Origin: Oscillatoriales cyanobacterium PMM_0080
GTDB lineage: Bacteria > Cyanobacteriota > Cyanobacteriia > Cyanobacteriales > Microcoleaceae
Direction of reading: 5' to 3'
DNA: 36,548 nt
NCBI GenBank assembly: GCA_949127775.1
Contig: CASBQF010000157.1
Location: 1-36,548, forward strand
The notes beneath the pieces were generated by a model. The model was not told the DNA's origin. It made no database searches and was given only the letters and a program-made list of their open reading frames with translations. This document shows positions 1-36,548 of this stretch, piece after piece (position 1 is the first letter of the stretch; every line of letters starts with the position of its first letter). Made by a program: the position numbers and the translations under genes.

Positions 1-263
1 AGGTTGCGATCGATCGGCAATTCCATCTCATTATCCGTCAAAGCCGAACCGCCCCACAGCGTCAAATCAAAGTTTACCACCTGATGCGCTTTAATGTGGG
101 CCGAAAGCGCGATCGCCCGTGCTGATTCCAACTCCCGCCGGTGCCTTTGCTGGTAGTCAAAGGAAATCGCATAACACTCGCAGCCGTCGGCCTTGGCTTG
201 ATACAAAACTGTTGAGGAATCCAGCCCTCCCGACAATAAAATAACTGCTTTCACTTCAAACAT
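1..263 (-). CDS. queC: 7-cyano-7-deazaguanine synthase QueC (N-terminal part, gene continues left of the window)
   Basis: Reverse-strand translation begins MFEVKAVILLSGGLDSSTVL and continues with DGCECYAISFDYQQRHRRE, the signature N-terminus of QueC. The SGGLDSS motif (about residues 10-16) is the PP-loop that binds ATP in this adenine-nucleotide alpha-hydrolase superfamily. QueC converts 7-carboxy-7-deazaguanine to preQ0 in queuosine biosynthesis, using ammonia and ATP. About 87 codons are present; the rest lies beyond position 1. The start is the ATG at 261-263 (cat on the plus strand). A GTG three codons downstream is the alternative, giving a start closer to many homologues. Only a weak purine-rich stretch precedes the ATG. 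Identification is firm; only completeness is unknown. Confidence 0.93.
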   Translation of the reverse strand, partial: MFEVKAVILLSGGLDSSTVLYQAKADGCECYAISFDYQQRHRRELESARAIALSAHIKAHQVVNFDLTLWGGSALTDNEMELPIDRN

Positions 264-431
264 CCTCGCTCGTATCAGGTTTTATATTTATATCAAATTC
301 CTTGGGAATTGACAAGATAGCAGTCCTAAATGATTCGTTGTGAAATAGATTGTTTTTGAACGAACCGCGAAGACGCGAAGGACACGAAGAAAGAGAAAAG
401 AAGAAAGAAGTAGGGGGCCCAGAAGATCATT

Positions 432-1769
432 TTACCTAACTTGTAACAAGTCGTCTAGTTGGCGGTAATCGGGCAAAGTTGTATCAATTTCTTTACCCTG
501 CCGCAAAACTGTGCGATCGCGCTGCGATCTAGATAACAGTTCGCTGAAATTCCGCGCTTTAAACAAAATCAAATCTGCTGGTAAACCAACTCCTATTCGT
601 CCCAAATTTGGCAATCCCATTAAGTCGGCTGGTGTTGTTGTGACTGTGCGCGGCCAATCTTCCCAAGGCCGATCTAAATGGGCGATGCGGACTGACATAT
701 TAAAGACTTCTAAAACATCGTGATCGCCAAATCCGTAAAACGGATCGCGACAGTTATCGCTAGCAACTGTGACGGGAATTCCTGCTGCTTTGAGTTCGTG
801 CAGCAATGTCACTCCCCGCCAGCGCGGTGTACGCCCATATTGTCTGTCTTGCAAATAAAGGTTGCACATCGGTAGGCTGACAATCCCAATATTTGCTTGC
901 TTGACTAATGTCAAAGTTTCTGTTACTAATTCTGGCGGTTGTACAGCTAAACTACAGCAGTGTCCGCAGATTATTTGACCTGCAAATTCATGCTTAATAG
1001 CGGTTTTTGCGACTTCTCGCAATGTTGTTGATTCTGGATCGTCGTTTTCGTCGGTGTGGAAGTCGAGGTTTAAACCGCGCTCTTGGGCTAAGCTAAAAAC
1101 GCGATCGAGCTGTTTGTCTAAATCGGGATTCATATAAGCAACGCCACCAAGTATACCGCCGATTTCGGCTATGCGATCGGCTAATTTTTCGCCTGCGGGT
1201 GTCAGGAAATAGTCGAGGGAAACCAGGGAGACTGCTTGCAAGATTAGCCGATCGCCCCATTCGGCCTGCAATGCTGCAAATACTGCTAAACTAACCGTTC
1301 CCTGCTCCCCTGTGCTATCGATGTGAGTGCGGATCGCTTTGGTTCCGTGGGCGTAGCTGCACTTGAGGCCGAACTGCATCCGCCGATAAACATCCTCTGC
1401 ATTCCAGTTTTTTTGAGCGTCAGCGCGCGCGGAGTCGATCGCCCTAGCAAAAGTTCCATCGGGATTGGGCGATCGTTCCCAAATGTGTCCTTTGTCTAAA
1501 TGCGTGTGCATATCGACAAAACACGGGAAAACTAAGCCACCTTGCAAATCTACAACTGGGATATCTGGAAGTTGAGATAAATGTTGCGTACCTGTGGGGA
1601 TGATTTGGGCGATCGTACCCGCTGCAATTTCCAAATCCACCGCACAAAAATTGTTCTCTGTCCCCGTAGCGGCGGCAGGAAAAGCTGACTGGGCGCTCGA
1701 TTGCGTCTCTAGAAGAGACAGGGGCACGCGAGCATTTTTGAGCAAATAATTAGATTTACTTGGCAACAT
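432..1769 (-). CDS. codA: cytosine deaminase-like metal-dependent amidohydrolase (CodA family)
   Basis: The 445-aa protein has the amidohydrolase (beta/alpha)8 metal-ligand set with CodA spacing. H88-T-H90 follows the first strand, H238 and E241 lie in HTDEND, H270 is in ICGHC, and D338 is in VASDNCRDPFYGFG. The 32-residue interval H238 to H270 equals H214 to H246 of E. coli CodA, and E241 matches catalytic E217. CodA hydrolyses cytosine to uracil and ammonia. Inference: the protein could feed uracil to the URC1/URC4/UPRT genes on the opposite strand at 3.4-9.0 kb. Related deaminases act on other pyrimidines, creatinine or isoguanine, so the substrate is not certain. The ATG at 1767-1769 lies upstream of the N-terminal beta-sandwich (LLKNARVPL), consistent with full length. 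Confidence 0.85.
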   Translation of the reverse strand: MLPSKSNYLLKNARVPLSLLETQSSAQSAFPAAATGTENNFCAVDLEIAAGTIAQIIPTGTQHLSQLPDIPVVDLQGGLVFPCFVDMHTHLDKGHIWERSPNPDGTFARAIDSARADAQKNWNAEDVYRRMQFGLKCSYAHGTKAIRTHIDSTGEQGTVSLAVFAALQAEWGDRLILQAVSLVSLDYFLTPAGEKLADRIAEIGGILGGVAYMNPDLDKQLDRVFSLAQERGLNLDFHTDENDDPESTTLREVAKTAIKHEFAGQIICGHCCSLAVQPPELVTETLTLVKQANIGIVSLPMCNLYLQDRQYGRTPRWRGVTLLHELKAAGIPVTVASDNCRDPFYGFGDHDVLEVFNMSVRIAHLDRPWEDWPRTVTTTPADLMGLPNLGRIGVGLPADLILFKARNFSELLSRSQRDRTVLRQGKEIDTTLPDYRQLDDLLQVR

Positions 1770-1862
1770 TAAATTTGTGAGTTAGTATTTTCTTAAGAAT
1801 TTAGGGCGATCGCAAAAACGCTACCGACCATCATTGTCTGTTGAGCGTCGGTTGTATTCTAG

Positions 1863-1876
1863 GTAACAAATCCTAC
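1863..1876. promoter_or_regulatory. NtcA-like palindrome GTAN8TAC in the divergent spacer
   Basis: The 326-bp spacer between the divergent deaminase and methyltransferase genes holds an exact GTA-N8-TAC match (GTA at 1863-1865, TAC at 1874-1876). This is the consensus for the cyanobacterial nitrogen regulator NtcA. On the plus strand a TAAAAT (fits TAN3T) follows 24 bases later, one or two more than in classic NtcA promoters. In the minus direction no good -10 box was seen at the usual distance. Such a motif is expected several times by chance in 36 kb. The rest of the spacer shows a poly-A run near 2027 and a duplicated 10-mer near 2060, but no gene. Confidence 0.3.
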
Positions 1877-2095
1877 CTTCTCAGTCTAACTCTTGAGACA
1901 TAAAATCGTACAGCGCCGCTCGGCGGTCGATCGCCAACCAGCCAAGCATCTAAAAATACATATCTGTCAATCAAAATATTACTCGATCTGCTTGCAGGCG
2001 TGCACTCTACCTTCCCAACTAATGGTAAAAAAAAAAGGTGTTGCTCCACTGCCATTAGAAACTGTTAGAAACTGTAAAAATTGTGAAACTGAACC

Positions 2096-3004
2096 ATGCA
2101 AAAATTTACAAATTGCCCAGCTTGCAGCTCTCATAAAATTAGCTTCCGGTACACAGCAGGGACAGCACGCCAACCTAAAGAGGCTCCTCAATGGTCAGTT
2201 TACGGATGCGAAGATTGTGGCTTAGTATTCGTAAATCCCCGCCCGACATGGGATGAACTGAGCGATTATTATCCTGAAGGCTGGCAGTGCTTCAACACTC
2301 ACGCACCAGATGAAGAAGATGTAGTAAAAGAAGCCAAAAAACTCAATGAATACCGACACATTCCTATTCCTGTAGGCAAGCGACTGTTAGACGTGGGATG
2401 CGGCGGAGGTTCCATTATCCAAGTCTTCAAACAACTCGGAGTTGAGGTAGCAGGAATTGAACCTAGCTCCTCAGCCGCAGCCGCAGGCCGCGAATGCGGT
2501 GTCGATATTTTCACAGGCACTGTAGAAGAATACGTTGCAGAAAAAGGTACTGACGAAAAGTTTGATGTCATACTCTGTTCCCACGTTTTGGGAGCAACAC
2601 CTTTCCCTGCTGAAACACTCGACTGCATGAGGCAATTGCTAGCTCCAAACGGTTACATTTGGGTGGCTGTACCGAATGCTGACAGTCCATACGCGCGGAA
2701 ACTAGGCTGGCGCTGGCACAGCACCGATTATCCTTACAATTTGATCGGTTATACTCCAAAAACCTTGGGTCTAGCCGGCGAAAAGGCTGGTTTGGAAATT
2801 CAGCGAAATTACACATATTCTTTGCCGGAGGCCCTTCGTTACTCTATCTGTTTGTGGCAGCGCTATAAATGGTTTGTACCACACAAAGTTACCCGTTTCT
2901 TCCTTTCTGACGAACGTGTTGAGAGTATGACCAAAGAATTGGACTCCCGCGGCGAAGGCGAGGCAATTTTAATGGAATTCTGTCACCCTCAAAGCCTGGA
3001 TTAA
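2096..3004 (+). CDS. class I SAM-dependent methyltransferase with N-terminal zinc-ribbon-like motif
   Basis: 302 aa. The N-terminus has paired cysteines (CPACSS at about 8-13 and CEDCGLVFVNPRP at about 39-51), the zinc-ribbon start common in methyltransferases of sugar and secondary metabolism. Residues about 90-190 form a Rossmann methyltransferase core. Motif I is LLDVGCGGGSI, followed by VAGIEPSS (acidic residue after strand beta-2), then FDVILCSHVLGA and LAPNGYIWVAVPN. This resembles the Methyltransf_23 type. The substrate cannot be read from the sequence. No strong Shine-Dalgarno precedes the ATG. The gene stands alone and ends about 40 bp before a strong hairpin with a T-run. Neighbouring genes do not suggest a pathway, so only the fold and cofactor are assigned. 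Confidence 0.85.
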   Translation: MQKFTNCPACSSHKISFRYTAGTARQPKEAPQWSVYGCEDCGLVFVNPRPTWDELSDYYPEGWQCFNTHAPDEEDVVKEAKKLNEYRHIPIPVGKRLLDVGCGGGSIIQVFKQLGVEVAGIEPSSSAAAAGRECGVDIFTGTVEEYVAEKGTDEKFDVILCSHVLGATPFPAETLDCMRQLLAPNGYIWVAVPNADSPYARKLGWRWHSTDYPYNLIGYTPKTLGLAGEKAGLEIQRNYTYSLPEALRYSICLWQRYKWFVPHKVTRFFLSDERVESMTKELDSRGEGEAILMEFCHPQSLD

Positions 3005-3041
3005 TCCATTTTGAGCAAAAGTATTTGAGTTGAGAATATTC

Positions 3042-3093
3042 GATTTGAGATTGACGACACCGGGCGCGGTTCACAATCTCAAATCTTTTTTTT
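3042..3093 (+). terminator. rho-independent terminator of the methyltransferase gene
   Basis: A perfect 12-bp inverted repeat (GATTTGAGATTG at 3042-3053 and its complement at 3074-3085) encloses a 20-nt loop and is followed directly by eight T residues (3086-3093). It lies 38 bp after the methyltransferase stop. The rest of the 357-bp spacer up to URC1 shows no convincing gene; a short reading frame there has no coding signature. Confidence 0.75.
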
Positions 3094-3361
3094 CGTATCT
3101 GTTAAAAGTTCAAAATTGGCGTTTGAGTGTTGTGCTGTCTTTGGGCTTGGCTATACTGGGAAAGATTGAACTCTGGACTTGTATCAAATCTGACGCAAAG
3201 CTCCTGTTATCCTGAAACCCAAGCCTAGATAGGGTTTTGTGTGTTTAGCGCGATTGTTTCAACCAGGGATGCCTGTACTGTTGGTATGATGAATCACTGT
3301 TTCAGATTGCGATTTGGCTTACAACCAACAGCAGCATCCATAGCAAGAGCCAAAAAAAACT

Positions 3362-4609
3362 GTGTCAAAACCCAAGCATATAGTTTTAACATCCCATCCC
3401 GGCAGATCCGGCACAAAACCTCTTCCCATTTATTGGGGAGAAATCGATCCCCTGAAACGGGGGCCTGTGATTGGCAGCCTCAGCAAATCGTCTCACCGGA
3501 ATGCCATTGGCACTCATTCGGGTTCTTACTCTGTTTATCGAGCGCTAGCAGTTGCTTCCGGCGCACTCCAAGCGGATCACCTGCCCGATTTTACCAACAC
3601 ATCTCCGGCTGCACATATCGGGCCACATCCGAGTTGGGGCGATCGCAATTTGATTGTTTCTCTCGATCCCTTTGGGGGTTTGGTTAGCGAAATTTACACT
3701 TCATTTTCCCAGGAAGGATACGATATTCGACCGACAATTGCTGTCACTAAAGCTCACATTAATATGCCGGAATTGCAAGATGCGATCGCTAAGGGGCGCG
3801 TGCAAATTGATGGCAAAATAGTCAAGGAAGGCGGCAATTTAGCCGTGACTAAAATTGCGATCGACCCGGTGTGGTATTTGCCGGGAATTGCTCGCAGGAT
3901 CGGAGCACAAGAAAGCTTTCTCCGCCGTGTCCTATTCGAGCAAACAGGCGGTATGTTTTCGGATTTAGTCACGCGGCCGGATTTGCAGGTTTTCTTGCCC
4001 CCAATTGGTGGAACTACGGTTTATATTATTGGCGATGTCGCGAATATTTCTGATCCACAAAAACAGTTGGCGGTACGGGTACATGATGAATGCAACGGTT
4101 CTGATGTGTTTAGTTCGGATATCTGCACTTGCCGCCCTTATTTGGTACATGGGATTGAAATTTGCATCCAAACAGCACAATCTGGGGGTTCTGGAGTAGT
4201 TGTTTATTTCCGCAAGGAAGGGAGAGCTTTGGGCGAAGTGACTAAGTTTTTGGTGTACAATGCCAGAAAACGGCAGGAAGGTGGCGATCGCGCTGATGCC
4301 TATTTTACTCGCACTGAATGTGTTGCGGGAGTTCAAGATATGCGGTTCCAAGAACTAATGCCTGACGTGCTGCACTGGTTGGGTATCTCTCGGATTGACA
4401 GTTTAGTTTCTATGAGCGATATGAAATACAATGCGATTATCAATTCTGGCATTCAGGTGGTCGATCGCATCCCCATTCCCGAAGATTGGATTCCCGCAGA
4501 CGCACAAGTCGAAATTGTCGCCAAAAAAGCCGCTGGCTACTACACGTTAGACCCTGTACCAGATGCTACAATTCTTGCAGAAGCGAAAGGACGCGATTTA
4601 GGAGATTGA
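3362..4609 (+). CDS. urc1: URC1-type GTP cyclohydrolase II paralogue (uracil catabolism)
   Basis: 415 aa, about twice the length of RibA. The C-terminal half carries the GTP cyclohydrolase II fold. The zinc triad C244-x10-C255-x-C257 has exactly the RibA spacing, and E286-G287-R288 matches the RibA EGRG loop. The surrounding residues differ from RibA: RCDCGxQL is replaced by ICTCRPYL and EGRGIGL by EGRALGEVTK. The N-terminal 200 residues are an extension typical of URC1/Urg1 proteins. In Lachancea kluyveri URC1 is required to use uracil as nitrogen source and is thought to act on a uracil-derived nucleotide, not in riboflavin synthesis. The nearby URC4 and UPRT genes support that role. The start used is the GTG at 3362; no clear Shine-Dalgarno is visible. 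Confidence 0.85.
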   Translation: MSKPKHIVLTSHPGRSGTKPLPIYWGEIDPLKRGPVIGSLSKSSHRNAIGTHSGSYSVYRALAVASGALQADHLPDFTNTSPAAHIGPHPSWGDRNLIVSLDPFGGLVSEIYTSFSQEGYDIRPTIAVTKAHINMPELQDAIAKGRVQIDGKIVKEGGNLAVTKIAIDPVWYLPGIARRIGAQESFLRRVLFEQTGGMFSDLVTRPDLQVFLPPIGGTTVYIIGDVANISDPQKQLAVRVHDECNGSDVFSSDICTCRPYLVHGIEICIQTAQSGGSGVVVYFRKEGRALGEVTKFLVYNARKRQEGGDRADAYFTRTECVAGVQDMRFQELMPDVLHWLGISRIDSLVSMSDMKYNAIINSGIQVVDRIPIPEDWIPADAQVEIVAKKAAGYYTLDPVPDATILAEAKGRDLGD

Positions 4610-4611
4610 GA

Positions 4612-4657
4612 TGGCAAAGACGCGATCGTTCGGACGCGAACTATTACGTCTTTGCCA
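4612..4657 (+). promoter_or_regulatory. inverted repeat between URC1 and the cyclase gene
   Basis: A perfect 11-bp inverted repeat, TGGCAAAGACG at 4612-4622 and its complement at 4647-4657, begins three bases after the URC1 stop. The 24-nt loop contains a CGATCG and a second small CGCG pairing. No T-run follows, so it is not a classical terminator. It could stabilise the URC1 3' end or act as an attenuator between the two genes. Function is inferred only from position. Confidence 0.4.
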
Positions 4658-4698
4658 AATGAAATTTATTGCTGGTTTTTGATCAGTCAGGGTAGGTT

Positions 4699-5781
4699 AT
4701 GGCTAATTTGCGTTCTACTGTGATCGTAAAAACAGATATTTGCGGATATACCGTCAGAGTTAAAAAACTATCTCAGTCGGACTTAAGTAGTTTATTGAAC
4801 GAGCATAAAAATTTTATTTCAGACATTAGTACCAGAAATGAAGGCAGCGTAATTAAAGGGGAAGGTGATTCATTTTGGATGATTTTTCCTAGCGTCACAG
4901 CAGCGGCTATGGCAGCCATAGAAATGCAGCAAGAATTGAGAACTCAACAATCTAGCAAATCCAACGAAGAACGATTGGCTATTCGCGTATCGATTACATT
5001 AGGAGATGTCTTGCATCAAGATAAAGATATCTTTGGAGATACGGTAAATTTAACCGCGCGCATAGAATCAGTAACTCCACAGGATGAAATATATTTGTCC
5101 CAAGCCGCATGGTTGGCGCTTAACAAAGCAGAAGTACAAACATCTTTTGTGAATGAGTTTTCTTTGAAAGGGATGAGCGAACCTGAAAAAGTCTACAAAG
5201 TTGACCAAAGTCACAAAACGCGAATAGTAGAAAATCAAGCAATTATTAAAGCTGACTTGAGAGGTTTTATTGCTTATCAAGAATCTAATTCTATTAGAGA
5301 TGTTGAATATTTACTCACCAATTTCGATACGTTTGAAAAAACCGTTTGCGAAGAATATGGCGGTACAATTCGGAGTATTGTGGGAGATTCGCATTTGTTG
5401 ACTTTCCCGGAAGCTCACTCAGCTTTAGCAGCAATGGAAAGTTTGTGCGAGAATTGGAAACTTTTTATTCATGGTAATCAAATACCTTGTGGTTTGTCTG
5501 TCGGAGTTGCGAAAGGAAATTTGTATATATTTCGCTCTTGTACTTACGGAAAAGATATTAACATCGCTGACAGGTTGGAAGATTTAAGCAAAATAGTATC
5601 TCCGGGTACAGAAAAAAATTCGGTTATTGTTTCCGATCAAGTAAAGCGCGAAGTTAGTGGCTCGAAGTGGGAATATAAGCTGATCAAAATCGATAGAAAT
5701 GTGATTTTAGATAATCTTTTAGATTACAGTCAGTTTGACTTTTTCAAAGACAATGATGTTTATCGGTGCTTAGTGGTATGA
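4699..5781 (+). CDS. tandem class III adenylate/guanylate cyclase-like protein encoded between URC1 and URC4
   Basis: The 360-aa protein has no membrane or sensor domain and consists of two cyclase homology domains. Domain 1 (about 6-168): metal Asp D13 in VKTDICGYT, D57 in KGEGDSFWMIF, and N117/R121 in FGDTVNLTARIE. Domain 2 (about 180-358): D186 in IKADLRGF, D230 in VGDSHLLTF, and N288/R292 in YGKDINIADRLE. Domain 1 has K53 at the adenine-selecting lysine position, whereas domain 2 has S226 there. This asymmetry recalls the pseudo-heterodimer of mammalian cyclases folded within one chain. A plausible ribosome site (AGGGTAGG) lies a few bases before the ATG. The stop overlaps the URC4 start by ATGA, implying translational coupling. 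The product nucleotide and the link to uracil use are unknown. Confidence 0.8.
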   Translation: MANLRSTVIVKTDICGYTVRVKKLSQSDLSSLLNEHKNFISDISTRNEGSVIKGEGDSFWMIFPSVTAAAMAAIEMQQELRTQQSSKSNEERLAIRVSITLGDVLHQDKDIFGDTVNLTARIESVTPQDEIYLSQAAWLALNKAEVQTSFVNEFSLKGMSEPEKVYKVDQSHKTRIVENQAIIKADLRGFIAYQESNSIRDVEYLLTNFDTFEKTVCEEYGGTIRSIVGDSHLLTFPEAHSALAAMESLCENWKLFIHGNQIPCGLSVGVAKGNLYIFRSCTYGKDINIADRLEDLSKIVSPGTEKNSVIVSDQVKREVSGSKWEYKLIKIDRNVILDNLLDYSQFDFFKDNDVYRCLVV

Positions 5782-7025
5782 AGTTGGACAATATTGAACT
5801 TGAGACTGTAGAATATCTGAGAACGCCGGCTGCAATTCGCCAAAAGTGCGATCGACTATTTAATTTAGCCTCCGAAAATAAACTCCGCCACTTCCGCGTC
5901 GATTTATCCCAACTCGACAAAGCAGCAAACTATGTAATCGACACAACCCGCCAACAGTATCCCGATTTGAAGATTCCGTTTCACAGTCGCTGGCGGCATT
6001 TTGAAACAGGCAACCTGCCGCGACTCGCCCAATTAGATGCAGCTTTAGCACAATTTACGCCCGTTCAAAAAGCACAAATCAAATTCGATTTAGCAATTGT
6101 CAGCGTTTTACTCGATGCCGGCGCTGGCGCAGAGTGGCAGTATTGCGAAGCAGAAACAGGACAGGTTTACCGCCGTTCTGAAGGGTTAGCAATAGCCACC
6201 TTTCGGATGTTTTGTCAAGGTGTTTTTTCGAGCAATCCTGATTCCCCTCTTCAAGCTGATTCTCTGGGACTTTCTGGGTTAAAACTAGAAACTTTAGCTG
6301 CTGGATTTCAGGTAAATCGAGACAATCCGCTAGTTGGTTTAACAGGCAGATTAGAATTATTGCAGCGTTTGGGGAGTGCGATTTGTCAGCATCCATTATT
6401 GTTTGGCAGCGAAAATCCGCGTCCCGGGAATTTAGCAAAATATTTGCTGGATAGTCGGGTTTCGGGAGTGAAAACTGTGAAGGCTGTTGAAGTATTCAGC
6501 GCTGTTTTGAAGGGTTTTGGGGAAATTTGGCCGGGAAGATATGCAATTGGTGGTGTTAATTTAGGTGATGTTTGGCGGCATCCGGCACTACAAGGAGAAA
6601 ATTTGGGGGATGAATTTGTGCCGTTTCATAAACTCTCGCAGTGGTTGACTTATTCGCTGTTGGAACCACTACAAGAGCTTGGTTTAGTCATCGCCGGATT
6701 GGATGAGTTGACGGGATTGCCGGAGTATCGCAACGGCGGTTTGTGTTTGGATATTGGGCTGCTGCTGGCAAAAGATGCGGCTATTTTTGAGCAGAGTTAT
6801 TTGCCTGGTTCTGAGGTTATAGTTGAATGGCGATCGCTAACTGTGATTCTTTTAGATAAAATTGCCGCTGTTATGCGAAAAAAGCTGCATTTGACTGCGA
6901 GAGAATTGCCGCTGGTGAAGATTTTGCAAGGGGGAACTTGGGCGGCTGGGCGGAAAATTGCCGGGGAATTAAGGGCTGGTGGAGTGCCGCCTATTCAGAT
7001 TGAAAGTGACGGCACTGTGTTTTGA
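5778..7025 (+). CDS. urc4: URC4/Urg3 family protein (DUF1688)
   Basis: Starting at the ATG that overlaps the cyclase stop (ATGA, 5778-5781), the product is 415 aa. It begins MKLDNIELETVEYLRTPAAI and contains family-typical stretches such as FHSRWRHFETG, LDAGAGAEWQYCE, SEGLAIATFRMF, YAIGGVNLGDVWRH and GLPEYRNGGLCLDIG. I recognise these as DUF1688, the URC4/Urg3 family, which in fungi belongs to the URC uracil-degradation genes together with URC1 and UPRT. Its biochemical reaction was not established to my knowledge, and no standard catalytic motif is evident. No signal peptide or membrane segment is seen. A GTG four codons upstream (5766) is an alternative start. The overlap with the cyclase strongly suggests co-translation. 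Confidence 0.85.
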   Translation: MKLDNIELETVEYLRTPAAIRQKCDRLFNLASENKLRHFRVDLSQLDKAANYVIDTTRQQYPDLKIPFHSRWRHFETGNLPRLAQLDAALAQFTPVQKAQIKFDLAIVSVLLDAGAGAEWQYCEAETGQVYRRSEGLAIATFRMFCQGVFSSNPDSPLQADSLGLSGLKLETLAAGFQVNRDNPLVGLTGRLELLQRLGSAICQHPLLFGSENPRPGNLAKYLLDSRVSGVKTVKAVEVFSAVLKGFGEIWPGRYAIGGVNLGDVWRHPALQGENLGDEFVPFHKLSQWLTYSLLEPLQELGLVIAGLDELTGLPEYRNGGLCLDIGLLLAKDAAIFEQSYLPGSEVIVEWRSLTVILLDKIAAVMRKKLHLTARELPLVKILQGGTWAAGRKIAGELRAGGVPPIQIESDGTVF

Positions 7026-7050
7026 TTAAATAGGTGAGGTTTGAAAATAT

Positions 7051-7166
7051 TAATTCAGTAGGGTGCGCAGTGCGCACCTTACGATGAACCTAATTATGAT
7101 TTTTTTACTAATTCAGTAGGGTGCGCAGTGCGCACCTTACGATGAACCTAACTATGATTTTTTTAC
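7051..7166. repeat. two tandem copies of a 58-bp repeat with a 17-bp palindrome
   Basis: Copies at 7051-7108 and 7109-7166 differ at a single base (AATTATG versus AACTATG). Each carries the palindrome GGTGCGCAGTGCGCACC (8-bp arms, one centre base) followed by a T7 tract. A close relative of the palindrome (centre T) occurs alone at 17390-17406. The near identity implies a recent duplication. Confidence 0.9.
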
Positions 7167-7205
7167 AGAACTTAATCTCAGGTTTAAAGTTGTAATAAAA
7201 GCAGT

Positions 7206-7235
7206 AAAAAACCCGGTTCCTTTACGAAACCGGGT
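7206..7235 (-). terminator. rho-independent terminator of the DUF4360 gene
   Basis: Read on the minus strand, the hairpin ACCCGGTT / AACCGGGT (7235 down to about 7211) is followed by six T residues (A-run 7206-7211 on the plus strand). It lies about 30 bp past the DUF4360 stop. Its stem belongs to the AACCGGGTT repeat family also present at 9655-9719 and 25811-25873. Confidence 0.75.
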
Positions 7236-7265
7236 CATCGGTGTTATGTTTTTTGGCTCTTGGGT

Positions 7266-7841
7266 TTATTTACAAGTGCGATATTTGACGTGATAAACTA
7301 AACCGCGATGAGCCAAATCGAAGGAGTCAACGGTTGCCATGCCGGCCCCCCGGGCTGTCATCGAGGCATTCACTCGCATATTTACACTGTCGCCGCAGCG
7401 AGACCAAACATTAGCTACAGTGGCTAAGCTATCTCGAACGTTGTAGTTAGTTTCGCCGTTGAAAGTCCGAGAAAAAACTGGGCCGCGGGTTCCTGCGAAA
7501 AAGTATTCTGCTCGCAAGTTGCCTGTCGTGCTAGGAGCAACGTAGCCGCGGTAATCAGCATCGTAGATCGAAATTTGGAAGCCTTGGGGTACTTTGATGG
7601 GAATGCTCAGATTGCAGTTTTTCCGGGTTTCTGTTGAGATATTTCCCTGGGCAGTAAACTTATCAAATAGGATGCTGAGTTCTTGACCATCTGGACTGAC
7701 GGTGACGCTGGCGGAGCGATCGGGACAACCGTTGCCACCGTAGCTTGCACCTAATATTTGAACGGACGGAGTAGCAGCAATGGCGGGGGTGATAGCAGCA
7801 GTCATTAATGCCGTTGCTAGCAAGAGTTTTACAAATTTCAT
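7266..7841 (-). CDS. secreted DUF4360 family protein
   Basis: 191 aa from the ATG at 7839-7841, preceded by an excellent ribosome site (AAGGAG, 8 bases upstream). The frame is open 30 codons further upstream, but that stretch has no good start signal. Residues 1-22 (MKFVKLLLATALMTAAITPA, then IA) form a classical signal peptide cleaved after AIA or IAA. The mature part (PSVQILGASYGGNGCPDRSA..., IPIKVPQGFQISIYDADYRGYV, a late WSRCGDSVN and a C-terminal YRTCK) matches the DUF4360 family, including four conserved cysteines likely to form disulfides. Function is unknown. It is expected in the periplasm or outside the cell. It interrupts the URC genes on the opposite strand and has its own terminator, so it is probably independent of them. 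Confidence 0.85.
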   Translation of the reverse strand: MKFVKLLLATALMTAAITPAIAATPSVQILGASYGGNGCPDRSASVTVSPDGQELSILFDKFTAQGNISTETRKNCNLSIPIKVPQGFQISIYDADYRGYVAPSTTGNLRAEYFFAGTRGPVFSRTFNGETNYNVRDSLATVANVWSRCGDSVNMRVNASMTARGAGMATVDSFDLAHRGLVYHVKYRTCK

Positions 7842-7947
7842 GGATGTTCTCCTTAATGTTTTTTTTCTTAGGACAATCCTGAATAATTCAAGGAATATTG
7901 AGGCGATGCCCTTCCAATTAGGAGATGGCAAGCCTTTACTGAAAAGG

Positions 7948-7990
7948 CAGTCAGATTCTGACTGAGCGCTAGATATATGTACCTATATCT
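7948..7990. promoter_or_regulatory. two adjacent palindromes upstream of the DUF4360 gene
   Basis: CAGTCAGATTCTGACTG (7948-7964) is a perfect palindrome with 8-bp arms around one base. Six bases further on, AGATATATGTACCTATATCT (7971-7990) has 7-bp arms around six bases. They lie about 107-150 bp upstream of the DUF4360 start and could be operator sites. The rest of the 521-bp spacer between this gene and upp is AT-rich, with no gene seen. An AAGGAG at about 8327 lies too far from the upp start to act as its ribosome site. Confidence 0.35.
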
Positions 7991-8362
7991 GTTTTTTTCA
8001 AGTAGCATTATTTTATTGGTTAATGCCTATTCTGTCCTGATACTTTCTAAGATTCATCCCATTTAAGGACTACTCCGGAAGATTTTTTAGGAAAATATTT
8101 ATCTTTTTTTTTAAGAGTTTTGGGGAACAAAGCTCTGGTTTTTGGGTCGGCGCAGCGCGGATAAATTGTTGTTGAGCTGTGAATTTTATTCCTTGGTTAT
8201 TGGCTGATAAAAGACGCTGAAATTTGGGAATTAGAGCCGCCGTTGCTGTAGGAAATGGATCTGTCTGGTGGCGGGGAACGATGAAAAAGAGGGGATTTCT
8301 GTATTTTCAGGCAGATTCAGGAAAGGAGAATTATAATAAATAAAATTAACTCTTTAAAAAAT

Positions 8363-8998
8363 ATGAATGCTAAAGTTACTGTCATCGACCATCCTTTGAT
8401 ACAGCACAAGTTAACTCTGATGCGGCAAACTCAAACGAGTACGGCGAAGTTTCGCCAATTGCTGAAAGAAATTGGGATGCTGTTAGCTTATGAGGTGACG
8501 CGAGATTTGCCGCTGAAGTATGAATTAATAGAAACGCCGATCGCCAAAATGAATGCACCGATGCTGGCTGCGGAAAAAAAAATGGTGATAGTTTCGATTA
8601 TGCGTGCCGGTCAGGGACTTTTAGAGAGTATTTTAGAACTGATGCCGTCGGCGAGGGTGGGACATATTGGTTTGTACCGCGATCCGACGACTCATATGGC
8701 GATCGAGTATTATTTCAAAGTGCCCCAGGATATCGAACACCGAGATGTTTTAATTGTCGATCCGATGTTGGCAACTGGCAATTCAGCAGTCGCGGCAGTC
8801 GATCGACTGAAAGAAGTAAATCCCAAGTCTATTAAGTTTTTGTGCTTGCTGGCGGCACCGGAGGGAATTGAGCATTTTCACCAGCAGCACCCTGACGTGC
8901 AAATATATACGGCGGCTATAGATGAGCGTTTGGACGATCGCGGATACATTGTACCCGGATTGGGCGATGCGGGCGATCGGCTTTACGGAACTATGTAA
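8363..8998 (+). CDS. upp: uracil phosphoribosyltransferase
   Basis: 211 aa, the usual UPRT length. It shows IMRAGQGL (about residues 80-87), the PRPP-binding loop [10 protein letters not shown] (about 133-142), and the uracil-binding C-terminal motif [17 protein letters not shown]. It makes UMP from uracil and PRPP in the cytosol. UPRT (URC6 in L. kluyveri, urg2 in fission yeast) is the third enzyme of the URC set. Its position 1.3 kb downstream of URC4 on the same strand fits a role in that pathway, though ordinary uracil salvage is also possible. No Shine-Dalgarno is visible directly before the ATG, only an A-rich leader. No terminator was found downstream. Confidence 0.92.
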
Positions 8999-9315
8999 AT
9001 TTAATAAAATTAGTTTTTTGCTGTATCTGCAAATACATTTATTTAAAAATAAGTTGGCCAACATAGGTGTTAGTTTGATATTGTCATAGGATCTAAACTT
9101 TAAGATTTTAATGTCACGAAAAATCTATATTTAGCAATAGTTACAGAATTTTTTAGATGAAATTCGTAAATTGCATTATCTAGATGTATTTATTGCATCT
9201 TTTAGTTAACTTCTATGTATTTAGTGTAAATAATGGCAGTAATTAGTTCATAAAATAGAGGTATGATGCTGACTGCTCAAGATCGACCACTAAATTTTTT
9301 GGACGAGGGAAAAAA
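8999..9315. other. 317-bp spacer, no gene seen
   Basis: AT-rich spacer between upp and the small 9316 gene. I see no open frame with a ribosome site. A TATGAT hexamer about 50 bp before the small gene could be its -10 box, without a convincing -35 partner. Confidence 0.4.
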
Positions 9316-9462
9316 ATGGAGACTACAGTACAGAAGCAAGCCCCACATCAGCTTGTTGAGGAAGTTAAAATTAACAACATCAACAGTTCTGAGTTTGAGC
9401 TTTGGGCTAAAGCGGTGAAACGGCAGATGATTGCAGCGCTCTCTAAGAAGGGCGCGGTGTGA
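9316..9462 (+). CDS. small conserved-looking hypothetical protein (48 aa)
   Basis: An ATG at 9316 follows a strong ribosome site (GAGGGA, about 6 bases upstream) and opens a 48-codon frame ending in TGA at 9462. The product starts METTVQKQAPHQLVEEVKIN and ends FELWAKAVKRQMIAALSKKG followed by AV. The C-terminal half is a basic amphipathic helix with Trp30, and no membrane segment is seen. The helix pattern (FxLWAxxVxRQMxxAL) resembles small proteins I have seen in cyanobacteria, but I cannot name a family. The good ribosome site and protein-like composition support a real gene. It stands alone between upp and a repeat-rich region. Confidence 0.6.
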   Translation: METTVQKQAPHQLVEEVKINNINSSEFELWAKAVKRQMIAALSKKGAV

Positions 9463-9654
9463 TATCTCTCGGTTGTGTGTGCGCAAGTTGTCTAAACTCA
9501 ATTCACAATAGTATTGTTGTTCGAGATTGATGGGGGAGGGGAAAGGTTTTGGGATTGCACCGCATACTGAACAGCCCTGGGTGGCTGGATGAGTTGAGCG
9601 AGGGGCAGAACAAGTATTTTGCTTCTTTTTAGTTTTGAATGCACCGGTGGCAGA

Positions 9655-9719
9655 AAACCGGGTTTTTTTACGGAAATACTTCTGTTGCGATCGACAGAAA
9701 TGGTAAAAAAACCCGGTTT
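9655..9719. repeat. long hairpin of the AACCGGGTT repeat family
   Basis: Perfect 16-bp inverted arms (9655-9670 and 9704-9719) contain AAACCGGGTTT plus a T7/A7 tract. The loop holds a further 6-bp pairing (TTCTGT / ACAGAA) around a CGATCG. The element belongs to the same family as 7211-7235 and 25811-25873. Confidence 0.8.
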
Positions 9720-9728
9720 CTTCGTGTC

Positions 9729-9966
9729 ATATCAATTCCGGTGGCGCCGGGATGATTAATATTACCGAAATTCGGACACGGCAGTGCCGTTTCCCTACCC
9801 TAATTAATTGTAGGGAAACCAGGGCTATCTCATTCTCTTGTAGTAGAGGGGGTAGGCACGGGGGCACTACCCCTACAAATCATCGTTTTCTTGAGAATGA
9901 AACAGCCTTGGTAGGGAAACGGCACTGCCGTGCCCTCTATGTAATTCCGGCGCAACCGGAATTGAG
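9729..9966. repeat. composite palindromic repeat element (ATTCCGG ends, CGGCAGTGCCG core)
   Basis: The stretch opens with TATCAATTCCGGTGGCGCCG and closes with an inverted relative (ATTCCGGCGCAACCGGAATT). Between them are inverted copies of the ACGGCAGTGCCGTTTCCCTA motif (about 9777-9798 and 9911-9932). The same modules recur at 14997-15093, 25643-25770, 29279-29302 and 34389-34446. No transposase is present; it looks like a non-autonomous or MITE-like repeat. Together with the hairpin at 9655 it fills most of the 550-bp spacer before the gene at 10013. Confidence 0.8.
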
Positions 9967-10012
9967 ATCGAGAGTCCTGGACTGTTCGTTCTGCTGAATG
10001 GTTTGTCCTAGA

Positions 10013-11935
10013 TTACGATCGCTTGTCAACCGCCGCTAACAAGCGCAGACTTCCATCTTGAATCTGCACGGCTTTGACTGTTCCCACAGCGACTCTTTGT
10101 TGACCGTTAGCCATCGCTACTTCAATCTTAATCTTGGGGTCAGCTTGCAAGCCCAGCCGCCCCCAGAGCCACTTGACTTGGGTAGCAGGAAAAGAGCGAA
10201 CTTCTACATCTGTAAAAGGCGAATTTACCCAGCGGCTGCCGTCGTTAAAACTGGCTACTTGGACTTGATACCAAACTTGTTCTCCGGTCAGTTTCAACTC
10301 ATTTTTAGGTTCTGGTTCCAGCCACTCAGCGGGATTTATATTGTTAATTAAAGTGGCAGAACCCATAATTTGACTTTTGTGCTCTTCTAAATTTTGAGCT
10401 TGAGAAACTGCTTCCTCTAGTTTGTTGACCAAATTCCGAATTCGACTTCTAGTTGGGCTGTCAGTATCTGATTGCCGATCGAGCCAATTCATTGCTTCGC
10501 GAGTTCCGTCTTGAGAGGCTACAATCAGGGCTCCCCAAGCTTTGATATCGGCGTCAGCCGAATTGACTCTTAAGGCGGCGTCTACGCGGTTCATGATCCG
10601 CCCGCCTTCATTTTTGAGGGTTGTGCTAATTTCATGACTGTTGCTTGGATCTGCTTCAAATACTTGCAAAGCTTCGCTCCATCGGCCGTCGATCAATTCT
10701 GCGAGAACTTGTTGGCTGGGACTGGCCCAAGATGCGATCGCCTGAGCCCGAGTAATTTTGGCGTGAAATTCGATCGTCTCTAGTTGAGCTTGTGCGACGG
10801 CGGGCCAATTTTGACCGGCTTTAATTTTAGCCGATCGCATGACATTTAATCCCGGAGACCACAATCCGCTGTTCGCCAGTCGCAGCCCATTTTTGTAAGT
10901 CTCGTCATTGAAGGCAAACTCTTCTAAAGAAATCGCCGTTAACTGAACAGGATTGGGGACAAATTTGCGCGGGCCGATTTGATAAAGAGTAAATTTCGGC
11001 TCTAAACCAACTGTTTGGTCGATCGCCAACTGCGGGTTTTGCGCCTTCACAATTTGCTGCCAATTCGGCGGTTGTCCGGCCGCACTTGTCCAATCCAAGA
11101 GCGAGATTAAATGATCTTGGCTGGGATTGTAGCGAACGACTTGTCCGTAGGGAATTTTCTTATCGCCCCGGAGTAGTTGACCGCTGACATTAAACCAGAT
11201 GCCGGAGGCTGGGGCTTTGCCGTCAAAGCGGCGTAGTTCTGTTAGGGGTAGCGACTGATTCGAGGCTCGATCGTTAGATTGAGAGTCAGCTAAATCAGCA
11301 ATGACAAAAGATTCCGCAGGGCCTTCGACATTTACAGAGTTTGCTAATTGAAAATACTGTTCTTTTTCGGAATCGCGATCGGGAAGTTGCACTCGTTTGT
11401 ACACCCGAAGTTCGACAATTTGACTGCAAGGATTTTTGCAAACAGTAGCAGCATTAACAGTCCTTTCTACCAGCACTGGCAATAGCAAGTCGGCACGAGC
11501 ATTATTGCCAGATTTATCAACTATCAGAGGCAGGGGTTCTCCGGTGACAAATCCCAATTTGCGGATGCTGGCTTTGATTTGAGCGAGAGTTTGGATGGTA
11601 TCTCTACTACCTGTAGGCAGACGAGACCATCCTGGCACAAACTGAGCGACTAACTTGTTGCCGTTGGGATCGACAATTAGCTGGTAACTCAGCCAAGCGC
11701 CGCCTCCCATCAATGCTGCGCACCCGCACAAGACGCTGAGGGCTGTCAAGTTGGCTACCATTCTTTTCCAGGGATATCTGACTGCGGTTGGAAGCACAGA
11801 GATTGGAAGCTGGGACTCTTGAAGTTTTTTGGGGCGTCGGGATTGGCGGCGGCGTCTGGTTGGAGGAGGAGCAACTTTGGGATTTTCTGAGGGTTTGGCT
11901 CGATTTTTTGAGGGGTTAATTTTGTGTTCCATCAT
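10013..11935 (-). CDS. large one-TM cyanobacterial protein of unknown function
   Basis: 640 aa. Residues 1-60 are a cytoplasmic, very basic and proline-rich tail (PPPTRRRRQSRRPKKLQ). One transmembrane helix follows at about 62-86 (LTALSVLCGCAALMGGGAWL...). The remaining 550 residues are predicted to lie outside the inner membrane. They include a paired-cysteine segment (TVCKNPCSQIVELRVYKRV, about 164-182) and helical, possibly TPR-like or coiled stretches at 400-520. I recognise it only as a conserved-looking cyanobacterial protein and assign no function. The tandem ATG-ATG start at 11935/11932 leaves the first residue uncertain. It follows the glycosyltransferase gene by 28 bp on the same strand and may share its transcript, hinting at an envelope or polysaccharide context. 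Confidence 0.7.
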   Translation of the reverse strand: MMEHKINPSKNRAKPSENPKVAPPPTRRRRQSRRPKKLQESQLPISVLPTAVRYPWKRMVANLTALSVLCGCAALMGGGAWLSYQLIVDPNGNKLVAQFVPGWSRLPTGSRDTIQTLAQIKASIRKLGFVTGEPLPLIVDKSGNNARADLLLPVLVERTVNAATVCKNPCSQIVELRVYKRVQLPDRDSEKEQYFQLANSVNVEGPAESFVIADLADSQSNDRASNQSLPLTELRRFDGKAPASGIWFNVSGQLLRGDKKIPYGQVVRYNPSQDHLISLLDWTSAAGQPPNWQQIVKAQNPQLAIDQTVGLEPKFTLYQIGPRKFVPNPVQLTAISLEEFAFNDETYKNGLRLANSGLWSPGLNVMRSAKIKAGQNWPAVAQAQLETIEFHAKITRAQAIASWASPSQQVLAELIDGRWSEALQVFEADPSNSHEISTTLKNEGGRIMNRVDAALRVNSADADIKAWGALIVASQDGTREAMNWLDRQSDTDSPTRSRIRNLVNKLEEAVSQAQNLEEHKSQIMGSATLINNINPAEWLEPEPKNELKLTGEQVWYQVQVASFNDGSRWVNSPFTDVEVRSFPATQVKWLWGRLGLQADPKIKIEVAMANGQQRVAVGTVKAVQIQDGSLRLLAAVDKRS

Positions 11936-11963
11936 CCAAGTTTTAGAATTTAGAATTTATAAT

Positions 11964-13205
11964 TTAAAATTGCAATAGCCGATCGTACTGCCGACCTATG
12001 ATATCCCAGGTGTATTCGGTTTCAATTCGCTTTCGCGCACCCTGTGAGAGTTCCTGTCTTAGCTCCTGATTTTCAAACAAACTGGTAATCGCCTCAACAT
12101 ACTCCTGAACTTTGTTCGCCCGCAAGGCCCTGATGGGTTCTAGCCCGCCACCGATGACTAAACCTTCCAAACCTCGATCGCTCGCCACCACGGGGGTTCC
12201 CGCAGCCATCGCCTCCAAAGTTTTATTTTTAATCCCAAAACCAATCCGCATCGGCACCACACAAACAGCAGCCTGATGCAAATATTCTGCCACCCTTTGC
12301 ACCCTGCCTACGACTTGAATTCCGGGGAGTTTCCCCAAGGCGAGGACTTCCGGGACTGGCGAGGCCCCAACTAGGGTAAGGGTGATATCGGGATACCGCT
12401 GCTGCAAAAGGGGCAGTATCTGCAAACTGAGAAAGCGCGCTGCGTCAATATTGGGCAAATTGTTCATTGCACCTGCAAAAATTAAGGTGTGTCCTCCCGG
12501 ATCGATCGCGCGATACGGAAATTGGGCCAAATCCACGCCGTTAGGAATCACATCAATGGGAGGAACAAAAAAATCTGCTTTCCCTCCCAGCCTAGGCTGC
12601 GACAGCAATTCTAGGAGTTGGTGCTGATCTGTGGATGTTGTTGTGACAATCCGGGAGAATTTGGAACAGTAGCGTGTTTCGTAGCGGGCGAGTAGGGGTA
12701 AATTCAGTCGATCGCGCAGGGGTTTTTGGGAAGTGCCGGTGGCTAACATTTCCCTGCAAGTTCCCCAAACGGAACTGTGAATATTTACGACTGTCAGCAG
12801 TTTCTGTCGCCATTCTGGACGCACGTAAATCTCGTTAACGCTGTGTTCGCAGGTGACAGCATCGCATTGGCCTGTTGCTACTAATTCGTCAGCCCAATTC
12901 TGCATTGCTCTTGAGTAGCTTGAGAGTACGTTCGGAGGCGTCCCGGATAACACAAATCGACTGAAACGACTGATTTTTCCAGCGAGTCCGGTTGAAACTG
13001 TTCCAGGAGTCTCGAAAACTGCCAATTTTGTAACTTGCTCTCGTAATGCGTCGATTTGTGCATCGGTGACATCGGGCGATCGTACAGTGCCGAGAATTAC
13101 ATCATGCCGCTGGCTCAGGTATTTCAGCAAATTAAACGTCCTTACCTGAGTTCCGCCGCGGGTTGGCGGATAGGGAAAAGTCGAGGAAAGCATCAAAATC
13201 TTCAT
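11964..13205 (-). CDS. glycosyltransferase family 4-like protein
   Basis: 413 aa from the ATG at 13203-13205. The frame is open for 56 further codons upstream, but MKILMLSSTFPYPPTRGGTQ is the canonical GT-B N-terminus, so the internal start is chosen. The acceptor domain holds GGTQVRTFNLLKYLSQRHDV. The donor domain holds DVIPNGVDLAQF (about 255-266), HTLIFAGAMNNLPN, the EX7E-like region with GFGIKNKTLEAMAAGTPVVA (about 338-357) and DRGLEGL. It transfers a sugar from an activated donor, probably in exopolysaccharide or cell-surface glycan synthesis. Donor and acceptor cannot be read. It is divergent from the TPR gene at 13282 (76-bp gap) and lies near a GT2 enzyme. Confidence 0.85.
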   Translation of the reverse strand: MKILMLSSTFPYPPTRGGTQVRTFNLLKYLSQRHDVILGTVRSPDVTDAQIDALREQVTKLAVFETPGTVSTGLAGKISRFSRFVLSGTPPNVLSSYSRAMQNWADELVATGQCDAVTCEHSVNEIYVRPEWRQKLLTVVNIHSSVWGTCREMLATGTSQKPLRDRLNLPLLARYETRYCSKFSRIVTTTSTDQHQLLELLSQPRLGGKADFFVPPIDVIPNGVDLAQFPYRAIDPGGHTLIFAGAMNNLPNIDAARFLSLQILPLLQQRYPDITLTLVGASPVPEVLALGKLPGIQVVGRVQRVAEYLHQAAVCVVPMRIGFGIKNKTLEAMAAGTPVVASDRGLEGLVIGGGLEPIRALRANKVQEYVEAITSLFENQELRQELSQGARKRIETEYTWDIIGRQYDRLLQF

Positions 13206-13281
13206 GAAATTTGGGATAAATAAAGTTGCCGCTTGCGCGATAAAATTGATTAATAAAACCTGTTTAACAATCCTCACACCT

Positions 13282-13752
13282 ATGGACGAATTATCTGTCA
13301 AGGCACTGCTGGAAGACTTGAAAAAGTCTGACGAAAGCGTGCGCGATCGGGCAACTACAGAACTCTGGCGCACTTGGTTTAACCAGAAGGGTGAGTATGG
13401 GATGCAAATTCTCAGGCGATCGCAAGTTTCGCTAGATGCAGGCGATGTTCGCCATGCTTTGGATTTGCTGACGAAACTGATATCCGAATCTCCAGATTTT
13501 GCTGAAGCTTGGAATCGGCGCGCGGTACTTCACTATACCCAAGGAAATTATAAAAAGTCGATTCAAGACTGCGAAAGGGCGATCGAACTAAATCCGGTGC
13601 ATTTTGGCGCGCTGCACGGTCTGGGGTTGTGCTACGCTGCTCTGGGAGAATACAGAAGTGCTATTCGAGTTTTTCGTCGCGCTTTGGAAATTCAACCTTT
13701 TGCTTTGGTGAATCAAAAGTTAATTCTAGAATGTACGGCTCGTTTGAGTTAA
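13282..13752 (+). CDS. tetratricopeptide repeat protein
   Basis: 156 aa from the ATG at 13282 (MDELSVKALLEDLKKSDESV). The frame also opens at 13204, but those codons overlap the start region of the divergent glycosyltransferase and do not look like coding sequence. Residues about 42-140 form roughly three TPR units, seen in the pattern AWNRRAVLHYTQGNYKKSIQ, ERAIELNP, ALHGLGLCYAALGEYRSAIR, RRALEIQP. TPRs are protein-binding scaffolds. No signal peptide or catalytic domain is present. Cyanobacteria have many such short TPR proteins and the partner is unknown. Confidence 0.85.
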   Translation: MDELSVKALLEDLKKSDESVRDRATTELWRTWFNQKGEYGMQILRRSQVSLDAGDVRHALDLLTKLISESPDFAEAWNRRAVLHYTQGNYKKSIQDCERAIELNPVHFGALHGLGLCYAALGEYRSAIRVFRRALEIQPFALVNQKLILECTARLS

Positions 13753-13907
13753 AATTAGCTCTTACCGAGTGTTATGGCAAAAGGAAGTTCGGCAACGGAT
13801 TTAACGGATAGAAGAAATCCTAAGTCATTAAGTTATCTATTTTTGGCAATCTAAAATCTATAGTGTGATTTTAATCTACAATCTAAAATCTAAGATGGTC
13901 TCAGTTT

Positions 13908-14888
13908 GTGCCGAAAATTAGCGTTTGCATTCCTACTTGCAATCGAGTGCATTTGCTGGCTAGTGCGATCGCCAGCGTGTTAGATCAAACTTATACGGAT
14001 TTTGAGTTAATTGTCTGCGATGATGGTTCGACGGACAGCACTGCGCTGTTGATGTCGGAATTTGTCGTAGCTTGCGGGGCGGGACGCCATCGCCCGATTC
14101 GCTACATTCGGCACCCGCAGAATATCGGCAAGAGTAATAATATGCGATCGGGCTTTGCGGCGGCAAGGGGCGAATATTTTATTAAGTTTGACGATGACGA
14201 TCGCCTGAGCGCGCAATTTCTAGAGCGCACATCTGCTATTTTGGATAAAAACTCCAGCATTGATTTTGTCAGTACGGATCATTGGGTAATTGATGCTAAG
14301 AATAATATTGACAAAAACCAGACTAAACTGAATTCGCAGCGATGGGGCCGCACCGAGTTGTCGGTGGGAATTATTGAAGATTTACTTGCTACAGTTTTTC
14401 TGAGACAGAGTTTGCAAATAGGCGCGACTTTGTTTCGCAGCCGCGCCCTGGAATCAGTCGGATTTCTGCGGCCGAATTGGCAAAATTGTGAAGATAACGA
14501 TTTGTTCGTAAGGCTGGCAATTGCGGGAAAAAAGTGCTATTACTTGCCCGAGCTGTTGATGGAGTATCGATTTCATGCAGGACAGCAAGGATGCGATCGG
14601 GCAATTCCGTATTTGAGCGATAAATTGCGTTATTTGACGAGTTACGAGTTTGATGCAGACAACTTGGAATCAGTCAGGCTCAGAAGGATTGCAGAAACTC
14701 AATTAGCGCTGGGTTTACGGCTGATTGAGGTGGGTGAAACTCAGAAAGGGCGGCGGATGGTGCGATCGGGAAAGTCGGTTTCTGAGGCGAAAATGTGGGC
14801 TGGCTTGGGATTGTCGCTGCTGCCAATGGAGTTGCGGGGGAGGGCTTTTGTGGCTGTGCGGGAGTTGTTGAATCGTGCTGAATCATGA
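13908..14888 (+). CDS. family 2 glycosyltransferase
   Basis: 326 aa. The GT-A fold shows ISVCIPTCNRVHLLASAIAS at the N-terminus, VLDQTYTDFELIVCDDGSTD (nucleotide-binding Asp residues), the metal-binding FDDDD near residue 98, and an ED pair at about 195 (NCEDNDLFVRLAIAG) as catalytic-base candidate. It transfers an activated sugar in polysaccharide or glycoprotein synthesis. Specificity is not readable. The start is the GTG at 13908. The ATG 13 bp earlier is out of frame and soon hits a stop. The 155-bp spacer before it contains AATCTAAAATCTA-type direct repeats. It probably works with the other glycosyltransferase at 11964. Confidence 0.88.
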   Translation: MPKISVCIPTCNRVHLLASAIASVLDQTYTDFELIVCDDGSTDSTALLMSEFVVACGAGRHRPIRYIRHPQNIGKSNNMRSGFAAARGEYFIKFDDDDRLSAQFLERTSAILDKNSSIDFVSTDHWVIDAKNNIDKNQTKLNSQRWGRTELSVGIIEDLLATVFLRQSLQIGATLFRSRALESVGFLRPNWQNCEDNDLFVRLAIAGKKCYYLPELLMEYRFHAGQQGCDRAIPYLSDKLRYLTSYEFDADNLESVRLRRIAETQLALGLRLIEVGETQKGRRMVRSGKSVSEAKMWAGLGLSLLPMELRGRAFVAVRELLNRAES

Positions 14889-14896
14889 ATTTTAAG

Positions 14897-15006
14897 ATTA
14901 AGAAATCAGGACATGGCAATTAAGAAATCAGGACATGGCAATTAATAAATCAGGACATGGCAATTAAGAAATCAGGACACGGCAATTAAGAAATCAGGAC
15001 ACGGCA
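14897..15006. repeat. five tandem copies of a 22-bp unit
   Basis: Five head-to-tail units of ATTAAGAAATCAGGACATGG followed by CA run from 14897 to 15006. Unit 3 has T for G in AAGAAA and the last two have CACGG for CATGG. There are no spacers between units, so it is not a CRISPR array. The last unit runs straight into the palindrome at 14997, so the array is an expansion of that element's left flank. Confidence 0.92.
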
Positions 15007-15093
15007 GTGCCGTGTCCCTACGCAGATTAATTGTAGGGACACGGCAGTGCCGTATCCTCGCTTGTCATTCCGGCGCAGCCGGAATTGATATAA
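14997..15093. repeat. palindromic repeat element (GGACACGGCAGTGCCGTGTCC family)
   Basis: A palindrome with perfect 10-bp arms and one centre base occupies 14997-15017. A second, slightly decayed copy in inverted context follows at about 15036-15057. The element ends with an ATTCCGGCGCAGCCGGAATT hairpin at about 15067-15086. It has the same modular order as 9729-9966. Confidence 0.85.
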
Positions 15094-15190
15094 TTTTGAA
15101 GTTGAGTTAATGAGAATATTGGATGTCTAATTATGTTATGGTGTTGATACACTAAAGCTAAGGTCTGTAGTTTGAATAGGAAAAATCGCT

Positions 15191-15418
15191 ATGCAGATAC
15201 CAGAAAATCCCAGCAATAATGACATCAGGGAAGCATTGATTGAACTAGGTCAAAAAGTCGATCGCCTGGAATACAAGTTTGACGCATATCAGAAAGGAAC
15301 TGATGGTATGGTGAGGATGGCTACGACTATTATTATTGCTACTGCTTCCGTCGTTGTTCTGTCTAGTCTTAGTCCCGCAGTAGCAGCCATAGTCACAGCA
15401 TTGTCAGCAGGAAACTGA
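15191..15418 (+). CDS. small protein: coiled coil plus C-terminal membrane helix
   Basis: 75 aa starting at an ATG with an AGGA ribosome site about 11 bases upstream. Residues 10-35 (DIREALIELGQKVDRLEYKF) suggest a short coiled coil. Residues about 45-73 (TTIIIATASVVVLSSLSPAV...) form one hydrophobic helix. The layout resembles small XhlA/holin-like or membrane-anchored coiled-coil proteins, but no family is recognised and no phage genes are nearby. It is probably an inner membrane protein. Confidence 0.6.
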   Translation: MQIPENPSNNDIREALIELGQKVDRLEYKFDAYQKGTDGMVRMATTIIIATASVVVLSSLSPAVAAIVTALSAGN

Positions 15419-15475
15419 TAGTAATAATTAGATGTCAAATCCCTTGGGACTATACAAAGGCGAGCGAAAGTTATT

Positions 15476-15757
15476 TCACAATACTCCTGACTCTAATTGG
15501 TCTAGATATATAAATTCAGGGGCTTTAACTCCCGCTTCTTCTCTAATTTTAACGAGCCTCGGAGACTCAAAAAAAGCCTTAGAATCTGCGATTGATGCCC
15601 AGGCGGAAAAATGAACAATTTTGTTGGGTTCATTCTCATATTTCAAAACTTGATAGGAGAGTTCACCAGCTTCTTTTCGGATAATTGCAGCATTGTCAAA
15701 TACCTTTTTCCAAGCTTCATAATTTTCTACTTCATGAATAATTAAGACATATTGCAT
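15476..15757 (-). CDS. ABM-like (antibiotic biosynthesis monooxygenase-type) ferredoxin-fold protein
   Basis: 93 aa from MQYVLIIHEVENYEAWKKVF. A TTG three codons upstream is a less likely start. The pattern (YVLIIHEV, WKKVFDNAA, IVHFSAWASIADSKAFFESP, EFIYLDQLE) is that of short dimeric alpha/beta ABM/DUF1330-like proteins. Some are heme- or quinone-modifying monooxygenases; many have no known substrate. No catalytic residue can be picked with confidence. A truncated copy of its 5' end lies at 16039-16113, about 355 bp upstream on the same strand, showing a local duplication. Confidence 0.75.
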   Translation of the reverse strand: MQYVLIIHEVENYEAWKKVFDNAAIIRKEAGELSYQVLKYENEPNKIVHFSAWASIADSKAFFESPRLVKIREEAGVKAPEFIYLDQLESGVL

Positions 15758-15798
15758 AGCAATCAAACCTATTTTTCTTTAATTTTAAACATTCACCG

Positions 15799-16008
15799 CT
15801 AAGTGACTTCGCTCAGTTTTCTCAGTTCATTAATGTTAGCAGAAAATTTCAGCGAACCTTCTTGTTGTTCGACTTGCGCCGACTTAAAATTATCAGATAT
15901 CTCCTCATGGCGTTCTTCACGGAGATATTGCTTCAACAACAGTTGAATTTCCTGCTTCTCATCAGCGGAAAGAATTTTGATTGCCTCAACTACATCACTG
16001 AAAGTCAT
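15799..16008 (-). CDS. small antitoxin-like hypothetical protein
   Basis: 69 aa, MTFSDVVEAIKILSADEKQE then a charged helical stretch and SANINELRKLSE. The opening (VVEAIKxLSxxEKxEI) resembles the helical N-terminus of cyanobacterial addiction-module antitoxins. No toxin gene is adjacent: the next frame downstream is the ABM-like protein. It ends about 40 bp before the ABM start on the same strand. The start ATG lacks a clear ribosome site. Function as antitoxin is inference from composition only. Confidence 0.5.
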   Translation of the reverse strand: MTFSDVVEAIKILSADEKQEIQLLLKQYLREERHEEISDNFKSAQVEQQEGSLKFSANINELRKLSEVT

Positions 16009-16038
16009 AGTCTAAAAATCCCGATCGCGCTTATCTGA

Positions 16039-16113
16039 TTAATCTAACATGGAAAAAGTAGACGCGGCTTCAACCGCCGAGTCTACTTCATGAATAATTA
16101 AGACATACTGCAT
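16039..16113 (-). pseudogene. truncated duplicate of the ABM-like gene, cut by a 29-bp palindromic repeat
   Basis: From the ATG at 16113, the first ten codons read MQYVLIIHEV, identical to the ABM-like protein at 15757, with the upstream bases (CTTTGAGCG..., GGTTTGA in the intact gene) also related. Similarity stops at GTAGA, where a 29-bp element (16058-16086, ends GTAGAC/GTCTAC around CGGTT-type arms) replaces the rest. The frame then ends after 24 codons. The sequence just upstream (end of the 16135 gene, GAGTGACTTCGCTGAGTG) also resembles the end of the 15799 gene. Confidence 0.65.
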
Positions 16114-16134
16114 AGCGCTCAAACCTGTTTTCTT

Positions 16135-16419
16135 TCACTGCTGAGTGACTTCGCTGAGTGCTTCCTGAATGACTTGATCGCTCACACCGTGACGCTTCAA
16201 ACTGGCAATCAATGCAGAAACTGTATCACCTTCAAGGCGCTCCATATCCGATCGCAGTCCTTGTCCAATATAAGCACGTACCAAGGGCTGATAACCAGAA
16301 AAACCCAGCAATGGCGCTACTCGTTTCAAATCTTCGATCACATCTTCGGGAATGCGAATGGTGATACTTGTCATGGGACGATTTCTATCTAACCGCTTTT
16401 TCAATGCCTCAATTTTCAT
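16135..16419 (-). CDS. ribbon-helix-helix (CopG-like) DNA-binding protein, probable antitoxin
   Basis: 94 aa from MKIEALKKRLDRNRPMTSIT. Residues 16-45 (MTSITIRIPEDVIEDLKRVA) are a beta-strand plus helix typical of ribbon-helix-helix proteins, followed by GYQPLVRAYIGQGLR. Such proteins are dimeric operator-binding antitoxins. No toxin gene is visible beside it. Possible starts are the ATGs at 16443, 16419 and 16374. The likely transcription start from the promoter at 16455-16484 would leave 16443 almost leaderless, so 16419 is preferred. Immediately downstream lies the ABM remnant. Confidence 0.65.
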   Translation of the reverse strand: MKIEALKKRLDRNRPMTSITIRIPEDVIEDLKRVAPLLGFSGYQPLVRAYIGQGLRSDMERLEGDTVSALIASLKRHGVSDQVIQEALSEVTQQ

Positions 16420-16454
16420 AATTATTGAGTACAAAATACACATCCATAGCTTAT

Positions 16455-16484
16455 AGTGTAACTAAGATGTATTTACATTGTCAA
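16455..16484 (-). promoter_or_regulatory. sigma70-type promoter for the RHH gene
   Basis: On the minus strand a perfect -35 TTGACA (16484-16479) is separated by 18 bp from TACACT (16460-16455), followed by ATAAG. It lies about 35 bp upstream of the chosen RHH start. Confidence 0.45.
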
Positions 16485-16618
16485 TACGTTGTCTAGTGAA
16501 TCGACTTAAAAAGCACCAATTTTTGCTCCCTAAATCGCGATCGCCCTCTCCGGCCGAAATGGATTGAATCTCAACTAAAGTAGTAAACAGTGCCCGATCG
16601 CAATTTTTCCTAAATATC

Positions 16619-17317
16619 GTGTCTATATTCTCTGAAATGCCGACTGTGTGGTTACAAATTTCCCTCGTGGGAGCCTGGTTGGGCGTAATTTTGCTAGTAG
16701 CTGAGGGGTTAAACCGCTTTACTTCCGTCGATGCGGAGGTATCGCGGAAGGTGGTTCACATCGGTACTGGGAACGTGATTTTGCTGGCTTGGTGGCTGGA
16801 AATACCCGGTTGGGTGGGGATTTCGGCGGGTTTTTTGGCTGGTGCGATCGCCCTAATTTCTTACCAAGTGCCGATTTTGCCGAGTCTTAACAGTATCAAC
16901 CGCAAGAGTTTCGGGACTTTTTTCTATGGTGTTAGTATCAGCGTTCTCGTAGCTTGGTTTTGGCCGCTACAACATCAGGAATACGCTGCTTTGGGGATTT
17001 TAGTAATGGCTTGGGGCGACGGATTGGCTGCTGTCATCGGTCAAAAATACGGCAAACATATTTATCGAGTTTGGGGAATGCAGAAGAGTTGGGAAGGTTC
17101 TGCAACTATGTATTTGGTGAGTTTTGCTGTTAGCAGTTTGATTTTGCTGGCGGTGCAAGGTAATGTTTGGCAAACTTGGGCGGTGTCAGCAATTGTGGCT
17201 TTGGTTGCTGCTACTTTGGAGTCGGTGTCTAAGCTGGGAATTGATAATTTGACTGTGCCAATTGGCAGCGCGGCGATCGCCTTTTTTCTAAATCAATTTT
17301 GGGTAATTGGTTCGTAG
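16619..17317 (+). CDS. phytol kinase-type (dolichol/polyprenol kinase superfamily) membrane protein
   Basis: 232 aa, mostly hydrophobic with six or seven membrane helices. The conserved blocks of the VTE5/slr1652 family are present: SRKVVHIGTGN (about 42-52), NRKSFGTFFYG (about 93-103), MAWGDGLAAVIGQKYG (about 129-144) and WGMQKSWEGSATM (about 149-161). Phytol kinase phosphorylates phytol released from chlorophyll, using CTP or another nucleotide, feeding tocopherol and chlorophyll recycling in the thylakoid or plasma membrane. The activity is inferred from family. The start is GTG at 16619, with an ATG at 16637 as equally plausible alternative. The stop is followed after one base by a GAGGACT hairpin. 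Confidence 0.82.
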   Translation: MSIFSEMPTVWLQISLVGAWLGVILLVAEGLNRFTSVDAEVSRKVVHIGTGNVILLAWWLEIPGWVGISAGFLAGAIALISYQVPILPSLNSINRKSFGTFFYGVSISVLVAWFWPLQHQEYAALGILVMAWGDGLAAVIGQKYGKHIYRVWGMQKSWEGSATMYLVSFAVSSLILLAVQGNVWQTWAVSAIVALVAATLESVSKLGIDNLTVPIGSAAIAFFLNQFWVIGS

Positions 17318-17318
17318 T

Positions 17319-17334
17319 GAGGACTTTAGTCCTC
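17319..17334. repeat. GAGGACTTTAGTCCTC hairpin after the phytol kinase gene
   Basis: A 7-bp stem with a TT loop starts one base after the stop codon. A decayed inverted relative (GACTGAAGTC) follows at about 17347-17357. It is the same repeat family as the 28-bp-arm structure after ureC (32786-32865). No T-run follows, so a terminator role is uncertain. Confidence 0.6.
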
Positions 17335-17389
17335 ATGAAAATATGAAGACTGAAGTCCGAACGATCAAACCTAATTCTAATAGCAGTAA

Positions 17390-17406
17390 GGTGCGCATTG
17401 CGCACC
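17390..17406. repeat. GGTGCGCATTGCGCACC palindrome
   Basis: A perfect palindrome with 8-bp arms and one centre base, matching the core of the tandem repeat at 7051-7166. It lies 33 bp past the stop of the 49-aa gene on the minus strand. Confidence 0.8.
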
Positions 17407-17439
17407 CTACGTATACCTAAAAACTCACTCAATTGCTGC

Positions 17440-17589
17440 TCAATCTTTAGATTTAGAACTTTTGGGTGGCGTACCTTCAAAAGGCTGAATCCCAGTAGCT
17501 GGATAATCGTCATCGCTCCGTCTGAAAATCCTCAATGCAGCTTCCGAAACGTAACGCATTGCACCTACCACAGATTTAGAAAGATTCAT
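17440..17589 (-). CDS. 49-aa conserved-looking cyanobacterial small protein (DDDYPATGIQPFEG motif)
   Basis: An ATG at 17587-17589 with ribosome site GAGGCGG about 6 bases upstream opens a 49-codon frame ending TGA at 17440. The product reads MNLSKSVVGAMRYVSEAALR, then IFRRSDDDYPATGIQPFEGT and a short basic, serine-rich tail. I recognise the S/DDDYPxTGxQPFxG block from small proteins of many cyanobacteria; the function is unknown to me. An N-terminal amphipathic helix (4-22) is followed by the acidic-aromatic motif. No membrane segment. It is convergent with the phytol kinase gene. Confidence 0.72.
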   Translation of the reverse strand: MNLSKSVVGAMRYVSEAALRIFRRSDDDYPATGIQPFEGTPPKSSKSKD

Positions 17590-18114
17590 AAAAACCGCCT
17601 CTTTTTTCTGGCTGTTGATACTTTATAGATTAGTCTGATTTTCTGCCCTGCGATCGCTCTAGCAATATTTGTTTGAATTACTTATTAGTCTGCAACATCG
17701 AAGCAAACTGAAGCTTTTTAATATTTGGTGTTTTGGGCGATCGCCCTGATATATTTCTCTTTGCTTTAATGCCAGCATATCTTGTCAGGAATGAGAATTA
17801 AATAACTTCCACAAACTTGTGGGATGTCCCGCCCGTCTTGAACAGGCTTTCCTGCCTGTTCCACAAGAAAAAGTTAACCGCTGGGGGAATGGGCATCTAA
17901 GTCAAGTGGTACTTACTGCACTACGAACTAAAATCAGCTATTTTTATTGACTCTACCATAATATTAATCCAGAAGTTAACCTGAAATGCCCTATTTAAGG
18001 GCTAATTCACGAAACCTTCAGACAAATCTCAGCAATCTTAATCAAAAATTTACAAAAAGATATGGTATTTGTCACTATAATTAAAAAAACGAAGTTTGTC
18101 CGGGGTTTTTAGCT
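17590..18114. other. 525-bp spacer before pncB with one repeat element
   Basis: No gene is seen. At about 17797-17880 lies a repeat of the CTTGTGGGATG / CCTGTTCCACAAG family with a 7-bp hairpin (AACAGGC / GCCTGTT), related to elements at 28844-28945 and 29139-29212 and to the pieces inside ureC. The last 60 bp before pncB are AT-rich and must hold its promoter and any NrtR operator, but I could not identify either. Confidence 0.5.
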
Positions 18115-19518
18115 ATGAAAACTGCGACAGAAAGCCTGCACCTCACAGGTTTTGAGGAAATTTTAGAAGATCGGGAACTCACGGTTTCCCCAGCAGATTA
18201 CAGCCTGTTGACGGATCTGTACCAGCTAACGATGGCGGCTTGTTACGTCGGCGAAGGCCTCGACGATCGCCCTGCGAGTTTTGAATTGTTCGCGCGCAGG
18301 CTACCAGAGGGTTTTGGTTATGCGATCGCGATGGGTTTGGCTCAGGCGATCGACTATCTAGAGAAATTTCGCTTCTGTGAGGCGCAAATTCACGCTTTGC
18401 AGTCCACCGGAATCTTTGCCGGGGCCCCGGAAGGATTTTGGACTCTACTCGCCACAGCCCGCTTTACTGGCGACGTTTGGGCGGTTCCCGAGGGCACGGC
18501 GGTATTTGCCAATGAGCCTATCTTGCGGATCGAGGCTCCTCTGTGGCAGGCTCAGTTAGTCGAAACTTATTTGTTGAATACGATCAATTATCAAACTTTG
18601 ATTGCAACGCGATCGGCCAGAATCCGGGATGTGGCGGGCCCGGAGGCTAAGTTGTTGGAATTTGGGACGCGCAGGGCTTTTGGGCCTCAAGCTGCTGTGT
18701 GGGCGGCGAGGGCTGCTTTGGCTGCTGGGTTCGATGGTACTTCTAATGTTTTGGCTGCTTTGAAGTTGGGGCGCAAGCCTGTCGGTACGATCGCCCATGC
18801 TTTGGTAATGGCTGTGTCGGCTCTCGAAGGCAGCGAAGATGAGGCTTTTGCAGCTTTTCACCGCTATTTTCCGGGGGCGCCACTATTGATTGATACTTAC
18901 GATACTGTGGCGGCGGCTCGGATTTTAGCCGATCGAGTCAACAGCGGTGAAATGCCGTTGCAAGGCGTGCGGCTGGATTCGGGGGATTTGGTAAAATTGT
19001 CGCGGGAAGTGCGATCGATCCTTCCGGGCATTCCAATTATTGCTAGCGGCGATTTGGATGAGCACGAAATTGCTAGATTAAAAAGTGCCGGCGCTTGCAT
19101 TGATGGTTACGGTTTGGGAACAAAGTTGGTTAGCGGTGCACCTGTAAACGGTGTTTATAAGTTGGTGGAAATTGACGGAATACCAGTAATGAAAGAGGCA
19201 AGTGGCAAGGTAACATATCCAGGGAAAAAGCAAATTTTTAGAACCGTGAAAGATGGACAATTTATCGGAGATTGTTTGGGATTGTCCGGGGAAACTATTC
19301 ACAATTCGGATGTTCACTTACCACTAATGCAATTGGTTGTCAAGGATGGCAAACGAGTACATAAACCGGAAAGTTTGGAGGATATTGCCAAACGAACTGC
19401 TGCTTCTGTCGCCAGTTTGCCGCCTGAAACTCGCCAACTAAATAACCCGATTTCGCCGCCGATCGAAATTTCTACAGATTTGCAGAGTCTCACTCAAAAA
19501 ACTAGAAAAAGTCATTAG
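18115..19518 (+). CDS. pncB: nicotinate phosphoribosyltransferase
   Basis: 467 aa, normal length for the family. Landmarks: LLTDLYQLTMAACYVGEG at the N-terminus, FELFARRLPEGFGYAIAMG, the catalytic-histidine region KPVGTIAHALVMAVSALEGS (about 223-242), LLIDTYDTVAAA, and the phosphate-binding GVRLDSGDL (about 284-292) with IIASGDLDEHEIARL. It converts nicotinate, PRPP and ATP to nicotinate mononucleotide, the entry step of the Preiss-Handler route. It heads a same-strand cluster with nadD, nrtR, a PchB-like gene and nadE. The nearby nrtR suggests regulation by NAD status. The ATG start fits the start of conserved sequence. Confidence 0.93.
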   Translation: MKTATESLHLTGFEEILEDRELTVSPADYSLLTDLYQLTMAACYVGEGLDDRPASFELFARRLPEGFGYAIAMGLAQAIDYLEKFRFCEAQIHALQSTGIFAGAPEGFWTLLATARFTGDVWAVPEGTAVFANEPILRIEAPLWQAQLVETYLLNTINYQTLIATRSARIRDVAGPEAKLLEFGTRRAFGPQAAVWAARAALAAGFDGTSNVLAALKLGRKPVGTIAHALVMAVSALEGSEDEAFAAFHRYFPGAPLLIDTYDTVAAARILADRVNSGEMPLQGVRLDSGDLVKLSREVRSILPGIPIIASGDLDEHEIARLKSAGACIDGYGLGTKLVSGAPVNGVYKLVEIDGIPVMKEASGKVTYPGKKQIFRTVKDGQFIGDCLGLSGETIHNSDVHLPLMQLVVKDGKRVHKPESLEDIAKRTAASVASLPPETRQLNNPISPPIEISTDLQSLTQKTRKSH

Positions 19519-19657
19519 TCATTGGTCATTAGACTTATTGCATAAATCTTTGATTGAGAGAGCAACCGCAGATGTAAGGCAGATGAACGCAGATGAACGC
19601 AGATGATTTCAAGAATTGAGATCGAATGAATGTAATCTTGTCTATTGGTCATTTTCC

Positions 19658-19692
19658 CAATTCCCAATTCCCAATTACCAATTACCAATTCC
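19658..19692. repeat. five tandem heptamers directly before nadD
   Basis: CAATTCC, CAATTCC, CAATTAC, CAATTAC, CAATTCC occupy 19658-19692, ending two bases before the nadD ATG at 19695. They fill the place where a ribosome site would be. Three GCAGATGAAC decamers lie further upstream at about 19579-19605. Such AT-rich short tandem repeats are common in filamentous cyanobacteria. Confidence 0.9.
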
Positions 19693-19694
19693 CT

Positions 19695-20294
19695 ATGCAG
19701 AAAATTGCCTTGTTTGGAACCAGTGCCGATCCACCGACAGCAGGACACAAAACAATCCTGAGTTGGCTTTCTCAGCATTTTGATGGAGTAGCAGTTTGGG
19801 CGTCGGACAATCCTTTTAAGTCGCACCAGACATCGCTACAACATCGATCGGCAATGCTGCTGTTAATCATTCAAGAAATTAATTCGCCGAGACACAATCT
19901 TTGCTTGCATCCAGAGCTTAGCAGTCCGAGGACGCTAGAAACTGTAGAACAAGCAAGATTGCAGTGGCCAGATGCAGAATTGACGATGGTAATAGGCTCT
20001 GATTTGGTGGGACAACTGCCTCGTTGGTACAAATTTGAACAGTTGTTGAAAGAAGTAGAATTACTCATAGTACCACGACCTGGTTATCCGTCAGAAAAAT
20101 TAGATTTGTGGCAGTTGAGGCGTATGGGTGCAGATGTGGCGATCGCATCTTTGAGCGCTCCCAATGTTTCTTCAACCTCCTATCGTGAAACAGGAGACAC
20201 TCAGGGCATAACTCCAACTATCAAAGATTACATTAATCGGGAGCATTTGTACACATGGCACGAGGCACAAAAAAGAGCGAAAGTTGCTCATTAG
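19695..20294 (+). CDS. nadD: nicotinate-nucleotide adenylyltransferase
   Basis: 199 aa from MQKIALFGTSADPPTAGHKT. The nucleotidyltransferase GxSxDPPTxGH motif (residues 7-17) binds ATP, and the late SSTSYR (ISSTxIR equivalent) is the second family motif. VWASDNPFKSH, MVIGSDL and LPRWYKFEQLL also fit NadD. It adenylates nicotinate mononucleotide to NaAD. An in-frame ATG 23 codons upstream (19626) reads through the heptamer repeats and is unlikely to be used. The chosen ATG lacks a Shine-Dalgarno because the heptamers end right before it. The 3' end overlaps nrtR by 40 bp, so the two are probably co-transcribed. Confidence 0.88.
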   Translation: MQKIALFGTSADPPTAGHKTILSWLSQHFDGVAVWASDNPFKSHQTSLQHRSAMLLLIIQEINSPRHNLCLHPELSSPRTLETVEQARLQWPDAELTMVIGSDLVGQLPRWYKFEQLLKEVELLIVPRPGYPSEKLDLWQLRRMGADVAIASLSAPNVSSTSYRETGDTQGITPTIKDYINREHLYTWHEAQKRAKVAH

Positions 20295-21004
20295 CTGACT
20301 TTAAAGTAGGAGTAGATAATGTTATTTTCTCCGTCGATACTGTGCAGAACCGTTTGTTGGTGCTGTTGGTAATGAGGCAAGATGAACCGTTTATCGATTA
20401 TTGGAGTCTTCCCGGTACTTTGGTGCGGCATGGAGAGTCTCTGGAAAATGCGGCTTACCGGATTTTATCGGAAAAAATTCGGGTGGAAAACTTGTATCTG
20501 GAGCAATTGTATACTTTCGGAGAACCGGGGCGCGATCCCAGAGAATTCACCAGGGGCGATCGCTATCTTTCGGTGAGTTACTTTGCTTTGGTTCGGTTTG
20601 AAGAAGCTGAATTGATTGCTGGAAGTGTAGTTGCAGGTGTCAGCCACCGTGTCGGTGGCATTGCTTGGTATCCAGTGCAACAAGTTCCTAAGTTGGCCTT
20701 CGATCACGATCAAATTCTCGAATACGGATACCGACGACTGCGGAACAAACTTGAATACAGTCCCGTAGCTTTTGAAGTTTTGCCGGAGCTTTTTACCTTG
20801 AGCGATCTGTATCAATTATATACGACTATTTTGGGGGAAAATTTTTCAGATTATTCTAATTTTCGAGCTCGATTATTGAAATTGGGTTTTTTGTGCGATA
20901 CCCATGTTAAAGTTTCCCGAGGTGCTGGCCGCCCTGCTAGTTTGTACCGCTTTGATGCGGCCGCTTTTGCTCCTTTCAAAAATAAGCCTCTGGTGTTCAT
21001 CTAA
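20255..21004 (+). CDS. nrtR: NrtR-type Nudix/winged-helix regulator of NAD metabolism
   Basis: 249 aa. The N-terminal Nudix domain (about 20-150) shows VGVDNVIFSV, LPGTLVRHGESLENAAYRIL and FTRGDRYLSVSYFALV. The Nudix box (Gx5Ex7REUxEE) is degenerate here: RILSEK stands where REUxEE is expected, so hydrolase activity is probably lost. The C-terminal 90 residues (LFTLSDLYQLYTTILGENFS, then NFRARLLKLGFL and a GAGRPASLYRF wing) form a winged-helix DNA-binding domain. This is the NrtR architecture, in which ADP-ribose binding relieves repression of NAD genes. Its location inside the pncB-nadD-nadE cluster supports autoregulation of the cluster. Start: ATG 20255, 40 bp before the nadD stop. Confidence 0.85.
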   Translation: MARGTKKSESCSLADFKVGVDNVIFSVDTVQNRLLVLLVMRQDEPFIDYWSLPGTLVRHGESLENAAYRILSEKIRVENLYLEQLYTFGEPGRDPREFTRGDRYLSVSYFALVRFEEAELIAGSVVAGVSHRVGGIAWYPVQQVPKLAFDHDQILEYGYRRLRNKLEYSPVAFEVLPELFTLSDLYQLYTTILGENFSDYSNFRARLLKLGFLCDTHVKVSRGAGRPASLYRFDAAAFAPFKNKPLVFI

Positions 21005-21074
21005 TTGTTACTTGGATGACATTCGGGGATCAGTTTAGTAACATGGGAAGATAAGCTATTAAGGAGTGCCGCAG

Positions 21075-21368
21075 ATGAAAGATCCTGATGAATGTGCTAA
21101 TCTTCACGAAGTTCGCGAGGAAATTGATATCATCGATCGAGAAGTAATCGATGCTTTGAGTAAGAGATTTCAATATGTCATCGCAGCAGCAAGGTTCAAA
21201 ACGAGTGAAGCGAGCGTTAGAGCGCCCGATCGCTTTTATGCTATGTTACAGCAGCGGCGCGAGTGGGCTAAAGAATCGGGTTTGAATCCTGATGTGGTTG
21301 AAAATCTTTACCGGGATTTGGTAAATCATTTTATTGACGAAGAGTTGAAACATTACAAATCTCAGTAG
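21075..21368 (+). CDS. chorismate mutase-fold protein, PchB-like (isochorismate pyruvate lyase type)
   Basis: 97 aa from the ATG at 21075, which has an ideal ribosome site (AAGGAG, 8 bases upstream). A GTG three codons earlier overlaps that site and is rejected. The all-helical AroQ fold is visible: MKDPDECANLHEVREEIDII (PchB-like N-terminus), DREVIDALSKRFQYVIAAAR with the K/R pair, ASVRAPDRFYAMLQQRREWA with the VRAPxR loop, and a final helix. PchB proteins release pyruvate from isochorismate to give salicylate, and most also have weak chorismate mutase activity. Why it sits between nrtR and nadE is unknown. Spacing of 70 and 87 bp suggests it is part of the transcription unit. Confidence 0.82.
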   Translation: MKDPDECANLHEVREEIDIIDREVIDALSKRFQYVIAAARFKTSEASVRAPDRFYAMLQQRREWAKESGLNPDVVENLYRDLVNHFIDEELKHYKSQ

Positions 21369-21406
21369 TATTTTTCTACATTCAAGTCCAGGATTATAGC
21401 AAATTG

Positions 21407-21424
21407 AGTCCGCCCGCGCGGACT
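21407..21424. repeat. small GC-rich hairpin before nadE
   Basis: AGTCCGC (21407-21413) and its complement (21418-21424) enclose a four-base loop about 30 bp before the nadE start. No T-run follows. It could affect expression between the PchB-like gene and nadE. Confidence 0.4.
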
Positions 21425-21455
21425 GTTAGCAATATTTATTAGGTGACTTGGTAAT

Positions 21456-23183
21456 ATGAAAATTGCGATCGCCCAACTCAATCCTACTATTGGTGATATC
21501 TTTGGCAATTCCAACCTGATTCTGGAGGCTGCGAAAAAAGCGAATGTTGAGGGCGCAAACTTATTGCTAACGCCGGAACTTTCTCTGATTGGTTATCCGC
21601 CGCGAGATTTGTTGATTAACCCCAGTTTCATTGTAGCCGTAGGCGCACAGTTGCAGCAACTGGCGCAAGATTTGCCGCCGGAGTTGGCCGTCGTAGTCGG
21701 CACTGTCATACCTAATGCTGATGGTGTTAAACTAGGCGGAAAATCATTGTTTAACAGCGCTGTTTTGTTGCAAAATGGAGTGGTTCAACAAGTTTTCAAT
21801 AAACGCTTGTTACCTACCTATGATGTATTTGATGAAGATAGATATTTTGAGCCGGGAGAAAACAGCAATTACTTTAGTGTGGGCGAACTCAAAATCGGTG
21901 TGACAATTTGTGAGGATTTGTGGAACAATGAGGAGTTTTGGGGTAAACGCAGTTACGCGGGCGATCCGATTTCTGATTTGGCAAAATTGGGCGTAGATTT
22001 AGTGGTGAATTTGTCGGCATCGCCTTATTCTGTGGGTAAGCGGGAAGTGCGATCGGCGATGTTGCAGCACAGTGTTATTCGCTCAGGGATACCGATTGTT
22101 TATGCTAATCAGGTAGGCGGAAATGATGATATTATTTTTGATGGTAGCAGTTTTGCTGTGAATCAAAAGGGCGATTTGATTCAGGTATTGGCTGCTTTTG
22201 AAACGGATTTTGCCGTTCTGGAATATGACGCAGTTAAACAAGATTTAGTTGGCAGCGATCGGCAAAATGCACCGAGAATTGATGACGCACAGCCGTTGAG
22301 TTTTGATCCTGTGGATGCAGATGCAGAAATTTGGGCGGCTTTGGTTTTGGGAGTGCGAGATTATGTTCGCAAATGCGGTTTTTCTAAGGTTGTATTGGGT
22401 TTGAGTGGCGGGATAGATTCGGCTTTGGTGGCGACGATCGCCAGTTGCGCGATCGGGCCCGAAAATGTGCTGGGGGTGCTGATGCCTTCGCCTTACAGTT
22501 CGGATCATTCGGTTAATGATGCTTTGGAATTAGCTAAAAATCTCGGTATTGCGATCGAAATGTTGCCGATCGGCGATTTGATGAAAACTTACGATCGCAC
22601 TCTCGCCGATTTGTTCGCCAATACCACTTTCGGGATTGCCGAGGAAAATATCCAATCGCGGATTCGCGGCAATCTGTTGATGGCAATTTCTAATAAGTTT
22701 GGACATTTGCTACTTTCCACTGGCAACAAGTCGGAAATGTCGGTGGGTTACTGCACTCTCTACGGCGATATGAATGGCGGATTGGCTGTCATTTCCGATG
22801 TACCGAAAACTCGCGTTTATTCGCTTTGTCGGTGGCTGAATGCGGGCGGATATGTAGGGGATGTACCCTCGTCCCTTGACGAAATTATTCCAGTTAATAT
22901 TATCAATAAAGCGCCGAGTGCCGAATTGAAACCGGGACAAGTTGACCAAGATTCTTTGCCTGATTACGATGTTTTGGATGACATCTTGCTGCGGTTGATC
23001 GAACATCACGAATCTGTCGCACAAATTATGGTGGCGGGACATGATGAAGCGGTGGTTAAGCGTGTAGTAAAATTAGTCAGGCAATCGGAATTTAAACGGC
23101 GACAAGCAGCCCCGGGTTTGAAAATTAGCGATCGAGCTTTTGGTACCGGTTGGCGAATGCCGATCGCCAAATCTTCCTCTTAA
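21456..23183 (+). CDS. nadE: glutamine-dependent NAD+ synthase
   Basis: 575 aa, the usual size of two-domain NadE. The N-terminal nitrilase-type glutaminase (1-265) shows catalytic Glu41 in TPELSLIGYPPRD, the lysine region FNKRLLPTYDVFDEDRYF and the nucleophile cysteine in VTICEDLWN (about 149). The C-terminal synthetase shows the ATP PP-loop LSGGIDSALVATIA (about 315-328), STGNKSEMSVGYCTLYGDM and a C-terminal FKRRQAAPGLKIS. Ammonia released from glutamine amidates NaAD to NAD, the last step of the Preiss-Handler route. An AGGTGAC ribosome site precedes the ATG by about 8 bases. Confidence 0.95.
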   Translation: MKIAIAQLNPTIGDIFGNSNLILEAAKKANVEGANLLLTPELSLIGYPPRDLLINPSFIVAVGAQLQQLAQDLPPELAVVVGTVIPNADGVKLGGKSLFNSAVLLQNGVVQQVFNKRLLPTYDVFDEDRYFEPGENSNYFSVGELKIGVTICEDLWNNEEFWGKRSYAGDPISDLAKLGVDLVVNLSASPYSVGKREVRSAMLQHSVIRSGIPIVYANQVGGNDDIIFDGSSFAVNQKGDLIQVLAAFETDFAVLEYDAVKQDLVGSDRQNAPRIDDAQPLSFDPVDADAEIWAALVLGVRDYVRKCGFSKVVLGLSGGIDSALVATIASCAIGPENVLGVLMPSPYSSDHSVNDALELAKNLGIAIEMLPIGDLMKTYDRTLADLFANTTFGIAEENIQSRIRGNLLMAISNKFGHLLLSTGNKSEMSVGYCTLYGDMNGGLAVISDVPKTRVYSLCRWLNAGGYVGDVPSSLDEIIPVNIINKAPSAELKPGQVDQDSLPDYDVLDDILLRLIEHHESVAQIMVAGHDEAVVKRVVKLVRQSEFKRRQAAPGLKISDRAFGTGWRMPIAKSSS

Positions 23184-23216
23184 GTAGGTGGTTATAAAAA
23201 AATATTACATGGGAGA

Positions 23217-23275
23217 GGGCGGGTTTTGAATAAAATTATTGGTTGGGATGTTATAGATTGTGGCTTAACCCGCCC
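23217..23275. repeat. GGGCGGGTT / AACCCGCCC inverted repeat after nadE
   Basis: Perfect 9-bp arms (23217-23225 and 23267-23275) with a 41-nt AT-rich loop. No T-run follows. This looks like another dispersed repeat type and not a canonical terminator. Confidence 0.6.
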
Positions 23276-23322
23276 CTACCAGATACTATGTTTTTTGTGA
23301 TGACTTACTTATTAAACGCAAA

Positions 23323-24252
23323 ATGGTTAATATCGACGGTACTTTCGGCTTCGATTTTCTCCTGGGAACTCCCGGAAACGATACGATGAGAGGATTTGCG
23401 GGGAATGACACTATTCAAGGTTTGGGGGGAAATGACCTGATTTTTGGCGATCGCGACAATGACTTACTGGCCGGAAATGAAGGCGCTGATACGCTGTCTG
23501 GAGGGCAAGGAAGCGATACAATCTATGGAGGACAAGGTGAAGATGCGATTAATGGCGATCGGGGTAACGATTTGCTCATCGGCGGCGAAGGCAAAGATAT
23601 CTTGACAGGAGGCGCGGGCGATGATTTATTTGTAATTGATCAAACCTCCGTCGTATCTACTGTCGCCCAAGCTGATATAATTACAGATTTTGGCAGTGGC
23701 AATGATAAAATTGTCTTGACAGATGGCATCAAGTTTAGCAACTTAGATATTTCTGTTTTGGACAATCAAACAGTTATAAAAGATAAAAATTCTGGCAACT
23801 ATTTAGGAGTAGTTTTGGGAAAACCTAACCTGACTGAATCCAACTTTATATCGATGTTTGGTGGGATGGATATGGGTCAACTTTTGCCAGTTTCTGTAAA
23901 TGCGATTATAGGTGCAGGGGCAATCGGGCTGGAAGTAGCAAAAACTCCCGAAGAACAAGCAATTGGCTTAATGTTTCGCACAGAATTGCCCGATGACAGG
24001 GGAATGCTTTTTGCGATCGCCCCCGCGCGAAATGTGCGCTTCTGGATGAGAAACGTGCAAATCGAACTCGATATGATTTTTCTGCGCGAAGGCATCGTGC
24101 AGGCGATAATTCCCAACGTACCGCCGTGTTTGGGCGACACCTGCCCCAACTACGGCCCCGATGTTCCCGTTGACGGAGTGATCGAGCTCAAAGGCGGTAG
24201 GGCGGCCCAGTTGGGATTGAAAATTGGCGATCGAATTCCCAATTTACCCTAA
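23323..24252 (+). CDS. RTX calcium-binding repeat protein fused to a DUF192 domain
   Basis: 309 aa in two parts. Residues about 10-105 are hemolysin-type nonapeptide repeats (GNDTMRG, GNDLIFGD, GADTLSGG, GSDTIYGG, GEDAING, GNDLLIGG, GKDILTGGAGDDLF) that bind calcium in a parallel beta-roll, followed by the usual RTX link (DIITDFGSGNDKIVL). Residues about 195-309 form a DUF192 domain: TPEEQAIGLMFRTELPDDRG, GMLFAIAP, VRFWMRNVQIELDMIFLREG, VDGVIELKGGRAAQLGL. No N-terminal signal peptide is seen, and the RTX block, usually close to a C-terminal type I secretion signal, is here N-terminal. DUF192 function is unknown. The fusion is readable as one uninterrupted frame. Confidence 0.85.
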   Translation: MVNIDGTFGFDFLLGTPGNDTMRGFAGNDTIQGLGGNDLIFGDRDNDLLAGNEGADTLSGGQGSDTIYGGQGEDAINGDRGNDLLIGGEGKDILTGGAGDDLFVIDQTSVVSTVAQADIITDFGSGNDKIVLTDGIKFSNLDISVLDNQTVIKDKNSGNYLGVVLGKPNLTESNFISMFGGMDMGQLLPVSVNAIIGAGAIGLEVAKTPEEQAIGLMFRTELPDDRGMLFAIAPARNVRFWMRNVQIELDMIFLREGIVQAIIPNVPPCLGDTCPNYGPDVPVDGVIELKGGRAAQLGLKIGDRIPNLP

Positions 24253-24295
24253 AAGATATATGATTTGATGACAGCATTCAACTTTTGTGCATCCA

Positions 24296-24625
24296 ATGAA
24301 CCCGATTGAATTAAAAATAATCCCCAATCAAACTCAAGACGGTTTAGCCTACCAACATTTGCGATTGCGAATTACCACTCAAGACGGTATTATCACACCC
24401 GATGATTTACAAGGTTTGAAACTTCCTCAAGATGTGGAATTCAGCCAAGGAATTGTCATTGAAGGTAGAGGAGCAATTTGGCTATACGGGTATTTAGTAC
24501 ACGAATGCCATCCTGCGGCTTGGGTTGGATGTTACGATCCGCGATTAGCAGGTGCGGTGGTAGTAGCAACTCACAAGCACGAGGTATCAGTCGGGCAGGT
24601 AATAAAATTGAATTTACCAAATTAG
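24296..24625 (+). CDS. csx3: stand-alone Csx3 family protein (cyclic oligoadenylate ring nuclease type)
   Basis: 109 aa from the ATG at 24296 (a GTG three codons earlier is the alternative). The whole Csx3 signature is present: DGIITPDDL (30-38), VIEGRGAIWLYGYLVHE (54-70), HPAAWVGCYDPRL (72-84) and AVVVATHKH (87-95). H72, D81 and R83 have the H-x8-D-x-R spacing of the catalytic residues reported for archaeal Csx3/Crn3, which degrades cyclic tetra-adenylate, the type III CRISPR second messenger. No AAA domain is fused, unlike several cyanobacterial relatives. No cas gene or CRISPR array is in the window. It starts 43 bp after the RTX-DUF192 gene on the same strand. Confidence 0.82.
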   Translation: MNPIELKIIPNQTQDGLAYQHLRLRITTQDGIITPDDLQGLKLPQDVEFSQGIVIEGRGAIWLYGYLVHECHPAAWVGCYDPRLAGAVVVATHKHEVSVGQVIKLNLPN

Positions 24626-24679
24626 TAAATTAGATATTGTTCGGTAAATTACTCGGAATAAAAAGGTTTGTAGAGGACT

Positions 24680-24799
24680 CGGCGGTTGAAACCGCGTCTA
24701 TACAAGCTTGCACCCGACGAGAGCGGGTTGAAGAACGTTATCTTCTTGAGTCCGCGCACCATCCGGACATCGTTTGTGTAGGCGCGGTTTCAACCGCCG
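24680..24799. repeat. 17-bp perfect inverted repeat pair (CGGCGGTTGAAACCGCG)
   Basis: CGGCGGTTGAAACCGCG at 24680-24696 and its exact complement at 24783-24799 bracket 86 bp. A close relative, with GAAGCC for GAAACC, lies at 16058-16086 where it truncates the duplicated ABM gene. The element fills the spacer between the convergent csx3 and PD-(D/E)XK genes. Confidence 0.85.
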
Positions 24800-24818
24800 T
24801 CTGATCTTTGGTACAGTC

Positions 24819-25415
24819 TTATTCGATAAAACTTTTCAAAATACCGATGATTTTACCAAGATTGCCCACAAAATACTCATTGAGGTCGATCGATATAGTT
24901 TGCTCTTCTAGCTGCATAAATTTCCAGAGACTGCCAGTTGTGACAACTCCGTAAACCTTCTTAATTTCATTACCTTTTTGTTGATTAAACAACTGAGCTG
25001 CGATCATTTCAGCCATACATTGAGCCAAACCAGATTCTATATTATCATTTTTCGCTTCTACTAAAGCAATAACTGGCGCTTCGATAATTAACTGTTCCGG
25101 TGATTTGCTAATCAGGAAATCGCAAAATCCGTTTAAACCTCTCAGGCTATCTACCGTAAAATCTTTACCTGAAAATAAGCCTATTCCATTGTCAAATTGT
25201 TTTCTAAGTTCAATCAGAATTGGTGCTACAATCATTTCCGACCTAGATTTTTCCGAGTTAATTGCTAGAGCTAGCGGAATATTGTACTCTAGGGTTTCAG
25301 ACAAAAACTGGCTGTAGGTAGCATCGGGAATCTCTGCAAAAAGTCCGAATTGTTCCGAGAGAGTTATGCCAAATTCTGACTTGATTTGTTCGAGCTTAAA
25401 TTGGCTATAGGGCAT
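24819..25415 (-). CDS. PD-(D/E)XK nuclease-like hypothetical protein
   Basis: 198 aa. A possible nuclease core is seen around residues 97-140: [20 protein letters not shown] then [20 protein letters not shown]. The Asp in FCDF and the E-x-K in VEAKN are spaced as in PD-(D/E)XK folds, and the following helix ([14 protein letters not shown]) fits. The end reads [15 protein letters not shown]. Similar proteins are numerous in filamentous cyanobacteria and their role is unknown to me. No methylase partner is adjacent, so a restriction role is not supported. Convergent with csx3. Confidence 0.6.
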
Positions 25416-25499
25416 TTTGAAAACCCTCTAAGAGAATTGAATCGTAAAATTAGACTTTATCACGCGATCGCCCAAAAAACATTTAATTTTAATTAAAAT

Positions 25500-25640
25500 T
25501 TATCCTTTCACCGGCAAAAAGATCGCAAATTCAGTCCCTACTCCTGGCTCCGCCATGTTTTTCAACCACAATCTGACGAACAATTGCCAACCCCAACCCC
25601 GCTCCTTTGCAGACACCTGTTGCATCGGAATTATTCCGAA
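25500..25640 (-). pseudogene. relic of a histidine kinase C-terminus (HATPase_c)
   Basis: Minus-strand translation gives KGAGLGLAIVRQIVVEKHGG, the G2-box end of a sensor kinase ATPase domain. It then shifts frame and continues EPGVGTEFAIFLPVKG to a stop at 25500-25502. A few codons (the usual AISVxS segment) are missing at the junction. The upstream end is cut by the palindromic repeat element at 25643. The relic lies in the 545-bp spacer before the lipoprotein gene. Confidence 0.7.
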
Positions 25641-25642
25641 AT

Positions 25643-25770
25643 CAGGACACGGCAGTGCCTTGTCCCTACAATTAATCTGACGTAGGGAAACGGCACTGCC
25701 GTGTCCTCTATCTTATTCCTATTAATCTGACGTAGGGAAACTGCACTGCCGTCTCCTCTATCTTATTCCT
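25643..25770. repeat. palindromic repeat element with a 50-bp tandem duplication
   Basis: After an ACGGCAGTGCC palindrome arm (about 25647-25666), two 50-bp units beginning ATTAATCTGACGTAGGGAAA run at 25671-25720 and 25721-25770 and differ at two bases. Each carries a CTGCCGTGTCC-type arm. Same family as 9729-9966 and 14997-15093. Confidence 0.85.
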
Positions 25771-25810
25771 AATATAGAACCCATTTGAGATATATTTTGC
25801 GTAAATCTCA

Positions 25811-25873
25811 GAAACCGGGTTTCTCTTTATATTTCTCGTCACCCAACCCAAAAACTCGTAGAAACCCGGTTTC
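25811..25873. repeat. inverted pair of GAAACCGGGTTTC repeats
   Basis: GAAACCGGGTTTC (25811-25823) and its complement GAAACCCGGTTTC (25861-25873) bracket 37 bp. Each half is itself a 6-bp hairpin. Same family as 7211-7235 and 9655-9719. Confidence 0.85.
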
Positions 25874-25899
25874 TCGGCACTCGCTGTAAATCTCAGAAG

Positions 25900-25921
25900 A
25901 CAGGGAATTTAAGCCCTGTCA
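25900..25921 (-). terminator. possible terminator hairpin after the lipoprotein gene
   Basis: GACAGGG / CCCTGTC form a perfect 7-bp stem with an 8-nt AT loop about 40 bp past the lipoprotein stop (minus strand). Only a weak TTCTGAGATTT follows, so the termination role is uncertain. Confidence 0.35.
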
Positions 25922-25960
25922 GAATGTACTTTCCAGAGCCGGAAACAGTGTTATGTGAGA

Positions 25961-26665
25961 TTAGTCGATCGCGTCTACCGCTCTTTCTGCCGCTCGTTGA
26001 GTTCTGTCAATATCTCGATTCACTTTCGCACGAACCTTGTCCGAGCTATCTTCAGCGTTGTATCTTACATTTCGGGCTGCATCTTTGACATTTTCTTTGC
26101 CCTTGCTGACATTATATTTCAGCGACTCAGTACCCTCTGCTGCTCTATCCTTTGCTCCCTCGGTGGCTTCTTTAACAATATCTTTTGCTCCCTTCAAGCC
26201 TTCGCGAGTGTTTTCCTTCAGATTAGCAAAGCCTTTTTTGGTTTTGTCGCCAAACTCATCAGCTTTGCGCTGAGCCGTGCGAGCATCATCATTCACCTTT
26301 TCGCCAATTTGTTCAAGTTTGTCGGGCGCGTCGTCTGCTACCCGTCGCACGTTTTCGCGTACATTGCTACTAGATTTAGTTTCGATGCGCTGCTGCGCTT
26401 GATCTTTGAGAAGCTGAGCTTTTGCTTCAGATGCTGTAACATTTGGGGTTCTGGGATCGACATCGCTGTATTGATTCTGCCCGCCTTTATATACGGAAGT
26501 TACAGCCTCTGAAGGCACTTCTTCTCTAATTTGGTCGGCAGTTTTTCCTGCCGTCACATCCGGGCGACTACAGGCAGTGCTGACTAATACTAAAATGCCA
26601 GCCAGAAACACTGTTAAAATTTGTACAGCTCGAATTCTTTTCAGAAATGCAGTTAGTCTCTTCAT
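25961..26665 (-). CDS. lipoprotein with LEA/apolipoprotein-like amphipathic repeats
   Basis: 234 aa. The signal (LTVFLAGILVLVSTAC, about 17-32) ends in a lipobox-like LVSTAC with Cys32 as lipidation site. After a linker, residues about 80-234 are a long, very charged and Gly/Pro-poor helix with 11-mer-like repeats (NVRENVRRVADDAPDKLEQI, KGAKDIVKEATEGAKDRAAE, GKENVKDAARNVRYNAEDSS, DKVRAKVNRDIDRTQ). Such repeats resemble group 3 LEA and apolipoprotein-like stress proteins that stabilise membranes on drying. A desiccation or salt role is an inference. It is expected to be anchored to a membrane. Long antisense frames here are shadows of the repeats. Confidence 0.75.
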   Translation of the reverse strand: MKRLTAFLKRIRAVQILTVFLAGILVLVSTACSRPDVTAGKTADQIREEVPSEAVTSVYKGGQNQYSDVDPRTPNVTASEAKAQLLKDQAQQRIETKSSSNVRENVRRVADDAPDKLEQIGEKVNDDARTAQRKADEFGDKTKKGFANLKENTREGLKGAKDIVKEATEGAKDRAAEGTESLKYNVSKGKENVKDAARNVRYNAEDSSDKVRAKVNRDIDRTQRAAERAVDAID

Positions 26666-26885
26666 AAAAATGCTCCTTATCTATTGTGAATTGCTCAAAT
26701 GTCTGATAGTTTTGTAGATGGCTAGCACTACAAAATTGTTTGAACTCTCTTTTAAGACTACCAATATAAACAGGATATTTTTATCTATCTCAAGTTGGAT
26801 TCCTCAAGTTATACAAGAAGGAAATTCGGCAACGGATCTAATTCGTTTCCGGTCAACTGTCACACATTTAATACATTTTAAAGTC

Positions 26886-26916
26886 AAAAAAAACCTTCCG
26901 GTCAGGAACCAGAAGG
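26886..26916 (-). terminator. rho-independent terminator of the ndhL-DUF3007-trpA unit
   Basis: On the minus strand CCTTC-T-GGT ... ACC-G-GAAGG (26916 to 26894) forms a hairpin followed by eight T residues (A-run 26886-26893). It is about 104 bp past the trpA stop. The remaining spacer up to the lipoprotein start (26666-26885) shows nothing gene-like; one plus-strand frame across it lacks a ribosome site. Confidence 0.7.
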
Positions 26917-27019
26917 AAGGAATGTATAATCTCAAGTACAACAAGGTCTTTAATGGTAATTGTCGCGGAACATGGCGATCGCCACATCTATCTAATGGCT
27001 GAAAGTATCCGCATAGTTC

Positions 27020-27817
27020 CTAACCATTTTGAATCGCTGTTTTTAGACTCTTGCAGAACTCGCCTATGGCTTCTAAACCTTGTTCTGGAGTGCCTTGGGC
27101 CAATCGTTTAACAAAAGCACTGCCGACAATCACAGCGTCTGCGCCCCATTCTTTCACTTGGCGAGCGTGTTCTGGTTTCGAGATCCCAAACCCGACGCCG
27201 ATGGGTTTGTCAGTGATGCTACGTAGTTCTTGCAGCAACTCTTTGGCTCGCGTGTCCAAGCCTTCGCGCACTCCCGTCACCCCCGTCACGCTGACCAAGT
27301 AAATAAATCCTTGAGACTCGCGAGCAATGGCTTCTATACGACTTTTAGGACTTGTCGGAGCAACTAATAATGTGAGTTCAATCCCTAATTTGTTGGCCGG
27401 TTCAATAAGACTTCCGGCTTCTTCTAAGGGCAAATCTGGTACAACCAATCCCTGAACTCCAGCACTTTTAATTTGCTGCAAGAAGGTTTCGATACCTCGG
27501 TACAAAATCGGGTTGTAGTATGTAAAGAGAATTATGGGCGATCGCAAATTTGGACTAACTCTCGCTACCATTTCCAGCACCGGATCTAACCTGGTTCCCC
27601 GCTGCAGGGCCCTAGTAGCAGCGGCTTGAATCACTGGCCCGTCAGCTAGCGGGTCAGAATAAGGAACGCCAAGCTCGATCGCATCTGCACCGTTATCATC
27701 CAAAACTTGCAGTGCTTTAGCCGTTGTCTCCAAATCTGGATCGCCAGCAGTAATAAAAGGAATCAATGCACATTGGTTGTGCTTGCGCAACTTCTCAAAA
27801 CAATTAGAAATAGTCAT
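27020..27817 (-). CDS. trpA: tryptophan synthase alpha subunit
   Basis: 265 aa. Hallmarks: [16 protein letters not shown] with the catalytic Glu in the following [21 protein letters not shown] block (E about 49, D61 equivalent in YSDPLADG), [29 protein letters not shown], and [13 protein letters not shown] with [11 protein letters not shown]. It cleaves indole-3-glycerol phosphate to indole and glyceraldehyde 3-phosphate and passes indole to TrpB. It is the last gene of ndhL-DUF3007-trpA; no other trp gene is near. The region before its ATG is built of repeats and shows no Shine-Dalgarno. Confidence 0.95.
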
Positions 27818-27958
27818 CAGTTATTAATCATTAGTCAGTGGTCATTAGTCAGTTGTTATTGGTTATTAGTTACTTGTTATTTTTGAGCTTTTTTTGTTTG
27901 TTCCAATTACTAATAACTAACAACTAATAACCAATAACCAATAACAAATAACCAATGA
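27818..27958. repeat. intercistronic inverted array of AATAACC/GGTTATT heptamers
   Basis: The 141 bp between DUF3007 and trpA consists of 7-8-bp units. The left arm (about 27826-27882) reads GGTCATTAGTCAGT, GTTATTGGTTATTAG. The right arm (about 27910-27957) holds CTAATAACCAATAACCAATA. The arms are complementary over much of their length around a T-rich centre, so the transcript can fold into one long hairpin. Confidence 0.8.
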
Positions 27959-28264
27959 CTAACTATCTTTTTCCTGCTCAATTTCGGCTTGAAGTTTGGC
28001 TAATTCTTCAGGAGTGAGTGAATCTAGCTGCTTCTGCAAGACAGCATCTTTGTACTCTTTCAGTTGCTCGCTGTAAGTCATACTTTGAGTAAGTGCTCGA
28101 AATAAATAAGTCACCAACCAGCCAATCAAGCCGGCGACCAAAAATAACTGACTCCAAATTCCAGCATTCATGCTGTCGAGTCCGGCGAATTGCAGTACCA
28201 AGTAGGCCAACCCACCTGCTACAAAAAAGCCGAGACTGATTCCAATTACGTCAATACGTCTCAT
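27959..28264 (-). CDS. DUF3007 family protein
   Basis: 101 aa. MRRIDVIGISLGFFVAGGLA begins the first membrane helix (about 7-27), WSQLFLVAGLIGWLVTYLFR forms the second (about 37-56), and a charged coiled tail follows (YSEQLKEYKDAVLQKQLDSL, TPEELAKLQAEIEQE). I recognise it as DUF3007, conserved in cyanobacteria and plastid-bearing eukaryotes and often next to ndhL. Function is not established; a thylakoid role with NDH-1 is an inference from the linkage. Its start directly abuts the ndhL stop (28264/28265), indicating one transcript. Confidence 0.85.
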   Translation of the reverse strand: MRRIDVIGISLGFFVAGGLAYLVLQFAGLDSMNAGIWSQLFLVAGLIGWLVTYLFRALTQSMTYSEQLKEYKDAVLQKQLDSLTPEELAKLQAEIEQEKDS

Positions 28265-28480
28265 TTAGGCTTCTATCTGCCGCCGTTTGGGACGAAAATT
28301 CAAAAATGGAGCTAGGATCAACATACCTGGGAAGAAGAAGAACATCAAGAAGTACATGAAGCCGCGCTCAAAAGAGCTTGCCACGTACCAGCGGCTGTTC
28401 AAGTAGGCGTAGGTAGCCACGGGTACTACCAAGAGGTAGGCTCCTGCCAAGACGGCGTAAAGCAGTAAGGTAATATACAT
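28265..28480 (-). CDS. ndhL: NAD(P)H-quinone oxidoreductase subunit L
   Basis: 71 aa, [20 protein letters not shown] at the first helix, [20 protein letters not shown] in between, then [20 protein letters not shown] at the second helix and a basic end. Two membrane helices and these motifs identify NdhL, a small subunit particular to cyanobacterial and chloroplast NDH-1 complexes that carry cyclic electron flow and respiration in thylakoids. First gene of ndhL-DUF3007-trpA. The 200 bp upstream, up to the tRNA, must hold its promoter. Confidence 0.92.
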
Positions 28481-28680
28481 AGATTTGCTTTAGGGGAATA
28501 ATAAGAGAGTAAGTGGGCTGACACACTCCGCCAACTGGTTAACCATTGTACAGCTTTGGGAGATGCAGCGCGACTTTTGGGAAATTTTCGATTAGGGGTT
28601 GCGTAAATTGGGGTTTTGGTTGTATAGTCAAAGGCTGTTGTTGTGAATGACTCAAAACCCACAGCAATTTTACCAAAAAG

Positions 28681-28765
28681 GGGGGCGTGGCGGAATGGTA
28701 GACGCTACGGACTTAAAATCCGTTGACCCGAAACGGTCGTGTGGGTTCAAGTCCCTCCGCCCCCA
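28681..28765 (+). tRNA. trnL-UAA: tRNA-Leu (anticodon UAA), without intron
   Basis: The acceptor stem GGGGGCG (28681-28687) pairs with CGCCCCC (28758-28764), discriminator A at 28765; CCA is not encoded. The anticodon arm is ACGGA-CTTAAAA-TCCGT with anticodon TAA. The long variable arm (GACC / GGTC) is typical of class II tRNA-Leu. The T-arm is GTGGG-TTCAAGT-CCCTC, with one T-T mismatch where most relatives have GAGGG. No group I intron interrupts the anticodon, unlike many cyanobacterial copies of this gene. Confidence 0.93.
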
Positions 28766-28843
28766 TCAAAACTAGGTTAAAATTGCGATACACGCCGATT
28801 ATCGACTTCTTGAAAAAATTGAGAATCGGTGCTTAGGAATTAG

Positions 28844-28945
28844 AATTAAATAACTTATAATCTTGATGATTCTTGTGGGATGGGCGTCTCGCCCGTCCGT
28901 AAAGAACTGGCAGGACTTCCACAAACTTGTGTAAATTATTTAATT
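28844..28945. repeat. about 102-bp MITE-like element with 10-bp terminal inverted repeats
   Basis: AATTAAATAA (28844-28853) and TTATTTAATT (28936-28945) bracket an internal CTTGTGGGATG, a GGGCG/CGCCC hairpin and an inverted CCACAAACTTGTG. Parts recur at 17797-17880 and 29139-29212. No coding capacity. Confidence 0.65.
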
Positions 28946-29024
28946 TGCGATCCTTATCTCATTTGACATAGCAACTCGCAAATTAACCACAAATTCGGTT
29001 CCCTTTCCTACTTCGGAATTTATC
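28940..29024 (-). pseudogene. short relic of a second histidine kinase C-terminus
   Basis: Minus-strand translation gives INSEVGKGTEFVVNLRVAMS and a stop at 28940-28942. SEVGKGTEFVVNL is the final strand block of many sensor kinase ATPase domains (SExGxGTxFxxxLP). Only about 27 codons remain. The end coincides with the boundary of the repeat at 28844-28945. Confidence 0.45.
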
Positions 29025-29138
29025 TAAATTTTCCTTGGATGGACAACGAAAACTTGAGACTAAATCAATAAAAATCTTTACATTACGATTAGTATTTTCA
29101 CTAGACCTCTTGCAAAGTTCATTTTAATCAAATTTTGT

Positions 29139-29212
29139 AACAGGCAAGATGCCTGTTCCACAAGAAAAAAACTTTTTGTGGGATGGGCCGGAGAGCCCGT
29201 CCTAGTTATTTT
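29139..29212. repeat. palindromic repeat with AACAGGCA-AGA-TGCCTGTT hairpin
   Basis: The 8-bp stem hairpin at 29139-29157 is followed by CCACAAG, then CTTTTTGTGGGATGGG and a GGGC/GCCC hairpin. The same hairpin with a compensating C-G for A-T change is present twice inside ureC (32198-32214 and 32231-32247). A separate GGCAATACGGCATTGCCG-type palindrome lies at 29279-29302. No gene is seen between here and ureD. Confidence 0.8.
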
Positions 29213-29349
29213 TGCAATCTTGTCTAATAACTTATATGTGGTCATGCTTCGTCCTCTTCAAAAGTGAGATGCACCCCACGGCAATACGGCATTGCCGTGT
29301 CCTGAAATCGATATTTTTGAGAATGTGTATTCTCGACTTCTAAAAACCT

Positions 29350-30228
29350 GTGATTCAAAATTCTCCTGAAAAACCTACAAATAACTTTCAAAATGGATGG
29401 CACGGCCGCCTCAATCTAGTCTATGCCAACCGCGACGGCTCAACTCAAATCATCCGCAATGAAATGCAAGCACCCCTGAAAGTGCAGCGCCCTTTTTATC
29501 CCGAAGGTAAGGAGATTTGTCACAGCGTCATATTGCACACGGCTGGGGGAGTTGTTGGGGGCGATCGGCTTTCAAGCCATTTTCACCTCCAACCCAACGC
29601 CAAAGCCTTAATTACCACGGCCGCCGCTGGTAAAATCTATCGCAGCAGCGGACAAGAATCACAACAAAATATTGAAATACAAGTAGAATCAGGTGCTAAT
29701 TTAGAATGGCTACCGCAGGAAACAATCGTTTTTGACAGCGCAATTTATAGGCAAAATTTGCGGGTAGAATTAGCTCCCAAGGCGAGTATTTTGCTGTGGG
29801 AAATTACACGGTTTGGACGCACTGCTAGAGGCGAAAAGTTCTTGTCGGGGAAATGGCGATCGCACACGGAGATTTGGCAGCAAAACTATCCTTTGTGGAT
29901 TGACAGACAATGGCTAGAAGGTGGGGGCAAAATGCTCGAAAGTCTTCACGGCTTAGACGGAAAGCCCGTAGTTGCTACCCTCGCTTGGATAGGCGCAACC
30001 GTCACAACAGAACTCCTCGAAAAAGTGCGGGCTTTTTTGTCATCAGAGGCAACAATTCATCCTGGTAACTCCATCGTCGGCGTGACTCGTATTGCTAACG
30101 GTTTGGTGTGCCGATATCGCGGTACATCCACTGCTGCGGCTAGGGACTATTTTGTCGGCATTTGGCACTTGCTGCGCTTGTCTTTTTCAGAACGCCCTTG
30201 CTGTTTGCCCCGAGTTTGGGTAAAATAG
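29350..30228 (+). CDS. ureD: urease accessory protein UreD
   Basis: 292 aa. Family blocks: HGRLNLVYANRDGSTQIIRN, APLKVQRPFYPEG, VILHTAGGVVGGDRLSSHFH, ALITTAAAGKIYRS, LEWLPQETIVFDSA and FSERPCCLPRVWVK at the end. UreD (UreH) binds the urease apoprotein and, with UreF and UreG, supports nickel delivery and lysine carbamylation. The start is the GTG at 29350. UreE, UreF and UreG are not in the window. First gene of ureD-ureA-ureB-ureC. Confidence 0.92.
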   Translation: MIQNSPEKPTNNFQNGWHGRLNLVYANRDGSTQIIRNEMQAPLKVQRPFYPEGKEICHSVILHTAGGVVGGDRLSSHFHLQPNAKALITTAAAGKIYRSSGQESQQNIEIQVESGANLEWLPQETIVFDSAIYRQNLRVELAPKASILLWEITRFGRTARGEKFLSGKWRSHTEIWQQNYPLWIDRQWLEGGGKMLESLHGLDGKPVVATLAWIGATVTTELLEKVRAFLSSEATIHPGNSIVGVTRIANGLVCRYRGTSTAAARDYFVGIWHLLRLSFSERPCCLPRVWVK

Positions 30229-30311
30229 CATCATATTTTATTTTCAATAGATTTACCGCGACTGATAGTTAAACCTGAGCCAATAATGCGATCGCACTCA
30301 CAAGAATAATA

Positions 30312-30614
30312 ATGCAACTCACCCCCCAAGAAAAAGACAAACTGCTGATTTTCACCTGCGCCCTGGTAGCAGAGCGCCGGAAACAAAGAGGTTTAAAATT
30401 AAACTATCCAGAATCAATTGCCTATATCTCTGCTGCCCTTTTAGAAGGAGCCAGAGATGGCCTCACCGTCGCCGATTTAATGAGTTATGGCACAACGCTC
30501 CTGACGCGGGAAGATGTGATGGAAGGGATACCAGAAATGGTGAATGAAGTGCAGGTGGAGGCGACTTTTCCCGATGGCACTAAACTCGTTACAGTACACG
30601 ATCCAATTCGTTAA
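30312..30614 (+). CDS. ureA: urease gamma subunit
   Basis: 100 aa, [60 protein letters not shown], and [20 protein letters not shown]: a standard, complete urease gamma chain. It packs against UreC in the (alpha beta gamma)3 enzyme. The ATG follows an A-rich leader without a strong ribosome site, 83 bp after ureD. Confidence 0.95.
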
Positions 30615-30647
30615 AGATTTAACCAAATAAACCCACAGTAAAAAAAG

Positions 30648-30959
30648 ATGATTCCAGGAGAAATGATTGTTTTAGCAGGTGAAATAGAGTTAAATGCAGG
30701 GCGTGAAACGGTACGACTGCTGGTAGCAAATACGGGCGATCGACCTATCCAAATCGGTTCCCACTATCACTTTTATGAAGCTAACGAAGCCTTACAATTT
30801 AATCGAGAACAAGTGAAAGGAATGCGATTGGATATTCCGGCGGGTACAGCAGTTAGATTTGAACCGGGAGATGAAAGAGAAGTGCAATTAGTACCTTTTG
30901 TCGGTAGTCGTGAAGTCTACGGATTTAATGGGAGAGTGAATGGCGAGTTAGATAAATGA
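30648..30959 (+). CDS. ureB: urease beta subunit
   Basis: 103 aa, [60 protein letters not shown], and [14 protein letters not shown]: a complete urease beta chain. The SHYHFYEAN block is the family hallmark. It lies 33 bp after ureA and 67 bp before ureC. Confidence 0.95.
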
Positions 30960-31026
30960 GAGACAATTTGAATATGATCAACAATATTGCGAAACTAACA
31001 AATAATCAAGTGAGAAGTTAATTAAT

Positions 31027-32784
31027 ATGAGTTACAGAATGGATCGCCGCGCTTATGCGGAAACTTTCGGGCCGACTGTGGGCGATCGCGTCCGATTAGC
31101 CGATACAGAATTATTCATAGAAGTTGAACAAGACTTCACAACTTACGGCGATGAAGTGAAATTTGGTGGTGGAAAAGTCATCCGCGACGGTATGGGACAA
31201 TCGCCGATTTCTAATGCGGATGGTGCTGTTGATACGGTAATTACTAATGCTTTAATATTGGATTGGTGGGGAATTGTCAAAGCAGATATCGGGATTAAAG
31301 AAGGCAAGATTTACAAAATTGGGAAAGCTGGAAATCCTTATATCCAAGATAGAATAGATATTATTATCGGGCCTGGTACAGAAGTAATTGCTGGCGAAGG
31401 CATGATTCTCACCGCTGGGGGAATTGACACTCATATTCACTTTATTTGTCCGCAACAAATTGAAGTGGCGATCGCCTCTGGAGTCACTACCATGATCGGC
31501 GGTGGTACAGGCCCAGCAACGGGTACTAACGCCACAACCTGCACTCCCGGGCCTTGGCATATGTACAGAATGCTGCAAGCCGCCGATGCTTTCCCGGTAA
31601 ATCTGGGGTTTTTAGGTAAGGGAAATACCAGTCAACCCCAAGGATTAGTCGAGCAAGTATTGGCTGGTGCAATGGGTTTGAAACTCCACGAAGATTGGGG
31701 GACTACGCCAGCAACGATCGACAATTGTTTGAGTGTAGCTGACGAGTACGATGTACAAGTGGCAATTCACACCGATACTCTCAATGAAGCGGGATTTGTG
31801 GAAGCTACAATTGCTGCATTTAAAAATCGCGCTATTCACACTTACCACACTGAAGGTGCTGGCGGCGGACACGCACCGGATATTATCAAAGTTTGCGGAC
31901 AAGCTAATGTTTTGCCATCGTCAACTAACCCGACTCGCCCTTACACTGTCAACACATTGGAAGAACATTTAGATATGTTGATGGTGTGTCACCATTTGGA
32001 TCGGAGTATTCCTGAAGATGTGGCTTTTGCTGAATCGAGAATTAGAAGGGAGACTATTGCTGCTGAGGATATTTTGCACGATTTGGGTGCTTTTAGCATG
32101 ATTTCTTCGGACTCGCAGGCGATGGGAAGAGTTGGGGAAGTGATTATTCGGACTTGGCAAAGTGCTCATAAAATGAAGGTGCAAAGGGGTCATTTGGACG
32201 GGCAAGATGCCCGTTCTACAATAGATTTGGACGGGCAAGATGCCCGTTCCACAAGTGGGGAAAATGATAATTTTCGGGCGAAACGGTATATTGCTAAATA
32301 CACGATTAATCCGGCGATTACTCATGGAATTAGTCAGTATGTGGGCTCGGTGGAAGAGGGAAAGTTGGCGGATTTGTGTTTGTGGAGGCCGGCGTTTTTT
32401 GGGGTGAAACCGGAAATGGTGATTAAGGGTGGGGCGATCGCCTATGCGCAGATGGGAGATGCTAATGCGAGCATTCCGACGCCGCAGCCGGTGCATATGA
32501 GGCCGATGTTTGGCAGCTTTGGGGGGGCGATCGGGGCGACTTGTCTGACGTTTGTTTCGCAGGCGGCGCGCGATCGAGATATTGCCACACAGCTAGGTTT
32601 ACAAAAGCCCACTGTAGCAGTTTCGGGGACACGGCAGATTAGTAAAAGAGATATGAAACTGAACGATTATTTGCCGCACATGGAAGTCGATCCAGAAACC
32701 TATGAAGTGAGGGCGGATGGAGAATTGCTGATTTGCGAACCTGCAACAGTTTTACCAATGGCGCAGCGATATTTTTTGTTTTGA
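31027..32784 (+). CDS. ureC: urease alpha (catalytic) subunit with an in-frame repeat insertion
   Basis: 585 aa, about 18 longer than the usual 567. Nickel ligands are in place: the HIHF pair after GGIDTH, the carbamylated lysine in [12 protein letters not shown], His residues in [11 protein letters not shown] and GAGGGHAPD, and the Asp in [12 protein letters not shown]. The flap Cys is in [20 protein letters not shown]. The protein hydrolyses urea to ammonia and carbamate. Residues 390-410 carry two copies of LDGQDARST (11-residue period) between MKVQRG and [18 protein letters not shown]. This surface loop is normally about 8 residues long, and the extra codons come from a dispersed DNA repeat. 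The frame is intact, so activity may be retained. Confidence 0.95.
32192..32254. repeat. two palindromic repeat units inside ureC
   Basis: Units at 32192-32221 and 32225-32254 (33-bp period, one base different) each contain ACGGGCAAGATGCCCGT (7-bp arms, AGA loop) followed by TCYACAA. The same hairpin followed by CCACAAG occurs in spacers at 29139-29163 and, more distantly, at about 17850-17878. The 33-bp period keeps the reading frame. Confidence 0.9.
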
Positions 32785-32785
32785 T

Positions 32786-32865
32786 ATAAGTTCGTAGTAA
32801 GGACTTCAGTCCTTTTCGGGCAGATTTTGAGGCAATCAGGACTAAAGTCCTTACTACAAACTTAT
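32786..32865. repeat. large inverted repeat between convergent ureC and kinase genes
   Basis: Arms of 28 bp (32786-32813 and 32838-32865) are complementary apart from two or so positions, and each contains an AAGGACTTCAGTCCTT-type inner palindrome. It begins one base after the ureC stop. It may act as a bidirectional terminator despite lacking a T-run. Related to 17319-17334. Confidence 0.75.
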
Positions 32866-32917
32866 GGTTTTATTGTACTTTAAAAAAGTTGGATCGCAGT
32901 TGTTTCCCTTAATTTAT

Positions 32918-34246
32918 TCATCTTGAATTTAACCAATCTTGGATTTCTTGAACTAACCAATCTGCCTCATTTTCTTCCAAATAGCCTTCTAAAAAATAAG
33001 AATGAGTTCCTGTATTGTTGGTATGACGAATCTTAATTTGATTATATATCCCGACAGGGATGCCTAAAAAAACACTCAATATCTCAGAAGTTTCTCCGAT
33101 TTTACCCCAGTAATTCCAGCCAAATATCTGACCTTTTAGTTCAAAATATTTGCGGTCAAATGTAAGTTGAGTATCATAATTCACAAACATAATCAACAGA
33201 GCTATTATAATTGCAGCAATTACTAAGCCTACGATAGATCCAGAAAATGATAGAACAGACAGTACAACTGGTACTAACGTAGTTATTCCTAGAAAAGCAG
33301 ACAGGAAAGGTCTTCGGACTAACGTACTTGGAATTTTAATTTTTAACTCCGTTGCTGATTTGCTCATTTCAATGCGACAGCGACGCGGTTTACAAATTTT
33401 TCTAACATCCGCAATCCGATCGTCAGCCCATTGAATATTTCCCGATTTCAAAGCAGCTAAAGCATCTCTAGCTTTACTGAAACGCTTTTCTAACCCGATT
33501 TCCGTCATCTTTTCAATCCAGCTTACCAAAATGGGATTCACACTCACGCGATCGCTAAACTGAATCCGAGCATCTTTCTGTGGCAAATCCGCAGGAGTCA
33601 TCCCCGTTAACAAATGAATTAAAGTACCTCCCAAAGCATACAAATCCGAAGCTGGAACCGCCCGCCCCCAAAACTGTTCTAAGGGTGCATAGCCACTCGT
33701 TCCTACAACTGTAAATGTTACGCCTGTCACCGCAGCTTGAGCTTGCACTGCGCCAAAATCTACGAGATAAATGTGCTGATCATCCCCCCAAATTAGATTG
33801 CTCGGTTTAATATCTCGATGCAGAACAGGGGGATTCAACTCATGCAAATAAATTAAAATTTCCAACACTTCAATAGAAAGATTTCTGATTTTTTCCTCTG
33901 AAAATCTATGACCTTGTTCTAACAATTCCTGAAGTGAAAACCCCGGAATATAATCTTGCACTAACCCAAACCAAGGCAATCCTGCTCCTGCTTCCCGCTC
34001 CAGAGAAAAATAATCTCGATAGCAAGGAATGCGGGGATGGTTTAACGCCTGCAAAACTTGTGCTTCTCTTTCAAAGAGCTTGAGTTCTTCCCAGTGCATT
34101 TCCGGGCTAAAAGCTAGCATTTTCAGCGTCACCTGTTCTTGGGATTCTAAATCTACTGCTAGCCAAGTTTGATGGCCAACGGCTGTGCGTCCTAAACGCT
34201 GTTGCAATTGATAACGTTCTTGTAAAACTTTTCCTGGGTCTAACAC
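32918..34246 (-). CDS. membrane-anchored Ser/Thr protein kinase
   Basis: 442 aa from the GTG at 34244-34246, preceded by AAAGAGGG seven bases upstream. The frame is open 30 codons further, but the usual cyanobacterial kinase start LDPGKVLQERYQL sits exactly here. Kinase domain (about 10-275): ATP loop LGRTAVGHQTW, Lys42 in VTLKMLAF, HRDIKPSN with catalytic D145, DFGAVQA with D163, and activation segment GTSGYAPLEQF. Residues about 320-365 contain two membrane helices (FLSAFLGITTLVPVVLSVLS, then IVGLVIAAIIIALLIMF). A roughly 80-residue C-terminal domain follows, with YFELKGQIFGWNYWG. Targets unknown. Confidence 0.9.
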   Translation of the reverse strand: MLDPGKVLQERYQLQQRLGRTAVGHQTWLAVDLESQEQVTLKMLAFSPEMHWEELKLFEREAQVLQALNHPRIPCYRDYFSLEREAGAGLPWFGLVQDYIPGFSLQELLEQGHRFSEEKIRNLSIEVLEILIYLHELNPPVLHRDIKPSNLIWGDDQHIYLVDFGAVQAQAAVTGVTFTVVGTSGYAPLEQFWGRAVPASDLYALGGTLIHLLTGMTPADLPQKDARIQFSDRVSVNPILVSWIEKMTEIGLEKRFSKARDALAALKSGNIQWADDRIADVRKICKPRRCRIEMSKSATELKIKIPSTLVRRPFLSAFLGITTLVPVVLSVLSFSGSIVGLVIAAIIIALLIMFVNYDTQLTFDRKYFELKGQIFGWNYWGKIGETSEILSVFLGIPVGIYNQIKIRHTNNTGTHSYFLEGYLEENEADWLVQEIQDWLNSR

Positions 34247-34388
34247 AATATTTCCCTCTTTTACCGAAAAATATTTAAACAGAGACGAAATCCTTAGAGC
34301 TGATAACATTATACTAGAGGCTAACTTCCGAATCAATTCATAAAAGTTATCATCCTAATATCACAAAAATTACATTTTCGGGCAAGTT

Positions 34389-34446
34389 ATATCAATTCCG
34401 GTTGCACCGGAATGATATAGAGGAGACTGCACGTGCCGTCTCCTGA
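34389..34446. repeat. palindromic repeat element (ATTCCGG and GGAGACTG modules)
   Basis: ATATCAATTCCGGTTGCACC with its complement forms a hairpin at 34389-34418. A decayed GAGACTGCACGTGCCGTCTC palindrome follows. Same family as 9729-9966 and 14997-15093. The remaining spacer to 34583 shows no gene. Confidence 0.8.
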
Positions 34447-34582
34447 TTTCGGGTAATACTAATTCTAATACAACTGAAATTAATATTATGCCGTTTCAAG
34501 CTGAAGTTGTTATTTTTTAGTCAAAACCATAATAAGACTACTCACTGACCAGAGACAATCTCCCATGACCAATTCCCAATTC

Positions 34583-35578
34583 CTAACCGTGCACTTCTCC
34601 ATTGGGCATGACTGTACCGCGCAATTGAGCTCCTGCTAAATTAGCCGTGCTCAAATCTGCCCTAATCAAACTTGTGCGGTGCAAAATTGCCTCCCGCAAA
34701 TCTGTTCTAGCTAAGTAAGCATCAGTCAAATCAGCTTCACTCAAATTAGCTTGATTAAAATTAGCTCGACTCAAATCAGCTCTCACCAAATTAGCTCGAC
34801 TCAAGTCAGCCATCACTAAATTAGCATTGCTCAACTTAACATCAGGAAGAAATGCACCCCGCAAGTTAGCACCAGCCAATTCAGCATCAATTAACACAGC
34901 TCTTTCCAACTTAGCACTTGTCATGACAGCCCAGGAAAAATTTGTTTCTACCAAAGTTGCTTCAGTCAAAAATGCACCATCTAAAATAGCTTCGCTCAAA
35001 TTCGCCTGAGTCAGATTTGCTTCTCGCAGAGATGCTTCAGTCAAATTCGCTTGACTGAGATTAGCTTTAGTCAAATCTGCACCTAGCAAATTGACACCAC
35101 GCAAATCTGCACCTTGTAAATTTGCACCTCGCAAATTTGCGCCCTCAAAAAGCCGCTGCTCTTTGCGCAAATTTGCACCCCGCAAGCAGGCTCCACGCAA
35201 ATCTGCACCTTGCAAATTGACGCCTCGCATATCTGCATCGCTCAAATTTGCATCGATAAAAATGGCTAGAGAAATGTTGGCTTTGCGAAAATCTGCACCT
35301 TGCAAAGTAGCTCCGTGGAAGTCTGCATCGGACAAATTTGCTCCGCTTAAGTTTGCCTGATTTAAGTTAGCACCGCACAACTTTGCATTGGTTAAATTTG
35401 CGCGCTGAAGGTTGATTCTGCTCAGGTAGGACATCGCTAAGTTTGCACTACAGAGGTCAGCACTGCTTAAATTGACGCCAATTAAATCGGCACCATTTAG
35501 GTAGACGCCTCTAAGATTCATGCCTTGAAAATCTAGTTCTCCTGATGTATATCGCCTTAAAACTTCGCTAGCATTCAT
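34583..35578 (-). CDS. pentapeptide repeat protein
   Basis: 331 aa. After a 20-residue head (MNASEVLRRYTSGELDFQGM) almost the entire protein is A(D/N)LXX pentapeptides (GADLIGVNLSSADLCSANLA, ANLRGANLQGADLRGVNLLG, ADLSRANLVRADLSRANFNQ), forming a right-handed quadrilateral beta-helix. One short break occurs at about residues 138-146 (RKEQRLFEG), a probable loop between two coils. No signal peptide or fused domain, so probably cytosolic. Cyanobacteria have many such proteins and the function is unknown. Plus-strand frames opposite are shadows of the repeats. Confidence 0.92.
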   Translation of the reverse strand: MNASEVLRRYTSGELDFQGMNLRGVYLNGADLIGVNLSSADLCSANLAMSYLSRINLQRANLTNAKLCGANLNQANLSGANLSDADFHGATLQGADFRKANISLAIFIDANLSDADMRGVNLQGADLRGACLRGANLRKEQRLFEGANLRGANLQGADLRGVNLLGADLTKANLSQANLTEASLREANLTQANLSEAILDGAFLTEATLVETNFSWAVMTSAKLERAVLIDAELAGANLRGAFLPDVKLSNANLVMADLSRANLVRADLSRANFNQANLSEADLTDAYLARTDLREAILHRTSLIRADLSTANLAGAQLRGTVMPNGEVHG

Positions 35579-35685
35579 GTTTTTTTGTTTCTAATTAAGT
35601 AAAATTTGTTATTTCTAGACTTTTTGAGCTTCAGTCCTTGGCTTGTGAATTTAGTTTGTTTAGTTTCAGCAGTCAGTCTGAACAT

Positions 35686-36548
35686 TTAATTAGTCTGATG
35701 CAAAAATTCTTGAGTCCAAGCAACTGCTTTGTTACCTAATTTGCGCCCGTGAATTTTGACGTTAGTAAGATATTGTGATTTTAAGGTACACAGCTTTTTG
35801 TGAATGTATATGGCTGTATCCTGTTGGTTTGGTACTTCGGCAGACTCCAGAATGATGTGGAGCCAGCCGTCTCTAAATCCCGCTGTAGCAGTAATTCCCT
35901 TGGGCTGTAATAATTGATTTATCAATAGGGCGATCGCCTTTGGTTTGCCTTGTTTGGCCATTTCCACGAGCTGATACTGATTTGGTTGCGGGCTAGGGTT
36001 TTGCTGCTGCTGTGTTTTAGGAATATTTTCAGCAATATTTTCCTGAGTTTCCGAGGGAGAGCGCTTGCTTTCTTTTGACTCTACTTCGCTCAGAATTTCT
36101 ATTAATTTGTCCGTAAATCCATGAACTTTTTCGACATAATCTCTGAGACTTTTATATTTCCAATATAAACGTTCCTCTGAAGTTTCTATAGAAAATTTTC
36201 CGTTCAATGCAGCTTCTAACTCGCTGAATATCTTTTCTATTTGGGTCGTTGCCGAGTTAGCACTTTGACTCACTAATCCTTTAATTTCTTCTCGCAATCC
36301 CAACTTGCGCTTGATAGAATCGCTAATATTTATAGTAACAGGATTTGCAGTGCTGGAAGTTTCGATAGTTATCGGCGTTTCTGAAACTGGTACTGTTTCT
36401 ACTGGTTCCTGTGTCAAATCGGCAGTCGGATGATTGCTGCTGGTTTCGGATTCTTTAGACTGTATATAATCTGCCGTGTCCGGCACTAAGTGACTTTTCT
36501 GCGGGTCATAATGATAGTGACTCGGAGCAGCTTGAATGATGTGAGTAA
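35686..36548 (-). CDS. cyanobacterial protein of unknown function, 5' end beyond the window
   Basis: At least 266 aa. A GTG at 36486 is a possible start but has no ribosome site, and the frame continues without a stop to the window edge (…HIIQAAPSHYHYDPQKSHLV before it), so the gene probably begins further right. Regions: a Ser/Thr/Pro-rich low-complexity part (about 1-55), a charged helical section with possible coiled coil (55-150), a Gln/Pro linker (QQQQNPSPQPNQ), and a C-terminal globular domain of about 95 residues (MAKQGKPKAIALLINQLLQP, KGITATAGFRDGWLHIILES, VKIHGRKLGNKAVAWTQEF). I recognise this last domain from the C-termini of various cyanobacterial proteins; its role is unknown. Confidence 0.7.
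   Translation of the reverse strand, partial: THIIQAAPSHYHYDPQKSHLVPDTADYIQSKESETSSNHPTADLTQEPVETVPVSETPITIETSSTANPVTINISDSIKRKLGLREEIKGLVSQSANSATTQIEKIFSELEAALNGKFSIETSEERLYWKYKSLRDYVEKVHGFTDKLIEILSEVESKESKRSPSETQENIAENIPKTQQQQNPSPQPNQYQLVEMAKQGKPKAIALLINQLLQPKGITATAGFRDGWLHIILESAEVPNQQDTAIYIHKKLCTLKSQYLTNVKIHGRKLGNKAVAWTQEFLHQTN

Follow-up and report, generated by a model that had tools for sequence, protein, structure and literature searches.

A cyanobacterial URC gene set for uracil degradation and a predicted N-glycosidase role of URC4 (DUF1688)

Genes of the locus and their families

The window, by which we mean the whole stretch of 36,548 nucleotides analysed here (contig CASBQF010000157.1, Oscillatoriales cyanobacterium PMM_0080), carries within 8.6 kb the genes for a cytosine deaminase, URC1, URC4 and uracil phosphoribosyltransferase (UPRT) (Table 1). 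Every gene that the initial annotation had named for this URC set proved to be an intact open reading frame in the expected place, scoring above the curated cut-off of its family. Judging by these families, the gene set is that of the known URC route, which would lead from uracil to urea. Three further genes of the interval, for a methyltransferase, a cyclase and a DUF4360 protein, had been left unused in that annotation. The start of URC4 seems likelier to be the ATG at 5778 than the GTG at 5766 taken by the ORF finder; this ATG overlaps the stop codon of the cyclase gene as ATGA. The urease genes had been placed about 21 kb away, rightly so, as 20.4 kb separate the end of the UPRT gene from the start of ureD.

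Table 1. Features of the window, with the family matches on which they were assigned
Feature	Position	Strand	Assignment
CodA-type cytosine deaminase (amidohydrolase)	432..1769	-	NF005759 equivalog, 700.6 bits vs cut-off 403
Class I SAM methyltransferase	2096..3004	+	PF13489, E 1e-23; between codA and urc1
URC1, probable UTP cyclohydrolase, GTP cyclohydrolase II type domain	3362..4609	+	NF005536, 729 bits vs 403; PF12471
Class III nucleotide cyclase, two cyclase-like domains	4699..5781	+	PF00211; between URC1 and URC4
URC4 (DUF1688), predicted N-glycosidase	5778..7025 (ORF finder: 5766-7025)	+	PF07958, 514 bits vs 25, E 3e-154
DUF4360 protein	7266..7931	-	PF14273, E 7e-45; between URC4 and UPRT
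UPRT (upp, URC6), uracil phosphoribosyltransferase	8363..8998	+	TIGR01091, 278 bits vs 208
ureDABC urease genes	29350..32784	+	UreD and UreC by HMM
UreD	29350-30228	+	PF01774 (HMM)
UreA	30312-30614	+	read by eye from ORF list
UreB	30648-30959	+	read by eye from ORF list
UreC	31027-32784	+	TIGR01792, 979 bits vs 680 (HMM)

URC1 aligned with PDB entries 7ej3/7eev over residues 5-413 (E 7e-176). It keeps HxEC-x10-CxC, RxEGR and DxR, present as HDEC-x10-CTC, RKEGR and QDMR in the alignment with the RibA domain of its own genome, which we take to be the zinc and catalytic motifs of GTP cyclohydrolase II. In the same alignment, the region presumably recognising the GTP base is altered. The genome encodes RibA at a separate place (265 bits, within a 617-codon RibBA-like frame), so riboflavin synthesis is not required of URC1, which reached 54.8 on RibA scoring against a cut-off of 205.9. 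A paper by Zhang et al. of 2021 is reportedly titled UTP cyclohydrolase, and we infer that 7eev and 7ej3 belong to it. Because its solved relatives fit that paper, URC1 probably acts on UTP and not on UMP, and the earlier proposal that UMP is the compound opened is probably wrong. The likeness of cyanobacterial URC1 to the UTP cyclohydrolase is one of sequence, the substrate in cyanobacteria being predicted.

Co-occurrence, linkage and neighbours in the phylum

In a sample of 386 genomes of the phylum, URC4 was found in 33 and URC1 (E<=1e-80; 30 exceed the curated cut-off) in 31, every one among the 33 (Fisher p 1e-43, uncorrected for kinship). URC1 and URC4 lie less than 2 kb apart in 23 of the 31 genomes and were not found together in the other eight, and in 16/33 an intact UPRT gene is found no more than about 3 kb from URC4, with no adjoining UPRT gene in the URC4 vicinity of the other 17. 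The two URC4 genomes without a URC1 match both have a damaged URC4: one has stops in URC4 together with URC1 fragments (G354), and the other retains only residues 7-199 of URC4, with a stop (G334). In a further genome (G039), stops interrupt both genes. URC1 and URC4 are thus a genuine pair, which decays jointly in sister genomes. The initial annotation had regarded URC1, URC4 and UPRT as the URC core and had called for a comparison of their linkage in relatives; both the confinement of URC1 to URC4 genomes and the retained linkage bear this out. The order URC1-URC4-upp recurs in all three annotated plasmid records (Azospirillum, Pseudoroseomonas and Gordonia) among five read out of 13 found. 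Scanning named genomes with a single protein yielded one locus, and none of the 39 viral-contig stretches fitting a pattern encodes a relative.

These plasmid-borne operons have the three genes in the same order as the window, and that of Azospirillum has a BMP-type ABC importer and an amidohydrolase in addition, whereas the window's genus interposes the cyclase and DUF4360 genes. The fungal URC system (Lachancea (Saccharomyces) kluyveri; URC1, URC4, URC6, URC3,5) has in common with the cyanobacteria URC1, URC4, UPRT homologues and a urea-degrading enzyme. On the other hand, the cyanobacteria have urease instead of the urea carboxylase type or in addition to it, an NtcA-type box in one family, and a cytosine deaminase gene adjoining the cluster in one genus. 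The Rut and reductive (Pyd) pathways serve the same end, nitrogen from uracil, but RutA above its family cut-off was found in none of the 33 URC4 genomes.

The best solved relative of CodA is the cytosine deaminase 4r7w (E 3.5e-39), with the HxH, HxDE, GH/SH and D motifs, whose roles we assume here, in register. The codA gene is linked to URC in five of seven genomes of the window's genus and in the metagenome-assembled genome L031, with a fragment in G354; none was seen in G195 or in the remaining fetched neighbourhoods, and 34/353 genomes have codA without URC4. We therefore reject codA as a core URC gene, its linkage being local to the genus and L031. The methyltransferase was a singleton in the neighbourhood clustering of the fetched loci and is probably not part of the pathway, since no relative clustered in other loci. 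A Pycsar scan covering the cyclase and two neighbouring proteins gave an unspecific mad2 match to the methyltransferase. The DUF4360 gene occurs in seven loci, namely L031 and six from the genus, that of the window among them, and is treated as a genus-level neighbour without assignment to the pathway. A PF04115-like (ureidoglycolate-lyase-like) gene is present in 29 of the 33 genomes with URC4; one of those in which it lies beside URC genes, G213, has URC1 and URC4 apart. Since 21 of 33 genomes chosen among those lacking URC4 have it too, its product was not upheld as an obligate partner.

Urease is encoded in 32 of the 33 URC4 genomes and urea carboxylase, which needs allophanate hydrolase, in the remaining one (G338); urease also occurs in 136/353 genomes without URC4. 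URC and urease genes are about 35 kb apart in another member of the genus (G099) but about 2.2, 0.4 and 2.2 Mb apart in the more distantly related G011, G177 and G255 (one long contig; shorter way if circular), so that closeness was rejected as a feature of the cluster. Thus, of the proposed place of urease in the route, the urea-degrading capacity stands, whereas its proximity is local. The ureDABC genes of the window could supply urea hydrolysis, their closeness not being a conserved feature of URC loci.

Upstream of URC1, GTAN8TAC is present in all six loci of one related family (f6), with a spaced -10 element in five, against 7.2% of random stretches for the box and 1.1% for the box with a spaced -10. 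Three of the six boxes also have a -10 towards a divergent TPR gene. Outside this family, no perfect GTAN8TAC precedes URC1 in any of the 17 loci, among them those of the window and its genus. Perfect boxes lacking a -10 also lie upstream of URC4 in 8/34 loci, so the box is unspecific by itself. A one-mismatch box with a -10 occurs in 7/23 loci (11.9% of random stretches), beyond the family only in L045 and L046. These NtcA-type boxes suggest that some of the organisms treat pyrimidines as a nitrogen source.

Remote homology of URC4 to Qng1

Among 31 cyanobacterial URC4 sequences (alignment A1, which excludes the damaged L060, L061 and L063), 17 matched PF10343 (Q_salvage/Qng1) at E<=1, the best at 2e-4, whereas the next-best family in the same search was matched by two. 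In the reverse search, two of six Qng1 proteins returned to URC4 (E 0.006 and 0.036). The window's own URC4 gave no PF10343 match, and URC4 did not reach the gathering cut-off of 25 bits (best score shown, 19.9 bits); it is therefore a distant relative outside PF10343 itself. Qng1 was not among the PDB matches to URC4 or its profiles, and an AlphaFold model built from just two URC4 sequences (window and L031) had a pLDDT of 35.6.

Profile-profile comparison was made with a URC4 profile of 19 sequences, 14 of the 31 aligned rows and five plasmid-borne proteins (rows L079 and L082 begin where the match begins and not at the start of the gene). Against the six Qng1 proteins, hhalign gave E 1e-5 and a score of 47.9 over 176 columns of the catalytic half; earlier, less diverse profiles had given a probability of 21.9% and E 1e-3. 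In local mode all 200 column-shuffled decoys scored lower (maximum 26.9), the reversed profile scored 12.7, and the controls URC1, UPRT and cyclase reached at most 19.1. In global mode some shuffled decoys exceeded the real pair on short alignments (one 127.5 vs 32.7), with about 18 columns aligned on average and 19 of 200 decoys without alignment; we do not consider this a fair test and base our judgement on the decoys run in local mode. When the pairing was permuted, 14 identical doubly conserved positions contrasted with a maximum of five (291 shifts, 5000 permutations), which overstates the significance, since only the real pairing had been optimised. By these comparisons, URC4 and the queuosine-5'-phosphate glycosidase Qng1 are remote homologues.

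The Qng1 chains in the PDB include depositor-altered residues, as read from the alignments: Lys199 to Cys in 7u5a and Asp231 to Asn in 7ulc. These positions align with Lys289 and Glu320 of URC4, both invariant in 19/19 sequences, and Trp302, an active-site residue of Qng1 according to PMC11592518, aligns with the invariant Trp392. URC4 and Qng1/DUF2419 (PF10343) thus share the positions of Lys, acid and Trp besides further invariant residues, whereas URC4 has Glu for Asp231, is about 100 residues longer, would release urea as the leaving group, and shows no clear counterpart of Asp298 in the alignment. The homology and the matching Lys/Glu positions therefore lead us to predict that URC4 splits ribosylurea (phosphate) at the sugar-nitrogen bond, freeing urea.

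A possible route and its alternatives

We consider it likely that the locus represents a bacterial URC pathway taking nitrogen from pyrimidines, with URC4 as a Qng1-like ribosylurea glycosidase; the substrates, the order of steps and the use of the nitrogen by this organism are inferred. In such a route CodA would convert cytosine to uracil, UPRT uracil to UMP and ordinary kinases UMP to UTP. URC1 would then open the pyrimidine ring, with a three-carbon acid and ribosylurea (phosphate) as products. URC4 would hydrolyse the ribose-urea bond, after which urease (in some strains urea carboxylase) would begin the release of ammonia. For the more specific proposal, that URC4 is a Qng1-superfamily N-glycosidase freeing urea from ribosylurea 5'-phosphate via the Lys/Glu pair and that the nitrogen regulator NtcA controls the route in one cyanobacterial family, we have a slight preference.

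URC4 might instead have reused a Qng1-like fold for another reaction, such as acyl-urea hydrolysis, with ribosylurea being split by, for example, the PF04115 protein. The replacement of Asp231 by Glu, the missing match to Asp298 and a PF04115-like gene adjoining the URC genes in 5/33 genomes (G005, G172, G300, G008 and G213) point this way, but Lys, acid and Trp are invariant in URC4 at the active-site positions of Qng1, the PF04115-like gene is common without URC4 as well, and a secondary source (PMC7530994) describes ribosylurea as being broken down to urea by the URC4 product of yeast. We regard this possibility as unlikely. A role of URC1 in riboflavin synthesis or as another GTP-derived cyclohydrolase, with incidental linkage to URC4 and upp, is hardly credible: the domain and its motifs are indeed held in common with GTP cyclohydrolase II, but RibA is encoded separately, the RibA score of URC1 is far below the cut-off, the base-recognition region is changed, and URC1 was found only in genomes that have URC4.

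That the genes act in the salvage of pyrimidines or in balancing their pool (disposal of UTP overflow), and not in nitrogen scavenging, is rather improbable, although UPRT and CodA are common enzymes of salvage, 34 of 353 genomes lacking URC4 encode CodA, and the window's genus has no perfect NtcA-type box upstream of URC1. Against it stand the boxes in 6/6 loci of one family, urease or urea carboxylase in 33/33 URC4 genomes, and the growth of yeast on uracil as nitrogen source via the URC route, as described in PMC7530994. As for the cyclase (PF00211; best solved relative, the Ma1120 cyclase; second domain recognised by eye), its position between URC1 and URC4 is confined to the window's genus and close relatives. 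The cyclase adjoins URC1 or its remnant in all eight genomes that have it, including one with URC4-upp elsewhere (G129), and it is 88-96% identical among the eight sequences against 80-89% for URC4 where intact in those genomes. Together with the ATGA overlap, this could fit a dedicated regulator making a cyclic nucleotide on uracil or nitrogen state. However, 12 of the 20 genomes searched lack the cyclase, 11 of them with URC4 (a weak 33% match in G172 was not counted), and it is intact in G039 and G354 despite broken URC1 and URC4, so that we find such a role doubtful. For the same reasons it was rejected as, and is probably not, a pathway enzyme. Its match to the Pycsar PycC models was not clear (18.4 bits, E 2.7e-4) and weaker than the general cyclase match, and membership in that system was rejected.

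URC1 and URC4 occur together in roughly one in twelve of the genomes sampled from the phylum. The URC4 step is without an assigned enzyme class in the libraries searched, and Pfam still lists DUF1688 among the domains of unknown function. The placement beside Qng1 gives URC4 a reaction, residues to mutate and a substrate to try. If it is true, one superfamily would serve both the salvage of a tRNA micronutrient and the catabolism of uracil.

Composition of the URC locus

Every open reading frame named in the initial annotation, which had claimed a URC pyrimidine degradation gene set with ureDABC further downstream, is present in the window, and the ORF list and HMM searches bear out its family assignments (see table). 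The window makes up one whole contig, the draft genome as a whole being 6.4 Mb, and the closest named relative is a cyanobacterial MAG labelled Richelia sp. CSU_2_1 (81% identity in URC4). The genes urc1, the cyclase gene and urc4 share one direction, and the cyclase stop overlaps the likely urc4 start in an ATGA, which argues that the GTG start called by the ORF finder is probably too early. Between urc4 and the DUF4360 gene lies a 58-base direct repeat in two copies (98% matches), the unit of which contains the palindrome-like GGTGCGCAGTGCGCACC. In ureC, the Rfam family 5_ureB_sRNA is matched in antisense (99.6 bits), which may merely reflect coding conservation, and UreC (585 aa vs 569 in the family model) carries a short repetitive insert with GQDARST twice.

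Features of the window by position
Feature	Position	Strand or remark
codA, methyltransferase, urc1, class III cyclase, urc4, DUF4360, upp (in this order)	432-8998	codA and DUF4360 minus
urc4 GTG start of the ORF finder	5766	probably too early
ATGA overlap (cyclase stop, likely urc4 start)	5778-5781	
58-base direct repeat	7051-7166	
TPR protein gene	13204-13752	recognised by eye
ureDABC	29350-32784	
UreC	31027-32784	
5_ureB_sRNA match	31182-31468	minus

In an alignment with the RibA domain of its own genome, URC1 keeps HxEC-x10-CxC, RxEGR and DxR, and is altered in the TVEAN/LGF region, a part of GTP recognition. That RibA, encoded elsewhere in the genome, clears the cut-off of 205.9 bits with 265, whereas URC1 reaches just 54.8. 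The best solved relatives of URC1 are 7ej3 and 7eev (E 7e-176), labelled GTP cyclohydrolase II in the PDB, and we infer that they are the structures of the UTP cyclohydrolase paper (Zhang 2021).

Pairing of URC1 with URC4 and their neighbours

In a phylum-wide sample of 386 genomes, taken evenly from a larger group, DUF1688 (URC4) is present in 33 and URC1 (E<=1e-80) in 31, every one of them within the 33 (Fisher p 1e-43, uncorrected for kinship). Thirty of these 31 exceed the curated cut-off, and the URC1 of the 31st, G039, is broken. The two genes are spaced by less than 2 kb in 23/31 genomes; in eight (G129, G116, G213, G360, G011, G177, G215 and G332) both are present, far from each other or on separate contigs, although in G360, where URC4 sits at a contig end, they may be linked. 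Damage to the two genes tends to coincide: both are interrupted by stops in G039, G354 retains fragments of URC1 along with a broken URC4, and in G334 the sole match is a truncated URC4, URC1 giving none. An intact UPRT gene follows URC4 within about 3 kb in 16 of the 33 genomes and in the MAG locus L031. Moreover, 13 plasmid records with URC4 were found, of which five were read; the three annotated ones (Azospirillum brasilense, Pseudoroseomonas cervicalis and Gordonia polyisoprenivorans) all show the order GTP cyclohydrolase II - URC4/urg3 family protein - upp, so the name URC4/urg3 is already carried by this annotation. The Azospirillum plasmid locus differs in that genes for a BMP-type ABC importer and for an amidohydrolase come after URC1-URC4-upp.

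Other neighbours are particular to the window's genus or close relatives. The codA gene adjoins URC1 in 5/7 members of the genus as well as in L031, and G354 carries a fragment of it; its family overall occurs in 21/33 URC4 genomes vs 34/353 others. The cyclase gene is found in all seven genus members, in G129 of a sister genus and in L031, adjoining URC1 or its remnant. Its first domain keeps Asp13, Lys53, Asp57, Asp110, Asn117 and Arg121 in 8/8 sequences, residues expected of an adenylyl cyclase. The cyclase is also intact in G039 and G354, beside broken URC1 and URC4, which together with the kept residues suggests that it likely has a role of its own.

A ureidoglycolate-lyase-like gene (PF04115) adjoins URC genes in five of the 33 genomes, namely G005 (locus L041), G172 (L040), G300 (L042), G008 (L032) and G213, where it lies beside a URC1 located away from URC4. 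By eye, genus members have a PyrR-like gene that precedes URC4 by about 7-9 kb (L044, L045, L057) and a QueC-like gene near codA (L044, L045, L053, L057, L060).

Urea use and NtcA-type boxes

Urease alpha is present in 32/33 URC4 genomes vs 136/353 others, and the sole exception, G338, has urea carboxylase, the partner of allophanate hydrolase, above cut-off. This enzyme exceeds its cut-off in 7/33 URC4 genomes, including the window's own, vs 2/57 chosen non-URC4 genomes, 19 of which have no urease (Fisher p 0.011). Urease genes are near the URC genes in the window and G099, and not in G011, G177 and G255. RutA is above cut-off in none of the 33 URC4 genomes; a close relative occurs in G332 (436.5 bits vs cut-off 498.3).

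The NtcA-type palindrome GTAN8TAC is found upstream of URC1 in 6/23 loci (7.2% in random stretches of the same loci), and with a spaced TAN3T in 5/23 (1.1%). All six loci belong to one related cyanobacterial family (f6) and are every locus of that family with linked URC1, and the box is conspicuously conserved in the alignment. Against such regulation of URC1, three of the six boxes also have a -10 in the opposite direction, toward a divergent TPR gene, so either gene may be the one controlled, and upstream of URC4 a perfect box without -10 occurs in 8/34 loci. A perfect GTAN8TAC is absent upstream of URC1 in the window and the rest of its genus. The divergent TPR protein gene stands beside URC1 in all six of these f6 loci (L033, L038, L042, L048, L049 and L051), and in the window a copy stands about 6 kb from URC4, on its downstream side.

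Likeness of URC4 to the Qng1 family

DUF1688 is described in Pfam as a protein of unknown function. Q_salvage (PF10343), the family of the queuosine-5'-phosphate N-glycosidase Qng1, is matched by 17/31 cyanobacterial URC4 proteins at E<=1 (best 2e-4), the window's own URC4 not being among them, and no family besides these two is matched by more than 2/31. None of the scores listed attains the PF10343 gathering score of 25 bits, the best being 19.9. The matching stretches are collinear across ten URC4 proteins inspected, six of them with PF10343 matches. In the reverse search, DUF1688 is matched by 2/6 Qng1-type proteins (E 0.006 and 0.036). Of three plasmid-borne URC4 proteins, one matches PF10343 (E 0.058).

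Profile-profile comparison of 31 URC4 with four Qng1 sequences gave E 1e-3 and a probability of 21.9%, and that of 19 more diverse URC4 with six Qng1 gave E 1e-5, 82.2% and a score of 47.9. This score compares with a maximum of 26.9 (mean 15.8) in 200 column-shuffled decoys, 12.7 for the reversed profile, and 19.1, 13.4 and 18.6 for URC1, UPRT and cyclase profiles; decoys in global mode were erratic. The global alignment of 300 pairs holds 20 positions conserved on both sides, 14 of them with the identical residue vs at most five in shifts and permutations, which were not optimised. Lys199 and Asp231 of Qng1, replaced by Cys in 7u5a and by Asn in 7ulc according to sequence alignments, align with Lys289 and Glu320 of URC4, both invariant in 19/19 URC4. 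Trp302, which belongs to the active site according to PMC11592518, aligns with the invariant Trp392, and Asp298 from the same paper has no clear counterpart in URC4.

The substrate of Qng1 is queuosine-5'-monophosphate (PMC11592518), and its Entamoeba homologue was reported to convert queuosine to queuine (PMC9406330). In the Lachancea kluyveri model, URC4 is described as degrading ribosylurea to urea (PMC7530994). To split ribosylurea into ribose and urea, an enzyme has to hydrolyse an N-glycosidic bond, which is also the type of reaction that Qng1 carries out. From this and the homology, we predict that URC4 would be the N-glycosidase of the URC pathway. No publication joining the two families was found in literature listings or in the accessible portions of PMC7530994, PMC3869809, PMC9406330 and PMC11592518; an earlier notice is possible, likeliest in Andersen 2008, Zhang 2021 or the Qng1 structure paper. 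What makes the finding valuable is the survey, together with the joint decay of URC1 and URC4, the NtcA-type boxes and the assignment of URC4 to the Qng1 superfamily; this assignment turns an open enzymatic question into a directly testable one.
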